A DNA stretch of 44,437 bases from Clostridia bacterium (GTDB taxonomy: Bacteria; Bacillota; Clostridia; RUG12999). The DNA is taken from positions 1 through 44,437 of the forward strand of contig JAAWTG010000020.1 in the NCBI GenBank assembly GCA_022801925.1. The letters are read 5' to 3'. The notes under the pieces were generated by a model. That model made no database searches, was not told the origin of the DNA, and saw nothing but the letters and a program-made list of their open reading frames with translations. The translations under genes and the position numbers were made by a program. Below, one piece after another: positions 1 to 44,437 of this stretch (position 1 is the stretch's first letter; the number at the start of each line of letters is the position of its first letter).

Positions 1-630
1 GAATTGGACGAAACTGTTTTGAACCGGCTGATTGATAAATTGCTGCTGCAGGCAACGCCGGACGCGCGGGTGAATATCAGGGATTTGATTTTAAAAGAAA
101 GATTTCACTATATACCTCCCCTGCACGGCAAAGCGCTGATAAACACAATATGGGAAGTCAGCGGCTATATCCATAATCAGGAACGGATCAAAATAGGCTA
201 CCAAAAAATGGACGGTACGATTGTCGAAGCGCATATAGAACCGCTGGCAATCATGTTTTCGGAATTTTATTTTTACCTTATTGCGTGGTATGCCGACCAT
301 ATGAAAAACTACCCTACGGTGTTTCGGATAGACAGAATTTCAAAAATTGCGGGAACGAAGGAAAAATTCGTTGTTCCCTATAAGGACAGATTTAACGACG
401 GGGAGTTCAGAAAACGCGTGTTTTATATGTACCCCGGCGATTTGAAAAAAATTAAGTTTGAATATAACGGTCCGTCTGTCGAAGCGGTACTCGACAAGAT
501 ACCGACCGCCGAAATAGAGAAAAATGAAGGAAATACATATACAATCAAAGCGGAATGCTACGGCAAAGGCATTGATATGTGGCTGAAAAGCCAAGGCGAC
601 TATGTGAGAGTTTTGAGAGGAGGGGAATGA
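1..630 (+). CDS. WYL-domain transcriptional regulator, C-terminal part (5' end outside window)
   Basis: The frame is open from the first base, so the gene begins upstream of the window. The visible 209 residues hold a WYL domain: the segment IKIGYQKMDGTIVEAHIEPL followed by FYLIAWY and then a FRIDRIS segment is the usual WYL core, and a WCX-like C-terminal extension follows. Proteins of this family normally carry an N-terminal winged helix-turn-helix, which must lie outside the window. WYL regulators bind small or nucleic-acid ligands and commonly repress neighbouring defence genes (BrxR/CapW type). Here the gene sits 119 bases upstream of a three-gene cassette on the same strand, so it may control it. 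The family call is firm; the regulatory target is inference. Confidence 0.85.
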   Translation, partial: ELDETVLNRLIDKLLLQATPDARVNIRDLILKERFHYIPPLHGKALINTIWEVSGYIHNQERIKIGYQKMDGTIVEAHIEPLAIMFSEFYFYLIAWYADHMKNYPTVFRIDRISKIAGTKEKFVVPYKDRFNDGEFRKRVFYMYPGDLKKIKFEYNGPSVEAVLDKIPTAEIEKNEGNTYTIKAECYGKGIDMWLKSQGDYVRVLRGGE

Positions 631-749
631 AGAATGTAATGCCGAGGCAGTAAAGGATGCGCCAGATAAAGCGAGGGCGAAGATAAAGGTATTTATAAAC
701 TTGTATAGGGAATAACGCATTAAGAAATAACATATGGGAGGCATTAGCA

Positions 750-1628
750 ATGGCTAAGACAATTAAGTTTAATTTGATTCTGGACAACAATCCTGTAAGA
801 AATATTGAGGGATTACAGGAGCATTTTTCAATTGAAGATATGCTCAAATATTTTGAAAATGGTTTATTATTGCGTTGGTTAAATGTTAGAGGCTATGATG
901 AACAGTATGCTGCGGTTAAGGCCATTGACAAATCTTTAGATAGAAAAGAAATTGTCACATCTTTAGTAAAGATTTTTGAAGTGATAGAAATGGATATTGC
1001 AGACATTGAAAAAGCAATTGGTATTCTTACATACTTGGATGAAGAAAAAGAATTGAATGCAATATATAAGGAAAATGCATATGCTAAAAAACAGATTGTT
1101 GATGACTACCATTCCGGCTACACGGCATTGATTATACACATGGAAGAAAACGGAGACAATATGGCTTTGTTAAAGGCAGATGCATTTCAAATGGAAAAAG
1201 AGTATTTTGGTCTATTTGAATTGAATCATTATGAATTGTATTTCCGCTTATTAGAATCTGCTCCAAAAGCTATTTTTGCAATTCTCACAAGAGATGCGTT
1301 TAGAAAATTTTGGATTGGCGAAAAAGCAAATGCAAAGATATATTCAAGTGTTAAAACTGCATTGTTGACGGCCGCTAAAGCAAAAAAAATTCTTGGCGAT
1401 GACTTGAAGATTGTTCAGAGAAATACACAGGCAATGTGGGATCCAATTGAAAAACCGGATGTGAACGTGATGGTTATATCTATTGCCGATAAAACGTTTA
1501 TCAAAAATGCAGGCAATTTCTCTGAAAAACTCGGACATACTGCTGTGAATGGAAAATTGCTTAAGTTTAATGGACTGGAATACCAGTGTAACGATGAAAC
1601 TAATAGCTTGTTATATATGGAGGTATAG
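750..1628 (+). CDS. Hypothetical protein, first gene of the AAA+ cassette
   Basis: A 292-aa protein I do not recognise as a named family. The start is set by GGGAGG at 735-740, nine bases before the ATG. The N-terminus has a compact conserved-looking segment (residues about 15-60: EGLQEHFSIEDMLKYFENG, then LLLRWLNVRGYDEQ) that resembles an N-terminal module seen on various stress or signalling proteins; the rest is mixed alpha/beta with no catalytic motif I can name. It has no signal peptide or membrane segment. It is AT-rich, unlike the GC-richer genes from 5.6 kb on. Only two bases separate it from the downstream AAA+ gene, so the two are surely cotranscribed and probably work together, for example as an adaptor or sensor for the ATPase. 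Confidence 0.75.
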   Translation: MAKTIKFNLILDNNPVRNIEGLQEHFSIEDMLKYFENGLLLRWLNVRGYDEQYAAVKAIDKSLDRKEIVTSLVKIFEVIEMDIADIEKAIGILTYLDEEKELNAIYKENAYAKKQIVDDYHSGYTALIIHMEENGDNMALLKADAFQMEKEYFGLFELNHYELYFRLLESAPKAIFAILTRDAFRKFWIGEKANAKIYSSVKTALLTAAKAKKILGDDLKIVQRNTQAMWDPIEKPDVNVMVISIADKTFIKNAGNFSEKLGHTAVNGKLLKFNGLEYQCNDETNSLLYMEV

Positions 1629-1630
1629 GC

Positions 1631-3274
1631 ATGAAGAATGGCGCAGGGGATTTAATGGCTTCATATATTGATGCTTTATATCCGATTATTTACATTAACC
1701 ATTTCGACTTTAAAGTAATTGATGAAATCATCACAGATATAACGGATAACAGGAAAATAGTAGAATTCAACAATGGATTGGGTATTGTAGACTTTAAGAC
1801 AAAATCCACAATGAAAGAGTGTGACCTTTATAATTTTCTTCATATCGTAAAAGACGACGGATATGAACACGCTGTGTTTATCGTCTTAAAGGACGTTCAC
1901 AGTCAGTTAGACAAGCCAGAAATTGTATCATTGTTGAAATATATTGCAGAGCGAAATTTATATAACGAAAACTACAATGCCTCTGTTTTTATTGTTTCAA
2001 GCAAACTTTGTATTCCGGATGAATTGGAAGATTTGATTACGGTGTTTGATATGCCATTACCATCAGTTTCTGAAATCAAGAATATAATGGTAAACTTTAC
2101 AAAGGACTTGGAAATTGATGTGACTGATGATGTTTTAAGTGAAATTGCGTTGTCTTTCAAAGGACTAAATGAATTTCAGGTAAAGCAAATCTTAAACTTG
2201 GCGTACCAGGATGGGGGATGCTTGGACTCTAAAGATAAGCGTTTGATTCTTAGTCAGAAAGAACAGCTAATTAAAAAAGCCGGATTACTTGAAATGATTC
2301 CTGTAAATGAGAGCATCGAAGATATTGGTGGTTTGGAAAATCTAAAAGAATGGCTTTATAAGAAAGAAATAATTTTCAATCAGTTAGATAAAGCTATAAA
2401 ATTTGGCGTTGACATTCCAAAAGGAATAATGATTGTTGGTATGCCGGGATGCGGTAAAAGTTTGACCGCGAAAGCAACCGCTAAATTATTTGAGATTCCG
2501 TTAGTTAGACTTGATGTCGGACGTTTGTTGGGAAAATATATCGGCGAGTCTGAAGAAAATATGAGAAAGGCATTAAAACTTTCTGAGGCTATTAGTCCTT
2601 GTGTTCTTTGGATTGATGAAATTGAAAAAGCCTTTTCCGGTGTTGGAAGCTCCGGCGGCGGAAGTGATGTGACTACACGCTTGTTCGGGCAGTTCTTGAC
2701 TTGGATGCAGGAAAAGGAAAATACCGTTTTTATTGTGGCAACAGCGAATGATATTTCAAAGATTCCGGCAGAGTTTTTGCGAAAAGGACGATTTGATGAA
2801 TTGTTCTATGTTGACTTTCCTAATGATGAAGAAAGAAGAAAAATCATAGAAATTCATCTTAAAAAGCGCCACAAATGGAACAAAGAATTGAATATTATTT
2901 CACTTGTCAAATTGACAAGCGGATATAACGGCGCTGATTTAGAGGCTATTGTTAAAGAGGCAATTGAAAGCTGCTTTATTGAAGGCAGAGAGCAGCTGAC
3001 TACCGAGGATTTGGAATCGGCTCAAAAGAATATCAAATCTATTTCCAATACGTTGGAGAAACGAATTAAAGAAATTAAAGAAGCTGTTAAGGATATGGAT
3101 TTGAAGCCGGCAAGCAACCCGGAAAATAAAATGGCTTCTAAGCCTGTTTATAAAAAGGAAATTTCTGACCATGCGGAAAGCAAAGGTGTAAATGCTGCAT
3201 CTACAAGGGTATCTATGCTGAGGAAAGCAAAAATCGCTGGGATTGCCTCAGTGCTTGATGCGAGTATAAAATAA
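1631..3274 (+). CDS. AAA+ ATPase, Ycf46/FtsH-AAA-like
   Basis: A 547-aa protein with a degenerate N-terminal ATPase-like region (about 1-220, opening with SYIDALYPIIYI) and a classical AAA module (about 228-460). Visible elements are Walker A GMPGCGKS at 270-277, Walker B VLWIDE at 325-330, sensor-1 Asn in ATAND near 373, and arginine-finger context EFLRKGRFDE at 381-390. This architecture matches Ycf46-type AAA proteins; there is no HExxH, so it is not an FtsH protease. The C-terminal 70 residues are charged and low in complexity. It should couple ATP hydrolysis to remodelling of a partner, most simply a neighbouring cassette product. It starts two bases after the upstream gene; its own GGAGG lies at 1619-1623, inside the end of that gene. 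Confidence 0.9.
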   Translation: MKNGAGDLMASYIDALYPIIYINHFDFKVIDEIITDITDNRKIVEFNNGLGIVDFKTKSTMKECDLYNFLHIVKDDGYEHAVFIVLKDVHSQLDKPEIVSLLKYIAERNLYNENYNASVFIVSSKLCIPDELEDLITVFDMPLPSVSEIKNIMVNFTKDLEIDVTDDVLSEIALSFKGLNEFQVKQILNLAYQDGGCLDSKDKRLILSQKEQLIKKAGLLEMIPVNESIEDIGGLENLKEWLYKKEIIFNQLDKAIKFGVDIPKGIMIVGMPGCGKSLTAKATAKLFEIPLVRLDVGRLLGKYIGESEENMRKALKLSEAISPCVLWIDEIEKAFSGVGSSGGGSDVTTRLFGQFLTWMQEKENTVFIVATANDISKIPAEFLRKGRFDELFYVDFPNDEERRKIIEIHLKKRHKWNKELNIISLVKLTSGYNGADLEAIVKEAIESCFIEGREQLTTEDLESAQKNIKSISNTLEKRIKEIKEAVKDMDLKPASNPENKMASKPVYKKEISDHAESKGVNAASTRVSMLRKAKIAGIASVLDASIK

Positions 3275-3301
3275 GAATATTTATAGAGAGGATAATGAAC
3301 A

Positions 3302-4819
3302 ATGGATAAAAAAGAAGAAATATACGAATTTGACTTTTCAGAAAAGGTTTTGTCAGAAGAAGAGGCTAAAGGCGTATCTAAAATTCAAAGAGAGTTTTTA
3401 GAAAGCTATATAGCTTCAAAGGACAAGATGCCGGTGGAAGAATGGCTGCCGCAAGAACTTCAAAAGCAGATCCCGGAAAAAACTTCCAAGGAAATCAAAA
3501 AAATGAGTACCGAGATTATCGACTCCCTTAAAGTAACAGAAGATATGAAGGTATCTCAACAGAAAGCAATCGCAGCAGGAAGAAGTAAGGATAGTTGGTT
3601 TGCGTCGACAATCCTTCAATCCACTTCGCAAATGTCAGCACAGGAGAGTGCGAAATATTTACAGAGTTTGGATGATGCTGTGAAAAATGCAAATGCAGCA
3701 ATGCATGAAACGATAACCACAAAAGGGAGCGGATATATTACCCCAAGCATGAATCCAAATTTAGATGGATTCATTGCTGAACAACATCATGTCAATTCAT
3801 TTAATATGAATGCCGCTGCCAAAGGTAGTGGTTTGAGAGCAGAAGTACAGCCGTTGAAACCGGGAGAGACTTATACCAAAAATGGTTTTGATGTAATCAT
3901 CAAAGATGCTTCCGGAAAGAGAATACATCAGTACCAGATGAAATACGGTGCAACCGCCGAGGACACCATTCGTATGATTAAATCTGGTGACTATCATCAG
4001 CAAACGCTTGTTGTTCCGGAAGAACAGGTAGCAGCCGTTCAAGAAGCATTTCCTAATAAGACGGTTACTTCCACTATCGGTGACGGGGATGTGTCAAGTA
4101 AGCCTTTAACAAAAGAACAGGCAAAGAAATTGCAGAAAAAAGCTCAAACAGGTAATTTCATAGACGCCGATTGGAATGATTATGTAGCCAAGGACATTGC
4201 GATTGGTATTGGAAAACAGACAGGTTACGCCTGTTTGCAAGGTGCTGCTGTTAGTGCGGGGATGGCGATTACCGCTAAAGTTTGGAATGGAGAGCCTATT
4301 GACAGTGAAGAAGTTATTGAAACTGCTATTGTGTCGGGTGCAGACTTTGGTGTAAAAACAGCTGCTGCCGGAGCATTAAAAGCAGCATCAGAAAAAGGAA
4401 TTCTTAAAGTTATTCCTAAAGGTACCAAAGGTAGCACTTTTGCTAATATAGCTTTTGTTGCGATTGAAAATGTTAAAGTATTAGGTAAAGTCGTGACCGG
4501 CGAATTGACCGTTAAAGAAGGTCTTGAGACAATGGAACAAACAACTGCATCATGCATTGCCGGTATCGCTGCATCGGCAAAAGGGGCAACAATCGGAGCA
4601 ACTATTGGTTCTGTTTTAGGACCTATTGGAGCCGCAGTTGGAGGATTTATTGGTGGTACTGTTGGATATATGGCTGGTTCTAAGTTTGGAAATATGATTG
4701 TGAAGGGAGCTCAAAAAATACGGGATAAAGCCATTGAAGCAGCGAAATCTATTAGAAGTGAGATTATAAGTAAAGCGAACTCTAAGATAGCCCAAATTGC
4801 AAGTTCTTTGAAATTCTAA
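3302..4819 (+). CDS. Possible PD-(D/E)xK-like core with C-terminal glycine zipper; putative effector
   Basis: A 505-aa protein, third gene of the cassette, with ribosome site GAGAGGA at 3286-3292. Residues 1-140 are helical and Gln/Lys-rich. Residues about 150-260 form a compact domain in which Glu160 (GFIAEQHH), Asp197 (FDVIIKD) and Gln212-x-Lys214 (YQMKY) are spaced like the E...D...QxK catalytic set of PD-(D/E)xK nucleases; this is a pattern reading, not a search result. Residues about 300-465 become hydrophobic and small-residue-rich, ending in a glycine zipper (IGATIGSVLGPIGAAVGGFI, then GGTVGYMAG) typical of membrane-inserting proteins. The combination suggests a toxin-like effector kept in check or loaded by the AAA+ ATPase. 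Function is unproven. Confidence 0.8.
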   Translation: MDKKEEIYEFDFSEKVLSEEEAKGVSKIQREFLESYIASKDKMPVEEWLPQELQKQIPEKTSKEIKKMSTEIIDSLKVTEDMKVSQQKAIAAGRSKDSWFASTILQSTSQMSAQESAKYLQSLDDAVKNANAAMHETITTKGSGYITPSMNPNLDGFIAEQHHVNSFNMNAAAKGSGLRAEVQPLKPGETYTKNGFDVIIKDASGKRIHQYQMKYGATAEDTIRMIKSGDYHQQTLVVPEEQVAAVQEAFPNKTVTSTIGDGDVSSKPLTKEQAKKLQKKAQTGNFIDADWNDYVAKDIAIGIGKQTGYACLQGAAVSAGMAITAKVWNGEPIDSEEVIETAIVSGADFGVKTAAAGALKAASEKGILKVIPKGTKGSTFANIAFVAIENVKVLGKVVTGELTVKEGLETMEQTTASCIAGIAASAKGATIGATIGSVLGPIGAAVGGFIGGTVGYMAGSKFGNMIVKGAQKIRDKAIEAAKSIRSEIISKANSKIAQIASSLKF

Positions 4820-4825
4820 ATATGA

Positions 4826-5090
4826 TGTTTCTTTTCACAGCCTGCACATAAAGAATATACTGCAGTCGCGGGGAACGTTGAAAGCGAAATGCTGTCTATC
4901 AAAGATACGGTGCTTATCAACAGAAGAGAATATGATATATCCCGTATCATTCACACAGGGTACAAGTCTTTACGACATGAAAGAGTATGCGGAACCGGGT
5001 GTGAAGATTGCCCTTGTTTTGGAATCGGAACATCCGTGCCATATTACAGAGGGTGTATTGGTTACCAAGAAACAAGAGGAATCCGAATGA
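4826..5090 (+). pseudogene. Remnant of a truncated, frameshifted gene at the cassette junction
   Basis: After the stop at 4823-4825 the frame reads coding-like residues (PAHKEYTAVAGNVESEM, then LSIKDTVLINRREYDISRI) with no start near the 5' end. At the GGG run 4958-4960 a one-base shift lets the reading continue as TSLYDMKEYAEPGVKIALVL to a stop at 5088-5090. Neither frame alone looks like a protein, but joined across the G run they do. The 5' end of this gene appears to have been cut off by the cassette ending at 4819, and the frameshift indicates decay (or a sequencing error in the G run). An ATG at 4889 could still start a short product. Original function unknown. Confidence 0.5.
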
Positions 5091-5263
5091 CCACAAAAGA
5101 TATTATAAACAAAATAAAGCCGCCTTGTTCCAAATGCCCGTATAAACTTGGGCAGATACAAACATTCGCCAATCCTTGCCCGGAGTGCAGACAAAACAAT
5201 TATCATGCGTTTCGGCAATTTCAAGATATGGTATCGGCAAAAAATAAACGAATGGACATTTAA
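5087..5263 (+). CDS. Small zinc-ribbon-like protein (58 aa)
   Basis: The ATG overlaps the stop of the upstream frame as ATGA, a common coupling arrangement. The product has two CxxC pairs, CSKC and CPEC, about 20 residues apart, the usual spacing of a small zinc ribbon. The rest is basic and polar. It is followed by a strong terminator. Nothing shows its partner; a DNA- or protein-binding accessory role for the mobile element is a guess. Confidence 0.6.
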   Translation: MTTKDIINKIKPPCSKCPYKLGQIQTFANPCPECRQNNYHAFRQFQDMVSAKNKRMDI

Positions 5264-5277
5264 AGTTACAGTACATA

Positions 5278-5311
5278 ACGCCTTCCCGTTTTGGGAGGGC
5301 GTATTTTTTTA
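5278..5311 (+). terminator. Rho-independent terminator after the zinc-ribbon gene
   Basis: The arms ACGCCTTCCC and GGGAGGGCGT pair around a GTTTT loop (one G-T pair) and are followed by seven T. It closes the transcription unit ending at 5263. Confidence 0.85.
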
Positions 5312-5415
5312 TCTTCCTCTAACCCATCTTCCCGACTTTCAGCTATATATTATATAAGCAGCAGACAGGAAAGCATTTACTCTGCTTGATAAAAATACGG
5401 AAGGAGGTCGCGAAG

Positions 5416-5550
5416 GTGTTTAAAAGGAAATTTCTTGAGATTGCATTGTTGGTTATGACCGCAGTAACATCGGTGCTTAAATCTGTTGTAAGATTTATTG
5501 ACAATCTCGCTAAAACTACAAGGACGTCAACGGAAAGCTGTGGTTGTTAG
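5416..5550 (+). CDS. Short peptide, GTG start, hydrophobic N-terminus (44 aa)
   Basis: A strong ribosome site AAGGAGG at 5401-5407 precedes GTG at 5416. The peptide opens with MFKRKFLEIALLVMTAVTSV, a basic start followed by a hydrophobic stretch that could be one membrane segment, and ends in ESCGC. It is too short for family assignment. It lies between two terminators, so it is its own small transcript or the leader of the ubiquitin-like operon. The good ribosome site is the main reason to list it. Confidence 0.45.
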   Translation: MFKRKFLEIALLVMTAVTSVLKSVVRFIDNLAKTTRTSTESCGC

Positions 5551-5565
5551 CCGCGTAACGCGGCA

Positions 5566-5594
5566 AAGAAGGACTCCGCATGGGAGTCTTTCTT
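5566..5594 (+). terminator. Hairpin with T-rich 3' arm upstream of the ubiquitin-like operon
   Basis: AAGAA-GGACTCC pairs with GGGAGTC-TTTCTT around GCAT. The 3' arm is T-rich, so it can act as a terminator or attenuator for what follows. It sits 55 bases before the start of the 129-aa gene. Confidence 0.6.
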
Positions 5595-5648
5595 TATGCG
5601 CAAAAAGCAAAAACAATCAAACAAAATTTATGAAGGAGTGAAGTAAAA

Positions 5649-6038
5649 ATGGCAAAAATCACAATTGCAGGAAACAGTTATGTAGTAACATCGGAAATTT
5701 CTATGGAGGATTTGGAAACGGTTAAGAAGTTCCGTCCCTCGGCTCTGGCGCTGGTAGATCCCGAAACAAAGGAAGCGCTCTTTAAGGTGGGAGTCGGCGG
5801 CAGCAGCCTGAGCGATTACGGCGTCAGCTTTGGCGGCATATCCAACGATGAAAACAAGCTGGCAACGGCAACGCTGCCGATTCCGGCAGACGTAGAGAAT
5901 GCCAAGGAATATGTCTTAGACAAGGCAGGACTGGCGATTGCAAGCTTGAACAGAATTGAAGAAAATATTTTGGAAGCGTTGAGTGAAATTCAGGCTGAAC
6001 GCAGTGCAATCACCGAAAATATTGAAGTAATTGTATAA
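5649..6038 (+). CDS. Hypothetical protein, first gene of the ubiquitin-like operon (129 aa)
   Basis: The start follows GAAGGAG at 5632-5638. The N-terminal 80 residues look beta-rich (AKITIAGNSYVVTSEI, then ALALVDPETKEALFKVGVGG); the last 45 residues form an acidic helix (about 95-125). There is no catalytic motif and no Cys. It is the first gene of a unit coding a ubiquitin-like protein, an E2-like protein, a JAB peptidase and an E1, so by position it could be a substrate, adaptor or structural partner of that pathway. I do not recognise the family; PRTRC-type cassettes also have small unassigned proteins in this place. Confidence 0.75.
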   Translation: MAKITIAGNSYVVTSEISMEDLETVKKFRPSALALVDPETKEALFKVGVGGSSLSDYGVSFGGISNDENKLATATLPIPADVENAKEYVLDKAGLAIASLNRIEENILEALSEIQAERSAITENIEVIV

Positions 6039-6049
6039 AAGCACACATC

Positions 6050-6073
6050 GGAGGACTGCGGCGGCAGTCCTCC
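6050..6073 (+). other. Perfect 10-bp hairpin between the first two genes of the ubiquitin-like operon
   Basis: GGAGGACTGC and GCAGTCCTCC pair perfectly around GGCG. Only a weak T stretch follows, so it is either a leaky terminator or an RNA stability/processing element that sets the ratio of upstream to downstream products. Confidence 0.7.
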
Positions 6074-6100
6074 AAACTATTTTAAAGGAGGAAACATCAA

Positions 6101-6340
6101 ATGATTAAAGTAACGATGGGAAACAATGTAAAAAGAACAAGCGAGATATTAGACGAGAACACGACCCTGCGAGAGGCACTGGAAGCAGCGGAAATCGACT
6201 ATACGCGCGGTATGATGAACCTTGACGGCTCTACCCTTGCCCCCGGTGATTTGGATAAAACATTTGCAGACTTTGGCATTACCGAGAAATGTTATTTGTT
6301 AAACGTTGTCAAAGCAGACAATGCCGGGAACGATGTTTAA
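6101..6340 (+). CDS. Ubiquitin-like beta-grasp protein (79 aa)
   Basis: The ribosome site AAAGGAGG at 6084-6091 fixes the start. The order of elements is that of a beta-grasp fold: a first hairpin (IKVTMG...KRTSEIL), a central helix (TLREALEAAEI), then short strands (MMNLDGSTL; CYLLNVV). PRTRC protein C and YukD/TmoB-type proteins have this size and order. The C-terminus is KADNAGNDV: there is no terminal Gly-Gly, but Gly76 is followed by just three residues, so trimming by the neighbouring JAB peptidase could expose an Ala-Gly end. That trimming is speculative. Its last 20 bases overlap the next gene, implying coupled translation of modifier and E2-like partner. Confidence 0.75.
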   Translation: MIKVTMGNNVKRTSEILDENTTLREALEAAEIDYTRGMMNLDGSTLAPGDLDKTFADFGITEKCYLLNVVKADNAGNDV

Positions 6341-7757
6341 CAAGAGAATTGCCGAAACAACTCTGACGGGCGAAACAGCAGACCGGCTGTTTTCAAACAT
6401 CACTGCACAAAATGCGCCGGATCAGTCGTTTCTCGCAACCCTGCGGGCGCTTTGTTATAAACGGCTGCCGGCTGATGAATCTATCCGTCTGACGGTACTG
6501 GCGAAAAACGACGACCTAAGTCAAGCTGAGACAGCATCGCCGGCGGCATATATAAATGCGCTGATTCCAAGTGAGTTCAGAGTGCCTGCGTCATCTATCC
6601 ATAACATTGTTCTCATTTATACGCTCCGTCAGGAGGCAGGAGAAAAAATGCTGGAAACTGTCAAGGCTCATGCCGGAGCAGACAAGCGATACATGCGGAA
6701 TTATATCGGACGGGATGACCTGCGGGTTTTCTATGCGCATAAGCTGCGTGCGATGTTCTATACAGATACCGCGCAGCAAAATACAATTATATTTACCGAC
6801 AAGCTGGAATTGAAACAGTTCCATGCTTTGCAGATGATGATCCCTCAATATCTGCCGCGCTTGTTTCAGGATACGCCGCTATCACAAGATGAACTTCATT
6901 TGCTGAAAAGCGCCGGAGAGAAATCGGTTGGCGAATATGAGCGGTTGATTGAAGAATTTGCCAAAGCGATGGACATTCGCTCGGAGATTATCCGAACCAA
7001 GCTGGCAGGATTTGAAACGGCATTTGAACGGATTCGGATTGCAGAACTGAAAAACGAGGTTAGTGCATACCGGGAAGACTATGAACACTATCTTTCTATC
7101 CTGCGGGAGTTATCCCGAAAGATAGAGGAAAGGACCTATCTGCTTGCAGGAATGGAATGCGCGGTGGGCGCCCAGGCGGAACACTCGGAACTGATGGAAT
7201 ACTTTATGTGCAACAAGAATTTGAGCGTTATACAGGTGGTCGGAACTGCCGTGGAATTTGTCGTACATGGGTATGCGGATATTTATGATGAAGAAGCCTT
7301 TGCGATGTACGTGGAAAATCACAACGGCTATATGTATGCACGGATTCATTCATCCATAACGTGCAATCAAATGGAAAAGCTGTACCGCGCTATATTCAGC
7401 GAAGGCAAGTATCGGTTAAGAATGTGCGCGGCGTATACTGCGGATATGAGAAACGGGCTGAAAGCATTTTCGCACTACGAATTTCCAGCAGAAAGCAAAA
7501 CCTATTTACCGAATCCGCATATCCAGCATTACGGCTGTATCGGAAGCTATGCAGGGCGGTTTCAGGAGTATATGAAGCATAAGGACTATATAGGCGCGAT
7601 TGATCAGGCGGTAGTATCTGCGCGGAATCTGAACTTTTATGATTCCGCTGTGATTGCCGCCTTTTCGCATGACTTGTCCTGCTCTGATATCAGATGTATC
7701 GAGAGGTCGGACGGAACCTTGCTGACCCCGCCGGAAGCGATTAAGGAGCTGGAATGA
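6321..7757 (+). CDS. E2-like conjugation protein candidate with coiled-coil middle (478 aa)
   Basis: I start it at ATG 6321, inside the end of the ubiquitin-like gene; ATG 6333 and TTG 6306 are alternatives. Residues 1-185 are alpha/beta; about 190-275 are charged helices likely forming a coiled coil (KSVGEYERLIEEFAKAMDIR; SILRELSRKIEE); residues about 300-450 form a C-terminal domain. Within it, NPHI at 398-401 followed by Cys406 (HYGCIGSY), then a helix (EYMKHKDYIGAIDQAV) and an N-x-x-D element (LNFYDS), parallels the HPHI...G.CLG signature of bacterial ubiquitin-conjugating (UBC) domains. I infer Cys406 as the thioester cysteine. Its position between the modifier and the JAB and E1 genes fits. 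A structural model should decide. Confidence 0.6.
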   Translation: MPGTMFNKRIAETTLTGETADRLFSNITAQNAPDQSFLATLRALCYKRLPADESIRLTVLAKNDDLSQAETASPAAYINALIPSEFRVPASSIHNIVLIYTLRQEAGEKMLETVKAHAGADKRYMRNYIGRDDLRVFYAHKLRAMFYTDTAQQNTIIFTDKLELKQFHALQMMIPQYLPRLFQDTPLSQDELHLLKSAGEKSVGEYERLIEEFAKAMDIRSEIIRTKLAGFETAFERIRIAELKNEVSAYREDYEHYLSILRELSRKIEERTYLLAGMECAVGAQAEHSELMEYFMCNKNLSVIQVVGTAVEFVVHGYADIYDEEAFAMYVENHNGYMYARIHSSITCNQMEKLYRAIFSEGKYRLRMCAAYTADMRNGLKAFSHYEFPAESKTYLPNPHIQHYGCIGSYAGRFQEYMKHKDYIGAIDQAVVSARNLNFYDSAVIAAFSHDLSCSDIRCIERSDGTLLTPPEAIKELE

Positions 7758-7781
7758 ATTTTCAGATTTACAAAAAACAAT

Positions 7782-7818
7782 AACGCCGTGCCGCCGCGCA
7801 ACCGGCGGTTACGGTGTT
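7782..7818 (+). other. Intergenic hairpin between the E2-like and JAB genes
   Basis: AACGCCGT pairs with ACGGTGTT (one G-T pair), and inside it CCGCCG pairs with CGGCGG. It fills the short gap between these two genes. No T run follows on the + strand, so an mRNA processing or stability role is likelier than termination. Confidence 0.65.
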
Positions 7819-7846
7819 CAGATGACGAAAGGAGGTTGCTGCAATT

Positions 7847-8620
7847 ATGGCAAGACCAATCATAATGACAGAAGAAATGAAACAGACGGCACAAAAAGAT
7901 TTTGCCGCAATGCTGGATGGCATGAAATTGCCGGACGGCAAGCTCAACTACAGTAAGAGCTTCAAGTGCAAGGACAGCCGCGCCGTGGTATGGATTGCCG
8001 AAGCGGCATATCAGAAAATCCTCGCGCTGATTACGGCGTTTTCCGATGAAGTGGGCTGGCATGGTACGGTATCCCGCTCCGGCAAATGCGAATTTACCAT
8101 TGAGGATATATTTGTGTATCCGCAGGAGGTCACCGGCAGCACAGTCAACACCGACCAGGCGGAATATACCGCATGGCTCTACAGTCTGGATGAGGATATT
8201 TTCAGCAATATCCGTATGCAAGGGCACTCGCATGTCAATATGGGAACTACTCCGTCCGGCGTGGATAACAACCACAGACAACAGATTCTTGATCAGCTGG
8301 AATCGGATATGTTCTATATCTTTATGATTTGGAATAAACGGCTTGAAGTCCATACGCTGATTTACGATATGGTGCAAAATATTCTTTATGAAAATCAGGA
8401 TGTTGACGTGCAGTTGATGTGCGGCGAAGATGCGGAGACGTTTCTGACCGACGCACGGGAAAAGGTTCAGAAAAAAATCAATCTTAAAAAAAGCGGAAAT
8501 CGACCTCCAAAAGAGCAGACCGCATTCGACGCTGAGCTTGCGGCATTCGGCTGTTGTCATTATTTTGAGGATGACTTTTACGATCCGTATGATTTGGGAG
8601 GCGCGGCATGGAGACTTTGA
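7847..8620 (+). CDS. JAMM/JAB-domain metallo-isopeptidase (257 aa)
   Basis: The ribosome site AAAGGAGG at 7829-7836 precedes the ATG. The JAMM motif is complete and canonical: Glu68 (SDEVGWHG), His127-x-His129, Ser137 and Asp140 in GHSHVNMGTTPSGVD. The first HxH pair and Asp bind zinc and Glu68 is the general base. This is the deubiquitinase-type fold (Mov34/MPN/PAD-1; PRTRC protein A is a relative), expected to release or mature ubiquitin-like proteins. The C-terminal 80 residues are charged and then acidic-aromatic (HYFEDDFYDPYDLGG). The gene overlaps the E1 gene by 13 bases, so the two are translationally coupled. Confidence 0.92.
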   Translation: MARPIIMTEEMKQTAQKDFAAMLDGMKLPDGKLNYSKSFKCKDSRAVVWIAEAAYQKILALITAFSDEVGWHGTVSRSGKCEFTIEDIFVYPQEVTGSTVNTDQAEYTAWLYSLDEDIFSNIRMQGHSHVNMGTTPSGVDNNHRQQILDQLESDMFYIFMIWNKRLEVHTLIYDMVQNILYENQDVDVQLMCGEDAETFLTDAREKVQKKINLKKSGNRPPKEQTAFDAELAAFGCCHYFEDDFYDPYDLGGAAWRL

Positions 8621-9288
8621 ATTTAGACAAATCCTATACATTTTTTCAGCCTGAGACCTGCCGGGAACGGATTCATATTATCGGCTGCGGTTCGGTAGGC
8701 TCCACAGCGGCGGAATTGCTGGCACGGTTTGGGCTGACAAAATTAACGTTATATGATTTTGACAGCGTAGAGCCGAGAAACCTTGCAAACCAGATGTTCA
8801 GGCAGGAGCATATCGGGATGCACAAGGTCGATGCGTTAGCCGCTATGCTGACAGAAATCAATCCGGAATTAAAAGACACGCTGAAACCGGAGCCGAACGG
8901 ATACACAAACCAAAATCTGTCCGGTTATGTGTTTCTCTGTGTCGATCAGATTGAATTACGGCGCAAGATTGCGCTGCGTCACAAAAACAATCCATACATC
9001 AAGGCGATGTTCGATTTTCGTACACGCCTGACCGACGCGCAGCATTATGCCGCTGATTGGTCGGATATAAAATCGGTTGACGACTTTGTGCGCTCCATGG
9101 ATTTTACTCATAATGAAGCTGCAGAGGAAACACCGGTTTCCGCATGTCAGGTAACACTTTCCGTTGCGCCGACGGTCAGAATGATATGCTCGCTTGGGGT
9201 AACGAATTTTATTAACTTTGTTAGGGATAAAACATTGAAGAAATTTATACAAATAGATGCGTTTAATTTCATGTTAGATGCATTTTAA
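8608..9288 (+). CDS. ThiF/E1-like ubiquitin-activating enzyme (226 aa)
   Basis: A minimal ThiF-type adenylation domain: nucleotide-binding IIGCGSVGS at 24-32, LYDFDSVEPRNLANQ at 48-62 (acidic residue for ATP ribose, plus the Arg-Asn pair), and Cys180 in PVSACQ as the likely thioester cysteine. At 226 residues it resembles PRTRC ThiF proteins rather than full-length E1s and has no fused rhodanese or MoaD part. It should adenylate the C-terminus of the operon's ubiquitin-like protein and pass it to the E2-like partner. Its TAA stop lies inside the left arm of the inverted repeat bounding the RT-linked RNA element, so protein and RNA genes overlap. Confidence 0.9.
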   Translation: METLNLDKSYTFFQPETCRERIHIIGCGSVGSTAAELLARFGLTKLTLYDFDSVEPRNLANQMFRQEHIGMHKVDALAAMLTEINPELKDTLKPEPNGYTNQNLSGYVFLCVDQIELRRKIALRHKNNPYIKAMFDFRTRLTDAQHYAADWSDIKSVDDFVRSMDFTHNEAAEETPVSACQVTLSVAPTVRMICSLGVTNFINFVRDKTLKKFIQIDAFNFMLDAF

Positions 9289-9564
9289 CTTGTAATGGAT
9301 AGCGTGACGATACGCACTTTGCGGTTAAATCCAAAGTATCAAACGGTCAGTGAAAAGAGCCTTCAGGAGGAAGCTCCCTGGGGGATGCCTAGAGTTCTAC
9401 GGTCGCTTCAGAGCTGCGGGCTACTTGGAGAAACCCGCGGAACATCAGGTGTTCCAGTTAAGAAATTCAAAAAATTTATCTTGACTTTTCTTCCCGCCGG
9501 CTGTATGAATGAATCCCTTGATGCAGCGCCAGCATTTTATTTATATGTGGATTACAAGTTAAAA
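9283..9564 (+). ncRNA. Retron-like msr-msd ncRNA candidate upstream of the reverse transcriptase
   Basis: The sequence TTTTAACTTGTAAT at 9283-9296 is the perfect reverse complement of ATTACAAGTTAAAA at 9551-9564, a 14-bp inverted repeat enclosing 254 bases, like retron a1/a2. Just inside the left arm is TAGC (9300-9303), and G9302 is in the usual branch-guanosine context. The interior is packed with hairpins: 9302-9315, 9316-9337, 9357-9376, 9416-9438 (GCGGG/CCCGC), 9439-9455 (GGAACA/TGTTCC), 9456-9486, and a weaker one near 9499-9528. The right arm abuts the RT ribosome site. A 111-codon open frame here is rejected because it overlaps the RT gene and the hairpins. Branch formation and msDNA are inferred from retron biology, not seen. 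Confidence 0.7.
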
Positions 9565-9577
9565 AAAGGAGGAGTTT

Positions 9578-10717
9578 ATGCCATATATCACAATCAAACA
9601 ATCGCCGGTATACTATCAAATCAGCTTTGAGGATATGATTGCCGGCATACAGGATTTAAGCAAATATATTATGCCAAACGTAACCAATACCCGCACCTAT
9701 TGGGTAGAACGCCCGAATGATAAATTAGTGGAAAATACCGATATCGGTAGAATGATACAATTGCTGCAACGGTTCAATCAGTCAAAGGAGACTCTGTTTC
9801 AAACAGACAGAGCCTCTCTATATCATTCCTTCTATATTCCGAAAAACAGCGGAGGACTCAGACGAATTGACGCTCCGGTTCCGGAACTGATGAATGCGCT
9901 GCGGGAGCTAAAAACATTATTTGAAACACATATGTTTGCATTGTATCATACAAGCGCCTTTGCATATGTGCGCGGACGCAGTACCATTGATGCGGTAAAA
10001 CGCCATCAAAAAAATGAAAGCAAGTGGTTTCTAAAGCTGGATTTCTCCGACTTCTTCGGAAGCACAACGCCGGCGTTTGTATTGGAGATGTTTTCAAACA
10101 TCTTCCCCTTCAGCGAGATAGTGCAGTATCCCAACGGAAAAGCCGAACTTGAAAAGGCGCTGAGCTTATGCTTTCTGAATAATGGTTTGCCGCAGGGAAC
10201 GCCGATATCGCCTTTTATCACCAACGTGATGATGATTCCGATTGATCACTTTCTGAGCAACCGACTCAGGGATTTCGATAGTCGAAGGTTTGTCTATACC
10301 CGGTATGCCGATGACCTTTTGATATCCTGTAAGGTTGATTTTAACAAAGATGCTCTGCAGAAGTTTGTGGCGGATGCGCTGGCAAGATTTCATGCTCCCT
10401 TCTCCATCAAACCGGAAAAGACCCGGTACGGTTCCGCCGCCGGACGCAACTGGAATCTTGGGGTTATGCTCAATAAGGATAATCAAATCACGATAGGACA
10501 TAGAAAGAAAAAGCAGTTTAAGGCCATGCTGGATCATTATATGCATGACCGACATTCAGACGCCGCTTGGGACAGACACGACATTCAAGTGTTGAACGGG
10601 CTGATTTCCTATTACCGTATGGTGGAACGCGGATATATTGAGTATTTGCTCAAACGATACGGCGAAAAGCATGGAGCAGACATTGAGCAATGTATCAAAG
10701 CGGATTTATCTGCATGA
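9578..10717 (+). CDS. Reverse transcriptase, retron-like (379 aa)
   Basis: The start follows AAAGGAGGAG directly after the a2 repeat. RT motifs are intact: LRRIDAP at 94-100, AFAYVRGRSTIDAVKRHQ at 127-144, motif A LKLDFSDFF at 152-160, GLPQGTPISPFITN at 203-216, catalytic RYADDLLIS at 242-250, then LGVMLN near 294 and a thumb segment LNGLISYYRMVERGY. At about 380 aa without intron-maturase or endonuclease parts it fits stand-alone retron/UG-class RTs. The retron hallmark NAxxH appears only as DAVKRH and the VTG motif as NLGVMLN, so it is divergent from typical retrons. GLPQG rules out the DGR-type SQ motif. It should copy the adjacent ncRNA. Confidence 0.9.
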   Translation: MPYITIKQSPVYYQISFEDMIAGIQDLSKYIMPNVTNTRTYWVERPNDKLVENTDIGRMIQLLQRFNQSKETLFQTDRASLYHSFYIPKNSGGLRRIDAPVPELMNALRELKTLFETHMFALYHTSAFAYVRGRSTIDAVKRHQKNESKWFLKLDFSDFFGSTTPAFVLEMFSNIFPFSEIVQYPNGKAELEKALSLCFLNNGLPQGTPISPFITNVMMIPIDHFLSNRLRDFDSRRFVYTRYADDLLISCKVDFNKDALQKFVADALARFHAPFSIKPEKTRYGSAAGRNWNLGVMLNKDNQITIGHRKKKQFKAMLDHYMHDRHSDAAWDRHDIQVLNGLISYYRMVERGYIEYLLKRYGEKHGADIEQCIKADLSA

Positions 10718-10869
10718 AACCTTTTGTAATGAATATTTTGAAAAGTCAAAAGCTTCAGGCGGTTCGCTGAAGTATCAATAAGTGAGCGTGACAGCAGGCA
10801 GCCGACGGATACCGGCATCCGGGTCCGGAACTCCAGAACCGGAGGCTGGCAGAAGGTTGGCATTGAAAT

Positions 10870-11022
10870 TGTTGATAACTGGGCTGTTTTTCATAAAAGT
10901 CAGTCGGGTTATCCACAGAATCAGACGACATCGCACTGATTGCGTCTGCAGACAATGCGTCACATCTGCCTCATCTATTACTATGCAGATTACAAAATAA
11001 ACCTTGCAGATAACAAAATTAA
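10870..11022. other. Candidate replication origin: two DnaA-box-like sites and tandem repeats
   Basis: TTATCCACA at 10909-10917 is a perfect DnaA box on + and TTATCAACA (reverse complement at 10870-10878) is a one-mismatch box on -. About 65 bases on, TGCAGATTACAAAATAA (10984-11000) and TGCAGATAACAAAATTAA (11005-11022) form a direct repeat with 21-base period, iteron-like, in AT-rich DNA. A possible replication gene lies at 12995. Origin function is inference. Confidence 0.4.
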
Positions 11023-11066
11023 AAACCAATATTCATAATGTATAACCAATTCATTCAGAACTGGTG

Positions 11067-11153
11067 CTTTGCGGTTTTACCCAAAGTTATGACGCTGGGG
11101 AGCATTTCGCAAATTCTTCAGGATCCGCTCCGGGCTATCCGCCCTTCGGGATC
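11067..11153 (+). repeat. Hairpin element resembling the second hairpin of the RT-linked ncRNA
   Basis: CTTTGCGGTTTTACCCAAAGT at 11067-11087 matches CTTTGCGGTTAAATCCAAAGT at 9317-9337 in 18 of 21 positions, and both fold as the same hairpin. In both copies CTTCAGGA follows at a similar distance (44 and 49 bases from the start of the motif). It may be a decayed or second RNA element of the RT locus. No 14-bp bounding inverted repeat was found around this copy. Confidence 0.4.
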
Positions 11154-11435
11154 CTTTCCGCATTTGCTCTCCTGACAAATAAACAAGCCACTCCGAGAAC
11201 CGGTCAGCTCCGCTTCCTTCGCCGGCGGCGAAAGGAAACGAGCTGCCTTATCTCGTCATGTCTTATTATTCGCAGATTATGGATATTGGGCGTTCTGCAA
11301 AACGACCGTTATTGCGACAAAATATCCGTTATGAAAATCAGCCTTAAAAACGCTTGATTCAGGCACATTTTTATCGCAAAACGCATCGCAGAATCAACTT
11401 CGCATAACACAAACATTTTTGAGAAAGGAATCGCT

Positions 11436-12011
11436 ATGAAAAACTATAAATTCGGATATGCGCGGGTATCCACCGCCGAACAGAACCTGGACAGACAATT
11501 GGACGCCCTGAAACAATATGGGGTTGATCAGATCTATAATGAAAAAATGACAGGCACCAAACGCAACCGTCCCGAATTGGAAAAACTGCTTGACCGAATG
11601 ACTGAGGGCGATACCGTTGTGATTGAGAGTTTATCCAGACTGGGACGTTCTACCAAAGACCTAATTGAATTGGTGGAATTGTTCGATAGCAAAAAAGTAC
11701 ACCTGGTTTCCTTAAAGGAATCCATTGATACCAACACACCCACAGGAAAGCTGTTGTTTACGCTCATGTCCGCCATTGCCCAGTTTGAACGGGACTGCAT
11801 TGCTGATCGAACCATGGAGGGCTTGAAAGCAGCTCGCGCCAGAGGACGGTTCGGCGGCAGACCGCGATTCAACAGCGAACAGGTCAAGCGTGCGATAAAG
11901 CTTTACAACACAGGGCAATACGCCTTGAAAGAGATTGAAGAACTGACCGGCGTGAAAAAGGATACGCTGTATCGAAATTTAAAATATGAGAAAGGAATGA
12001 GCCTGATATGA
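11436..12011 (+). CDS. Small serine recombinase (resolvase/invertase family)
   Basis: A 191-aa protein of standard family length. The N-terminal catalytic domain begins FGYARVSTAEQNLDRQ with the nucleophile Ser in YARVS; further on come SLSRLGRS, TPTGKLLFTLMSAIAQFERD and a basic linker ARARGRFGGRP leading to a helix-turn-helix (about 150-185: YALKEIEELTGVKKDTLYRN). It is preceded by AGAAAGGAAT. Such enzymes resolve cointegrates or invert DNA; the repeat-rich AT region directly upstream is the natural place for its site. It overlaps the next gene by four bases (ATGA). Confidence 0.95.
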   Translation: MKNYKFGYARVSTAEQNLDRQLDALKQYGVDQIYNEKMTGTKRNRPELEKLLDRMTEGDTVVIESLSRLGRSTKDLIELVELFDSKKVHLVSLKESIDTNTPTGKLLFTLMSAIAQFERDCIADRTMEGLKAARARGRFGGRPRFNSEQVKRAIKLYNTGQYALKEIEELTGVKKDTLYRNLKYEKGMSLI

Positions 12012-12682
12012 TTTATGCTGAAGAATTGCTAAAACTGCCAAAGCTGGGCAAGGATGATACATTTGCCTTTGGGTGTACCAAGTGCGGTAAGTGCTGCAGG
12101 GAACGTGACGATATACTATTAACGCCGTTAGATTTATTCAAGATAGCCAAATATTTGAATCAATCCATTCGAGAGATTTTGATAGAATATTGCGAAAGCT
12201 ATGAAGGCTCGGAGTCAAAAATACCCATCGTTCGGCTCAAACCAAGGGAATACAGAAAGACCTGCCCGTTTGTCTCAAAGGAAGGCTGCCGCATCCATCC
12301 TGTCAAGCCTGCCGTGTGTGCGCTTTATCCGTTGGGGCGTATGACCAATTGGGAAACCAAAGAATTTACATATTTTCTTCAACCCGTCCCTTGCGGAAGT
12401 CGGAAACAAATACAGACCGTCCGTCAATGGTTAGAAGATTTTTCAATATTGGATGAGGAAGAATTTACGATACTATGGCATCAAAAAATCGGTGAAATAT
12501 CCGAAATTCTAAGGGAAATGTATCAAGAGCGCACCTTTAATCATGATCCAATAAACGCTATGTTGATGACGCGCTTATATATGTGCTATGAATTGAACAA
12601 AGACTTTTTGGACCAGTTTCGTAATAATTGTACGGAAGCATTACAGATGTTGACTCAAATATCAAAAATTAGTAACGTTTGA
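12008..12682 (+). CDS. YkgJ-family cysteine-cluster protein (putative Fe-S or zinc binding)
   Basis: A 224-aa protein with the YkgJ/CxxCxxCC signature: GCTKCGKCC near residues 22-30, then TCPFVSKEGCRIHPVKPAVC and ALYPLG, and a later VPCG. Eight-Cys proteins of this family are thought to bind an Fe-S cluster or zinc; no reaction is established. It is coupled to the recombinase by a four-base overlap, which is unusual and suggests a shared role in the mobile element or simple cargo carriage. Confidence 0.85.
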   Translation: MIYAEELLKLPKLGKDDTFAFGCTKCGKCCRERDDILLTPLDLFKIAKYLNQSIREILIEYCESYEGSESKIPIVRLKPREYRKTCPFVSKEGCRIHPVKPAVCALYPLGRMTNWETKEFTYFLQPVPCGSRKQIQTVRQWLEDFSILDEEEFTILWHQKIGEISEILREMYQERTFNHDPINAMLMTRLYMCYELNKDFLDQFRNNCTEALQMLTQISKISNV

Positions 12683-12994
12683 GTATATTTCACATAATCA
12701 TTATTTTATCTCACCCGACGATAGTTGCAAATATGTGCGGTGATCCAACTTTGGATTGCCGCTGTTTCGTTATCTCAGACAACCTGAATCACTTCCTTTA
12801 TTTTTTTATAAATCTTTTATATTTTCATGCGCAATATCCGGAACAATGATTTTATAAAAATAGCGCTTATTTACAGGATAATTGTGTAATGGACGAGGTA
12901 TATCCTTCTCATTCATTTTATTTTTATAATACTATATATGCAACTATATAGTAAAATCAAACAAAATAGTTATTTAGAAAGAGAGGGATTTTCA
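12683..12994. other. AT-rich intergenic region with an 8-bp inverted repeat before the putative replication gene
   Basis: No gene is seen. A TATAAT lies at 12925-12930. Directly after it ACTATATA (12931-12938) and TATATAGT (12945-12952) form a perfect inverted repeat, an operator-like position just upstream of the ribosome site at 12981-12987. Confidence 0.4.
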
Positions 12995-14170
12995 ATGCTT
13001 ACCTCACAGGGTTTTCACACATTTCTTATGGCGCTCAAATTATCAATGCGGTCGCGGAATTCATTATTAAATGACTTTAAAAACTATGAAAAGGAAACCG
13101 GTCTGATTAGGGTTAGACCTATGAAAAATCAATGCGGCAACATTATTCCTAATTGCCATATCGTTGAGTACACACAGAAAAACAGCGGCATATCTTTTTT
13201 AATAATACATAATGTTTATTCTACGGATTTTCCTTACGTGGTAAAGGCAATAATCAATCCCAAAATTTTGTCGGGCACAGCGGATTACGTAACAGCTGCC
13301 ACATCAGAGATTATGCAAAAGGTTATCATCACCTTTAATCGTGAAGTAAGGAAAATATCCCACGTCTTAAAAAATTTTTATTACTACACTTTACAGCGCA
13401 TTGACTATTGCATCAATTTTGATGTAAAAGAATTAGGGCTGGGTTGTTCTCCCGAGCAAATGATAAAGCTAATCAAGCAAGCTGACATTCCGCCGCATTT
13501 TTCTGAACGTGTGGAATATAACACGACCTCTCATAGGAGAAAAACAGATAACTTCAGCTTTTATTTGCAGTGCAAATCGGTTGTTGTAAATTGTTACTGG
13601 AAACATTGGCAGCTATTCAATGAATATCCTGATTGCCCCGATTTAAATAGGTCTTACAACGTCATACGCTTTGAGATACAGTGTAAATATGCAAAAGTGT
13701 ACAATATGTCAAAATTATTAGAAATCAGCCAAGGTTATTGGAAAGTTATCGATGAAATGTTCTCAGATTCTCTTGCAAGCCAAGTTCTTACACGGTATTT
13801 TAATAAAATAATCGGCGCCGGAAACTATTACACATTGGATGCGGCAAGAAAAATGATTCTGCGCCGGAACTTTAAACTCCAAAAAGAACATCGTCTGATT
13901 TCTACCTTAGAATTTGTTAATAGTATGCGAGGAATTGCGAATGCCAAATCCGCTCTGAAGAACGCGGATAATTCGGATGAGTTTAATAGGTCGTTGAGAG
14001 AATTAAATGAATTAGGTATTAACCCGGTTACAATCCCTAAGGATTGGGGAATAAAAACGATTCCGAATCTTCTTTGCACATATTATAATAAATTATCGAA
14101 TTTGCATTTTGATGCATTGCAGGAAGAAAGATTGATGGAAATGCTCAAAGAATATTTGCCCTCCAAATGA
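12995..14170 (+). CDS. Putative plasmid/phage-type replication protein (391 aa), family uncertain
   Basis: I choose ATG 12995 because GAGAGGG at 12981-12987 is well placed; an upstream ATG at 12938 lies inside a palindrome and has no site. The protein is mixed alpha/beta; a central stretch YYTLQRIDYCINFDVKELGL followed by a beta-rich part (FSFYLQCKSVVVNCYWKHW, then VIRFEIQCKYAKVY) resembles replication initiators of small plasmids and phages, where a paired-strand core holds the catalytic residues. I cannot identify a definite HUH or Tyr motif, so this is tentative. It is followed by a perfect terminator. It could serve the origin-like region at 10.9-11.0 kb. Confidence 0.4.
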   Translation: MLTSQGFHTFLMALKLSMRSRNSLLNDFKNYEKETGLIRVRPMKNQCGNIIPNCHIVEYTQKNSGISFLIIHNVYSTDFPYVVKAIINPKILSGTADYVTAATSEIMQKVIITFNREVRKISHVLKNFYYYTLQRIDYCINFDVKELGLGCSPEQMIKLIKQADIPPHFSERVEYNTTSHRRKTDNFSFYLQCKSVVVNCYWKHWQLFNEYPDCPDLNRSYNVIRFEIQCKYAKVYNMSKLLEISQGYWKVIDEMFSDSLASQVLTRYFNKIIGAGNYYTLDAARKMILRRNFKLQKEHRLISTLEFVNSMRGIANAKSALKNADNSDEFNRSLRELNELGINPVTIPKDWGIKTIPNLLCTYYNKLSNLHFDALQEERLMEMLKEYLPSK

Positions 14171-14210
14171 AAAAGGCTTGCTTTACTTTAAATTTAAAAA
14201 CAAGCCTTTT
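14171..14210. terminator. Perfect 10-bp terminator between convergent genes
   Basis: AAAAGGCTTG (14171-14180) and CAAGCCTTTT (14201-14210) pair perfectly around an AT-rich 20-base loop. A/T ends on both strands allow it to terminate both the + gene ending at 14170 and the - gene ending at 14235. Confidence 0.8.
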
Positions 14211-14234
14211 CGTAAAATAGCGATCGGGGGAAAG

Positions 14235-15425
14235 TCATTTCATCAACCAGTCAAGGATATGGATTTGTTTGATTCCGTTATGAGAAGTAAGCGGCTCATT
14301 ATCCATTGTCAGCAAATATTTCGGGTTATGGTCGGAAATGCTGTCAAGCGGTTTTAATTCCCGTTCCAGCACACTGTCGTCCATAACGCTGTATGCCACC
14401 TGATAATACTCTTCTCCCTCTTCTCCGATTGCAATAAAATCAACTTCCGCATTGCCTGCTTTCCCGACATGAACCTCATAGCCCCTGCGCAAGAGTTCCA
14501 GATAGACAATATTTTCAAGAATGTGTCCTCTATCCGCTTTTTTTGTTCCCAGCAGGTAATACCGAAGCCCGATATCAACCGCATAATACTTGCCGCCTGT
14601 CGCTAAATACTGCTTTCCTTTTATATCGTACCGTTCTGCCTTATATAAAATGAAGCTGTCAATCAATGCCTGCAAATACACTTCAACGGTATTCACCGAA
14701 ATTTTATTGCCGCCTGCTGTGAGAGAATTTGCTATTTTCGTAGCTGAAACAGGATTCCCAATATTATCAAACATAAACCGCAGGATATTTCTCAAGCCCG
14801 GAACATCTGATATCTTTTTGCGAGAAACAATATCTTTGAGCACTACTGATGTGTAGATGCCGTCAAGATACATTTCAATTTCTTTTTTTGCAGACAGTTC
14901 CAATGCATATGGAAATGAACTGTTTGTGATATAATTCGTATATTTTCTCTGTAAATCCTGGGTATCTCCCTGCGCTGTCACATATTCCTTAAATGATAGG
15001 GGCAGCATCTTTATTTCAACATACCTGCCGGACAGAAGCGTTGCAAGTTCTCCGGAAAGAAGATAGGCATTGGAACCTGTGATATATAAATCAACATTCT
15101 TCTTTATAAACAATCCGTCGCAAGCCTTTTGAAATTCCGGCACATTCTGAACTTCATCCAGAAAAACATAGTTCATTTTATCGGGTTGCAAACGCTCCTG
15201 CACGTAATCATATAACTGCATATAATCTTTTAGGTCATGAAACTCCGGATCTTCCAGATTGATGGATATAATCTGAACGTCCTCTATACCGCTTCCCCTC
15301 AGATAATCGCAGTACAATTCAAATAGTGTGGATTTACCGCAGCGGCGTATCCCTGTAACAACCTTTATCAGCTGTTTATCTTTAAAACTTTTCAGCTGCT
15401 CTAAATATTCTTTTCTTTGAATCAT
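14235..15425 (-). CDS. AAA ATPase with DUF4143 domain (396 aa)
   Basis: The start is ATG at 15425 after AGAGGTG. Walker A GIRRCGKS lies at residues 25-32, Walker B YVFLDEVQ near 103, then DLYITGSNAYLLSGELATLL, the sensor segment typical of AAA_14/DUF4143 proteins. The C-terminal half has the DUF4143 winged-helix and nuclease-like end (LELLRRGYEVHVGKAGNAEV, then DFIAI). Members are common, often several per genome, with no settled function; some act as prophage or toxin-like modules. It is transcribed divergently from a 388-aa relative with the same layout. Confidence 0.92.
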   Translation of the reverse strand: MIQRKEYLEQLKSFKDKQLIKVVTGIRRCGKSTLFELYCDYLRGSGIEDVQIISINLEDPEFHDLKDYMQLYDYVQERLQPDKMNYVFLDEVQNVPEFQKACDGLFIKKNVDLYITGSNAYLLSGELATLLSGRYVEIKMLPLSFKEYVTAQGDTQDLQRKYTNYITNSSFPYALELSAKKEIEMYLDGIYTSVVLKDIVSRKKISDVPGLRNILRFMFDNIGNPVSATKIANSLTAGGNKISVNTVEVYLQALIDSFILYKAERYDIKGKQYLATGGKYYAVDIGLRYYLLGTKKADRGHILENIVYLELLRRGYEVHVGKAGNAEVDFIAIGEEGEEYYQVAYSVMDDSVLERELKPLDSISDHNPKYLLTMDNEPLTSHNGIKQIHILDWLMK

Positions 15426-15788
15426 AACAATCACCTCTATGCAATCATTTTAACATACAAAAGTATTTTTGTCAAGTTTATTAAATCAAATGAACAAATT
15501 CGACAAATTATTCGTATTTGTTCATTTTATATTATACTGTGTTACCTCCAATTTAAATAATTTTTTTAAAGAAATTTTATATAATTTTTAGGGTGGAAAG
15601 GTGGAATTCATCCACTTTCCACCCCGAAAATATAATATTTTATCATTTAGAATAGTAATAAAATTCCTTTTATTACATAGCAGGAAATGACAATAAATTT
15701 TTATCAGATATAACTTATAAAATCGGAATATTTCTATTTACAAAAGGTAAAACTTATGATATTATAGATTTATAAGGAGATGATGGCT
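15426..15788. other. AT-rich divergent promoter region with a long palindrome
   Basis: The region between the two ATPase genes is very AT-rich. At 15591-15624, GGGTGGAAAGGTGGA pairs with TCCACTTTCCACCC around ATTCA with one bulged base. A related palindrome occurs at 16984-17001. No gene is seen. Both ATPase promoters must lie here. Confidence 0.5.
15591..15624. repeat. GGTGGAA palindrome, copy 1 (putative operator)
   Basis: An almost perfect 14-bp inverted repeat built from TGGAAAGGTGGAA and its complement. It lies about 165 bases upstream of the second ATPase gene; copy 2 flanks the same gene on its other side. Confidence 0.6.
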
Positions 15789-16955
15789 ATGGTTATTCGA
15801 CAAGATTATTTATCCAAAATTCGCCCGTTTATAGGCAAGGACATTATAAAGGTATTGACTGGGGTTAGACGCGGCGGAAAGAGTGTTCTATTAGAACAAA
15901 TTCGTGATGAAATCCATAGCCCCAATACAATATTCCTTAATTTTGAGGATTTGGGAAATCAGCATTTATGTGAATATAACGCATTACACGATTATATTTG
16001 CGAAATAATCGGCAGCAATAAAGAAAAGTTTTATTTATTTTTTGATGAAATTCAAGAGGTGACTGGCTGGGAAAAGGCGATTAACTCCCTGCGTGTAAAG
16101 TTTGACGCAGACATCTATATTACCGGATCAAATTCACAGCTGCTTTCCGGCGAACTCGCCACCTATATTGCGGGGCGGTATGTATCGTTTGTTGTGTATC
16201 CCTTTTCCTATGCGGAATTTAAACAGGTAAGCAAGAACTACACCTTTGACGATTATATTCAATACGGAGGAATGCCGTTTTTGTCCAGCGTAGATTTTGC
16301 GCCTGAAATCAGCAAGAATTATTTGCAGGACGTGTTTAATTCCGTAGTACTGAAGGATATTGTAAAGCGCAATAAAATTCGTGATGTGGATCTTTTAGAA
16401 AGGATTATCTCCTATGCTCTGGCAAATGTCGGCAAAAGTTTTTCCGCAACCGGTATTTCAAAATTTTTCAAGGCAGAAAAAAGAACCGTCGCACCGGAAA
16501 CCATTTTAAATTATCTGAAAGCCTGTGAAGAGTCATTTCTGCTCTATCGGCTGAAAAGTCAAGACATCAACGGCAAAAAGATGCTGAAGGTGAATGAGAA
16601 ATATTACGTTGTAGACCATGGCTTGCGTAAAGCTGTGGTTGGGGAAAATTTAGAAAACATTGAAATTGTACTGGAAAATATGGTTGGTCTGGAACTTCTG
16701 CGCCGGGGATACAAGGTCTGTGTCGGTCGTGTAGGTGAAAAAGAAGTTGATTTTGTCGGCGAAAAGAACGGTGAAAAAATTTATTTGCAAGTGTGCTATT
16801 TTCTAAATGAAGCGTCTACTATCAAGCGAGAGTTTGGCTCGCTTTTAGAAATTAGGGACAATTATCCAAAATATGTTTTATATAAAGAGGGCACTTTTAA
16901 GGGAAATTACGAGGGCATCCCCGCGGTAAAGGTTGAGAATTGGTTATTAGGATAA
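15789..16955 (+). CDS. AAA ATPase with DUF4143 domain, second copy (388 aa)
   Basis: Of three in-frame ATGs, the one at 15789 is nine bases after AAGGAG and is preferred. Walker A GVRRGGKS is at 25-32, followed by FYLFFDEIQEV (Walker B), ADIYITGSNSQLLSGELATY and a C-terminal DUF4143 domain with LELLRRGYKVCVGRVGEKEV and DFVG. It has the same architecture as the divergent neighbour but clearly differs in sequence, so the two are old paralogues or independently acquired. The family is common in mobile elements; the function is unknown. Confidence 0.92.
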   Translation: MVIRQDYLSKIRPFIGKDIIKVLTGVRRGGKSVLLEQIRDEIHSPNTIFLNFEDLGNQHLCEYNALHDYICEIIGSNKEKFYLFFDEIQEVTGWEKAINSLRVKFDADIYITGSNSQLLSGELATYIAGRYVSFVVYPFSYAEFKQVSKNYTFDDYIQYGGMPFLSSVDFAPEISKNYLQDVFNSVVLKDIVKRNKIRDVDLLERIISYALANVGKSFSATGISKFFKAEKRTVAPETILNYLKACEESFLLYRLKSQDINGKKMLKVNEKYYVVDHGLRKAVVGENLENIEIVLENMVGLELLRRGYKVCVGRVGEKEVDFVGEKNGEKIYLQVCYFLNEASTIKREFGSLLEIRDNYPKYVLYKEGTFKGNYEGIPAVKVENWLLG

Positions 16956-16983
16956 AAATCATATTGCGTTTTCAGTGTGGAAA

Positions 16984-17001
16984 AGGTGGAAAATTCCACC
17001 T
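16984..17001. repeat. GGTGGAA palindrome, copy 2 (putative operator)
   Basis: AGGTGGAA and TTCCACCT pair perfectly around AA, and the flanks TGTGGAAA and CGCCACCC repeat the motif. It sits about 48 bases upstream of the next start, where an operator or promoter-linked site is expected. Confidence 0.6.
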
Positions 17002-17048
17002 CGCCACCCTAAAAAAGTTAATTATTTATTTATGAAGGGGTACGGAAG

Positions 17049-18611
17049 ATGTATTATGACAATCAAACAATAAAAGCATTTTTTGACAATGAACATTTTT
17101 TTTGCTTTGAGTTAAAAAACGGCGATCCTGTAATATTTGATTACCAATATCTTGATAAAGAAATTTCGATTCTGCCGGATTCTTCCTTTTCTTTAACTGA
17201 AAAGGCGAAACAAAAAGAGAAAGTTGATTCGATTGATGCCATGCGGAAAAAGTTATGTAAGATTATTGCTTATTTGTTACCGCCCCTGCAAGGGTTCATA
17301 ATAAATATCTCAGAACAGAGAACGGAACTTAATATAAATATAAATATGAATGATGTAAAACTCATTGCGAATCAAATCATATTTGATATACTATACGATG
17401 AATATCTCAAAAATTCCCCGCGTATCACTTTGAATGAGTATTGCACGAAATATATTCCTTATGATTGGGATGATTCAATTTATGATGGTTGGAAAGAATT
17501 GAAAGACCCGGAAGATAAAATTTCTCTTGATTGGTATCATAAATGCTTTAAGGCTGTATTATCTAAATATACGAAAGTAAAGTTAGATTCAACGACCATG
17601 GCTCAAAAAATTTTAGAAACGAAAGCATCGTCGCCTAATGTGGCTCATTCAACGGATAAAGATCTTGAATCAAAATTAGAAAGATGTATTGATTTTATAA
17701 AAGAAGAACTTGATAAAAAGAAGGACGCCATATTTCATGCAATGGTAAGACAGATGGAACTTGACGCTGAAATAATGGAACACACGGAATTAAAAAAGCA
17801 GGTTAGACAGCTTGGAGTAAATCCCGATTTGCGAATTGAATATTATAATGAACGAAATAAAAAAGGGAAAAGAGATGTGAAAAAACCAAAATACATCTGG
17901 GATAGCTTATATTTTAATGGTTGCCCTAATTTCATTACATCTAAACAGTATAAAAGAATCTGGGAAAAAGACAGCAATTATAGTTATGCTAAATTTATAG
18001 AAGATTACAATAATTATGATAAGTTTGTAGAGTTTATATTGCCAAATAATGATGATAAAAACTGTGTTTATATTCAAAAGTGTATGTATTTTTATAATCT
18101 TGAAATTTACAAAAGATTAGATTTTGTTTATAAGCTGGCTTTAAAGATGGAATCTGAAAACGTATCTGACGTTAACAAAGCGCCTTCATTTGTAAAAAGA
18201 TTTCATCCAATTGTAGTTATGCCCTATGTTGAGGATAACCAAGTGAAATTTCATAAACAGTTCAAGTATTATAAACCAATTATATTTATGGAAGAAAAAT
18301 GGATGGAACAATATCCAATAGATGCCCCGAATCTTTGTTGTATGTGGCAAACTTGCCATTTGCTCCGAGCCAAAGCATACGAGTTATTCAAATACCATTA
18401 TGAATTTCGGTCAGATGATTATGAATCTATTGCAGATTTTCTACGCACAGATTATAACCTCGAAGAATATCATGTGAAAGATAAAAAATGGGACAATCCA
18501 GGCAAGTCAAAGCTAAATGAAAATCGGAATCGTATTTCTAATGTACTCAAAATAAATAAAACGTTATTCCGAGTGTCGGAGGAAAGACTACCAATCAGAA
18601 AAAGAAAATAA
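17049..18611 (+). CDS. Hypothetical protein, orphan (520 aa)
   Basis: Ribosome site GAAGGGG at 17034-17040. I do not recognise a family. It is rich in Lys, Asp, Tyr and Asn. Residues about 205-270 form a charged helical segment likely to be a coiled coil (DLESKLERCIDFIKEELDKK, then MELDAEIMEHTELKKQ). Around 385-430 there is a hydrophobic-aromatic stretch (FHPIVVMPYVEDNQVKFHKQ). No signal peptide, membrane segment or catalytic motif is seen. It is closed by a strong terminator, so it is a single-gene unit whose upstream palindrome may be its operator. A replication-associated or phage-type role is only a guess from its surroundings. Confidence 0.75.
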   Translation: MYYDNQTIKAFFDNEHFFCFELKNGDPVIFDYQYLDKEISILPDSSFSLTEKAKQKEKVDSIDAMRKKLCKIIAYLLPPLQGFIINISEQRTELNININMNDVKLIANQIIFDILYDEYLKNSPRITLNEYCTKYIPYDWDDSIYDGWKELKDPEDKISLDWYHKCFKAVLSKYTKVKLDSTTMAQKILETKASSPNVAHSTDKDLESKLERCIDFIKEELDKKKDAIFHAMVRQMELDAEIMEHTELKKQVRQLGVNPDLRIEYYNERNKKGKRDVKKPKYIWDSLYFNGCPNFITSKQYKRIWEKDSNYSYAKFIEDYNNYDKFVEFILPNNDDKNCVYIQKCMYFYNLEIYKRLDFVYKLALKMESENVSDVNKAPSFVKRFHPIVVMPYVEDNQVKFHKQFKYYKPIIFMEEKWMEQYPIDAPNLCCMWQTCHLLRAKAYELFKYHYEFRSDDYESIADFLRTDYNLEEYHVKDKKWDNPGKSKLNENRNRISNVLKINKTLFRVSEERLPIRKRK

Positions 18612-18619
18612 ATTTATGA

Positions 18620-18650
18620 ATGCCGTCCAGCGTTGCTGGGCGGTATTTTT
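18620..18650 (+). terminator. Terminator after the 520-aa gene
   Basis: TGCCGTCCAGC pairs with GCTGGGCGGTA around GTT (two G-T pairs) and is followed by seven T. It ends the unit of the orphan gene. Confidence 0.9.
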
Positions 18651-18772
18651 TTAGATTTATTAAAAACTCGTTAAAAAATCAATAGTCAGGGGTGGTAGGG
18701 TCGCTGTATAATGATTTCGTAAGCAAATACCGCGGATTTGCCAATAAAATTTTAATAAAGGAGTTGTTACCA

Positions 18773-19129
18773 ATGTATGACGACATTTTAAGCGGTTTGC
18801 CAATCGAGGCGGATACAGACCATAGCCAATCAAACCAACAACTTTTCTCAGTTCAGGAGGATATTGAAAAGAAGTTGCGCAAAACTAAAAAAAAGCTGAA
18901 AAAAGCGAAGAAAAAAGGAAAAGACACAAAAAAATTTAAGAAAAAATATAAAAAATTACAAACAAAGTTTGAACGGATGAACGCTCTATTGGCTGAAACG
19001 AAGAAGTCTTCTCCAAAAGGTCGTTGGGACGCAACGATTGAGAGGACGTTGCCGGAACTTGTAAAATTAACGACGGTTATTCTCGACCGAAAGCTGCCGC
19101 CCGGCAAAGGTGGTGGCAAAAATGACTGA
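18773..19129 (+). CDS. Lys-rich coiled-coil protein (118 aa)
   Basis: ATG 18773 is nine bases after AAAGGAG, so the longer frame from 18692 is rejected. Residues about 35-80 are almost all Lys-rich helix (LRKTKKKLKKAKKKGKDTKK), suggesting a nucleic-acid-binding or coiled-coil arm. The C-terminus ends LPPGKGGGKND. It overlaps the next gene by eight bases, so the two are translationally coupled and the small protein is probably an accessory of the ATPase. Confidence 0.7.
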   Translation: MYDDILSGLPIEADTDHSQSNQQLFSVQEDIEKKLRKTKKKLKKAKKKGKDTKKFKKKYKKLQTKFERMNALLAETKKSSPKGRWDATIERTLPELVKLTTVILDRKLPPGKGGGKND

Positions 19130-20780
19130 GACAGCTCGTGTAATATTGCCTGAAAGCGCCAGCTTCGATGACAGTGGTCTTCTGTGGAATGACCGGCTCG
19201 TCTGTAATTTTTTGCCCATTGTTAATGGTACATTGGTACCGGTAGAGGCACATGAACTTTACGATATGCAACTTAGTATAAAACTGCAATTTGTGGATAA
19301 AAAAATAAGCCCGACTTATTTTTTGAAAATGTCGGAATTGGAAAAGCTCGATTGGTTTAGCTTGAATCAGAAATGCCGGATTAACCCTGACTGTACCAAA
19401 GCGGTTCTTTATTTGGCAGATATTATGCGCTCTCAAATTGCCTCGTTGGCGGATCCGCCGGTACGATTTTGCAATCGTCCGGGCATACATATCGTTGACG
19501 AGCAGGCAGTGTTTTGTACTGGAAACAAGATTTACGATAAGAATCTGCATAATAACGTAGAGTTGGCGTTGATGCCCATTAGTTTGGACATAGATGAAAA
19601 TTTATCCGAATTTGAAGCTGCTAAAAAAATGTTTGGACTCGTAAACTTAAGTCCAACTGTTGGTCGGATGCTCTTGGCACAAAATTTATTGGGCATTATG
19701 CGCCATGTATTTTTGCAATCTGGAATTACTCCGAGTAGCGTCTTATTCGTGGTCGGAAAAAGTGGTTTAGGGAAAACCACGTATACCAGCTTTTTGTCCC
19801 AATTATACAACCGGAAGAAAGGCATTGTTCCGCCGGCACAGTTAACTTCCAGTTTTTCCGCCATTCAGTCCATTCTGTCAGATCCCATGCACCAAGACAG
19901 TACCGTTGTTTTTGACGATATGTTTCCAACAAATTCAGGTGAAATACGGCGGAATTTTGAAAAAACATTTTCAAAATTGGTGCGTTTTATAGGGAACCAA
20001 AACAGTCCAGCTCTGATGAACGGAAAAATGGTTGCAGAAAGAGAACCCAGTTGCGGCGTGATTATCGTTGGAGAGTATCCACAGGGTTTGGGATCTGATG
20101 CTGCCCGTTGCCTGATTGTAGAAATGCGCGAATGCGTTCTTAATGAAAAACTCTGTCAGTATCAACGCGAACCACTCGTGGTGTCAACGTTTTACCACTT
20201 TTTCATTGGGTGGTATGTGTCAAACTACGACAAGATAGGAAAACTTTTGAAAGAATGGCTATATTCTTTTCGCACTAACAATCATTTGGATGTAAATTCG
20301 CATTTATCAGACGCATTTTTTTGCTTTGTTTCCGCATTTAAATTGTTTCTGCTTTTTTGTTTGGAAAAAAGTTTTGCGTCAGAGGAAAATGCAAAAAAAC
20401 AATATTTGTCATTTCATGATTCTCTGATAAGATTAGTAAAAAAACAGAATTTGCGGACAGAGCAAGGCATTAGGAAAGATTCTGTTGATATTTTTCAATT
20501 GATTTGCCGCTGGTATCAGAACAAAGATTTTGATTTGGCGAAAGACTGCAAACATTTGAAAAATAAAGATGGATTTAAATATAAGGGGCTTTTCTGCATT
20601 AAACCGGCTAAGTTATTAGAAAAAATTCAACAAGTTGTACCGGGGATTACAATTGTCGAGGTCAGCCGCGCATTAAGAGAAAAAAGCGCTCTGAAACTTG
20701 ACTGTGAAGGAAAAAATTATAAGGTAGGAAACGAACGCTTTTATGGAATTTACATTGAAAAATTAAACTATAACCGTTGA
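19122..20780 (+). CDS. P-loop ATPase, phage/plasmid helicase- or primase-helicase-like (552 aa)
   Basis: A site AAAGGTGG is eight bases before ATG 19122. The N-terminal 200 residues are of unknown fold with several Cys and no clear zinc site. Walker A VGKSGLGKTT is at 211-220, Walker B-like STVVFDDMFP near 262, and an arginine- and Gly-rich stretch follows. The layout (N-terminal unknown, central RecA-like ATPase, C-terminal helical/winged part with a final ERFYGIYIEKL segment) recalls DUF927-type or D5-like helicases of mobile elements, but I cannot place it firmly. It overlaps the Lys-rich gene, and both precede the integrase. Confidence 0.65.
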   Translation: MTETARVILPESASFDDSGLLWNDRLVCNFLPIVNGTLVPVEAHELYDMQLSIKLQFVDKKISPTYFLKMSELEKLDWFSLNQKCRINPDCTKAVLYLADIMRSQIASLADPPVRFCNRPGIHIVDEQAVFCTGNKIYDKNLHNNVELALMPISLDIDENLSEFEAAKKMFGLVNLSPTVGRMLLAQNLLGIMRHVFLQSGITPSSVLFVVGKSGLGKTTYTSFLSQLYNRKKGIVPPAQLTSSFSAIQSILSDPMHQDSTVVFDDMFPTNSGEIRRNFEKTFSKLVRFIGNQNSPALMNGKMVAEREPSCGVIIVGEYPQGLGSDAARCLIVEMRECVLNEKLCQYQREPLVVSTFYHFFIGWYVSNYDKIGKLLKEWLYSFRTNNHLDVNSHLSDAFFCFVSAFKLFLLFCLEKSFASEENAKKQYLSFHDSLIRLVKKQNLRTEQGIRKDSVDIFQLICRWYQNKDFDLAKDCKHLKNKDGFKYKGLFCIKPAKLLEKIQQVVPGITIVEVSRALREKSALKLDCEGKNYKVGNERFYGIYIEKLNYNR

Positions 20781-20876
20781 GATGTTTCCATATCTTCTTT
20801 CCGATTTTTTATATATTCTAAAAGGACGGAAGCGGAAAGTCGAAAAAATTTAAAACTTATACAAGGAGGTTAAGCT

Positions 20877-20996
20877 ATGCCGACGGACAAAGTAATCATC
20901 ACTACATCAAGCAATCAGATAACCGAATCTGATAGGCTGACGCTGTTATGCGAAGCGATTTATAATTTATTGTGTCAAACTGCCAATAAAAAATAG
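20877..20996 (+). CDS. Short hypothetical protein before the integrase (39 aa)
   Basis: A strong ribosome site AAGGAGG at 20863-20869 precedes ATG. The sequence (MPTDKVIITTSSNQITESDR, then LTLLCEAIYNLLCQTANKK) is short and helical at its C-terminus. It lies 35 bases upstream of the large serine recombinase. Small proteins in this position are often co-expressed with the integrase; the role here is unknown. Confidence 0.5.
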   Translation: MPTDKVIITTSSNQITESDRLTLLCEAIYNLLCQTANKK

Positions 20997-21031
20997 GTAG
21001 CCTAAAATATTTATTAGGAGGTGAGCAGAAT

Positions 21032-22630
21032 ATGTCTGAATTATTAAAGGCAGTGGCATATTGCCGCTATTCCTCGCATTTACAGCGTGAGGAAAGCATT
21101 AAGGCGCAGCTTCGCGCAATTCAAAAATATACGGATGATAACGGATATATTCTGCTCGATTCCTATATTGATGAAGCGCAAAGCGCTAAAACAGATGATA
21201 GAATCGCTTTTCAGCAGCTAATGTCTGATATTAAATCGGAAAACATTAAAATCGATGCCGTTATCGTTCATAAGGGAGATAGGTTTGCGAGAAATCGCTA
21301 CGATGCGGCTATTTACAAGAATTTTTTAAAGCAGCACAACGTTAGATTGATTTCTGTCACCGAAAATCTGCAAGATAATCCGGAATCGGTCATACTTGAA
21401 AGTGTTTTGGAGGGAATGGCAGAATACTATAGCCTGAATTTACAGCGTGAAGTACGGAAAGGATTAAGGGAAAACGCCTTAGACGCAAGAGCCACAGGCG
21501 GTAAACCTCCGCTGGGCTATGATATTGACAAGTTGACGCAAAAGTTGATTATCAATGAAACAGAGGCAGAAGCGGTAAAAATGATTTTTAGAATGTATTT
21601 GGACGGATGCGGTTATTCCGAAATTATAAACGAATTAAATGCCAATGGATATAAAACCAAACGAGGGCAGACATTCGGAAAAAACAGTATAAATTCAATA
21701 TTACATAATCTGAAATACACAGGAGTTTATACATATAACCTTGTCGCGCCCAAATATAAGGGCAGTGGAAAACCTATCAGATACGGAAAAGCGGAAAACG
21801 AAAACATTATACGGATTGAGGGCGCTGTTCCGCAAATCATAAGCAAGGAAGACTTTGAGGCGGTACAGACTAAAATGAGAGAGCGGCAGCATAAGGCAGG
21901 GCGGTATAATGCAAAGGCAAACTATCTGCTATCCGGAAAAATTTACTGTGGTGAATGCGGCAGCCCTTACAGCGGAAATAAGCGCAAAGCACGCGCTGAC
22001 CATCCCGAATACATAAGCTATCGTTGTTCACGTCAGAATGGCAAAAAGAAGTGCCATAACAAAGAGATTCGCAAAGAACTGATTGAAAATACAGTCTTAA
22101 ATAGGATTTCGGATATCATATTCGACAGCAGCATAATTCCAAAAATTTTCGATACTATCAATGCGTTTATTATCGAAAAAGAAAGCAGCGTCAAGCTATC
22201 CAAAATCAATGCGGAGAACAGGCTGAAGGATATTTCCAAACAAATTGATAATTTAGTTGACGTGATTGCTAATACAGGCTCAAAAGCTGTTATAGAGCGT
22301 TTGGAGAGCCTTGAAAATGAAAAGATTGTTATTGAAGACAATATATATAGGCTTGATAGGGAATTATCAAAGAAGATGATTTCAAAAACACAACTCAAAC
22401 GGTTATTTTCAAGAGCCAAGAGCCTTTTTGAACAAGGGACGCTTGACGCAGGCAAAAAACTCATAGATTTGTTTGTGGAACGGGTAATTGTTTATAAAGA
22501 CCATATTGAAATTAAATTGAATATTCTGCCGACAGATACGCCGCCAAAAACCCAAAAGGATAAAAAAGATTCCGACGGGCTTTTTGATTTAGGAAAATTC
22601 AACGTTGTGGCAGATAGGAACGAGTATTAA
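21032..22630 (+). CDS. Large serine recombinase (integrase) of an integrative element
   Basis: A 532-aa protein after AGGAGGTGAG. The N-terminal resolvase catalytic domain begins AVAYCRYSSHLQREES, with Ser14 in the Y-x-R-x-S context as nucleophile, then HKGDRFARNRYD and EGMAEYYSLNLQREV. The recombinase domain follows (GGKPPLGYDID, then VKMIFRMYLDGCGYSEI), then a zinc ribbon (YCGECGSPYSG ... YRCSRQNGKKKC, near 305-345) and a coiled-coil C-terminal part (about 375-470). This is the PhiC31/TndX-type architecture and normal length. It is the last + gene before the tRNA-Ser pair, so it marks the likely right end of the element. Confidence 0.97.
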   Translation: MSELLKAVAYCRYSSHLQREESIKAQLRAIQKYTDDNGYILLDSYIDEAQSAKTDDRIAFQQLMSDIKSENIKIDAVIVHKGDRFARNRYDAAIYKNFLKQHNVRLISVTENLQDNPESVILESVLEGMAEYYSLNLQREVRKGLRENALDARATGGKPPLGYDIDKLTQKLIINETEAEAVKMIFRMYLDGCGYSEIINELNANGYKTKRGQTFGKNSINSILHNLKYTGVYTYNLVAPKYKGSGKPIRYGKAENENIIRIEGAVPQIISKEDFEAVQTKMRERQHKAGRYNAKANYLLSGKIYCGECGSPYSGNKRKARADHPEYISYRCSRQNGKKKCHNKEIRKELIENTVLNRISDIIFDSSIIPKIFDTINAFIIEKESSVKLSKINAENRLKDISKQIDNLVDVIANTGSKAVIERLESLENEKIVIEDNIYRLDRELSKKMISKTQLKRLFSRAKSLFEQGTLDAGKKLIDLFVERVIVYKDHIEIKLNILPTDTPPKTQKDKKDSDGLFDLGKFNVVADRNEY

Positions 22631-22632
22631 AT

Positions 22633-22659
22633 AGGCGCTTGCAGAAAAAGCAAGCGCCT
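22633..22659 (+). terminator. Terminator after the large serine recombinase
   Basis: AGGCGCTTGC and GCAAGCGCCT pair perfectly around AGAAAAA, followed by GAGTTTTACTT. It ends the integrase transcript. Confidence 0.8.
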
Positions 22660-22677
22660 GAGTTTTACTTGAAAATG

Positions 22678-22709
22678 AAAAAAGAAACTACCGAAATAGT
22701 TTCTTTTTT
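22678..22709. terminator. Bidirectional terminator between element and tRNA-Ser genes
   Basis: AAAAAAGAAACTA and TAGTTTCTTTTTT pair perfectly around CCGAAA. The T runs on both strands would stop integrase read-through on + and the tRNA transcript on -. Confidence 0.85.
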
Positions 22710-22732
22710 GTCTCAGTCCGCGAGAGACTGAA

Positions 22733-22824
22733 TGGCGGAGAAGGAGGGATTTGAACCCTCGCGCCGCGTGAACGACCTACACCCTTAGCAGGGGCGCCCC
22801 TTCGACCAGCTTGGGTACTTCTCC
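22733..22824 (-). tRNA. tRNA-Ser(GCU)
   Basis: On the minus strand the acceptor GGAGAAG pairs with CTTCTCC, then discriminator G and an encoded CCA. The anticodon stem CCC/GGG carries the loop CTGCTAA (anticodon GCU). The long extra arm of type II tRNAs is present and the T loop reads TTCAAAT. About 60 bases separate it from the second tRNA-Ser, with which it shares a promoter. Confidence 0.95.
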
Positions 22825-22880
22825 ATTTATATGGAAGGCACTATAGCGTCTTTAAACCACAGCACCACCCTATTCAGTTT

Positions 22881-22969
22881 TGGCGGAGAGGGTGAGATTC
22901 GAACTCACGGTCCCTTTCGAGATCACTAGTTTTCAAGACTAGCTCCTTAAACCGCTCGGACACCTCTCC
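22881..22969 (-). tRNA. tRNA-Ser(UGA)
   Basis: On the minus strand the acceptor GGAGAGG pairs with CCTCTCC and CCA is encoded. The anticodon stem CTAGT/ACTAG carries the loop with TGA (anticodon UGA). The T loop reads TTCGAAT and the long variable arm is present. It is the first gene behind the consensus promoter at 22994-23022. Confidence 0.95.
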
Positions 22970-22993
22970 ACATCCCATCTCAACATGTTGACA

Positions 22994-23022
22994 ATTATAT
23001 CATATATACATTGCCATGTCAA
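22994..23022 (-). promoter_or_regulatory. Consensus sigma-A promoter for the tRNA-Ser pair
   Basis: On the minus strand TTGACA (23022-23017) and TATAAT (22999-22994) are separated by exactly 17 bases, 25 bases before the first tRNA. Confidence 0.92.
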
Positions 23023-23152
23023 TACTTTTTTCATTTTTTTCTTATCATTCTTTTTATCCAAAAAAAGCACATAAATCAAAATATATCATGCCCGAAAAAT
23101 GCATGAAGCATTCTCTATTTTGAAACAATAAATCAAAAAAGGAGAAATATTT

Positions 23153-23338
23153 ATGTTTGACGATTTTTCACAAAGCAGCAATTTTGGCTTAGCTGCACTC
23201 TATACAGACCTTCAGTTTCACGACTACTATGATTCGCTCTCCGAAGAAATTCAGGCGGCAGTTAACGAACACGAAAATGAAATCCATTCCCTGCACGATT
23301 TAAAACAATTTGCACAGCACTACCGAAAGCTGCGCTAA
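23153..23338 (+). CDS. Small acidic hypothetical protein (61 aa)
   Basis: AAAGGAGAA precedes the ATG at normal spacing. The protein is acidic and helical (DYYDSLSEEIQAAVNEHENE, then SLHDLKQFAQHYRKLR). It is of a type common in Clostridia with no assigned function. It is followed 14 bases later by a second small gene. Confidence 0.65.
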   Translation: MFDDFSQSSNFGLAALYTDLQFHDYYDSLSEEIQAAVNEHENEIHSLHDLKQFAQHYRKLR

Positions 23339-23352
23339 AGGGAGGGATTTAT

Positions 23353-23505
23353 ATGCAATTATCTTCCTTTTCTTTTGCTGATATTGACCCATCTGTCATA
23401 CAGGAATTGACGCAATTTGAAGATTACTTTGGAAAACTATGCGACAAAGATATTGTGCTTGTCGCATATGAAAAAGAACCTGTCTGCCAAAATACGAAAG
23501 CATAA
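23353..23505 (+). CDS. Small hypothetical protein (50 aa)
   Basis: GGAGGG at 23341-23346 is seven bases before ATG 23353. The product (MQLSSFSFADIDPSVIQELT, then QFEDYFGKLCDKDIVLVAYE) is acidic with two Cys and no recognisable family. It appears cotranscribed with the 61-aa gene. Confidence 0.55.
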   Translation: MQLSSFSFADIDPSVIQELTQFEDYFGKLCDKDIVLVAYEKEPVCQNTKA

Positions 23506-23625
23506 ATGTAACACTAAAACGCAATTTTTCTGTAGCACTAAGATATCGGCTTAACGATATACTCTTCTTCCTAAAAAGATTACACACCTTTGGGGAGAAG
23601 TATTATATTATCATATTGCAATATC

Positions 23626-23654
23626 AAAACGGAGGCGTTTGCCTCCGTTTTTTT
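23626..23654. terminator. Bidirectional terminator between small-gene unit and cysK
   Basis: AAAACGGAGGC and GCCTCCGTTTT pair perfectly around GTTT with T runs on both sides. It serves the converging small genes (+) and cysK (-). Confidence 0.9.
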
Positions 23655-24658
23655 CAGCGCCATGCCTCTACGTCAAGCAACTCAATCTCCGGCGCCAAAT
23701 CTCCCTGCTGCGCCTGTTGTTCCCTGCTATAATCTGTCGATAAATATTTTTTATTATCATCTGCAAAAACAGTGACTGCAACAGCATTCTCGCCCAGCTG
23801 ATTTTGTGCAATGACACAACCAAGAAAATTTGCGCCCGAAGACACGCCGACCCCCAGCCCCAACTGTTTTGATAATTTCCGCGCCATATTGATTGCATCG
23901 CCATCGGAAACAGACACCACTTCGTCTAATTGGTCTAATTTTACAAGATCCGGAATAAATTCATCAGAAATGCCATAAATCCTATGCTGTCCAACTTTAT
24001 AGCCCGTCGAAAGCGTTGGTGAATTGGACGGTTCCAGCGGATACACCTTACATATCGGATTTACGCGGCGAAAACTGCGTCCCAGCCCCATTACCGTGCC
24101 GCCTGTTCCAACGCCGGCAACAACAGCATCCGGACGCAGTCCCTTCTTCTCCAACTGCGTCAAAATTTCCTGACCGGTTGAACTGTCATGCGTCCCGGTA
24201 TTCCATTCATTGGAAAATTGCCGCGGCAAAAATACGCCCGCTTTCTTTCCAAGCATCTCTGTCATTTCAATAGACCCCAAAAATCCGCCTTCTTCTTTGG
24301 ACACCAGCCGCACGGTTGCGCCATAACTCTCCATCAGACTGATCCGTTCCTTACTCATCCAATCTGGCATATAAATAATCACTTCGTGCCCCAAATAACT
24401 TCCCAGAGCTGAAAAGGCAATACCTGTATTGCCACTCGTCGCTTCAGCAATACAGTCGCCGGGACGAATTTGTTCCGTTTCATACGCCTTTTTTAAAATA
24501 TGATACGCAACTCTGTCTTTAATGCTTCCGGTCAGGTTAAAATATTCCGCTTTGGCATAAATCACCCGTTCTGCTCCCTTGTATCGGTAACGAATGCCCA
24601 GCAGTGGTGTGTTGGCAATCATCGCTTGCATATTTTTAAATTTAAGCTGCTGCTCCAT
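23654..24658 (-). CDS. cysK: Cysteine synthase (O-acetylserine thiol-lyase)
   Basis: A 334-aa PLP enzyme that makes cysteine from O-acetylserine and sulfide. Lys47 in LTGSIKDR is the Schiff-base lysine and ATSGNTG at 73-79 is the substrate loop; GVGTGGT near 190 binds PLP phosphate. I start at ATG 24658, placed after GAGGGA; an upstream TTG is rejected. The acetyl-donor enzyme cysE lies 9 kb away in the same window. It is a single gene closed by the terminator at its 3' end. Cystathionine beta-synthase-type relatives share the fold, so CysK versus a paralogue is not certain. Confidence 0.9.
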
Positions 24659-24877
24659 TTTATCATCCCTCAATTTCTGCGAACTTTCCTTTTTATCATT
24701 TTATGCGTCAAATCCGTCTAACGTTCCGGCTAGGCATAAGAGAATCAAATATGCCTAGGCAACAGAAACAGACCCCATATGGAATCAATCCATATGGAGC
24801 CTTTATCATTCTTAGGAATATACGATAGTCAGACATTCAAAATCAAACATGCTTATTTTTCTAGTGAACTAATATTC
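24659..24877. other. Intergenic region with two palindromic hairpins
   Basis: TAGGCATA and TATGCCTA (24731-24757) form a perfect 8-bp stem, and CCATATGG at 24775-24782 is repeated at 24790-24797 and is self-complementary. Neither has a T run. They lie between the cysK start and the dacF stop. No gene is seen. Confidence 0.4.
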
Positions 24878-26023
24878 TTATTTAAAATGAAAACTAAGCC
24901 ACGCATTAAGCACCTTCCCGATTGCTTGGAAAAAGGTGATTTTATTCGTTCCTTCCGCAGCGGTCAAATCCACCGTCTCAACTACTTCGTCCCCTGCTTT
25001 CAGTACCAATTCGCCAATTTTTGCTCCTTTTTCCACAGGCGCCGCGACACTCTGCTCCAGTTTTATTTCTTTTTTAATCTTATCTGAATAGGTCTTGGGA
25101 ATCACCACCGTCACATCATTTGCAACAATTGCCTTTTCCGTTTCTTTTGCGCCTTTTTCTATCGGAACGTCCCCATATTCCTCTCCGGCTTTCAGTGCCT
25201 GATATACTTCAAAATGATTATATCCATATTCCAGCAATGACTGCGCTTCTGTAAAACGCGTATTTGCATCCGGCGCATTCATAATGACCGCAATAAGCTG
25301 CATTCCGTCTTTATTTGCTGTTGCTGATATACAGTAACCTGCATTATCTGTTGTTCCTGTTTTGAGCCCTGTCGTATATTGATAGCTTTTCAGCAGTTTA
25401 TTCGTATTCACCAACATTGTGCGTCCACCGCGCAGCGTATCCGACCAAATACCGGTATATTCCAAAAGCTGTGGGAACCGCTGCAAAATAGTACGTGACA
25501 AAATAGCAATATCACGTGCGGAAGAATGATGTCCGTCCACATCCATACCGCTCGCGTTTACATAATTGGTGTTATCCATCCCCAATTCCTGCGCTTTCGC
25601 GTTCATCCGACCTACAAATTCACTTTCGCTGCCGGCAATTTTCTCCGCCAATGCAACCGCTGCATCGTTTCCGCTGTTTACGCAAATCCCTTTGATGATA
25701 TCATCTACCGTCATTTTCTCGCCGATTTCCAAAAAAATGGTAGAACCGCCGACTTCCTTTGCCGCCTTGGAGCCCACCACCAAATCTTCTTTGGACAGTG
25801 TACCGGCTTCCATTTCTTCCATGGCAATATACAGTGTCATCAGTTTGGTAATGCTCGCCATAGGCAGCGGCATATCAGGCTGCTTTTCATATAATATTTT
25901 TCCGGTCTGCGCTTCCATTAAAATAGCTGACGGCGTTTTAAGTTCCGGCTGTGCAAATCCTGTCACCGCCGTACCTATTAGCACTACTATTATCATACAG
26001 ACACTGAAAATCCGCTTTTTCAT
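24878..26023 (-). CDS. D-alanyl-D-alanine carboxypeptidase (DacF/PBP5 type)
   Basis: A 381-aa secreted low-molecular-weight penicillin-binding protein that trims peptidoglycan pentapeptides. The start ATG 26023 follows AAAGGCGG and opens a signal peptide (MKKRIFSVCMIIVVLIGTAV, ending near Ala-24). Catalytic motifs are Ser57-x-x-Lys60 (MASITKLM), SGN at 117-119 and KTG at 221-223. A C-terminal beta domain and final amphipathic helix (about 365-381) fit membrane anchoring. DacF itself is sporulation-linked in bacilli, but the gene type is broader, so no symbol is given. A good promoter lies 190 bases upstream. Confidence 0.92.
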   Translation of the reverse strand: MKKRIFSVCMIIVVLIGTAVTGFAQPELKTPSAILMEAQTGKILYEKQPDMPLPMASITKLMTLYIAMEEMEAGTLSKEDLVVGSKAAKEVGGSTIFLEIGEKMTVDDIIKGICVNSGNDAAVALAEKIAGSESEFVGRMNAKAQELGMDNTNYVNASGMDVDGHHSSARDIAILSRTILQRFPQLLEYTGIWSDTLRGGRTMLVNTNKLLKSYQYTTGLKTGTTDNAGYCISATANKDGMQLIAVIMNAPDANTRFTEAQSLLEYGYNHFEVYQALKAGEEYGDVPIEKGAKETEKAIVANDVTVVIPKTYSDKIKKEIKLEQSVAAPVEKGAKIGELVLKAGDEVVETVDLTAAEGTNKITFFQAIGKVLNAWLSFHFK

Positions 26024-26415
26024 ATTTTTCCGCCTTTCTATCATCAATCCCAGTTTTTCATCAATTTGCCAATAAAATGCTATACCGAAACACGAAGTGT
26101 TCCCCTCTCCGGCAAGGAATTTCCCATACTAATCGTGCATCTCCACCGACCCATGCGTTTTATGCGCGCCGAGACGGAGACACTTTCAATTTATCATATA
26201 CGCTCTGTGTATATTATACCAGACGCCCCAAAAATAATCAATCATTTTCTAACAATTTCTGAAAATTCTGCCTTTGACAAAAAGCAGCAGCGAATCCCCT
26301 TTATTTCATCAGGTTTTCGGCTGCTGCTAATATTGTTCATTTTTCGATAATTTCTCGGTCTGTTTTCCCATGCTGCAATACCGTTTTTAATGAAATCGCA
26401 CTTTCCAAAATCTTT
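26024..26415. other. 392-base gap with promoter and GC hairpin
   Basis: Contains the dacF promoter (26213-26241) and a long leader. An inverted repeat AGCAGCAGC / GCTGCTGCT at about 26283-26328 lies further from dacF and closer to the alpha/beta hydrolase gene, where it may end that transcript. The frames seen here lack ribosome sites and are not reported as genes. Confidence 0.5.
26213..26241 (-). promoter_or_regulatory. Promoter of the DacF-type gene
   Basis: On the minus strand TTGATT (26241-26236) and TATAAT (26218-26213) are 17 bases apart, about 190 bases before the start codon. Confidence 0.8.
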
Positions 26416-27258
26416 CTATTTCTCAAATTCATTAATCCAGCGGATTGACATATCTATCCAGTTTTGCGCCGCAGAGACGCAACCTTCCTCATTTGTTGCC
26501 GTGGTTTTATCTGCAAGCGATAACCCATGCTCGCCGTTTGGATAAATATGCAGTTCAAACTTCACACCGCTCGCCTCCAGTGCATCGGCAAACCGAAGCG
26601 AATTTGCCACCGGTACAGCATTATCCGAAAAAGTATGCCAGATAAAGCACTGCGGCGTTTTATCCGTTACATAATTTTCCAAATAGGAAAGCGGGCGCAC
26701 TTCTTCCTTGCCGCCTACAAAATTATCAATGCTTCCCATATGCGCTTTTGTTTCATCTCCTGTAATGACAGGATAGCCGAGAATCAGCCCCGCCGGAATG
26801 TTCTCTCCCTCTGTAACATCTGCAAATTTCAGCACCTCCGGACGGCTGTGATGCACGCCCAAGCTTGCCACAAGATGTCCGCCCGCCGAAAAACCGACAA
26901 CAAAAATCCTGTCTCTATCTATGTTATTTTCCTCCGCGATATCTTTCACATATTTAACCGCTTTAGAAAGTTCGCACAGCGCCGCCGGATAGCTACTTGG
27001 CGCAACAGAATAGTCAAGCACAAATGTGTGAAATCCGGCTGCATTATATTTTATCGCTACCGGCTCCGCTTCGCGTTCCGAAGTAAATTCATAGGCGCCG
27101 CCCGGACATACAATAACCGCCGGACGTTTCTTTTTCATGCTTCCCTGTATATTTCTGTCGTCCAAAATATATGTCGTAAGCGTTGTCTGCCGCGGCGACG
27201 GCTGCACGCCCATTGCCGCATAATCTATATTAATGTCTATCTTTTTGTTAATCATCAT
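26416..27258 (-). CDS. Alpha/beta-hydrolase, esterase/acetyl-xylan-esterase-like
   Basis: A 280-aa protein without signal peptide. The nucleophile elbow GFSAGGH has Ser124, the oxyanion region is VCPGGAYEF near 50, an Asp lies near 218 (FSDNAVP), and the His is in NGEHGLS near 255. This set fits the BD-FAE/acetyl esterase group; the natural substrate is unknown. GGAG lies just before ATG 27258. It is monocistronic. Confidence 0.85.
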   Translation of the reverse strand: MMINKKIDINIDYAAMGVQPSPRQTTLTTYILDDRNIQGSMKKKRPAVIVCPGGAYEFTSEREAEPVAIKYNAAGFHTFVLDYSVAPSSYPAALCELSKAVKYVKDIAEENNIDRDRIFVVGFSAGGHLVASLGVHHSRPEVLKFADVTEGENIPAGLILGYPVITGDETKAHMGSIDNFVGGKEEVRPLSYLENYVTDKTPQCFIWHTFSDNAVPVANSLRFADALEASGVKFELHIYPNGEHGLSLADKTTATNEEGCVSAAQNWIDMSIRWINEFEK

Positions 27259-27725
27259 TTTCGCTCCTATCCTGTTTTATTTTATACGAATGGCAGAGAT
27301 TGCCTGTCTTATTTTATTAGCAACCAAGCCGCCGGTATTGCTCCGTTACATGTCGTAATTCAACTTTCATAAATTTTCCAAATTATAATCATTATACTTT
27401 AAAACAAAACTATTTGCAAGTATATTTTTTGAAATCGCCAATTCCGTAAAACGCAAAAAACAATGCCAATATGTCTGCTGTATACAGCCGCAAACCATTT
27501 TATTCCATTTACTTTTTATATTTCAGAAAGAAAACTGTCTTGTCCTAAGACAAATGATAGGAATACAGCAAATATTTTGATAAAAATCATGATTGCAATC
27601 TGTTTCCCGCCATGGTATAATATATATTAGATATCGGAACATTTATCATGCCGGAATGCTAAAACAAAATGATAAGATATATTTATCAACTGCTACAACT
27701 TTAAAGAAAGTCGAGGAGATTTTAC
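27259..27725. other. 467-base divergent promoter region
   Basis: Holds the promoter at 27593-27621 for the kinase-like gene. A small palindrome TGTCTT/AAGACA lies at about 27536-27552, a possible operator. No gene is seen. Confidence 0.5.
27593..27621 (+). promoter_or_regulatory. Promoter of the cytidylate-kinase-like gene
   Basis: TTGCAA and TATAAT are 17 bases apart, about 105 bases before the start codon. Confidence 0.8.
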
Positions 27726-28358
27726 ATGAAAACAAAATCAGTTATCACAATTGGACGGCAATTTGGAAGCGGCGGAAGGGAAATCGGCAAAAAACTAGCT
27801 GAAGCTCTTGGAATTCCTTTTTATGATAAAGAACTGATTCAGTTAGCGGCAAAAAAGAGCGGTGTTTGCGAAGAAGTGTTTGAAAGCGTTGATGAACAAG
27901 CCACCAACAGCTTTTTATACTCTCTTGCCATGGGCGCCTATACGCTGGGCAATACGACCTCTTTGATTACAGAAATGCCTATCAATGACAAGCTGTTTAT
28001 TCTCCAATCCGACATTATTAAAAATCTGGCGCAGGAAGGTCCTTGTGTGATTGTCGGTCGGTGTGGGAACTATGTACTCCGCGACATTCCAAACTGTGTT
28101 CATCTGTTTATCTATGCTGATATGGCGTGCAGAATGAAACGCGTATCTGCACTTTACGATATTCCGGAAAATAAAGTGAAAGATAAAATTTTAAAGACAG
28201 ACAAAAAACGTGCAAACTATTGCAATTACTATACCAACGAAAAATGGGGCGTTATGCAGAATTATGATTTCAGTTTAAACAGCAGCCGTTTGAGTCCCGA
28301 CCGCTGTGTGGAAGTGATTGAACAGTATCTGTCTGCACGCGAAACAGAAAACAAATAA
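27726..28358 (+). CDS. Cytidylate-kinase-like family protein
   Basis: A 210-aa P-loop protein: ITIGRQFGSGGREIGKKLAE near residues 8-27 is the phosphate loop of the cytidylate-kinase-like family, then FYDKELIQLAA and VIVGRCGNYVL. A canonical Cmk is longer and has a distinct CMP site, so I give no symbol. Ribosome site GAGGAG at 27713-27718. A terminator follows closely, so it is a single-gene unit. Confidence 0.85.
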   Translation: MKTKSVITIGRQFGSGGREIGKKLAEALGIPFYDKELIQLAAKKSGVCEEVFESVDEQATNSFLYSLAMGAYTLGNTTSLITEMPINDKLFILQSDIIKNLAQEGPCVIVGRCGNYVLRDIPNCVHLFIYADMACRMKRVSALYDIPENKVKDKILKTDKKRANYCNYYTNEKWGVMQNYDFSLNSSRLSPDRCVEVIEQYLSARETENK

Positions 28359-28389
28359 TCATCTGCATTGTCTGTTCAAACCGTTACGG

Positions 28390-28417
28390 GCAGCCGCCTC
28401 CTTGGCGGCTGCTTTTT
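28390..28417 (+). terminator. Terminator after the cytidylate-kinase-like gene
   Basis: GCAGCCGCC and GGCGGCTGC pair perfectly around TCCTT, followed by five T. Confidence 0.9.
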
Positions 28418-28530
28418 ATTTGCTCCCTTATTTCTGTCCGATATTTCCCCATTTCTTATTTGTCTCCTATACTTTGACGCAAATACGAGAGACTATTGAC
28501 AGTTCCATTTGGTATCTCTCTATAAAACAA

Positions 28531-28567
28531 TTCTCCCAAAATGATTCCAAAAACCAATTTGGGAGAA
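28531..28567 (-). terminator. Terminator of the suf genes
   Basis: TTCTCCCAAA (28531-28540) and TTTGGGAGAA (28558-28567) pair perfectly around 17 bases. On the minus strand a T-rich stretch follows the stem, just past the SufB/D stop. Confidence 0.7.
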
Positions 28568-28578
28568 ATCCATCGGTT

Positions 28579-29496
28579 CTATTTTAAAAATCCTTCAATA
28601 ATTTTTGCTTCCGCTTCCGCTTCTGTCAGCCCCAGCGTCATGAGTTTCATAATCTGTTCGCCTGCAATTTTGCCAATTGCTGCTTCATGAATCAGGGAAG
28701 CATCCACATGATTTGCCGTCAGTTCCGGAATTGCGCTGACAATCCCCTTGTCCATAATAATCGCATCACATTCCGAATGCCCATGACATGCGGCATTGCC
28801 GTTAATGCGCGAACGAAACAGCTGTCTGGACTGTTCTTTGGCAATGGAACGTGAAATTAGATTCGCACCGGCGTTGTCTCCGTTTAAATCCACAACAAAG
28901 TTCGTTTCTGCGACTTGGGTTCCGTGCGTCATAATTTTTTCTTTTATCACCAAACTCGCGCCGCTTTGCAGCACTGCACCGGAGGTGCGTTTCGTACTGT
29001 CAACTCCCTCAATCTGCACCGTGTCCATTTCCATATAAGAATTTTCCGCCATTTCAATATAGGTTTCGGGATTGATAATTCTGCTGCCGGTACCTGCCCC
29101 AATCCCAATATGTTTTTCCATATATTTCACGCGGGCGTTTTCTTCAATGAAAAATCGGTGAATCCCATTATGCTGCGCGTCCTCTTCCCCATCCGTATGC
29201 ACGCCGCAGCCTGCAACAATGACAACGTCCGCATTTTTATGCACATAAAAATCATTATATACCAAATCGTCAACGCCGCTGTGTGTGACACATGCCGGAA
29301 TATAGACAGTTTCACCCTGCGCCGCCGAATCGATGATAATATTAATACCGGGCTTGTCCTTTTTCGGTTCAATCACGATATGCTCTGTCGATTGCCGTCC
29401 GGCACACTGCCCATCCTCTCTGATATTATAAGCACCTGTCGGCGCACCGAACATATCCGCCACCGATTCCAGCAGTTTCTTCGTAATATTATTCAC
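28579..29496 (-). CDS. SufB/SufD-type Fe-S scaffold (minimal Suf system)
   Basis: A 305-aa protein of the SufB/SufD beta-helix family that, with SufC, assembles Fe-S clusters. I choose GTG 29496 after AAGGAG; the longer frame begins inside sufC. Conserved-looking Cys and Glu/His positions include VVIVAGCGVH, HNGIHRFFIEE and the C-terminal HEAAIGKIAGEQIMKLMTLG segment. Only SufC and one SufB/D subunit are present, with no sufS, sufU or sufD here, which is the two-gene SmsCB layout seen in many anaerobes. It overlaps sufC by eight bases. Confidence 0.88.
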   Translation of the reverse strand: MNNITKKLLESVADMFGAPTGAYNIREDGQCAGRQSTEHIVIEPKKDKPGINIIIDSAAQGETVYIPACVTHSGVDDLVYNDFYVHKNADVVIVAGCGVHTDGEEDAQHNGIHRFFIEENARVKYMEKHIGIGAGTGSRIINPETYIEMAENSYMEMDTVQIEGVDSTKRTSGAVLQSGASLVIKEKIMTHGTQVAETNFVVDLNGDNAGANLISRSIAKEQSRQLFRSRINGNAACHGHSECDAIIMDKGIVSAIPELTANHVDASLIHEAAIGKIAGEQIMKLMTLGLTEAEAEAKIIEGFLK

Positions 29497-30220
29497 AGCA
29501 CCCACGCTCCTTTTTCGCACAGAACTGGCAGTCCCCTTCTGCTTTTAGCAGCTGCGGCAAAATCTCCTGCCGTTTTCCCCGCGCGGTAATCTCTCCGCCG
29601 GAGAGCACCATAATTTCATCTGCAATCTCCAAAATCCTCTCTTGGTGAGAAATCACAATAATAGAACCGTCCATGTTCTCCCGCATGTTTTGGAAAATAT
29701 CAATCAAATTCTTAAAACTCCATAAATCAATACCCGCTTCCGGTTCATCAAATATTGCCAGCTTTGTCTGTTTCGCCATCACGCCCGCAATCTCCACGCG
29801 TTTCATTTCTCCGCCCGACAGTTCCGCATTCACTTCCCTGTCCAGATATTCTTTTGCACACAGTCCAACAGACCACAGATAAGATGAAATCTGCTGATCG
29901 CTCAGCGGCTGCTGCGCTGCCATTTGCACCATATCCCGCACTGTGATTCCCTTGAACCGTACCGGCTGCTGAAATGCGAAACTGACTCCCGCTTTTGCCC
30001 GCGCGGTAATGGATTCCTTTGTAATGTCGGTTCCGTCCAGCAAAATACTGCCGCTGCTCGGTGTTTCAATGCCGGCAATCACCTTCGCCAATGTGGACTT
30101 CCCGCCGCCATTCGGACCTGTAATGACTAAAAATTCGCCGTCTTGAACCGTCATATTTATATTTTTTAATATCTCTTTTTCTGCCTCAGCACAAAATGAT
30201 ATATTGCTTAATTCCAGCAT
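29489..30220 (-). CDS. sufC: Fe-S assembly ATPase SufC
   Basis: A 243-aa ABC ATPase: Walker A GPNGGGKST near 35, Q-loop FAFQQPVRFKG, signature LSGGEMKR near 135 and Walker B KLAIFDEPEAGID near 155, then H-loop VISHQ. It powers the SufB scaffold during cluster assembly. The C-terminus is Cys-rich (CQFCAKKERGCCE), unusual for SufC. GGAGGAG lies upstream of the start. A promoter with an overlapping inverted repeat lies at 30249-30290. Confidence 0.93.
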   Translation of the reverse strand: MLELSNISFCAEAEKEILKNINMTVQDGEFLVITGPNGGGKSTLAKVIAGIETPSSGSILLDGTDITKESITARAKAGVSFAFQQPVRFKGITVRDMVQMAAQQPLSDQQISSYLWSVGLCAKEYLDREVNAELSGGEMKRVEIAGVMAKQTKLAIFDEPEAGIDLWSFKNLIDIFQNMRENMDGSIIVISHQERILEIADEIMVLSGGEITARGKRQEILPQLLKAEGDCQFCAKKERGCCE

Positions 30221-30248
30221 GTGCTTCTCCTCCTATTGCACACTTAAT

Positions 30249-30290
30249 TAGTATACTATTAATGATACTATACCCAATTCCGTTTGTCAA
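30249..30290 (-). promoter_or_regulatory. suf promoter with overlapping operator-like repeat
   Basis: On the minus strand TTGACA (30290-30285), 17 bases, then TATCAT (30267-30262). TAGTAT (30249-30254) and ATACTA (30265-30270) form an inverted repeat over the -10. This is where an Rrf2/IscR-type repressor would bind; no such gene is in the window, so that is inference. Confidence 0.65.
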
Positions 30291-30295
30291 CCCAC

Positions 30296-31495
30296 TTATG
30301 AATTATCACTGTCTGCTCTGCCGGTTGTAGAAGTATAACTGCGGTCTACCGTGATAACCGTAAAATAATCCGGATAATCGGCTTTCACCTGCATATCAAT
30401 CACTTCTCGCAATTCTTTATCACTCATTTGATAGCGCGGCGGCACCGCCACATCAAAAATCAAATTACTGTGCGTGTTTCCTTTCACCATGCGGAAATCA
30501 TGCATGGACAAGCGGCTGTCCAGTTTCTGCAAAATCTTTTGCATCACGTCCCGCATATGGTTTGTTTCTTCATCATCAGTGACAACAGGATCCAAATGAA
30601 TCACCAAATGAATATCCAAATCTTCCGCAAAATCTTTTTCAATATTGTCAATCATATCATGGCTTTTTAAAATATCCTCTTTGGCGCAGACTTCCACATG
30701 CACCGACGCAAAACAACGCTGCGGTCCATAGTTATGCACCATCAAATCATGTGTCCCCAGCACGCCTTCATAGCCATGCAGTTTGTCCTCGATTTTATTC
30801 ACCAACTCCTGTGTCGGCGCAGTGCCAAGCAATGGATTTAGCGTTTCGCGCACCAATCCGATTCCCGAAATAATAATAAAAATAGCGACCAGCGTTCCTG
30901 CATATCCGTCTAACTGCCAGCCTGTCACTTTGCCTACTAGCGCCGAAACCAGCACTGCGCTTGTGGCATAGACGTCATTCATACTATCCGCCGAATTTGC
31001 CAAAATTGCCATGGAATCAATGGTTTTTCCAACTTTTCGATAAAACAGTCCCATCCAGAGTTTCACCAAAATTGCCATACCTAAAACCGCTACGGACAGC
31101 CAACTGAATTCCACTGCTTCCGGCTTAAAAATCTTTTGCACCGACGAACCAATCAACTGAATACCCAGCAGCAAAATGGAAAAGGAAACCACCAGTCCGG
31201 CAATATATTCCACTCTCGCATGACCATAGGGGTGTTCTTCATCCGCCGGTTTGCCGGACATTTTAAAGCCAATGAGCGTCACAATACAAGAACCTGCGTC
31301 AGAAAGGTTGTTGACTGCATCTGCAATGATGGCAATGCTGCCAAACACCATACCAACCAAAAACTTTAGCGAAAACAGCAGCACATTGCACGCCAGTCCC
31401 ACAAAACCGGCAAGCAGACCATAGCGTCCGCGCACAGCAGGTTTTCCCGTTTTGTCATAGTCTTTCACAAAGATACGCACCAAAAGATTGGTCAA
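30296..31495 (-). CDS. Cation diffusion facilitator (CDF) metal transporter
   Basis: A 399-aa inner-membrane transporter. I use TTG 31495 (MTNLLVRIFVKDYDKTG), eight bases after GGAGGG; the upstream TTG of the long frame is rejected. Membrane segments and metal residues follow the CDF pattern: IIADAVNNLSDAGS (HxxxD-type site as DAVNNLSD), HPYGHARVEY, and ANSADSMNDVYAT for the second DxxxD. The C-terminal cytoplasmic part (about 220-399) includes the dimerising beta-alpha-beta domain. It exports divalent cations such as zinc or manganese; the metal cannot be read from sequence. Confidence 0.93.
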   Translation of the reverse strand: MTNLLVRIFVKDYDKTGKPAVRGRYGLLAGFVGLACNVLLFSLKFLVGMVFGSIAIIADAVNNLSDAGSCIVTLIGFKMSGKPADEEHPYGHARVEYIAGLVVSFSILLLGIQLIGSSVQKIFKPEAVEFSWLSVAVLGMAILVKLWMGLFYRKVGKTIDSMAILANSADSMNDVYATSAVLVSALVGKVTGWQLDGYAGTLVAIFIIISGIGLVRETLNPLLGTAPTQELVNKIEDKLHGYEGVLGTHDLMVHNYGPQRCFASVHVEVCAKEDILKSHDMIDNIEKDFAEDLDIHLVIHLDPVVTDDEETNHMRDVMQKILQKLDSRLSMHDFRMVKGNTHSNLIFDVAVPPRYQMSDKELREVIDMQVKADYPDYFTVITVDRSYTSTTGRADSDNS

Positions 31496-31558
31496 TTGTC
31501 CATCCCTCCATGTTTTAAGCAAAGGAAGCCCAAGCTCATGCGGCTTGAGTCTCCTTGC

Positions 31559-32968
31559 CTACGCTTCAATGCGGCTGATTTTTGGTCCCTGCGGCGTGTC
31601 CTTCACCTGATACCCTTGTTTTGTCAACGCATCGCGCAATTCGTCCGCCAACGCCCAGTTTTTCTCCGCCCGCGCCTGTGCACGCTGCTGCGCCAATGCA
31701 ACAATTTCCGCCGGAATTTCTTGCTTTTTCTCCTGTCCAAGCAGTCCCAAAACGCCGCCCAGTTCGCGCATCAAGTCTAAAATGCTCCTGCAATATGCCT
31801 TGGAATAAGTATTTTCTACCGTTGTATCATTATAAACATCACGCACAATTTCAAACAGAACGCTAATAGCATCCGCCGTATTCAAGTCGTCATCCATTGC
31901 ATCAGTGAATTTCTGACGGTATGTCATCATACGGTTATAGCTTTCCTGCTCCTCTGCACGCATTCCGTCCCCTGTTCCTTTTTCCATCAAAAATTCTAAA
32001 TGTTCCATGCAGGTATATACACGCTGCAGAGCGTTTTGTGCCGATTCCATCAATTCTTTAGAGAAGTTGATAGGATTGCGGTAATGTGCGCTGAGCATAA
32101 AGAAACGAATCACTTCATAATCAAATTCCTGTGCCACTTCGCGCACAGTAAAAAAGTTCCCCAGCGATTTAGACATTTTCTGGTTATTGATATTGATATA
32201 TCCATTGTGCAGCCAATAATGCGCAAATGGTTTACCCGTTGCCGCTTCGCTCTGGGCAATTTCATTTTCGTGGTGAGGGAACACCAAATCTGCTCCGCCG
32301 CTGTGAATATCAATGGTTTCTCCCAAAAACTTGTTCACCATTGCCGAGCACTCAATATGCCAGCCCGGGCGTCCCATACCCCAGGGGCTTTCCCATGCAG
32401 GTTCCCCCGGTTTTTGCGCTTTCCAAAGTGCAAAATCCATTGGGTCTTCTTTGCGTTCATCCACACCGATACGCGCGCCGCTTTCCAAATCTTCCAGCGG
32501 TTGGTGAGACAGTTTGCCATATCCCTCAAATTTCTTTGTCGCAAAATAGACGTCGCCGTCTACCGCGTAGGCAAATCCCTTTTCCTCCAACGTCTGAATC
32601 AGCGCAATAATGCTGTCAATGTTTTCCGTTGCCCGCGGGTGTACCGTTGCTTTTTCAATACCCAGCCCCTGCGCGTCGGTAAAATATTCCGCAATATATT
32701 GATCTGCCAGTTCCTTCACGGTAATACCTTCCTCACCCGCTTTGCGAATCATTTTGTCGTCTACATCCGTAAAATTCTGTACAAATTTCACCTTGTAGCC
32801 ACAGTATTCCAAATAGCGGCGCAGCGTGTCAAAAATGATAAACGGACGCGCGTTACCAATGTGAAAAAAGTTATATACGGTCGGGCCGCAGGAATACATT
32901 TTCACTTTTCCCTCTTCCAGTGGTACAAATTCCTGTTTTTCCCTCGTTAACGTATTATATAATTTCAT
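31559..32968 (-). CDS. cysS: Cysteinyl-tRNA synthetase
   Basis: A 469-aa class I synthetase charging tRNA-Cys. The HIGH motif is HIGN at 36-39 ([10 protein letters not shown]), a zinc Cys is at 27 (YSCGPT), the second zinc cluster includes GWHIECSAM and [11 protein letters not shown], and KMSKSLGNF is the KMSKS loop. It overlaps cysE by 14 bases and is transcribed behind it from a T-box leader, so it is induced when tRNA-Cys is uncharged. Confidence 0.97.
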
Positions 32969-33599
32969 TTTCCTCTTCTCCTTTGCTATCCATTTTATGC
33001 TGCAATTGTTCTATCATATGCCGCAATTGGCACAGTTCCATCGATACCGGATCGGGAATATGAATTTGATCCAAATCGGCAATCTTTTTCCCGCCTTTTC
33101 GTACCACCCGCGCCGGCACGCCGACACAAGTGCTGTCCTCCGGCACTTCGTTTAATACGACTGCGTTCGCCGCAATTTTAGAATTGTCTCCCACTTTAAA
33201 CGGTCCAAGCACCCTTGCGCCCGCGCCCACCATGACATTGTTACCAAGCGTCGGATGACGTTTGCCGCACTCTTTTCCGGTTCCTCCCAACGTCACATTC
33301 TGATAGATGGTACAATAATCGCCCACCTCTGCCGTCTCACCTATGACAACGCCCATACCGTGGTCAATCAGCAGTCCTTTTCCTATTTTGGCGCCCGGAT
33401 GGATTTCTATTCCGGTGAAAAAACGAACAATCTGCGAAATGATTCTTGCTAAAAAATAGCATTTATGCCGGTATAAAAAATGGGCAGGGCGGTGCCAAAA
33501 TACGGCATGAAGCCCGGGATACAGTAAAATCACTTCCGCCATATTGCGTGCGGCAGGGTCTCTGTCGCGCACAGATTTTATATCTTCCCATAGTGACAA
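32955..33599 (-). CDS. cysE: Serine O-acetyltransferase
   Basis: A 214-aa left-handed beta-helix acyltransferase supplying O-acetylserine to CysK. TTG 33599 follows GGAGGAGAGGAAACG; the longer frame would run back through the T-box terminator and is rejected. Hallmarks are the [16 protein letters not shown] segment and [19 protein letters not shown], then hexapeptide repeats ([18 protein letters not shown]). It is the first gene of the cysE-cysS operon. Confidence 0.95.
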
Positions 33600-33950
33600 C
33601 GTTTCCTCTCCTCCTTCCTTGCCAATAAAAAACGCCTCCGGTTTGCAGTCATTGCAACACCGAAGGCGGACATTCCGCGGTTCCACTTCTGTTTCTCACT
33701 TGATTTGCCGCTTCTAGGTATAAGGGATTCGACCTTTGTTCACCTACGGCGGCAACGCCTGATAACGGCAGGCTGCCGGACACGGATACTGTTATATTCC
33801 CCATGCCGCGCTCCCCGGCGCACTTCTCCCGTGGCGTTCATGACGGATATTTCCAGCCTTCCGATATCCGCTCTCTGTCATGATTTCCACCGGATACTCT
33901 TCCGGTTCCCAGCGCTTCTTTTATGAAATTATACGATATATTCTCACATG
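33600..33950 (-). promoter_or_regulatory. T-box leader (Cys) of cysE-cysS
   Basis: On the minus strand the T-box core TGGAACCGCGG (33685-33675) is followed by a terminator made of CGCCTTCGG and CCGGAGGCG with a T run (33668-33627). Upstream are stem-I elements including AGAGAG and the hairpin GCGGATAT...ATATCCG. A TGC triplet at 33822-33820, in GAAGTGCGCC, is a possible Cys specifier. Uncharged tRNA-Cys should stabilise the antiterminator and turn on both genes. T-box identity is firm; the specifier position is inferred. Confidence 0.9.
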
Positions 33951-33958
33951 TATTTTAT

Positions 33959-33987
33959 ATTATATTACATTCCACTGAAATTTGCAA
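33959..33987 (-). promoter_or_regulatory. Promoter of the T-box cysE-cysS operon
   Basis: On the minus strand TTGCAA (33987-33982) and TATAAT (33964-33959) are 17 bases apart, directly before the T-box leader. Confidence 0.85.
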
Positions 33988-34007
33988 CCCAAAATTTGTT
34001 TTTTCTT

Positions 34008-34817
34008 TTACAACTGTTTTAAAATTGCTTTCACCAGCGTCTCAAACGTTTCTTTCACATTATCCGCCGTCTCTATCACTTCTTCATGACTGAGCGGCTG
34101 GTTCAAAATTCCTGCCGCCATGTTGGTGATACAGGAAATTCCCAGCACTTTCATACCGCAATGCGCTGCCGCAATCACCTCCGGCACGGTGGACATACCG
34201 ACCGCATCCGCTCCCAACGTCCGCAACATACGGATTTCCGCCGGCGTTTCAAAACAAGGCCCGGGCATGAATGCATAAACGCCCTCGCGCAGTGCAACGC
34301 CCGTTTCGTTCGCTGCTTTTCGTGCAACCTCCACTAATTCCGGCGTATAGGCGCGGCTCATATCAAAAAAGCGCGGTCCCAATTCTTCCACATTGCTTCC
34401 GCGCAGCGGCGTGGTGTCAAAGAACTTAATATGGTCGGTAATTAACATTAAATCACCCGGTCTGAATGAGGTCCGAATACCGCCCGCTGCATTGGTCAAA
34501 ATGAGCTGCTGTACACCCAAAGTCCGCAGCACCTGAACATAAAATGCAACTTCTTTCATTTCGTAGCCTTCATAGAAATGAAACCGTCCCGACAGACAGA
34601 GCAGCGGCTTTCCGCAGAGATTGCCGTAAATCAGTTTTCCGGCGTGTCCCGGTACCGTAGACGCTGGAAATCCCGGAATCTCTACATATGGAATCTCCGT
34701 TTTTTCTGTCAGCTGTTTTCCAAAATCGCCCAGTCCCGACCCCAGCACCAACGCAGTTTGCGGCACTTCTCCGATTCTGGCAGTGATATACCCAGCGGCT
34801 TTTCTGATTGTTTCCAT
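34008..34817 (-). CDS. Purine nucleoside phosphorylase (PNP-I, trimeric type)
   Basis: A 269-aa enzyme splitting purine nucleosides with phosphate. Motifs are LVLGSGLGDFG (phosphate loop), VPGHAGKLIYG, LSGRFHFYEGY, LTNAAGGI and the base site MPGPCFETPAEIRMLRTLGA followed by VGMSTVPE. Its length and motifs fit the trimeric PunA/PNP class. It is the last gene of the long - strand run, 25 bases after pgsA. Confidence 0.93.
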   Translation of the reverse strand: METIRKAAGYITARIGEVPQTALVLGSGLGDFGKQLTEKTEIPYVEIPGFPASTVPGHAGKLIYGNLCGKPLLCLSGRFHFYEGYEMKEVAFYVQVLRTLGVQQLILTNAAGGIRTSFRPGDLMLITDHIKFFDTTPLRGSNVEELGPRFFDMSRAYTPELVEVARKAANETGVALREGVYAFMPGPCFETPAEIRMLRTLGADAVGMSTVPEVIAAAHCGMKVLGISCITNMAAGILNQPLSHEEVIETADNVKETFETLVKAILKQL

Positions 34818-34842
34818 GTCAGCGCCCCCATCCCATATAAAA

Positions 34843-35394
34843 TTATTTGGATTCCAACAATAATTTTCTGTTCACTATAATATATTCCAGCCCCGAAATA
34901 ATCGTGATGAGTACCATCAAAAACACCAAGATGTCCATGACAGTTATTCTACCAAACGAATAACTCAGTCCAAGCGGCAGCGGTATCAACGCCCAAATCA
35001 GCACAATCATTTGCAGCATGGTTTTGGCTTTCCCGCTTTTGCCCGCCGCAATCACAACGCCGTTTCCGCTCGCAATGAGCCGCAGTCCTGTCACAATAAA
35101 TTCCCGTGCTATAATAATAAAGAGCGCCCAGACAGACATCATGTCTTGGTCTACAAGCAACGCCAAACCGGCGCAGACCAAAAGCTTATCCGCCAGCGGA
35201 TCCATAAATTTCCCAAAATCCGTTACCAACTGATATTTCCGTGCAATTTTTCCGTCCAGCAAATCCGTCAGGGACGCCACGATAAACAAAATCAAAGCAA
35301 TCCAGCGGCAAACTGTGCCGGACATCAACGCAAACGCAATAAAAAAAGGAATCAATAGAATACGAAACAAGGTTAATTTATTGGGAAGATTCAT
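34843..35394 (-). CDS. pgsA: CDP-diacylglycerol-glycerol-3-phosphate 3-phosphatidyltransferase
   Basis: A 183-aa membrane enzyme making phosphatidylglycerol-phosphate. The CDP-alcohol phosphotransferase motif is complete: D-L-L-D-G-K-I-A-R, then DFGKFMDPLADKL. About five to six membrane segments are visible. AGGAGGAA precedes the start. It follows rimO by 12 bases. Confidence 0.95.
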   Translation of the reverse strand: MNLPNKLTLFRILLIPFFIAFALMSGTVCRWIALILFIVASLTDLLDGKIARKYQLVTDFGKFMDPLADKLLVCAGLALLVDQDMMSVWALFIIIAREFIVTGLRLIASGNGVVIAAGKSGKAKTMLQMIVLIWALIPLPLGLSYSFGRITVMDILVFLMVLITIISGLEYIIVNRKLLLESK

Positions 35395-35406
35395 ATGCGG
35401 TTCCTC

Positions 35407-36744
35407 CTATATTTTTTCTTCTTCATAGAGGGTGCGTCCCTCCAAATCATATTCCGTCGCGTCCGTCACCAAAATTTCCACATACTCCCCTGGATAGGTG
35501 GCGTCCGCGTCAAAAATCACACTGCCGTCTATCTCGGGCGAATCCCCTTGGGTGCGCCCCAAATATTTCCCACTCGGCAATTGTCCCTCGCACAATACTT
35601 CCATTCGCCGGTCTATTTTTCCTTCGTTGATTGCCAAAGAAATGTCCTGCTGCAATTCCATAATTTCCTGCCGCCGTGCTTCTTTCACAGATTCTTCCAC
35701 CTGCTCCGGCATTTGCGCCGCCGCGGTTCCCTCTTCCTGCGAATAGGCAAACACGCCGATACGGTCAAACTGCATTTCCTGCACAAACGATTTTAACTGT
35801 GCAAAATCTTCCTCGGTTTCGCCCGGAAATCCGGTGATAAACGTGGAACGAATCACAATTTCCGGCACTTTTTCACGCAATTTCCGAATCAATTCCGCTG
35901 CTTCCTGCCGCGTGATATGCCGTCCCATACGTTTCAGCACGCTATCCGACGCATGTTGCAGCGGCATATCAATATATTTGCACACTTTTTTGTTGCGCGC
36001 CATCTCATCTATCAGCGCATCACTGATACGTTCCGGATATCCATAATGCAGACGAATCCAATGAATTCCCTCTATTTCTTCCAGTTTTTGCAGCAACTCG
36101 GGCAAGCGGTTTTCACCATAGAAATCCTCTCCATAACGCGTGGTGTCCTGCGCAATCAAATTCAGTTCGCTCACACCCTGCGCCGCCAATGTCCGCGCCT
36201 CCTGCAAAATATCCTCCATGCTGCGGCTGTGGTAAGCGCCGCGCAGTTTCGGAATGATACAATAGGTGCAATGATTGTCGCAGCCGTCCGCAATTTTCAG
36301 ATACGCACTGTAGGACGGCGTAGCAAGTACGCGCGGCAATCCCTCCGGCGTTTGCGTATCAATATCGCCGCGGTGCACGCTGCGCTGTCCCCGCAGCACC
36401 TCGCGCACTACCTGCGCAATTTCATGATAACTGCCGGTTCCCACCACGGCGTCCACTTCGGGAAACTGCTTTAAAACATCGTCGCAATACCGCTGCGCCA
36501 TGCAGCCTGTCACAATCAGCTTTTTAAGCGTCCCCGTCTGCTTATATTCCGCCATTTCCAAAATCGTGTCAATGGATTCCTGCGTTGCGCTTTCAATAAA
36601 CGCACAGGTATTGACAATGATAATATCCGCTTCCGCCGGATTTGTCACAATCTCTCCCGTTCCTTGCAAGAGTCCAATCATGGTTTCTGTATCTGTTAAA
36701 TTTTTGGGACACCCCAGCGACACAAACCCTATTTTAATCTTCAA
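35407..36744 (-). CDS. rimO: Ribosomal protein S12 methylthiotransferase RimO
   Basis: A 445-aa radical-SAM enzyme modifying Asp of ribosomal protein S12. The N-terminal UPF0004 domain begins VSLGCPKNLTDTETM, with CAF and CMAQRY as further cluster cysteines; the radical-SAM motif is CDNHCTYCIIPKLRG; a TRAM domain ends the protein. The start is TTG 36744, overlapping recX by 11 bases. SLGCPKN favours RimO over MiaB. Confidence 0.95.
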   Translation of the reverse strand: MKIKIGFVSLGCPKNLTDTETMIGLLQGTGEIVTNPAEADIIIVNTCAFIESATQESIDTILEMAEYKQTGTLKKLIVTGCMAQRYCDDVLKQFPEVDAVVGTGSYHEIAQVVREVLRGQRSVHRGDIDTQTPEGLPRVLATPSYSAYLKIADGCDNHCTYCIIPKLRGAYHSRSMEDILQEARTLAAQGVSELNLIAQDTTRYGEDFYGENRLPELLQKLEEIEGIHWIRLHYGYPERISDALIDEMARNKKVCKYIDMPLQHASDSVLKRMGRHITRQEAAELIRKLREKVPEIVIRSTFITGFPGETEEDFAQLKSFVQEMQFDRIGVFAYSQEEGTAAAQMPEQVEESVKEARRQEIMELQQDISLAINEGKIDRRMEVLCEGQLPSGKYLGRTQGDSPEIDGSVIFDADATYPGEYVEILVTDATEYDLEGRTLYEEEKI

Positions 36745-37366
36745 TCATTTCACACCTTCGCCTATCGATTTCTTCCCGCACGGCATGGTTGATACTGTCA
36801 AACGTATATCCCTTGCCATACAGTTTTTGTTTACATTTATCCACCTGTTTTCTGTCCTGCCAGTCCACACGGTCTAGTAACTGCGCCGCCAGCGCACGCA
36901 GATTTTCTTCTTCGCCGCCTTGCAGTTCCTCGAGCGCACGCGTTATCACCTCGCGCGCAACGCCTTTGCGCTGTAACTCCTGCCGGATACGGAGCGGTCC
37001 CCACTGACGCAGATTCATTTTTTCCTGCACATACAGCCGCGTATATTCCTCATCATTCAGATAGCCATATTCCTCTGCAAAATCTGCACATTCTTTTATG
37101 ATATCTTCCGCAAAATCCGCCGCGCGGAGTTTATCTTCTACCTCCCGCCGCGTTTTGCTGTTTGATAACATCCGCAGCATTTGCAGCCGCGCCATCAAAA
37201 GCTGCGCGTCATGTGACAAAGCCGCATAGCCCTCCTCGGCAAGTTCCATTTGCTCTTTCAGTTTGTAAGAAAACAGCAGATTTTCGTCTACGCTGAATGC
37301 ATAGTTATCGTCTATATAGATGGCAAACAGTTTATTCTTTGTATATTTGATTCTGGTTATTTTCAT
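36734..37366 (-). CDS. recX: RecA regulatory protein RecX
   Basis: A 210-aa helical-repeat protein that modulates RecA filaments. It shows the typical three-helix repeats, with LNDEEYTRLYVQEKMNLRQW followed by GPLRIRQELQRKGV, then LLDRVDWQDRKQVDKCKQKL and YGKGY. It begins two bases after the recA stop, so it is in the same transcript. Confidence 0.93.
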   Translation of the reverse strand: MKITRIKYTKNKLFAIYIDDNYAFSVDENLLFSYKLKEQMELAEEGYAALSHDAQLLMARLQMLRMLSNSKTRREVEDKLRAADFAEDIIKECADFAEEYGYLNDEEYTRLYVQEKMNLRQWGPLRIRQELQRKGVAREVITRALEELQGGEEENLRALAAQLLDRVDWQDRKQVDKCKQKLYGKGYTFDSINHAVREEIDRRRCEMIED

Positions 37367-37368
37367 GC

Positions 37369-38433
37369 TTATTCAGCCGCATCTTCCGCCGGTTTTTCCG
37401 CGTTCTCCGGTTCATCTGCCGGAATCATTCCCAAATCCTGACGGATTTTTGTTTCCAACGTCTCCACAATTTCAGGGTGTTCCTGCAAGAATTTCTTGGT
37501 ATTATCGCGTCCCTGTCCAATCTTTTCATCGTTATAGGCAAACCAAGAACCGCTTTTTTGAATTAAATTGCGTTCCACCGCCATATCAAGAATTTCTCCC
37601 ACATGTGAAATACCTTCGCCATACATGATATCGAAAATCGCTTCTTTGAAGGGCGGTGCCAATTTGTTTTTCGCAATTTTCACGCGCGTCCGGTTCCCAA
37701 TCATCTCCGTACCGGCTTTGAGCGTCTCAATACGCCGCACATCCATACGGATAGAGGCATAGAACTTCAGCGCACGACCGCCCGTTGTCGTTTCCGAAGG
37801 GCCGTAGCTGATGCCGACTTTTTCACGCAGTTGGTTGATAAAAACCGCCGCCGTATTTGTTTTGTTCAGCACGCCGGCAATTTTCCGAAGCGCCTGTGAC
37901 ATAAGCCGCGCGTGCAGTCCCATGTGGGAATCGCCCATCAAACCCTCAATTTCCGCTTTGGGCACCAATGCCGCCACCGAGTCAATAACAATGACGTCTA
38001 CCGCGCCGCTACGCGCCAACGCTTCCGCAATTTCCAGCGCCTGTTCGCCGTTATCCGGCTGGGACACAATGAGCCGGTCAATGTCTACGCCCAGTTTTCC
38101 TGCATAAATCGGATCCAGCGCGTGTTCCGCGTCAATGAACGCCACTTCGCCGCCGTTTTTCTGCGCCTGCGCGATGATATGTAGCGAAATGGTTGTTTTT
38201 CCCGAAGATTCCGGTCCGTAGATTTCAACAATTCTGCCGCGCGGAATCCCGCCGATTCCCAGCGCATTATCCAACGCAATGCTGCCGGTGGAAATGGTGT
38301 CTACCTGCTGATATTTCTGGTCGCCCATGCGCATAACACTGCCTTTTCCATACTGTTTTTCCAGTTGCGCAAATACACTGTCCAACGCTTCTGCCTTTCT
38401 GTTATCTACATCATTTGCTTTTTTTACCGCCAT
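37369..38433 (-). CDS. recA: Recombinase RecA
   Basis: A 354-aa protein of standard length. Walker [10 protein letters not shown], Walker [11 protein letters not shown], loop region [20 protein letters not shown] and [19 protein letters not shown] are all intact. The acidic C-terminal tail ([17 protein letters not shown]) is present. AGGAGG lies before ATG 38433. No SOS (LexA) box is obvious in the 13-base gap after cinA, so expression comes from upstream. Confidence 0.98.
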
Positions 38434-38446
38434 CGTATGTTCCCTC

Positions 38447-39673
38447 CTATTTCACTTGGTCTAAGACCATTTTCAGTGCGTTTTTCATTGTTAATGTCCG
38501 TATTTTTAAACGATTTCCCGGGAAATGAAATTCCCGGCACACCGTTTTTTCCTTGGTTGCCACTGCAATATAAACCAATCCGACCGGTTTTTCCGGCGTT
38601 CCGCCTCCCGGTCCTGCCACCCCTGTGACGGATACTGCGATATCAACATCCGCCGTTTTACGTGCACCCTCCGCCATTTCCTGCGCTGTTTGCGTGCTGA
38701 CTGCGCCAAATTGTTCCAACGTCTGCGGCTTTACGCCTACCATATTCATTTTGGCGCGGTTTGCATAGGTCACAAATCCGGCTTCAAACACCTCTGAACT
38801 GCCGCTGATATCCACCAGTGCAGAAGCAATCATTCCACCGGTACAGGATTCCGCCGCCGCCAGTTTCCAGCCGCGACTTTTCAACGCTTCCAGCACCGTT
38901 TCTGCAACGCTTGTATCATCATATCCATAAATCGCATTGCCGGCGCGCGCACGAATGATATCCACAACTGGTTCTATTTTTTCCTGCGCCTGTTTCTCTG
39001 TCTGCGCCGCTGATGAAACGCGCACCTCCACTTCGCCGTCCTTAGCATAGGTTGCAACCGTCGGGTCTGTACTCTCTGTCAAATCCAGCAGCATCTGTTC
39101 CAGTGTCGCTTCCCCGATACCGAATATGTGTACCGTACGCGAAAAAATCTGTATTCCCGATTTCTCTCGCAGGTATGCTTTCACGGTATCCTCAAACATG
39201 GGGATATTTTCCCGCGGCGGTCCTGGTAAGACAACCGCAATTTTTTCGTCTTTTTCCATGATACAGCCCGGCGCCGTTCCATTGTGATTAGGGATAATCA
39301 AGCTGCCTTCCGGAAACGCCGCCTGCTTGATGTTATTGTCCGTAAATGGGCGGTCCATGCGCCGGAAATATGCTTTGATTTCCGCCAAAATATCTTCGTG
39401 CAGCACCATTGGCGCATTAAAATACGCCGCTGCTGTTTCTTTTGTTAAATCGTCCTGCGTTGGCCCTAATCCGCCTGTCATAATCACCAAATTTGCACGG
39501 CTGAACGCCGTATCCAGCGCCTTTGTCAACCGCTGCGGATTGTCTCCCACCACCGTCTGGTAGTGCAGCGTAATACCGAGTTCCGCCAGCTGTTTTGCTA
39601 AATATTGCGCGTTGGTATTGAGAATCTGTCCCAGCAAAATCTCTGTCCCAACCGCTAAAATTTCCGCTTTCAT
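38447..39673 (-). CDS. cinA: CinA family protein, nicotinamide-nucleotide amidase
   Basis: A 408-aa protein. The N-terminal MoCF-like domain ([35 protein letters not shown]) and the C-terminal amidase domain ([40 protein letters not shown]) are both complete. It acts in NAD recycling and is often linked to recA, as here. GGGAGGAA precedes the ATG. Confidence 0.96.
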
Positions 39674-39699
39674 CTATATTCCTCCCAACCATTTGTGGG

Positions 39700-40152
39700 T
39701 CACATGGGTAATACCAATCCAATCACCAATCCCAGCGCCGCACCGGCAAGCACCTCCAGCGGCGTATGCCCAATGAGTTCTTTCATTTTTTTGCTGAATT
39801 CATCTTCCGGATTGGAACCATACCAGTTGTCCAACATCCAGTTCAGCAGTTTTGCGTGTTGTCCCGAAGCGCGCCGCACGCCTGCCGCGTCGTACATGAC
39901 CACCAATGCAATTGCCATTGCAACGGCAAACGTGGTGGAACCCAAACCGTCCACGCGCGCAACCGACGCCACAAGTGCGGTCACAAATGCCGCATGGGAA
40001 CTGGGCATACCACCCGCGCCCACCAATCTGGACAGTTCAAAGTCCCGCTCTGTAATCAATTCAATTATCACCTTCAGAACCTGCGCTGTAAACCACGCAA
40101 CCACCGTGGCAATCACCACCGGATTCCCGAAAAATTGCTTTATCAACTCCAT
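39700..40152 (-). CDS. Divergent PAP2 family protein (DUF212)
   Basis: A 150-aa membrane protein with the DUF212 signature GGMPSSHAAFVTALV and a later LIGHTPLEVLAGAALGLVIG, the remains of PAP2 phosphatase motifs. Three to four membrane segments are visible. It lies between ispA and cinA; a role in lipid or isoprenoid phosphate metabolism is plausible but unproven. Confidence 0.9.
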   Translation of the reverse strand: MELIKQFFGNPVVIATVVAWFTAQVLKVIIELITERDFELSRLVGAGGMPSSHAAFVTALVASVARVDGLGSTTFAVAMAIALVVMYDAAGVRRASGQHAKLLNWMLDNWYGSNPEDEFSKKMKELIGHTPLEVLAGAALGLVIGLVLPM

Positions 40153-40189
40153 GTTTCTTGCCCTTTCCGCGGCTGCCGTGCCGCTTTTA

Positions 40190-41068
40190 TCATTTCGTCC
40201 GCAGCGCTAATCCGTTTGCCAATTCCGCCAGAAATGCCCCTTCCTCACCAAATGCCCGGACTGCTTCCTGTGCGGATTCCGTCAAATGCTCTACGCGCTC
40301 TTTCGCTTGTTCCATGCCATATAAACTTACATATGTAGATTTATGGTTTTTCGCATCACTGCCAGCCGGTTTGCCCAGTTCACTGCTGTCGCCCACAACG
40401 TCTAAAATATCGTCTACGATTTGAAACGCCAGCCCGACACATCGCGCATAAGTGGCTACCGGCTCCATATATTCCGTTTTGCCGCTGATAAGAACGCCCA
40501 TGCCCGCCGCCGCTTCTATCATGTCTCCCGTTTTATGCGTATGGATATAGTCTAACAACGCCGCGTCCGCCTGCACTTTTTCCGCTTGCATATCCGCTGT
40601 CTGTCCGCCAATCATGCCGCGGCAGCCGCTGCATTTTGCCAGCAGCCGCATGGCTGCCAGCGTCGTTTCCGCCGATAGCGCGCTATGCTCCAATATTGTC
40701 TCAAACGCCAGATTCAACAGTCCGTCGCCTGCCAAGATTGCCGTTGCTTCGTCAAAAGCAAGGTGACAAGTCGGCTTGCCGCGCCGCAGGTCGTCATTGT
40801 CCATTGCCGGCAAATCGTCATGAATCAGTGAATAGGCATGAATCATTTCCACCGCAGCAGCAAACGGTTCCGCCTGTTTCATATCCAGACCGCCCATTTT
40901 TGCCGTCGCAAGCGTTAAAACGCCGCGCAGCCGTTTCCCGCCGCCCAGACAGCTATAGCGCATTGCTTCATACACCGGTCGGTTATAGCCCTCCGGCAAC
41001 GGTATCAGTCGTTCCAATGCCGCTTCCACCGCCGCTGCACGCGCGTTCATCTTTTCTTTCCAAGTCAT
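40190..41068 (-). CDS. ispA: Polyprenyl (farnesyl) diphosphate synthase
   Basis: A 292-aa isoprenoid synthase. GGGKRLRGVL, the first Asp-rich motif HDDLPAMDNDD and the second FQIVDDILDVVGD are all present; length and motif spacing fit farnesyl diphosphate synthase. I use ATG 41068; GTG 41086 overlaps the xseB stop as GTGA and is a fair alternative. Position after xseB is the usual Clostridia/Bacilli arrangement. Confidence 0.93.
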   Translation of the reverse strand: MTWKEKMNARAAAVEAALERLIPLPEGYNRPVYEAMRYSCLGGGKRLRGVLTLATAKMGGLDMKQAEPFAAAVEMIHAYSLIHDDLPAMDNDDLRRGKPTCHLAFDEATAILAGDGLLNLAFETILEHSALSAETTLAAMRLLAKCSGCRGMIGGQTADMQAEKVQADAALLDYIHTHKTGDMIEAAAGMGVLISGKTEYMEPVATYARCVGLAFQIVDDILDVVGDSSELGKPAGSDAKNHKSTYVSLYGMEQAKERVEHLTESAQEAVRAFGEEGAFLAELANGLALRTK

Positions 41069-41082
41069 ATTGCTTCTCACTT

Positions 41083-41283
41083 TCACTCTTGTTCCTGTTT
41101 CATCAGCACTTCCACTTTTTGCTGTGCTCCGTCCAACAAGTCATTGCATACTTTCGTCAAATGCACGCCTTGTTCAAACAATTGCAGCGACTCGTCCAGC
41201 GGCGTTTCGCCCTGTTCCATTTTTTTCACAATTTCCGCCAGCTGCCCTATTGCTGTTTCAAATGTCAATGCTTTTTCTTCCAT
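41083..41283 (-). CDS. xseB: Exodeoxyribonuclease VII small subunit
   Basis: A 66-aa helical protein with the family pattern LTFETAIGQLAEIVKKMEQG and ETPLDESLQLFEQGVHLTKV. It partners the XseA large subunit, whose gene ends 17 bases upstream, in degrading single-stranded DNA. Confidence 0.95.
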   Translation of the reverse strand: MEEKALTFETAIGQLAEIVKKMEQGETPLDESLQLFEQGVHLTKVCNDLLDGAQQKVEVLMKQEQE

Positions 41284-41300
41284 GGCACTTCATTCCTTTT

Positions 41301-42503
41301 CTATAAAACTTGCGTCTGAATTTTTCCGTCTGTCACGGTAACTGTCAAAGTATCTCCGCTTTTCACATCAGCTTTTTTCCGCACCAGATTTCCCTGTTCG
41401 TCCTGCAAAATACCATATCCGCGCTGCATAACGCCAAGCGGACTATAGCCCTCCAGCGCCGCCGCCCATTTGGCAAGCGTCTGCCGCCGCAATTGCAATC
41501 CCGTTTTGCAATCCTTGTGAATCGCCGCCATCATTTCATCAATCTTCAGCCGCCGCTCGTTTAGCGTATCCGCAAACCGTGCAAACACTTTTTGCGCCGA
41601 TAGCTGTTCCAAACGCATTTGCTTTTTTTGAATATTTGCTTGAAACAGCGTCGTCAATTTGCGCTGTGCATTCTCCAGCCGCTGCCGCACTTCCGCCACA
41701 TCCGGCACTGCCAATTCCGCCGCTGCCGAGGGTGTGGGCGCGCGCCTGTCTGCCGCAAAATCGCTGATGGTAAAATCTATTTCATGTCCCACCGCGGAAA
41801 TGATGGGGATTTCCGAATCATAAATAACCCTTGCCAAGTCTTCGCTGTTAAACGCCCAAAGGTCTTCAATCGACCCGCCGCCGCGTCCAATGATAATCAC
41901 ATCCGCCGACTTTGTATTGTTAAAATAGCGGATACCTTCCATCACCTGTTCCGCTGCGCCGTCCCCTTGTACCAGCGCCGGATAAATGGTCAGCGACGCA
42001 TAGGGGAACCGCCGTCCCATCACATTTTTCATGTCCTGCAGCGCCGCGCCGGTCGGCGAGGTTACAATCCCCACGCGGGAAGGAAACCGTGGAATCGTTT
42101 TTTTATGCTCCGGCGCAAACAGCCCTTCGGCGTGCAGTTTTTGTTTCAATGCTTCAAACGCCGCGTGCAAATCGCCTACGCCGTCTTGTTCCATTTCTGA
42201 AATATAAGCTTGATAATTTCCCGATGCAGGATACACTGAAATTTTGCAGCGCACCATCACTTTCATACCGTCTTTTGGTTCAAACAACAGATTTCCCGCC
42301 GCACCACGAAACATCACCGCCCGCAGAACGCCGCCGCCGTCTTTCAACGTCAAATATAAATGTCCCGATGAATGCCGCTTGAAATTGGAAATTTCCCCTT
42401 TCAGCCACACCTGTCCCAGCATGGGGTCGCTTTCCATCAGCGTTTTGATATATTCACTGATTTCCGTAATGGTTAATACGATTTTATTCTCCAATCCCCA
42501 CAC
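41301..42503 (-). CDS. xseA: Exodeoxyribonuclease VII large subunit
   Basis: A 400-aa protein: N-terminal OB fold (QVWLKGEISNFKRHSSGHLY, TLKDGGGVLRAVMF), catalytic domain (GIVTSPTGAALQDM, RGGGSIEDLWAFN, SAVGHEIDFTISDFAADRRA, then PTPSAAAE) and a coiled-coil C-terminal part (about 265-370). It begins at GTG 42503; TTG 42494 is an alternative. It lies between nusB and xseB. Confidence 0.96.
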   Translation of the reverse strand: MWGLENKIVLTITEISEYIKTLMESDPMLGQVWLKGEISNFKRHSSGHLYLTLKDGGGVLRAVMFRGAAGNLLFEPKDGMKVMVRCKISVYPASGNYQAYISEMEQDGVGDLHAAFEALKQKLHAEGLFAPEHKKTIPRFPSRVGIVTSPTGAALQDMKNVMGRRFPYASLTIYPALVQGDGAAEQVMEGIRYFNNTKSADVIIIGRGGGSIEDLWAFNSEDLARVIYDSEIPIISAVGHEIDFTISDFAADRRAPTPSAAAELAVPDVAEVRQRLENAQRKLTTLFQANIQKKQMRLEQLSAQKVFARFADTLNERRLKIDEMMAAIHKDCKTGLQLRRQTLAKWAAALEGYSPLGVMQRGYGILQDEQGNLVRKKADVKSGDTLTVTVTDGKIQTQVL

Positions 42504-42518
42504 CTTCTTATCTGCTTT

Positions 42519-43004
42519 TTATTTTGTTTCCGCCGCTTTGTTTTCTTCTTCCGCCGCCTGATATAAGTTTGCTAAAATACCGTTGACAAACTTTCCGCTT
42601 ACCGGCACGTCGTATTTTTTTGCCAGATTGATGCATTCATTGAGCGACACACGCGGCGGAATATCGTCTAAATATTTCATTTCATAAACGCCCACACGGA
42701 TTGCCGCCATCGCCACTTTTGACAGGCGGTGGATATCCCATTTCTCCGAATATTGTGCAATGATTTCATCAATTTCTTTGATGTGCTGTACAATGCCTTG
42801 CACACTCTCTGTAATATAGTCGCTGTCGCGTTTCTGGAACGGAATCTGTTTCACGATATCCAGCCGCCGCAGCACGTCTTCTCCCAGCACCTCATATTCA
42901 AACACAAATTTAAACACAACATCTCTTGCATATCCACGGTTATAGACCGCTTTTTCCCCGTCCTCTACCAAAAACTCCAGTTCTTTTTTCATCTGTTCAT
43001 CCAT
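42519..43004 (-). CDS. nusB: Transcription antitermination factor NusB
   Basis: A 161-aa all-helical protein. ATG 43004 is eight bases after GGAGTGG; the longer frame is rejected. ARDVVFKFVFEYEVLG is the first helix of the fold, and LSKVAMAAIRVGVYEMKYL then DIPPRVSLNECINLAKKY and FVNGILANL are diagnostic. It acts in rRNA antitermination with NusE. Confidence 0.95.
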   Translation of the reverse strand: MDEQMKKELEFLVEDGEKAVYNRGYARDVVFKFVFEYEVLGEDVLRRLDIVKQIPFQKRDSDYITESVQGIVQHIKEIDEIIAQYSEKWDIHRLSKVAMAAIRVGVYEMKYLDDIPPRVSLNECINLAKKYDVPVSGKFVNGILANLYQAAEEENKAAETK

Positions 43005-43163
43005 GCGACCCACTCCTTCACAAAAAAAATGCAATATTTTATATTTGACCCTTCTCAACTACAAAATACTGCATTCTTTGCATGTTTATCATGTTTTAAA
43101 AGGACAATATAATATCTTGGTTCATTCCGCAAGCAATCGCTGCACCCACCTAGACAAGTATGA

Positions 43164-43195
43164 CAGCAGCATAGGAGATTTCTCCTATGCTGCTG
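43164..43195. other. Perfect 15-bp hairpin between asp23 and nusB
   Basis: CAGCAGCATAGGAGA and TCTCCTATGCTGCTG pair perfectly around TT. There is no T run on either side, so it is more likely an RNA processing or stability element, or a partial terminator, than a classical terminator. Confidence 0.7.
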
Positions 43196-43203
43196 CAAAT
43201 TCC

Positions 43204-43677
43204 TTAGTCCGTAATATCCGCTTCATCTACTGTAAATTCCGGTTCTTCCTCTATCTGCATATCTGCCAATTCTTCATCCAAATCAACCGGCGGCTCTTTT
43301 TCCTGTTTTTCAAATTCCACACCTTCGATGCTGATGTTCACTTTCAGCACATTCAAGCCTGTCATATTTTCCACGCTCGTTTTCACTGCTTCCTGCGCTT
43401 TCCATGCGACTTCTGGAATACGCACGCCATATTTCACCACCGTGTGCAGGTGAATCACAACATCATTGTCCTTGATGTCAACCGCAATTCCTTTGGTGCT
43501 GACTTTTCTGCCAATCACAACAGCAAAACTATCCGCAAGACTGCCGCTCATGCCCGCAATACCTTCCACGTCCCGCACAGCCTTATCTGCTAAAATAGCA
43601 ACAACATCTTCTGAAATTTTAATCACGCCATCTTCGTTCGGTTCCTGCGATACCTGAGGTTGGTTACTCTGTTCCAT
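43204..43677 (-). CDS. Asp23/Gls24 family envelope stress protein
   Basis: A 157-aa protein with the family core GVIKISEDVVAILADKAVRD, VEGIAGMSGSL and DIKDNDVVIHLHTVVKYGVR. An acidic C-terminal tail follows. In Clostridia and Bacilli this gene regularly precedes nusB, as it does here. GGAGGG is well placed before ATG 43677 and the promoter is at 43759-43787. Confidence 0.93.
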   Translation of the reverse strand: MEQSNQPQVSQEPNEDGVIKISEDVVAILADKAVRDVEGIAGMSGSLADSFAVVIGRKVSTKGIAVDIKDNDVVIHLHTVVKYGVRIPEVAWKAQEAVKTSVENMTGLNVLKVNISIEGVEFEKQEKEPPVDLDEELADMQIEEEPEFTVDEADITD

Positions 43678-43758
43678 ACTAGGTTGCCCTCCGTTTCACA
43701 TTTTTGTTTTATTTTACTATTTATTGTTTACCATCTCTTATTTTTTCTATACGTTGGT

Positions 43759-43787
43759 ATTATATCACTATTTCCAAAAAAAATCAA
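43759..43787 (-). promoter_or_regulatory. Promoter of the asp23-nusB-xseA-xseB-ispA run
   Basis: On the minus strand TTGATT (43787-43782) and TATAAT (43764-43759) are 17 bases apart, about 80 bases before the Asp23 start. Confidence 0.82.
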
Positions 43788-44022
43788 TAGAAAAACCATT
43801 GTTTTTCTTCTCTCTGCCGCAAACTGCCCCGCAGCCTTCATGACAGGAATCTGTTCTCTTATCTTCTGAACTATTTCTATCCTAAAACTGCCGCCCGCTT
43901 TTTTTCCAATGATTGCATTCCCGTTTCAGGAACTCTTCTACCACCTGTTCCGTCTAATATGCGTATACCTATTCATTTAAGTAATACGGTATCTCATTTG
44001 TTTTACCCCTTTAAAGAAGTCC

Positions 44023-44063
44023 AAACAAAAAGGAACGGGCCTCCCACCCGTTCCTTTTTGTTT
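44023..44063. terminator. Perfect 17-bp bidirectional terminator
   Basis: AAACAAAAAGGAACGGG (44023-44039) and its exact complement (44047-44063) pair around CCTCCCA; the A/T-rich arm ends serve either strand. Confidence 0.88.
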
Positions 44064-44130
44064 GTATGATTCCCATTACTGTAAAGGAAAAACTGTTGAT
44101 AACGCCTTCCTTTCTTTCGGTTCTCATACA

Positions 44131-44170
44131 CCGTATTTACCATCACTTGACAAAGGTAAATACGGTTTTT
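44131..44170 (+). terminator. Terminator on the + strand
   Basis: CCGTATTTACC and GGTAAATACGG pair perfectly around ATCACTTGACAAA and are followed by five T. No + gene is seen just upstream in the window. Confidence 0.7.
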
Positions 44171-44437
44171 CTGGTGAAAATCCTGCAAATCATTGCGTCC
44201 TCCTCATTTGCGGGCACTAGCCCTGCTCTTTCGTCTTCCTTATCCTTCACATGATTTTCGCCAGAAAAACCCCATAGGATCTGACCGAAAACAGAGGGGT
44301 AAAAATGAGGGGATGGCAAGGCTGAGGACGCAGGCTTGCTTTCGCAAGCCAAGGACGAAAACGCAGTCAGCAGCCATTTTTATTTTGGTCAGACGTGTTT
44401 AGGCAAACAAAAGTCGAATATGCGTGCGCCATGCAGG

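Follow-up and report, generated by a model that had tools for sequence, protein, structure and literature searches.

A mostly phage-borne reverse transcriptase family with retron-like ncRNAs is linked to a ubiquitin-like conjugation cassette in Clostridia

Introduction

In known retrons, a complex of reverse transcriptase (RT), ncRNA and msDNA restrains the effector encoded next to it until a trigger arrives (PMC12548924, PMC13158370). The msDNA of retron Eco8 serves as a sensor of phage (PMC13158370). A 44,437-nt contig of a Clostridia bacterium (JAAWTG010000020.1, here called the window) carries an RT gene directly behind genes resembling a ubiquitin-like (UBL) conjugation operon. Is this RT a retron RT, and do the two gene sets belong to one system? 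A first-pass annotation, made from the sequence of the window, had reported a UBL, an E2-like protein, a JAMM peptidase, an E1, an ncRNA and an RT on one strand. It knew of no retron type partnered with a full UBL system, offered as a plausible model that msDNA or the RT-RNA complex senses infection and gates conjugation, and proposed that RT homologues be examined for UBL, JAB and E1 neighbours and for a conserved upstream inverted repeat and RNA structure. In the open-access literature that we searched, we likewise found no paper joining a retron with UBL or PRTRC genes and none on several ncRNAs per retron RT.

Results

The cassette, the RT gene and three ncRNAs span positions 5649-11289 of the window, all on the + strand and nearly gap-free (Table 1). 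Each part named in the first-pass annotation is present at the coordinates it gave. The unit had been taken to end at 10717; in fact two further complete ncRNAs follow, the first beginning 5 nt past the RT stop. The E2-like gene is present as described, except that it probably starts at the ATG at 6333 and so overlaps the stop codon of the UBL gene. To the named parts we add A129, a conserved cassette protein encoded at 5649-6038. The first-pass annotation had also not noted that there is an array of ncRNAs, that the setting is a phage one and that the RT is without the literal retron motifs. The same island holds a phage-type AAA protein (phrog_8638, 380 bits) and a large serine recombinase (21032-22630), and it adjoins housekeeping genes. 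Two AAA_14/DUF4143 ATPases in opposite orientation also lie in this island (14235-16955).

Table 1. Parts of the locus in the window, in 5' to 3' order.
Feature	Coordinates	Strand	Basis and remarks
A129, 129-aa cassette protein	5649..6038	+	conserved; AlphaFold2 pLDDT 93
UBL, 79 aa	6101..6340	+	assigned by context and sequence pattern; library matches weak
E2-like protein, PNPHI..Y.C.G	6333..7757	+	conserved His and Cys
JAMM/JAB metalloprotease	7847..8620	+	HSHx7Sx2D
E1/ThiF-like adenylating enzyme	8608..9288	+	ThiF family match; GxGxxG, Lys, Asp, conserved Cys180
ncRNA 1	9283..9564	+	a1 9283-9296, putative priming G 9297, two msr hairpins, variable msd, a2 9551-9564
Retron-type RT	9578..10717	+	LPQG and YADD; retron profile matches
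ncRNA 2	10722..10997	+	a1 TTTTGTAAT 10722-10730, G 10731, a2 ATTACAAAA 10989-10997; covariance model 43 bits
ncRNA 3	11026..11289	+	a1 CCAATATTCATAAT, G 11040, a2 ATTATGGATATTGG; covariance model 23.9 bits

The RT, which the first-pass annotation had recognised by its YADD, is retron-type by profile. It scored 189.5 bits with retron_St85 (NCBIfam NF038233) versus 79 bits with group II maturase, the former being below the curated cutoff of 235 for the St85 family. It also matched PADLOC RT_II-A (E 6e-51), and the Ec83 and Ec78 retron RTs gave the best PDB profile matches, making them its nearest solved relatives. By profile scores it groups with retron RTs and not with those of group II introns, DGRs or DRTs. 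Relatives in IMG/VR are 38-58% identical, and an alignment-based search returned about 30 MAG loci, mostly from Clostridia of gut, rumen and termite, together with further phage loci. The homologue search yielded 107 family RTs, which are separated from other retron RTs by a clean gap in family-profile score (>300 versus 100-170) and which form one monophyletic clade on a long branch (support 0.62, 107 tips).

Two retron RT motifs are altered in nearly all members of this clade. The literal region X motif NAxxH was found in 2/107 family RTs versus 47/55 control retron RTs; at the aligned position the family reads DAVKRH, with the His conserved. Literal VTG of region Y was present in 1/107 family RTs versus 35/55 controls, and here the family reads NLG and keeps the Gly. 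Each motif occurs in 14/16 validated retrons, with two deviating at each, and is thus typical rather than absolute (PMC6868368). Because the literal motifs are missing, we classify the family, until msDNA is detected, as a retron-like clade that has diverged.

We examined the linkage of cassette and RT from both ends. After removal of known duplicates, 86 RT loci had 5 kb or more of upstream sequence; all five cassette genes were present at 79 of these, and 78 had the same order and strand. None of the cassette genes was found at 50 unrelated retron RT loci. The neighbours proposed by the first-pass annotation are thus a regular feature of this RT family. Reciprocally, starting from E1, the RT was present at 76/78 loci; one exception was ended by a contig edge, and the other, L250, has a complete cassette with no RT within 10 kb. 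Two independent searches placed E1 and RT in exactly the same 4/391 genomes of the class, and the linkage holds even where RT identity falls to about 40%. Departures are few: the cassette lies far off, with extra DNA between E1 and RT, at L024, L032 and L125; it is apparently lost at L029 and partial at L147; gene order is changed at L030; and UBL was not detected at L150 and L163. About ten loci have a DUF6273 protein between E1 and RT (e.g. L026:6322-7143). The system was not found in one same-genus genome and is therefore patchy and probably mobile.

Three of the cassette proteins retain the residues expected of a conjugation system. E1 matches the Pfam ThiF family (E 2e-26), as its first description implied, and has the adenylation motifs and a conserved Cys. 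The JAMM residues H-S-H-x7-S-x2-D, already noted in the window, are complete in 91/91 homologues as well. In the E2-like protein, H398, C404 and G406 of the annotated NPHI...C motif are invariant in 11 sequences, and the H...C.G pattern occurs in 79/85 homologues. Catalytic residues are therefore retained across homologues in E1, JAB and the E2-like protein. We call the last E2-like on the strength of its conserved His and Cys. JAB, E2-like, UBL and A129 have no Pfam coverage at Pfam cutoffs. Foldseek returned no significant PDB match for the E2-like protein and none for the AlphaFold2 model of A129, and fold assignment of both through PDB was dropped; the one fold match for the E2-like protein came from a siphophage protein that is itself uncharacterised (E 3e-22). 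The 79-aa protein is probably ubiquitin-like, its beta-grasp fold being predicted from sequence pattern and context with weak library matches only. Its C-terminus reads VVKADN.. and has no Gly-Gly; in CBASS, conjugation without Gly-Gly is possible (PMC10097602).

Cassette composition varies somewhat. L004 (787-2333) and L115 (774-3138) carry duplicated or repeated genes for UBL and A129, and at L011, L012 and several other loci the two are fused into one protein. A conserved protein of about 178 aa that is not in Pfam, usually between JAB and E1, occurs at L166:6015-6548 and 29 other loci and is a possible extra cassette component.

The 282-nt element preceding the window RT is bounded by a perfect 14-bp inverted repeat, exactly as first reported, and it folds with a z-score of -2.8 (1/200 shuffles equally good). 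Across the family, an inverted repeat with arms of 8 bp or more and flanking Gs, one after the 5' arm and one before the 3' arm, was found 5' of 69/105 RTs versus 34/525 dinucleotide shuffles and is therefore not due to chance. Most best stems had both Gs even when these were not required. The arms, a1 and a2, covary: in 66 loci with 46 different 5' arms, 7.95 of 8 positions paired with the locus's own partner versus 5.04 with swapped partners, although the arms had been picked for complementarity, so that the shuffle control better shows whether they are real. All eight positions show several pair types and two-sided changes.

The msr is also structured. Hairpin 2 (GCTTC...GAAGTAACA) has two-sided changes at all six predicted pairs and was the only hairpin that RNAalifold found, because MAFFT misaligns the variable hairpin 1. 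By single-sequence folding, two hairpins of at least 4 bp occur in 113/134 msr versus 32/134 control windows. The conserved repeat and RNA structure sought upstream of the homologues are thus there, with compensatory changes. No known Rfam family matched, and the ncRNAs follow the retron plan of complementary ends, a G (invariant here) after the 5' arm, msr stem-loops and msd. These data indicate that the system resembles a retron at the level of predicted RNA architecture.

Even among relatives with alignable RT and msr, the msd is hypervariable. In RT pairs of 68-78% identity, msr were 62-87% identical and msd identity was at or slightly above the shuffled level. The sequence CTTGACTTT, which resembles a -35 element ahead of the RT gene, recurs in the msd of 5/133 primary ncRNAs, including that at 9283-9564 of the window, and in none of the shuffles. 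The first downstream ncRNAs of the window (10722-10997) and of L018 (9141-9420) both have a hairpin with TGTTGATAA / TTATCCACA, a perfect DnaA-box sequence. DnaA boxes as a general msd theme were rejected, with only 3/133 strict boxes (0.15 expected).

A covariance model of the msr (R1, built from 52 sequences) gave 191 matches, spread over 90 loci. Every match was on the RT strand, and the 50 control retron loci yielded none beyond chance level. Independently of the model, 134/158 examined matches were accompanied by an a2 arm of 7 bp or more, preceded by a G in 133/134. At least two complete ncRNA copies were present in 42 loci, with a maximum of six by strict count; L095 has eight R1 matches. 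Instead of the one msr-msd per RT usual in retrons, many loci have 2-8. Nearly half of the copies lie 5' of the RT and the rest 3', 28 of them within 60 nt of its matched end, and on phage contigs viewed as a whole the copies are concentrated near the RT and cassette. No copy passed both the covariance-model and a2 thresholds in 42/108 loci, some truncated and others diverged. The most diverged loci, L011 and L012, have no space between E1 and RT; there, short elements built to the same plan, with an inverted repeat, lie 3' of the RT. The low-scoring ncRNA 3 of the window has a 13-bp a1/a2 match and shares 77% identity with an array copy in L095 across 82 nt. Three complete tandem ncRNAs with differing msd sequences lie between E1 and RT at L006:6956-7968. 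In the host genome, a possible fourth msr on contig C62 scored 21.5 bits but lay in ordinary sequence, and we put it down to chance.

Most carriers are phage contigs of roughly 100-150 kb. A terminase-like ORF was present in 32/44 IMG/VR carrier contigs (some below the Pfam cutoff) and TraG in 0/44, and we rejected a reading of the carriers as conjugative elements on these grounds. The usual carriers are large phages of Clostridia from gut, rumen and termite; bacterial genomes sometimes have the system too. Neighbouring genes include SSB, a DnaB-type helicase, NAD-salvage genes and RNase HI, the last near the RT in nine loci and usually just downstream (e.g. L095:9783-10247). The RNase H1 of the host is important for the msDNA of retrons (PMC8989520). 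Known retrons need this host enzyme, and phages bearing RNase HI may therefore bring their own.

Discussion

Known retron complexes hold a neighbouring effector until triggered, and the only constant neighbours here are conjugation enzymes. For these reasons we prefer, tentatively and at a little under even confidence, a model in which the retron-like RT, an msr-msd array and a UBL-conjugation effector module form one functional unit gated by RT-msDNA complexes. The RT would prime at the G after a1 and convert each msd to msDNA. The resulting complexes would keep the E1/E2/UBL machinery inactive, as other retrons do with toxins, until a trigger (a rival phage or host-defence factor) acting on any msDNA frees it. 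The freed machinery would then attach UBL to a target, the JAMM protease would process or remove UBL, and several different msDNAs would widen the trigger range. Points against gating are the altered NAxxH and VTG motifs, the UBL lacking Gly-Gly, the E2-like protein and A129 lacking a PDB match, the 42/108 loci with no copy passing both ncRNA thresholds, and the cassette at L250 without an RT.

More speculatively, and with some doubt on our part, the locus could be an expandable, phage-borne retron array in which one RT uses rapidly diversifying templates, all in one orientation, to make a repertoire of different msDNAs that serve as separate baits wired to a single UBL-conjugation switch.

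The main rival of gating is that the msDNAs are active decoys soaking up host-defence or rival-phage proteins such as nucleases, SSB or methylases, which we consider somewhat unlikely. The UBL cassette would then modify or stabilise the RT-msDNA complex or the captured proteins rather than being a gated effector, a role that we hold equally unlikely. Decoys would suit a system with many templates per RT and hypervariable msd, carried by phages with terminase in 32/44 contigs. However, no recognised protein-binding motif is common to many msds, and sequence alone does not tell a decoy from gating.

Bil systems are bacterial UBL/E1/E2/JAB operons, and Bil-like systems tag virion or host proteins with UBL. 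A Bil-like cassette here could serve the phage particle or host takeover by tagging virion or host proteins, with the RT and ncRNAs setting time or dose. The phage location and the siphophage fold match of the E2-like protein are consistent with this idea, but it leaves several different templates per RT unexplained, and the system is also on bacterial MAG contigs; we consider it improbable.

It is also very improbable that two independent, functionally uncoupled systems merely share an accessory region of the phages. Both kinds do occur separately in bacteria, and extra DNA occasionally parts E1 and RT, but their near-total reciprocal linkage across divergent RTs, in one order, on one strand and in the same 4/391 genomes, argues against it. 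That msds are templates writing or matching sequence elsewhere (DGR-like pairs, recombination donors or captured spacers) would fit hypervariable msds multiplying in arrays beside alignable RT and msr, but is hardly credible given that the tested msds had only short, chance-like matches to other loci, phage records, their own genome and their own contig, similar to a reversed-sequence control.

The system shares features with several known ones. Retrons of the St85 family/type II-A and Ec83/Ec78 (type I-A) have the closest RT profiles, and, as in retrons generally (PMC6868368), the a1/a2 stem ends just before a G and msr hairpins, msd and an adjoining RT follow. Unlike in II-A and I-A retrons, the RTs form a separate clade with changed X and Y motifs, many loci have several ncRNAs per RT, and a UBL cassette takes the place of a known retron effector. 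The system does not belong to any of the numbered retron types compared here. As in bacterial class 6d operons (Iyer 2006, PMC1779556), UBL, E2-like, JAB and E1 genes form one operon, whereas the E2-like protein here keeps the His before the Cys. Unlike in bacterial UBL operons, a retron-type RT is nearly always present and only E1 falls within Pfam/NCBIfam models. By the NCBIfam cutoff, the system is not PRTRC (PRTRC_ThiF 25 bits versus a cutoff of 144.75). CBASS Cap2/Cap3 likewise combines E1/E2 and JAB in a phage-related system, but here E1 and E2 are separate proteins, there is a separate UBL, and an RT and ncRNAs are present; no cGAS-like gene was found among the annotated recurrent neighbours.

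The combination suggests that the tagging of proteins is under the control of DNA copied from RNA. It unites a reverse-transcribed sensor DNA with ubiquitin-like tagging, two immune-type machineries unpaired in the literature searched. For retrons, several templates arrayed around one RT would amount to a new principle of organisation, and gene editing would gain an RT that naturally uses more than one template. The phage home of the system reverses the usual role of retrons, which is anti-phage defence.
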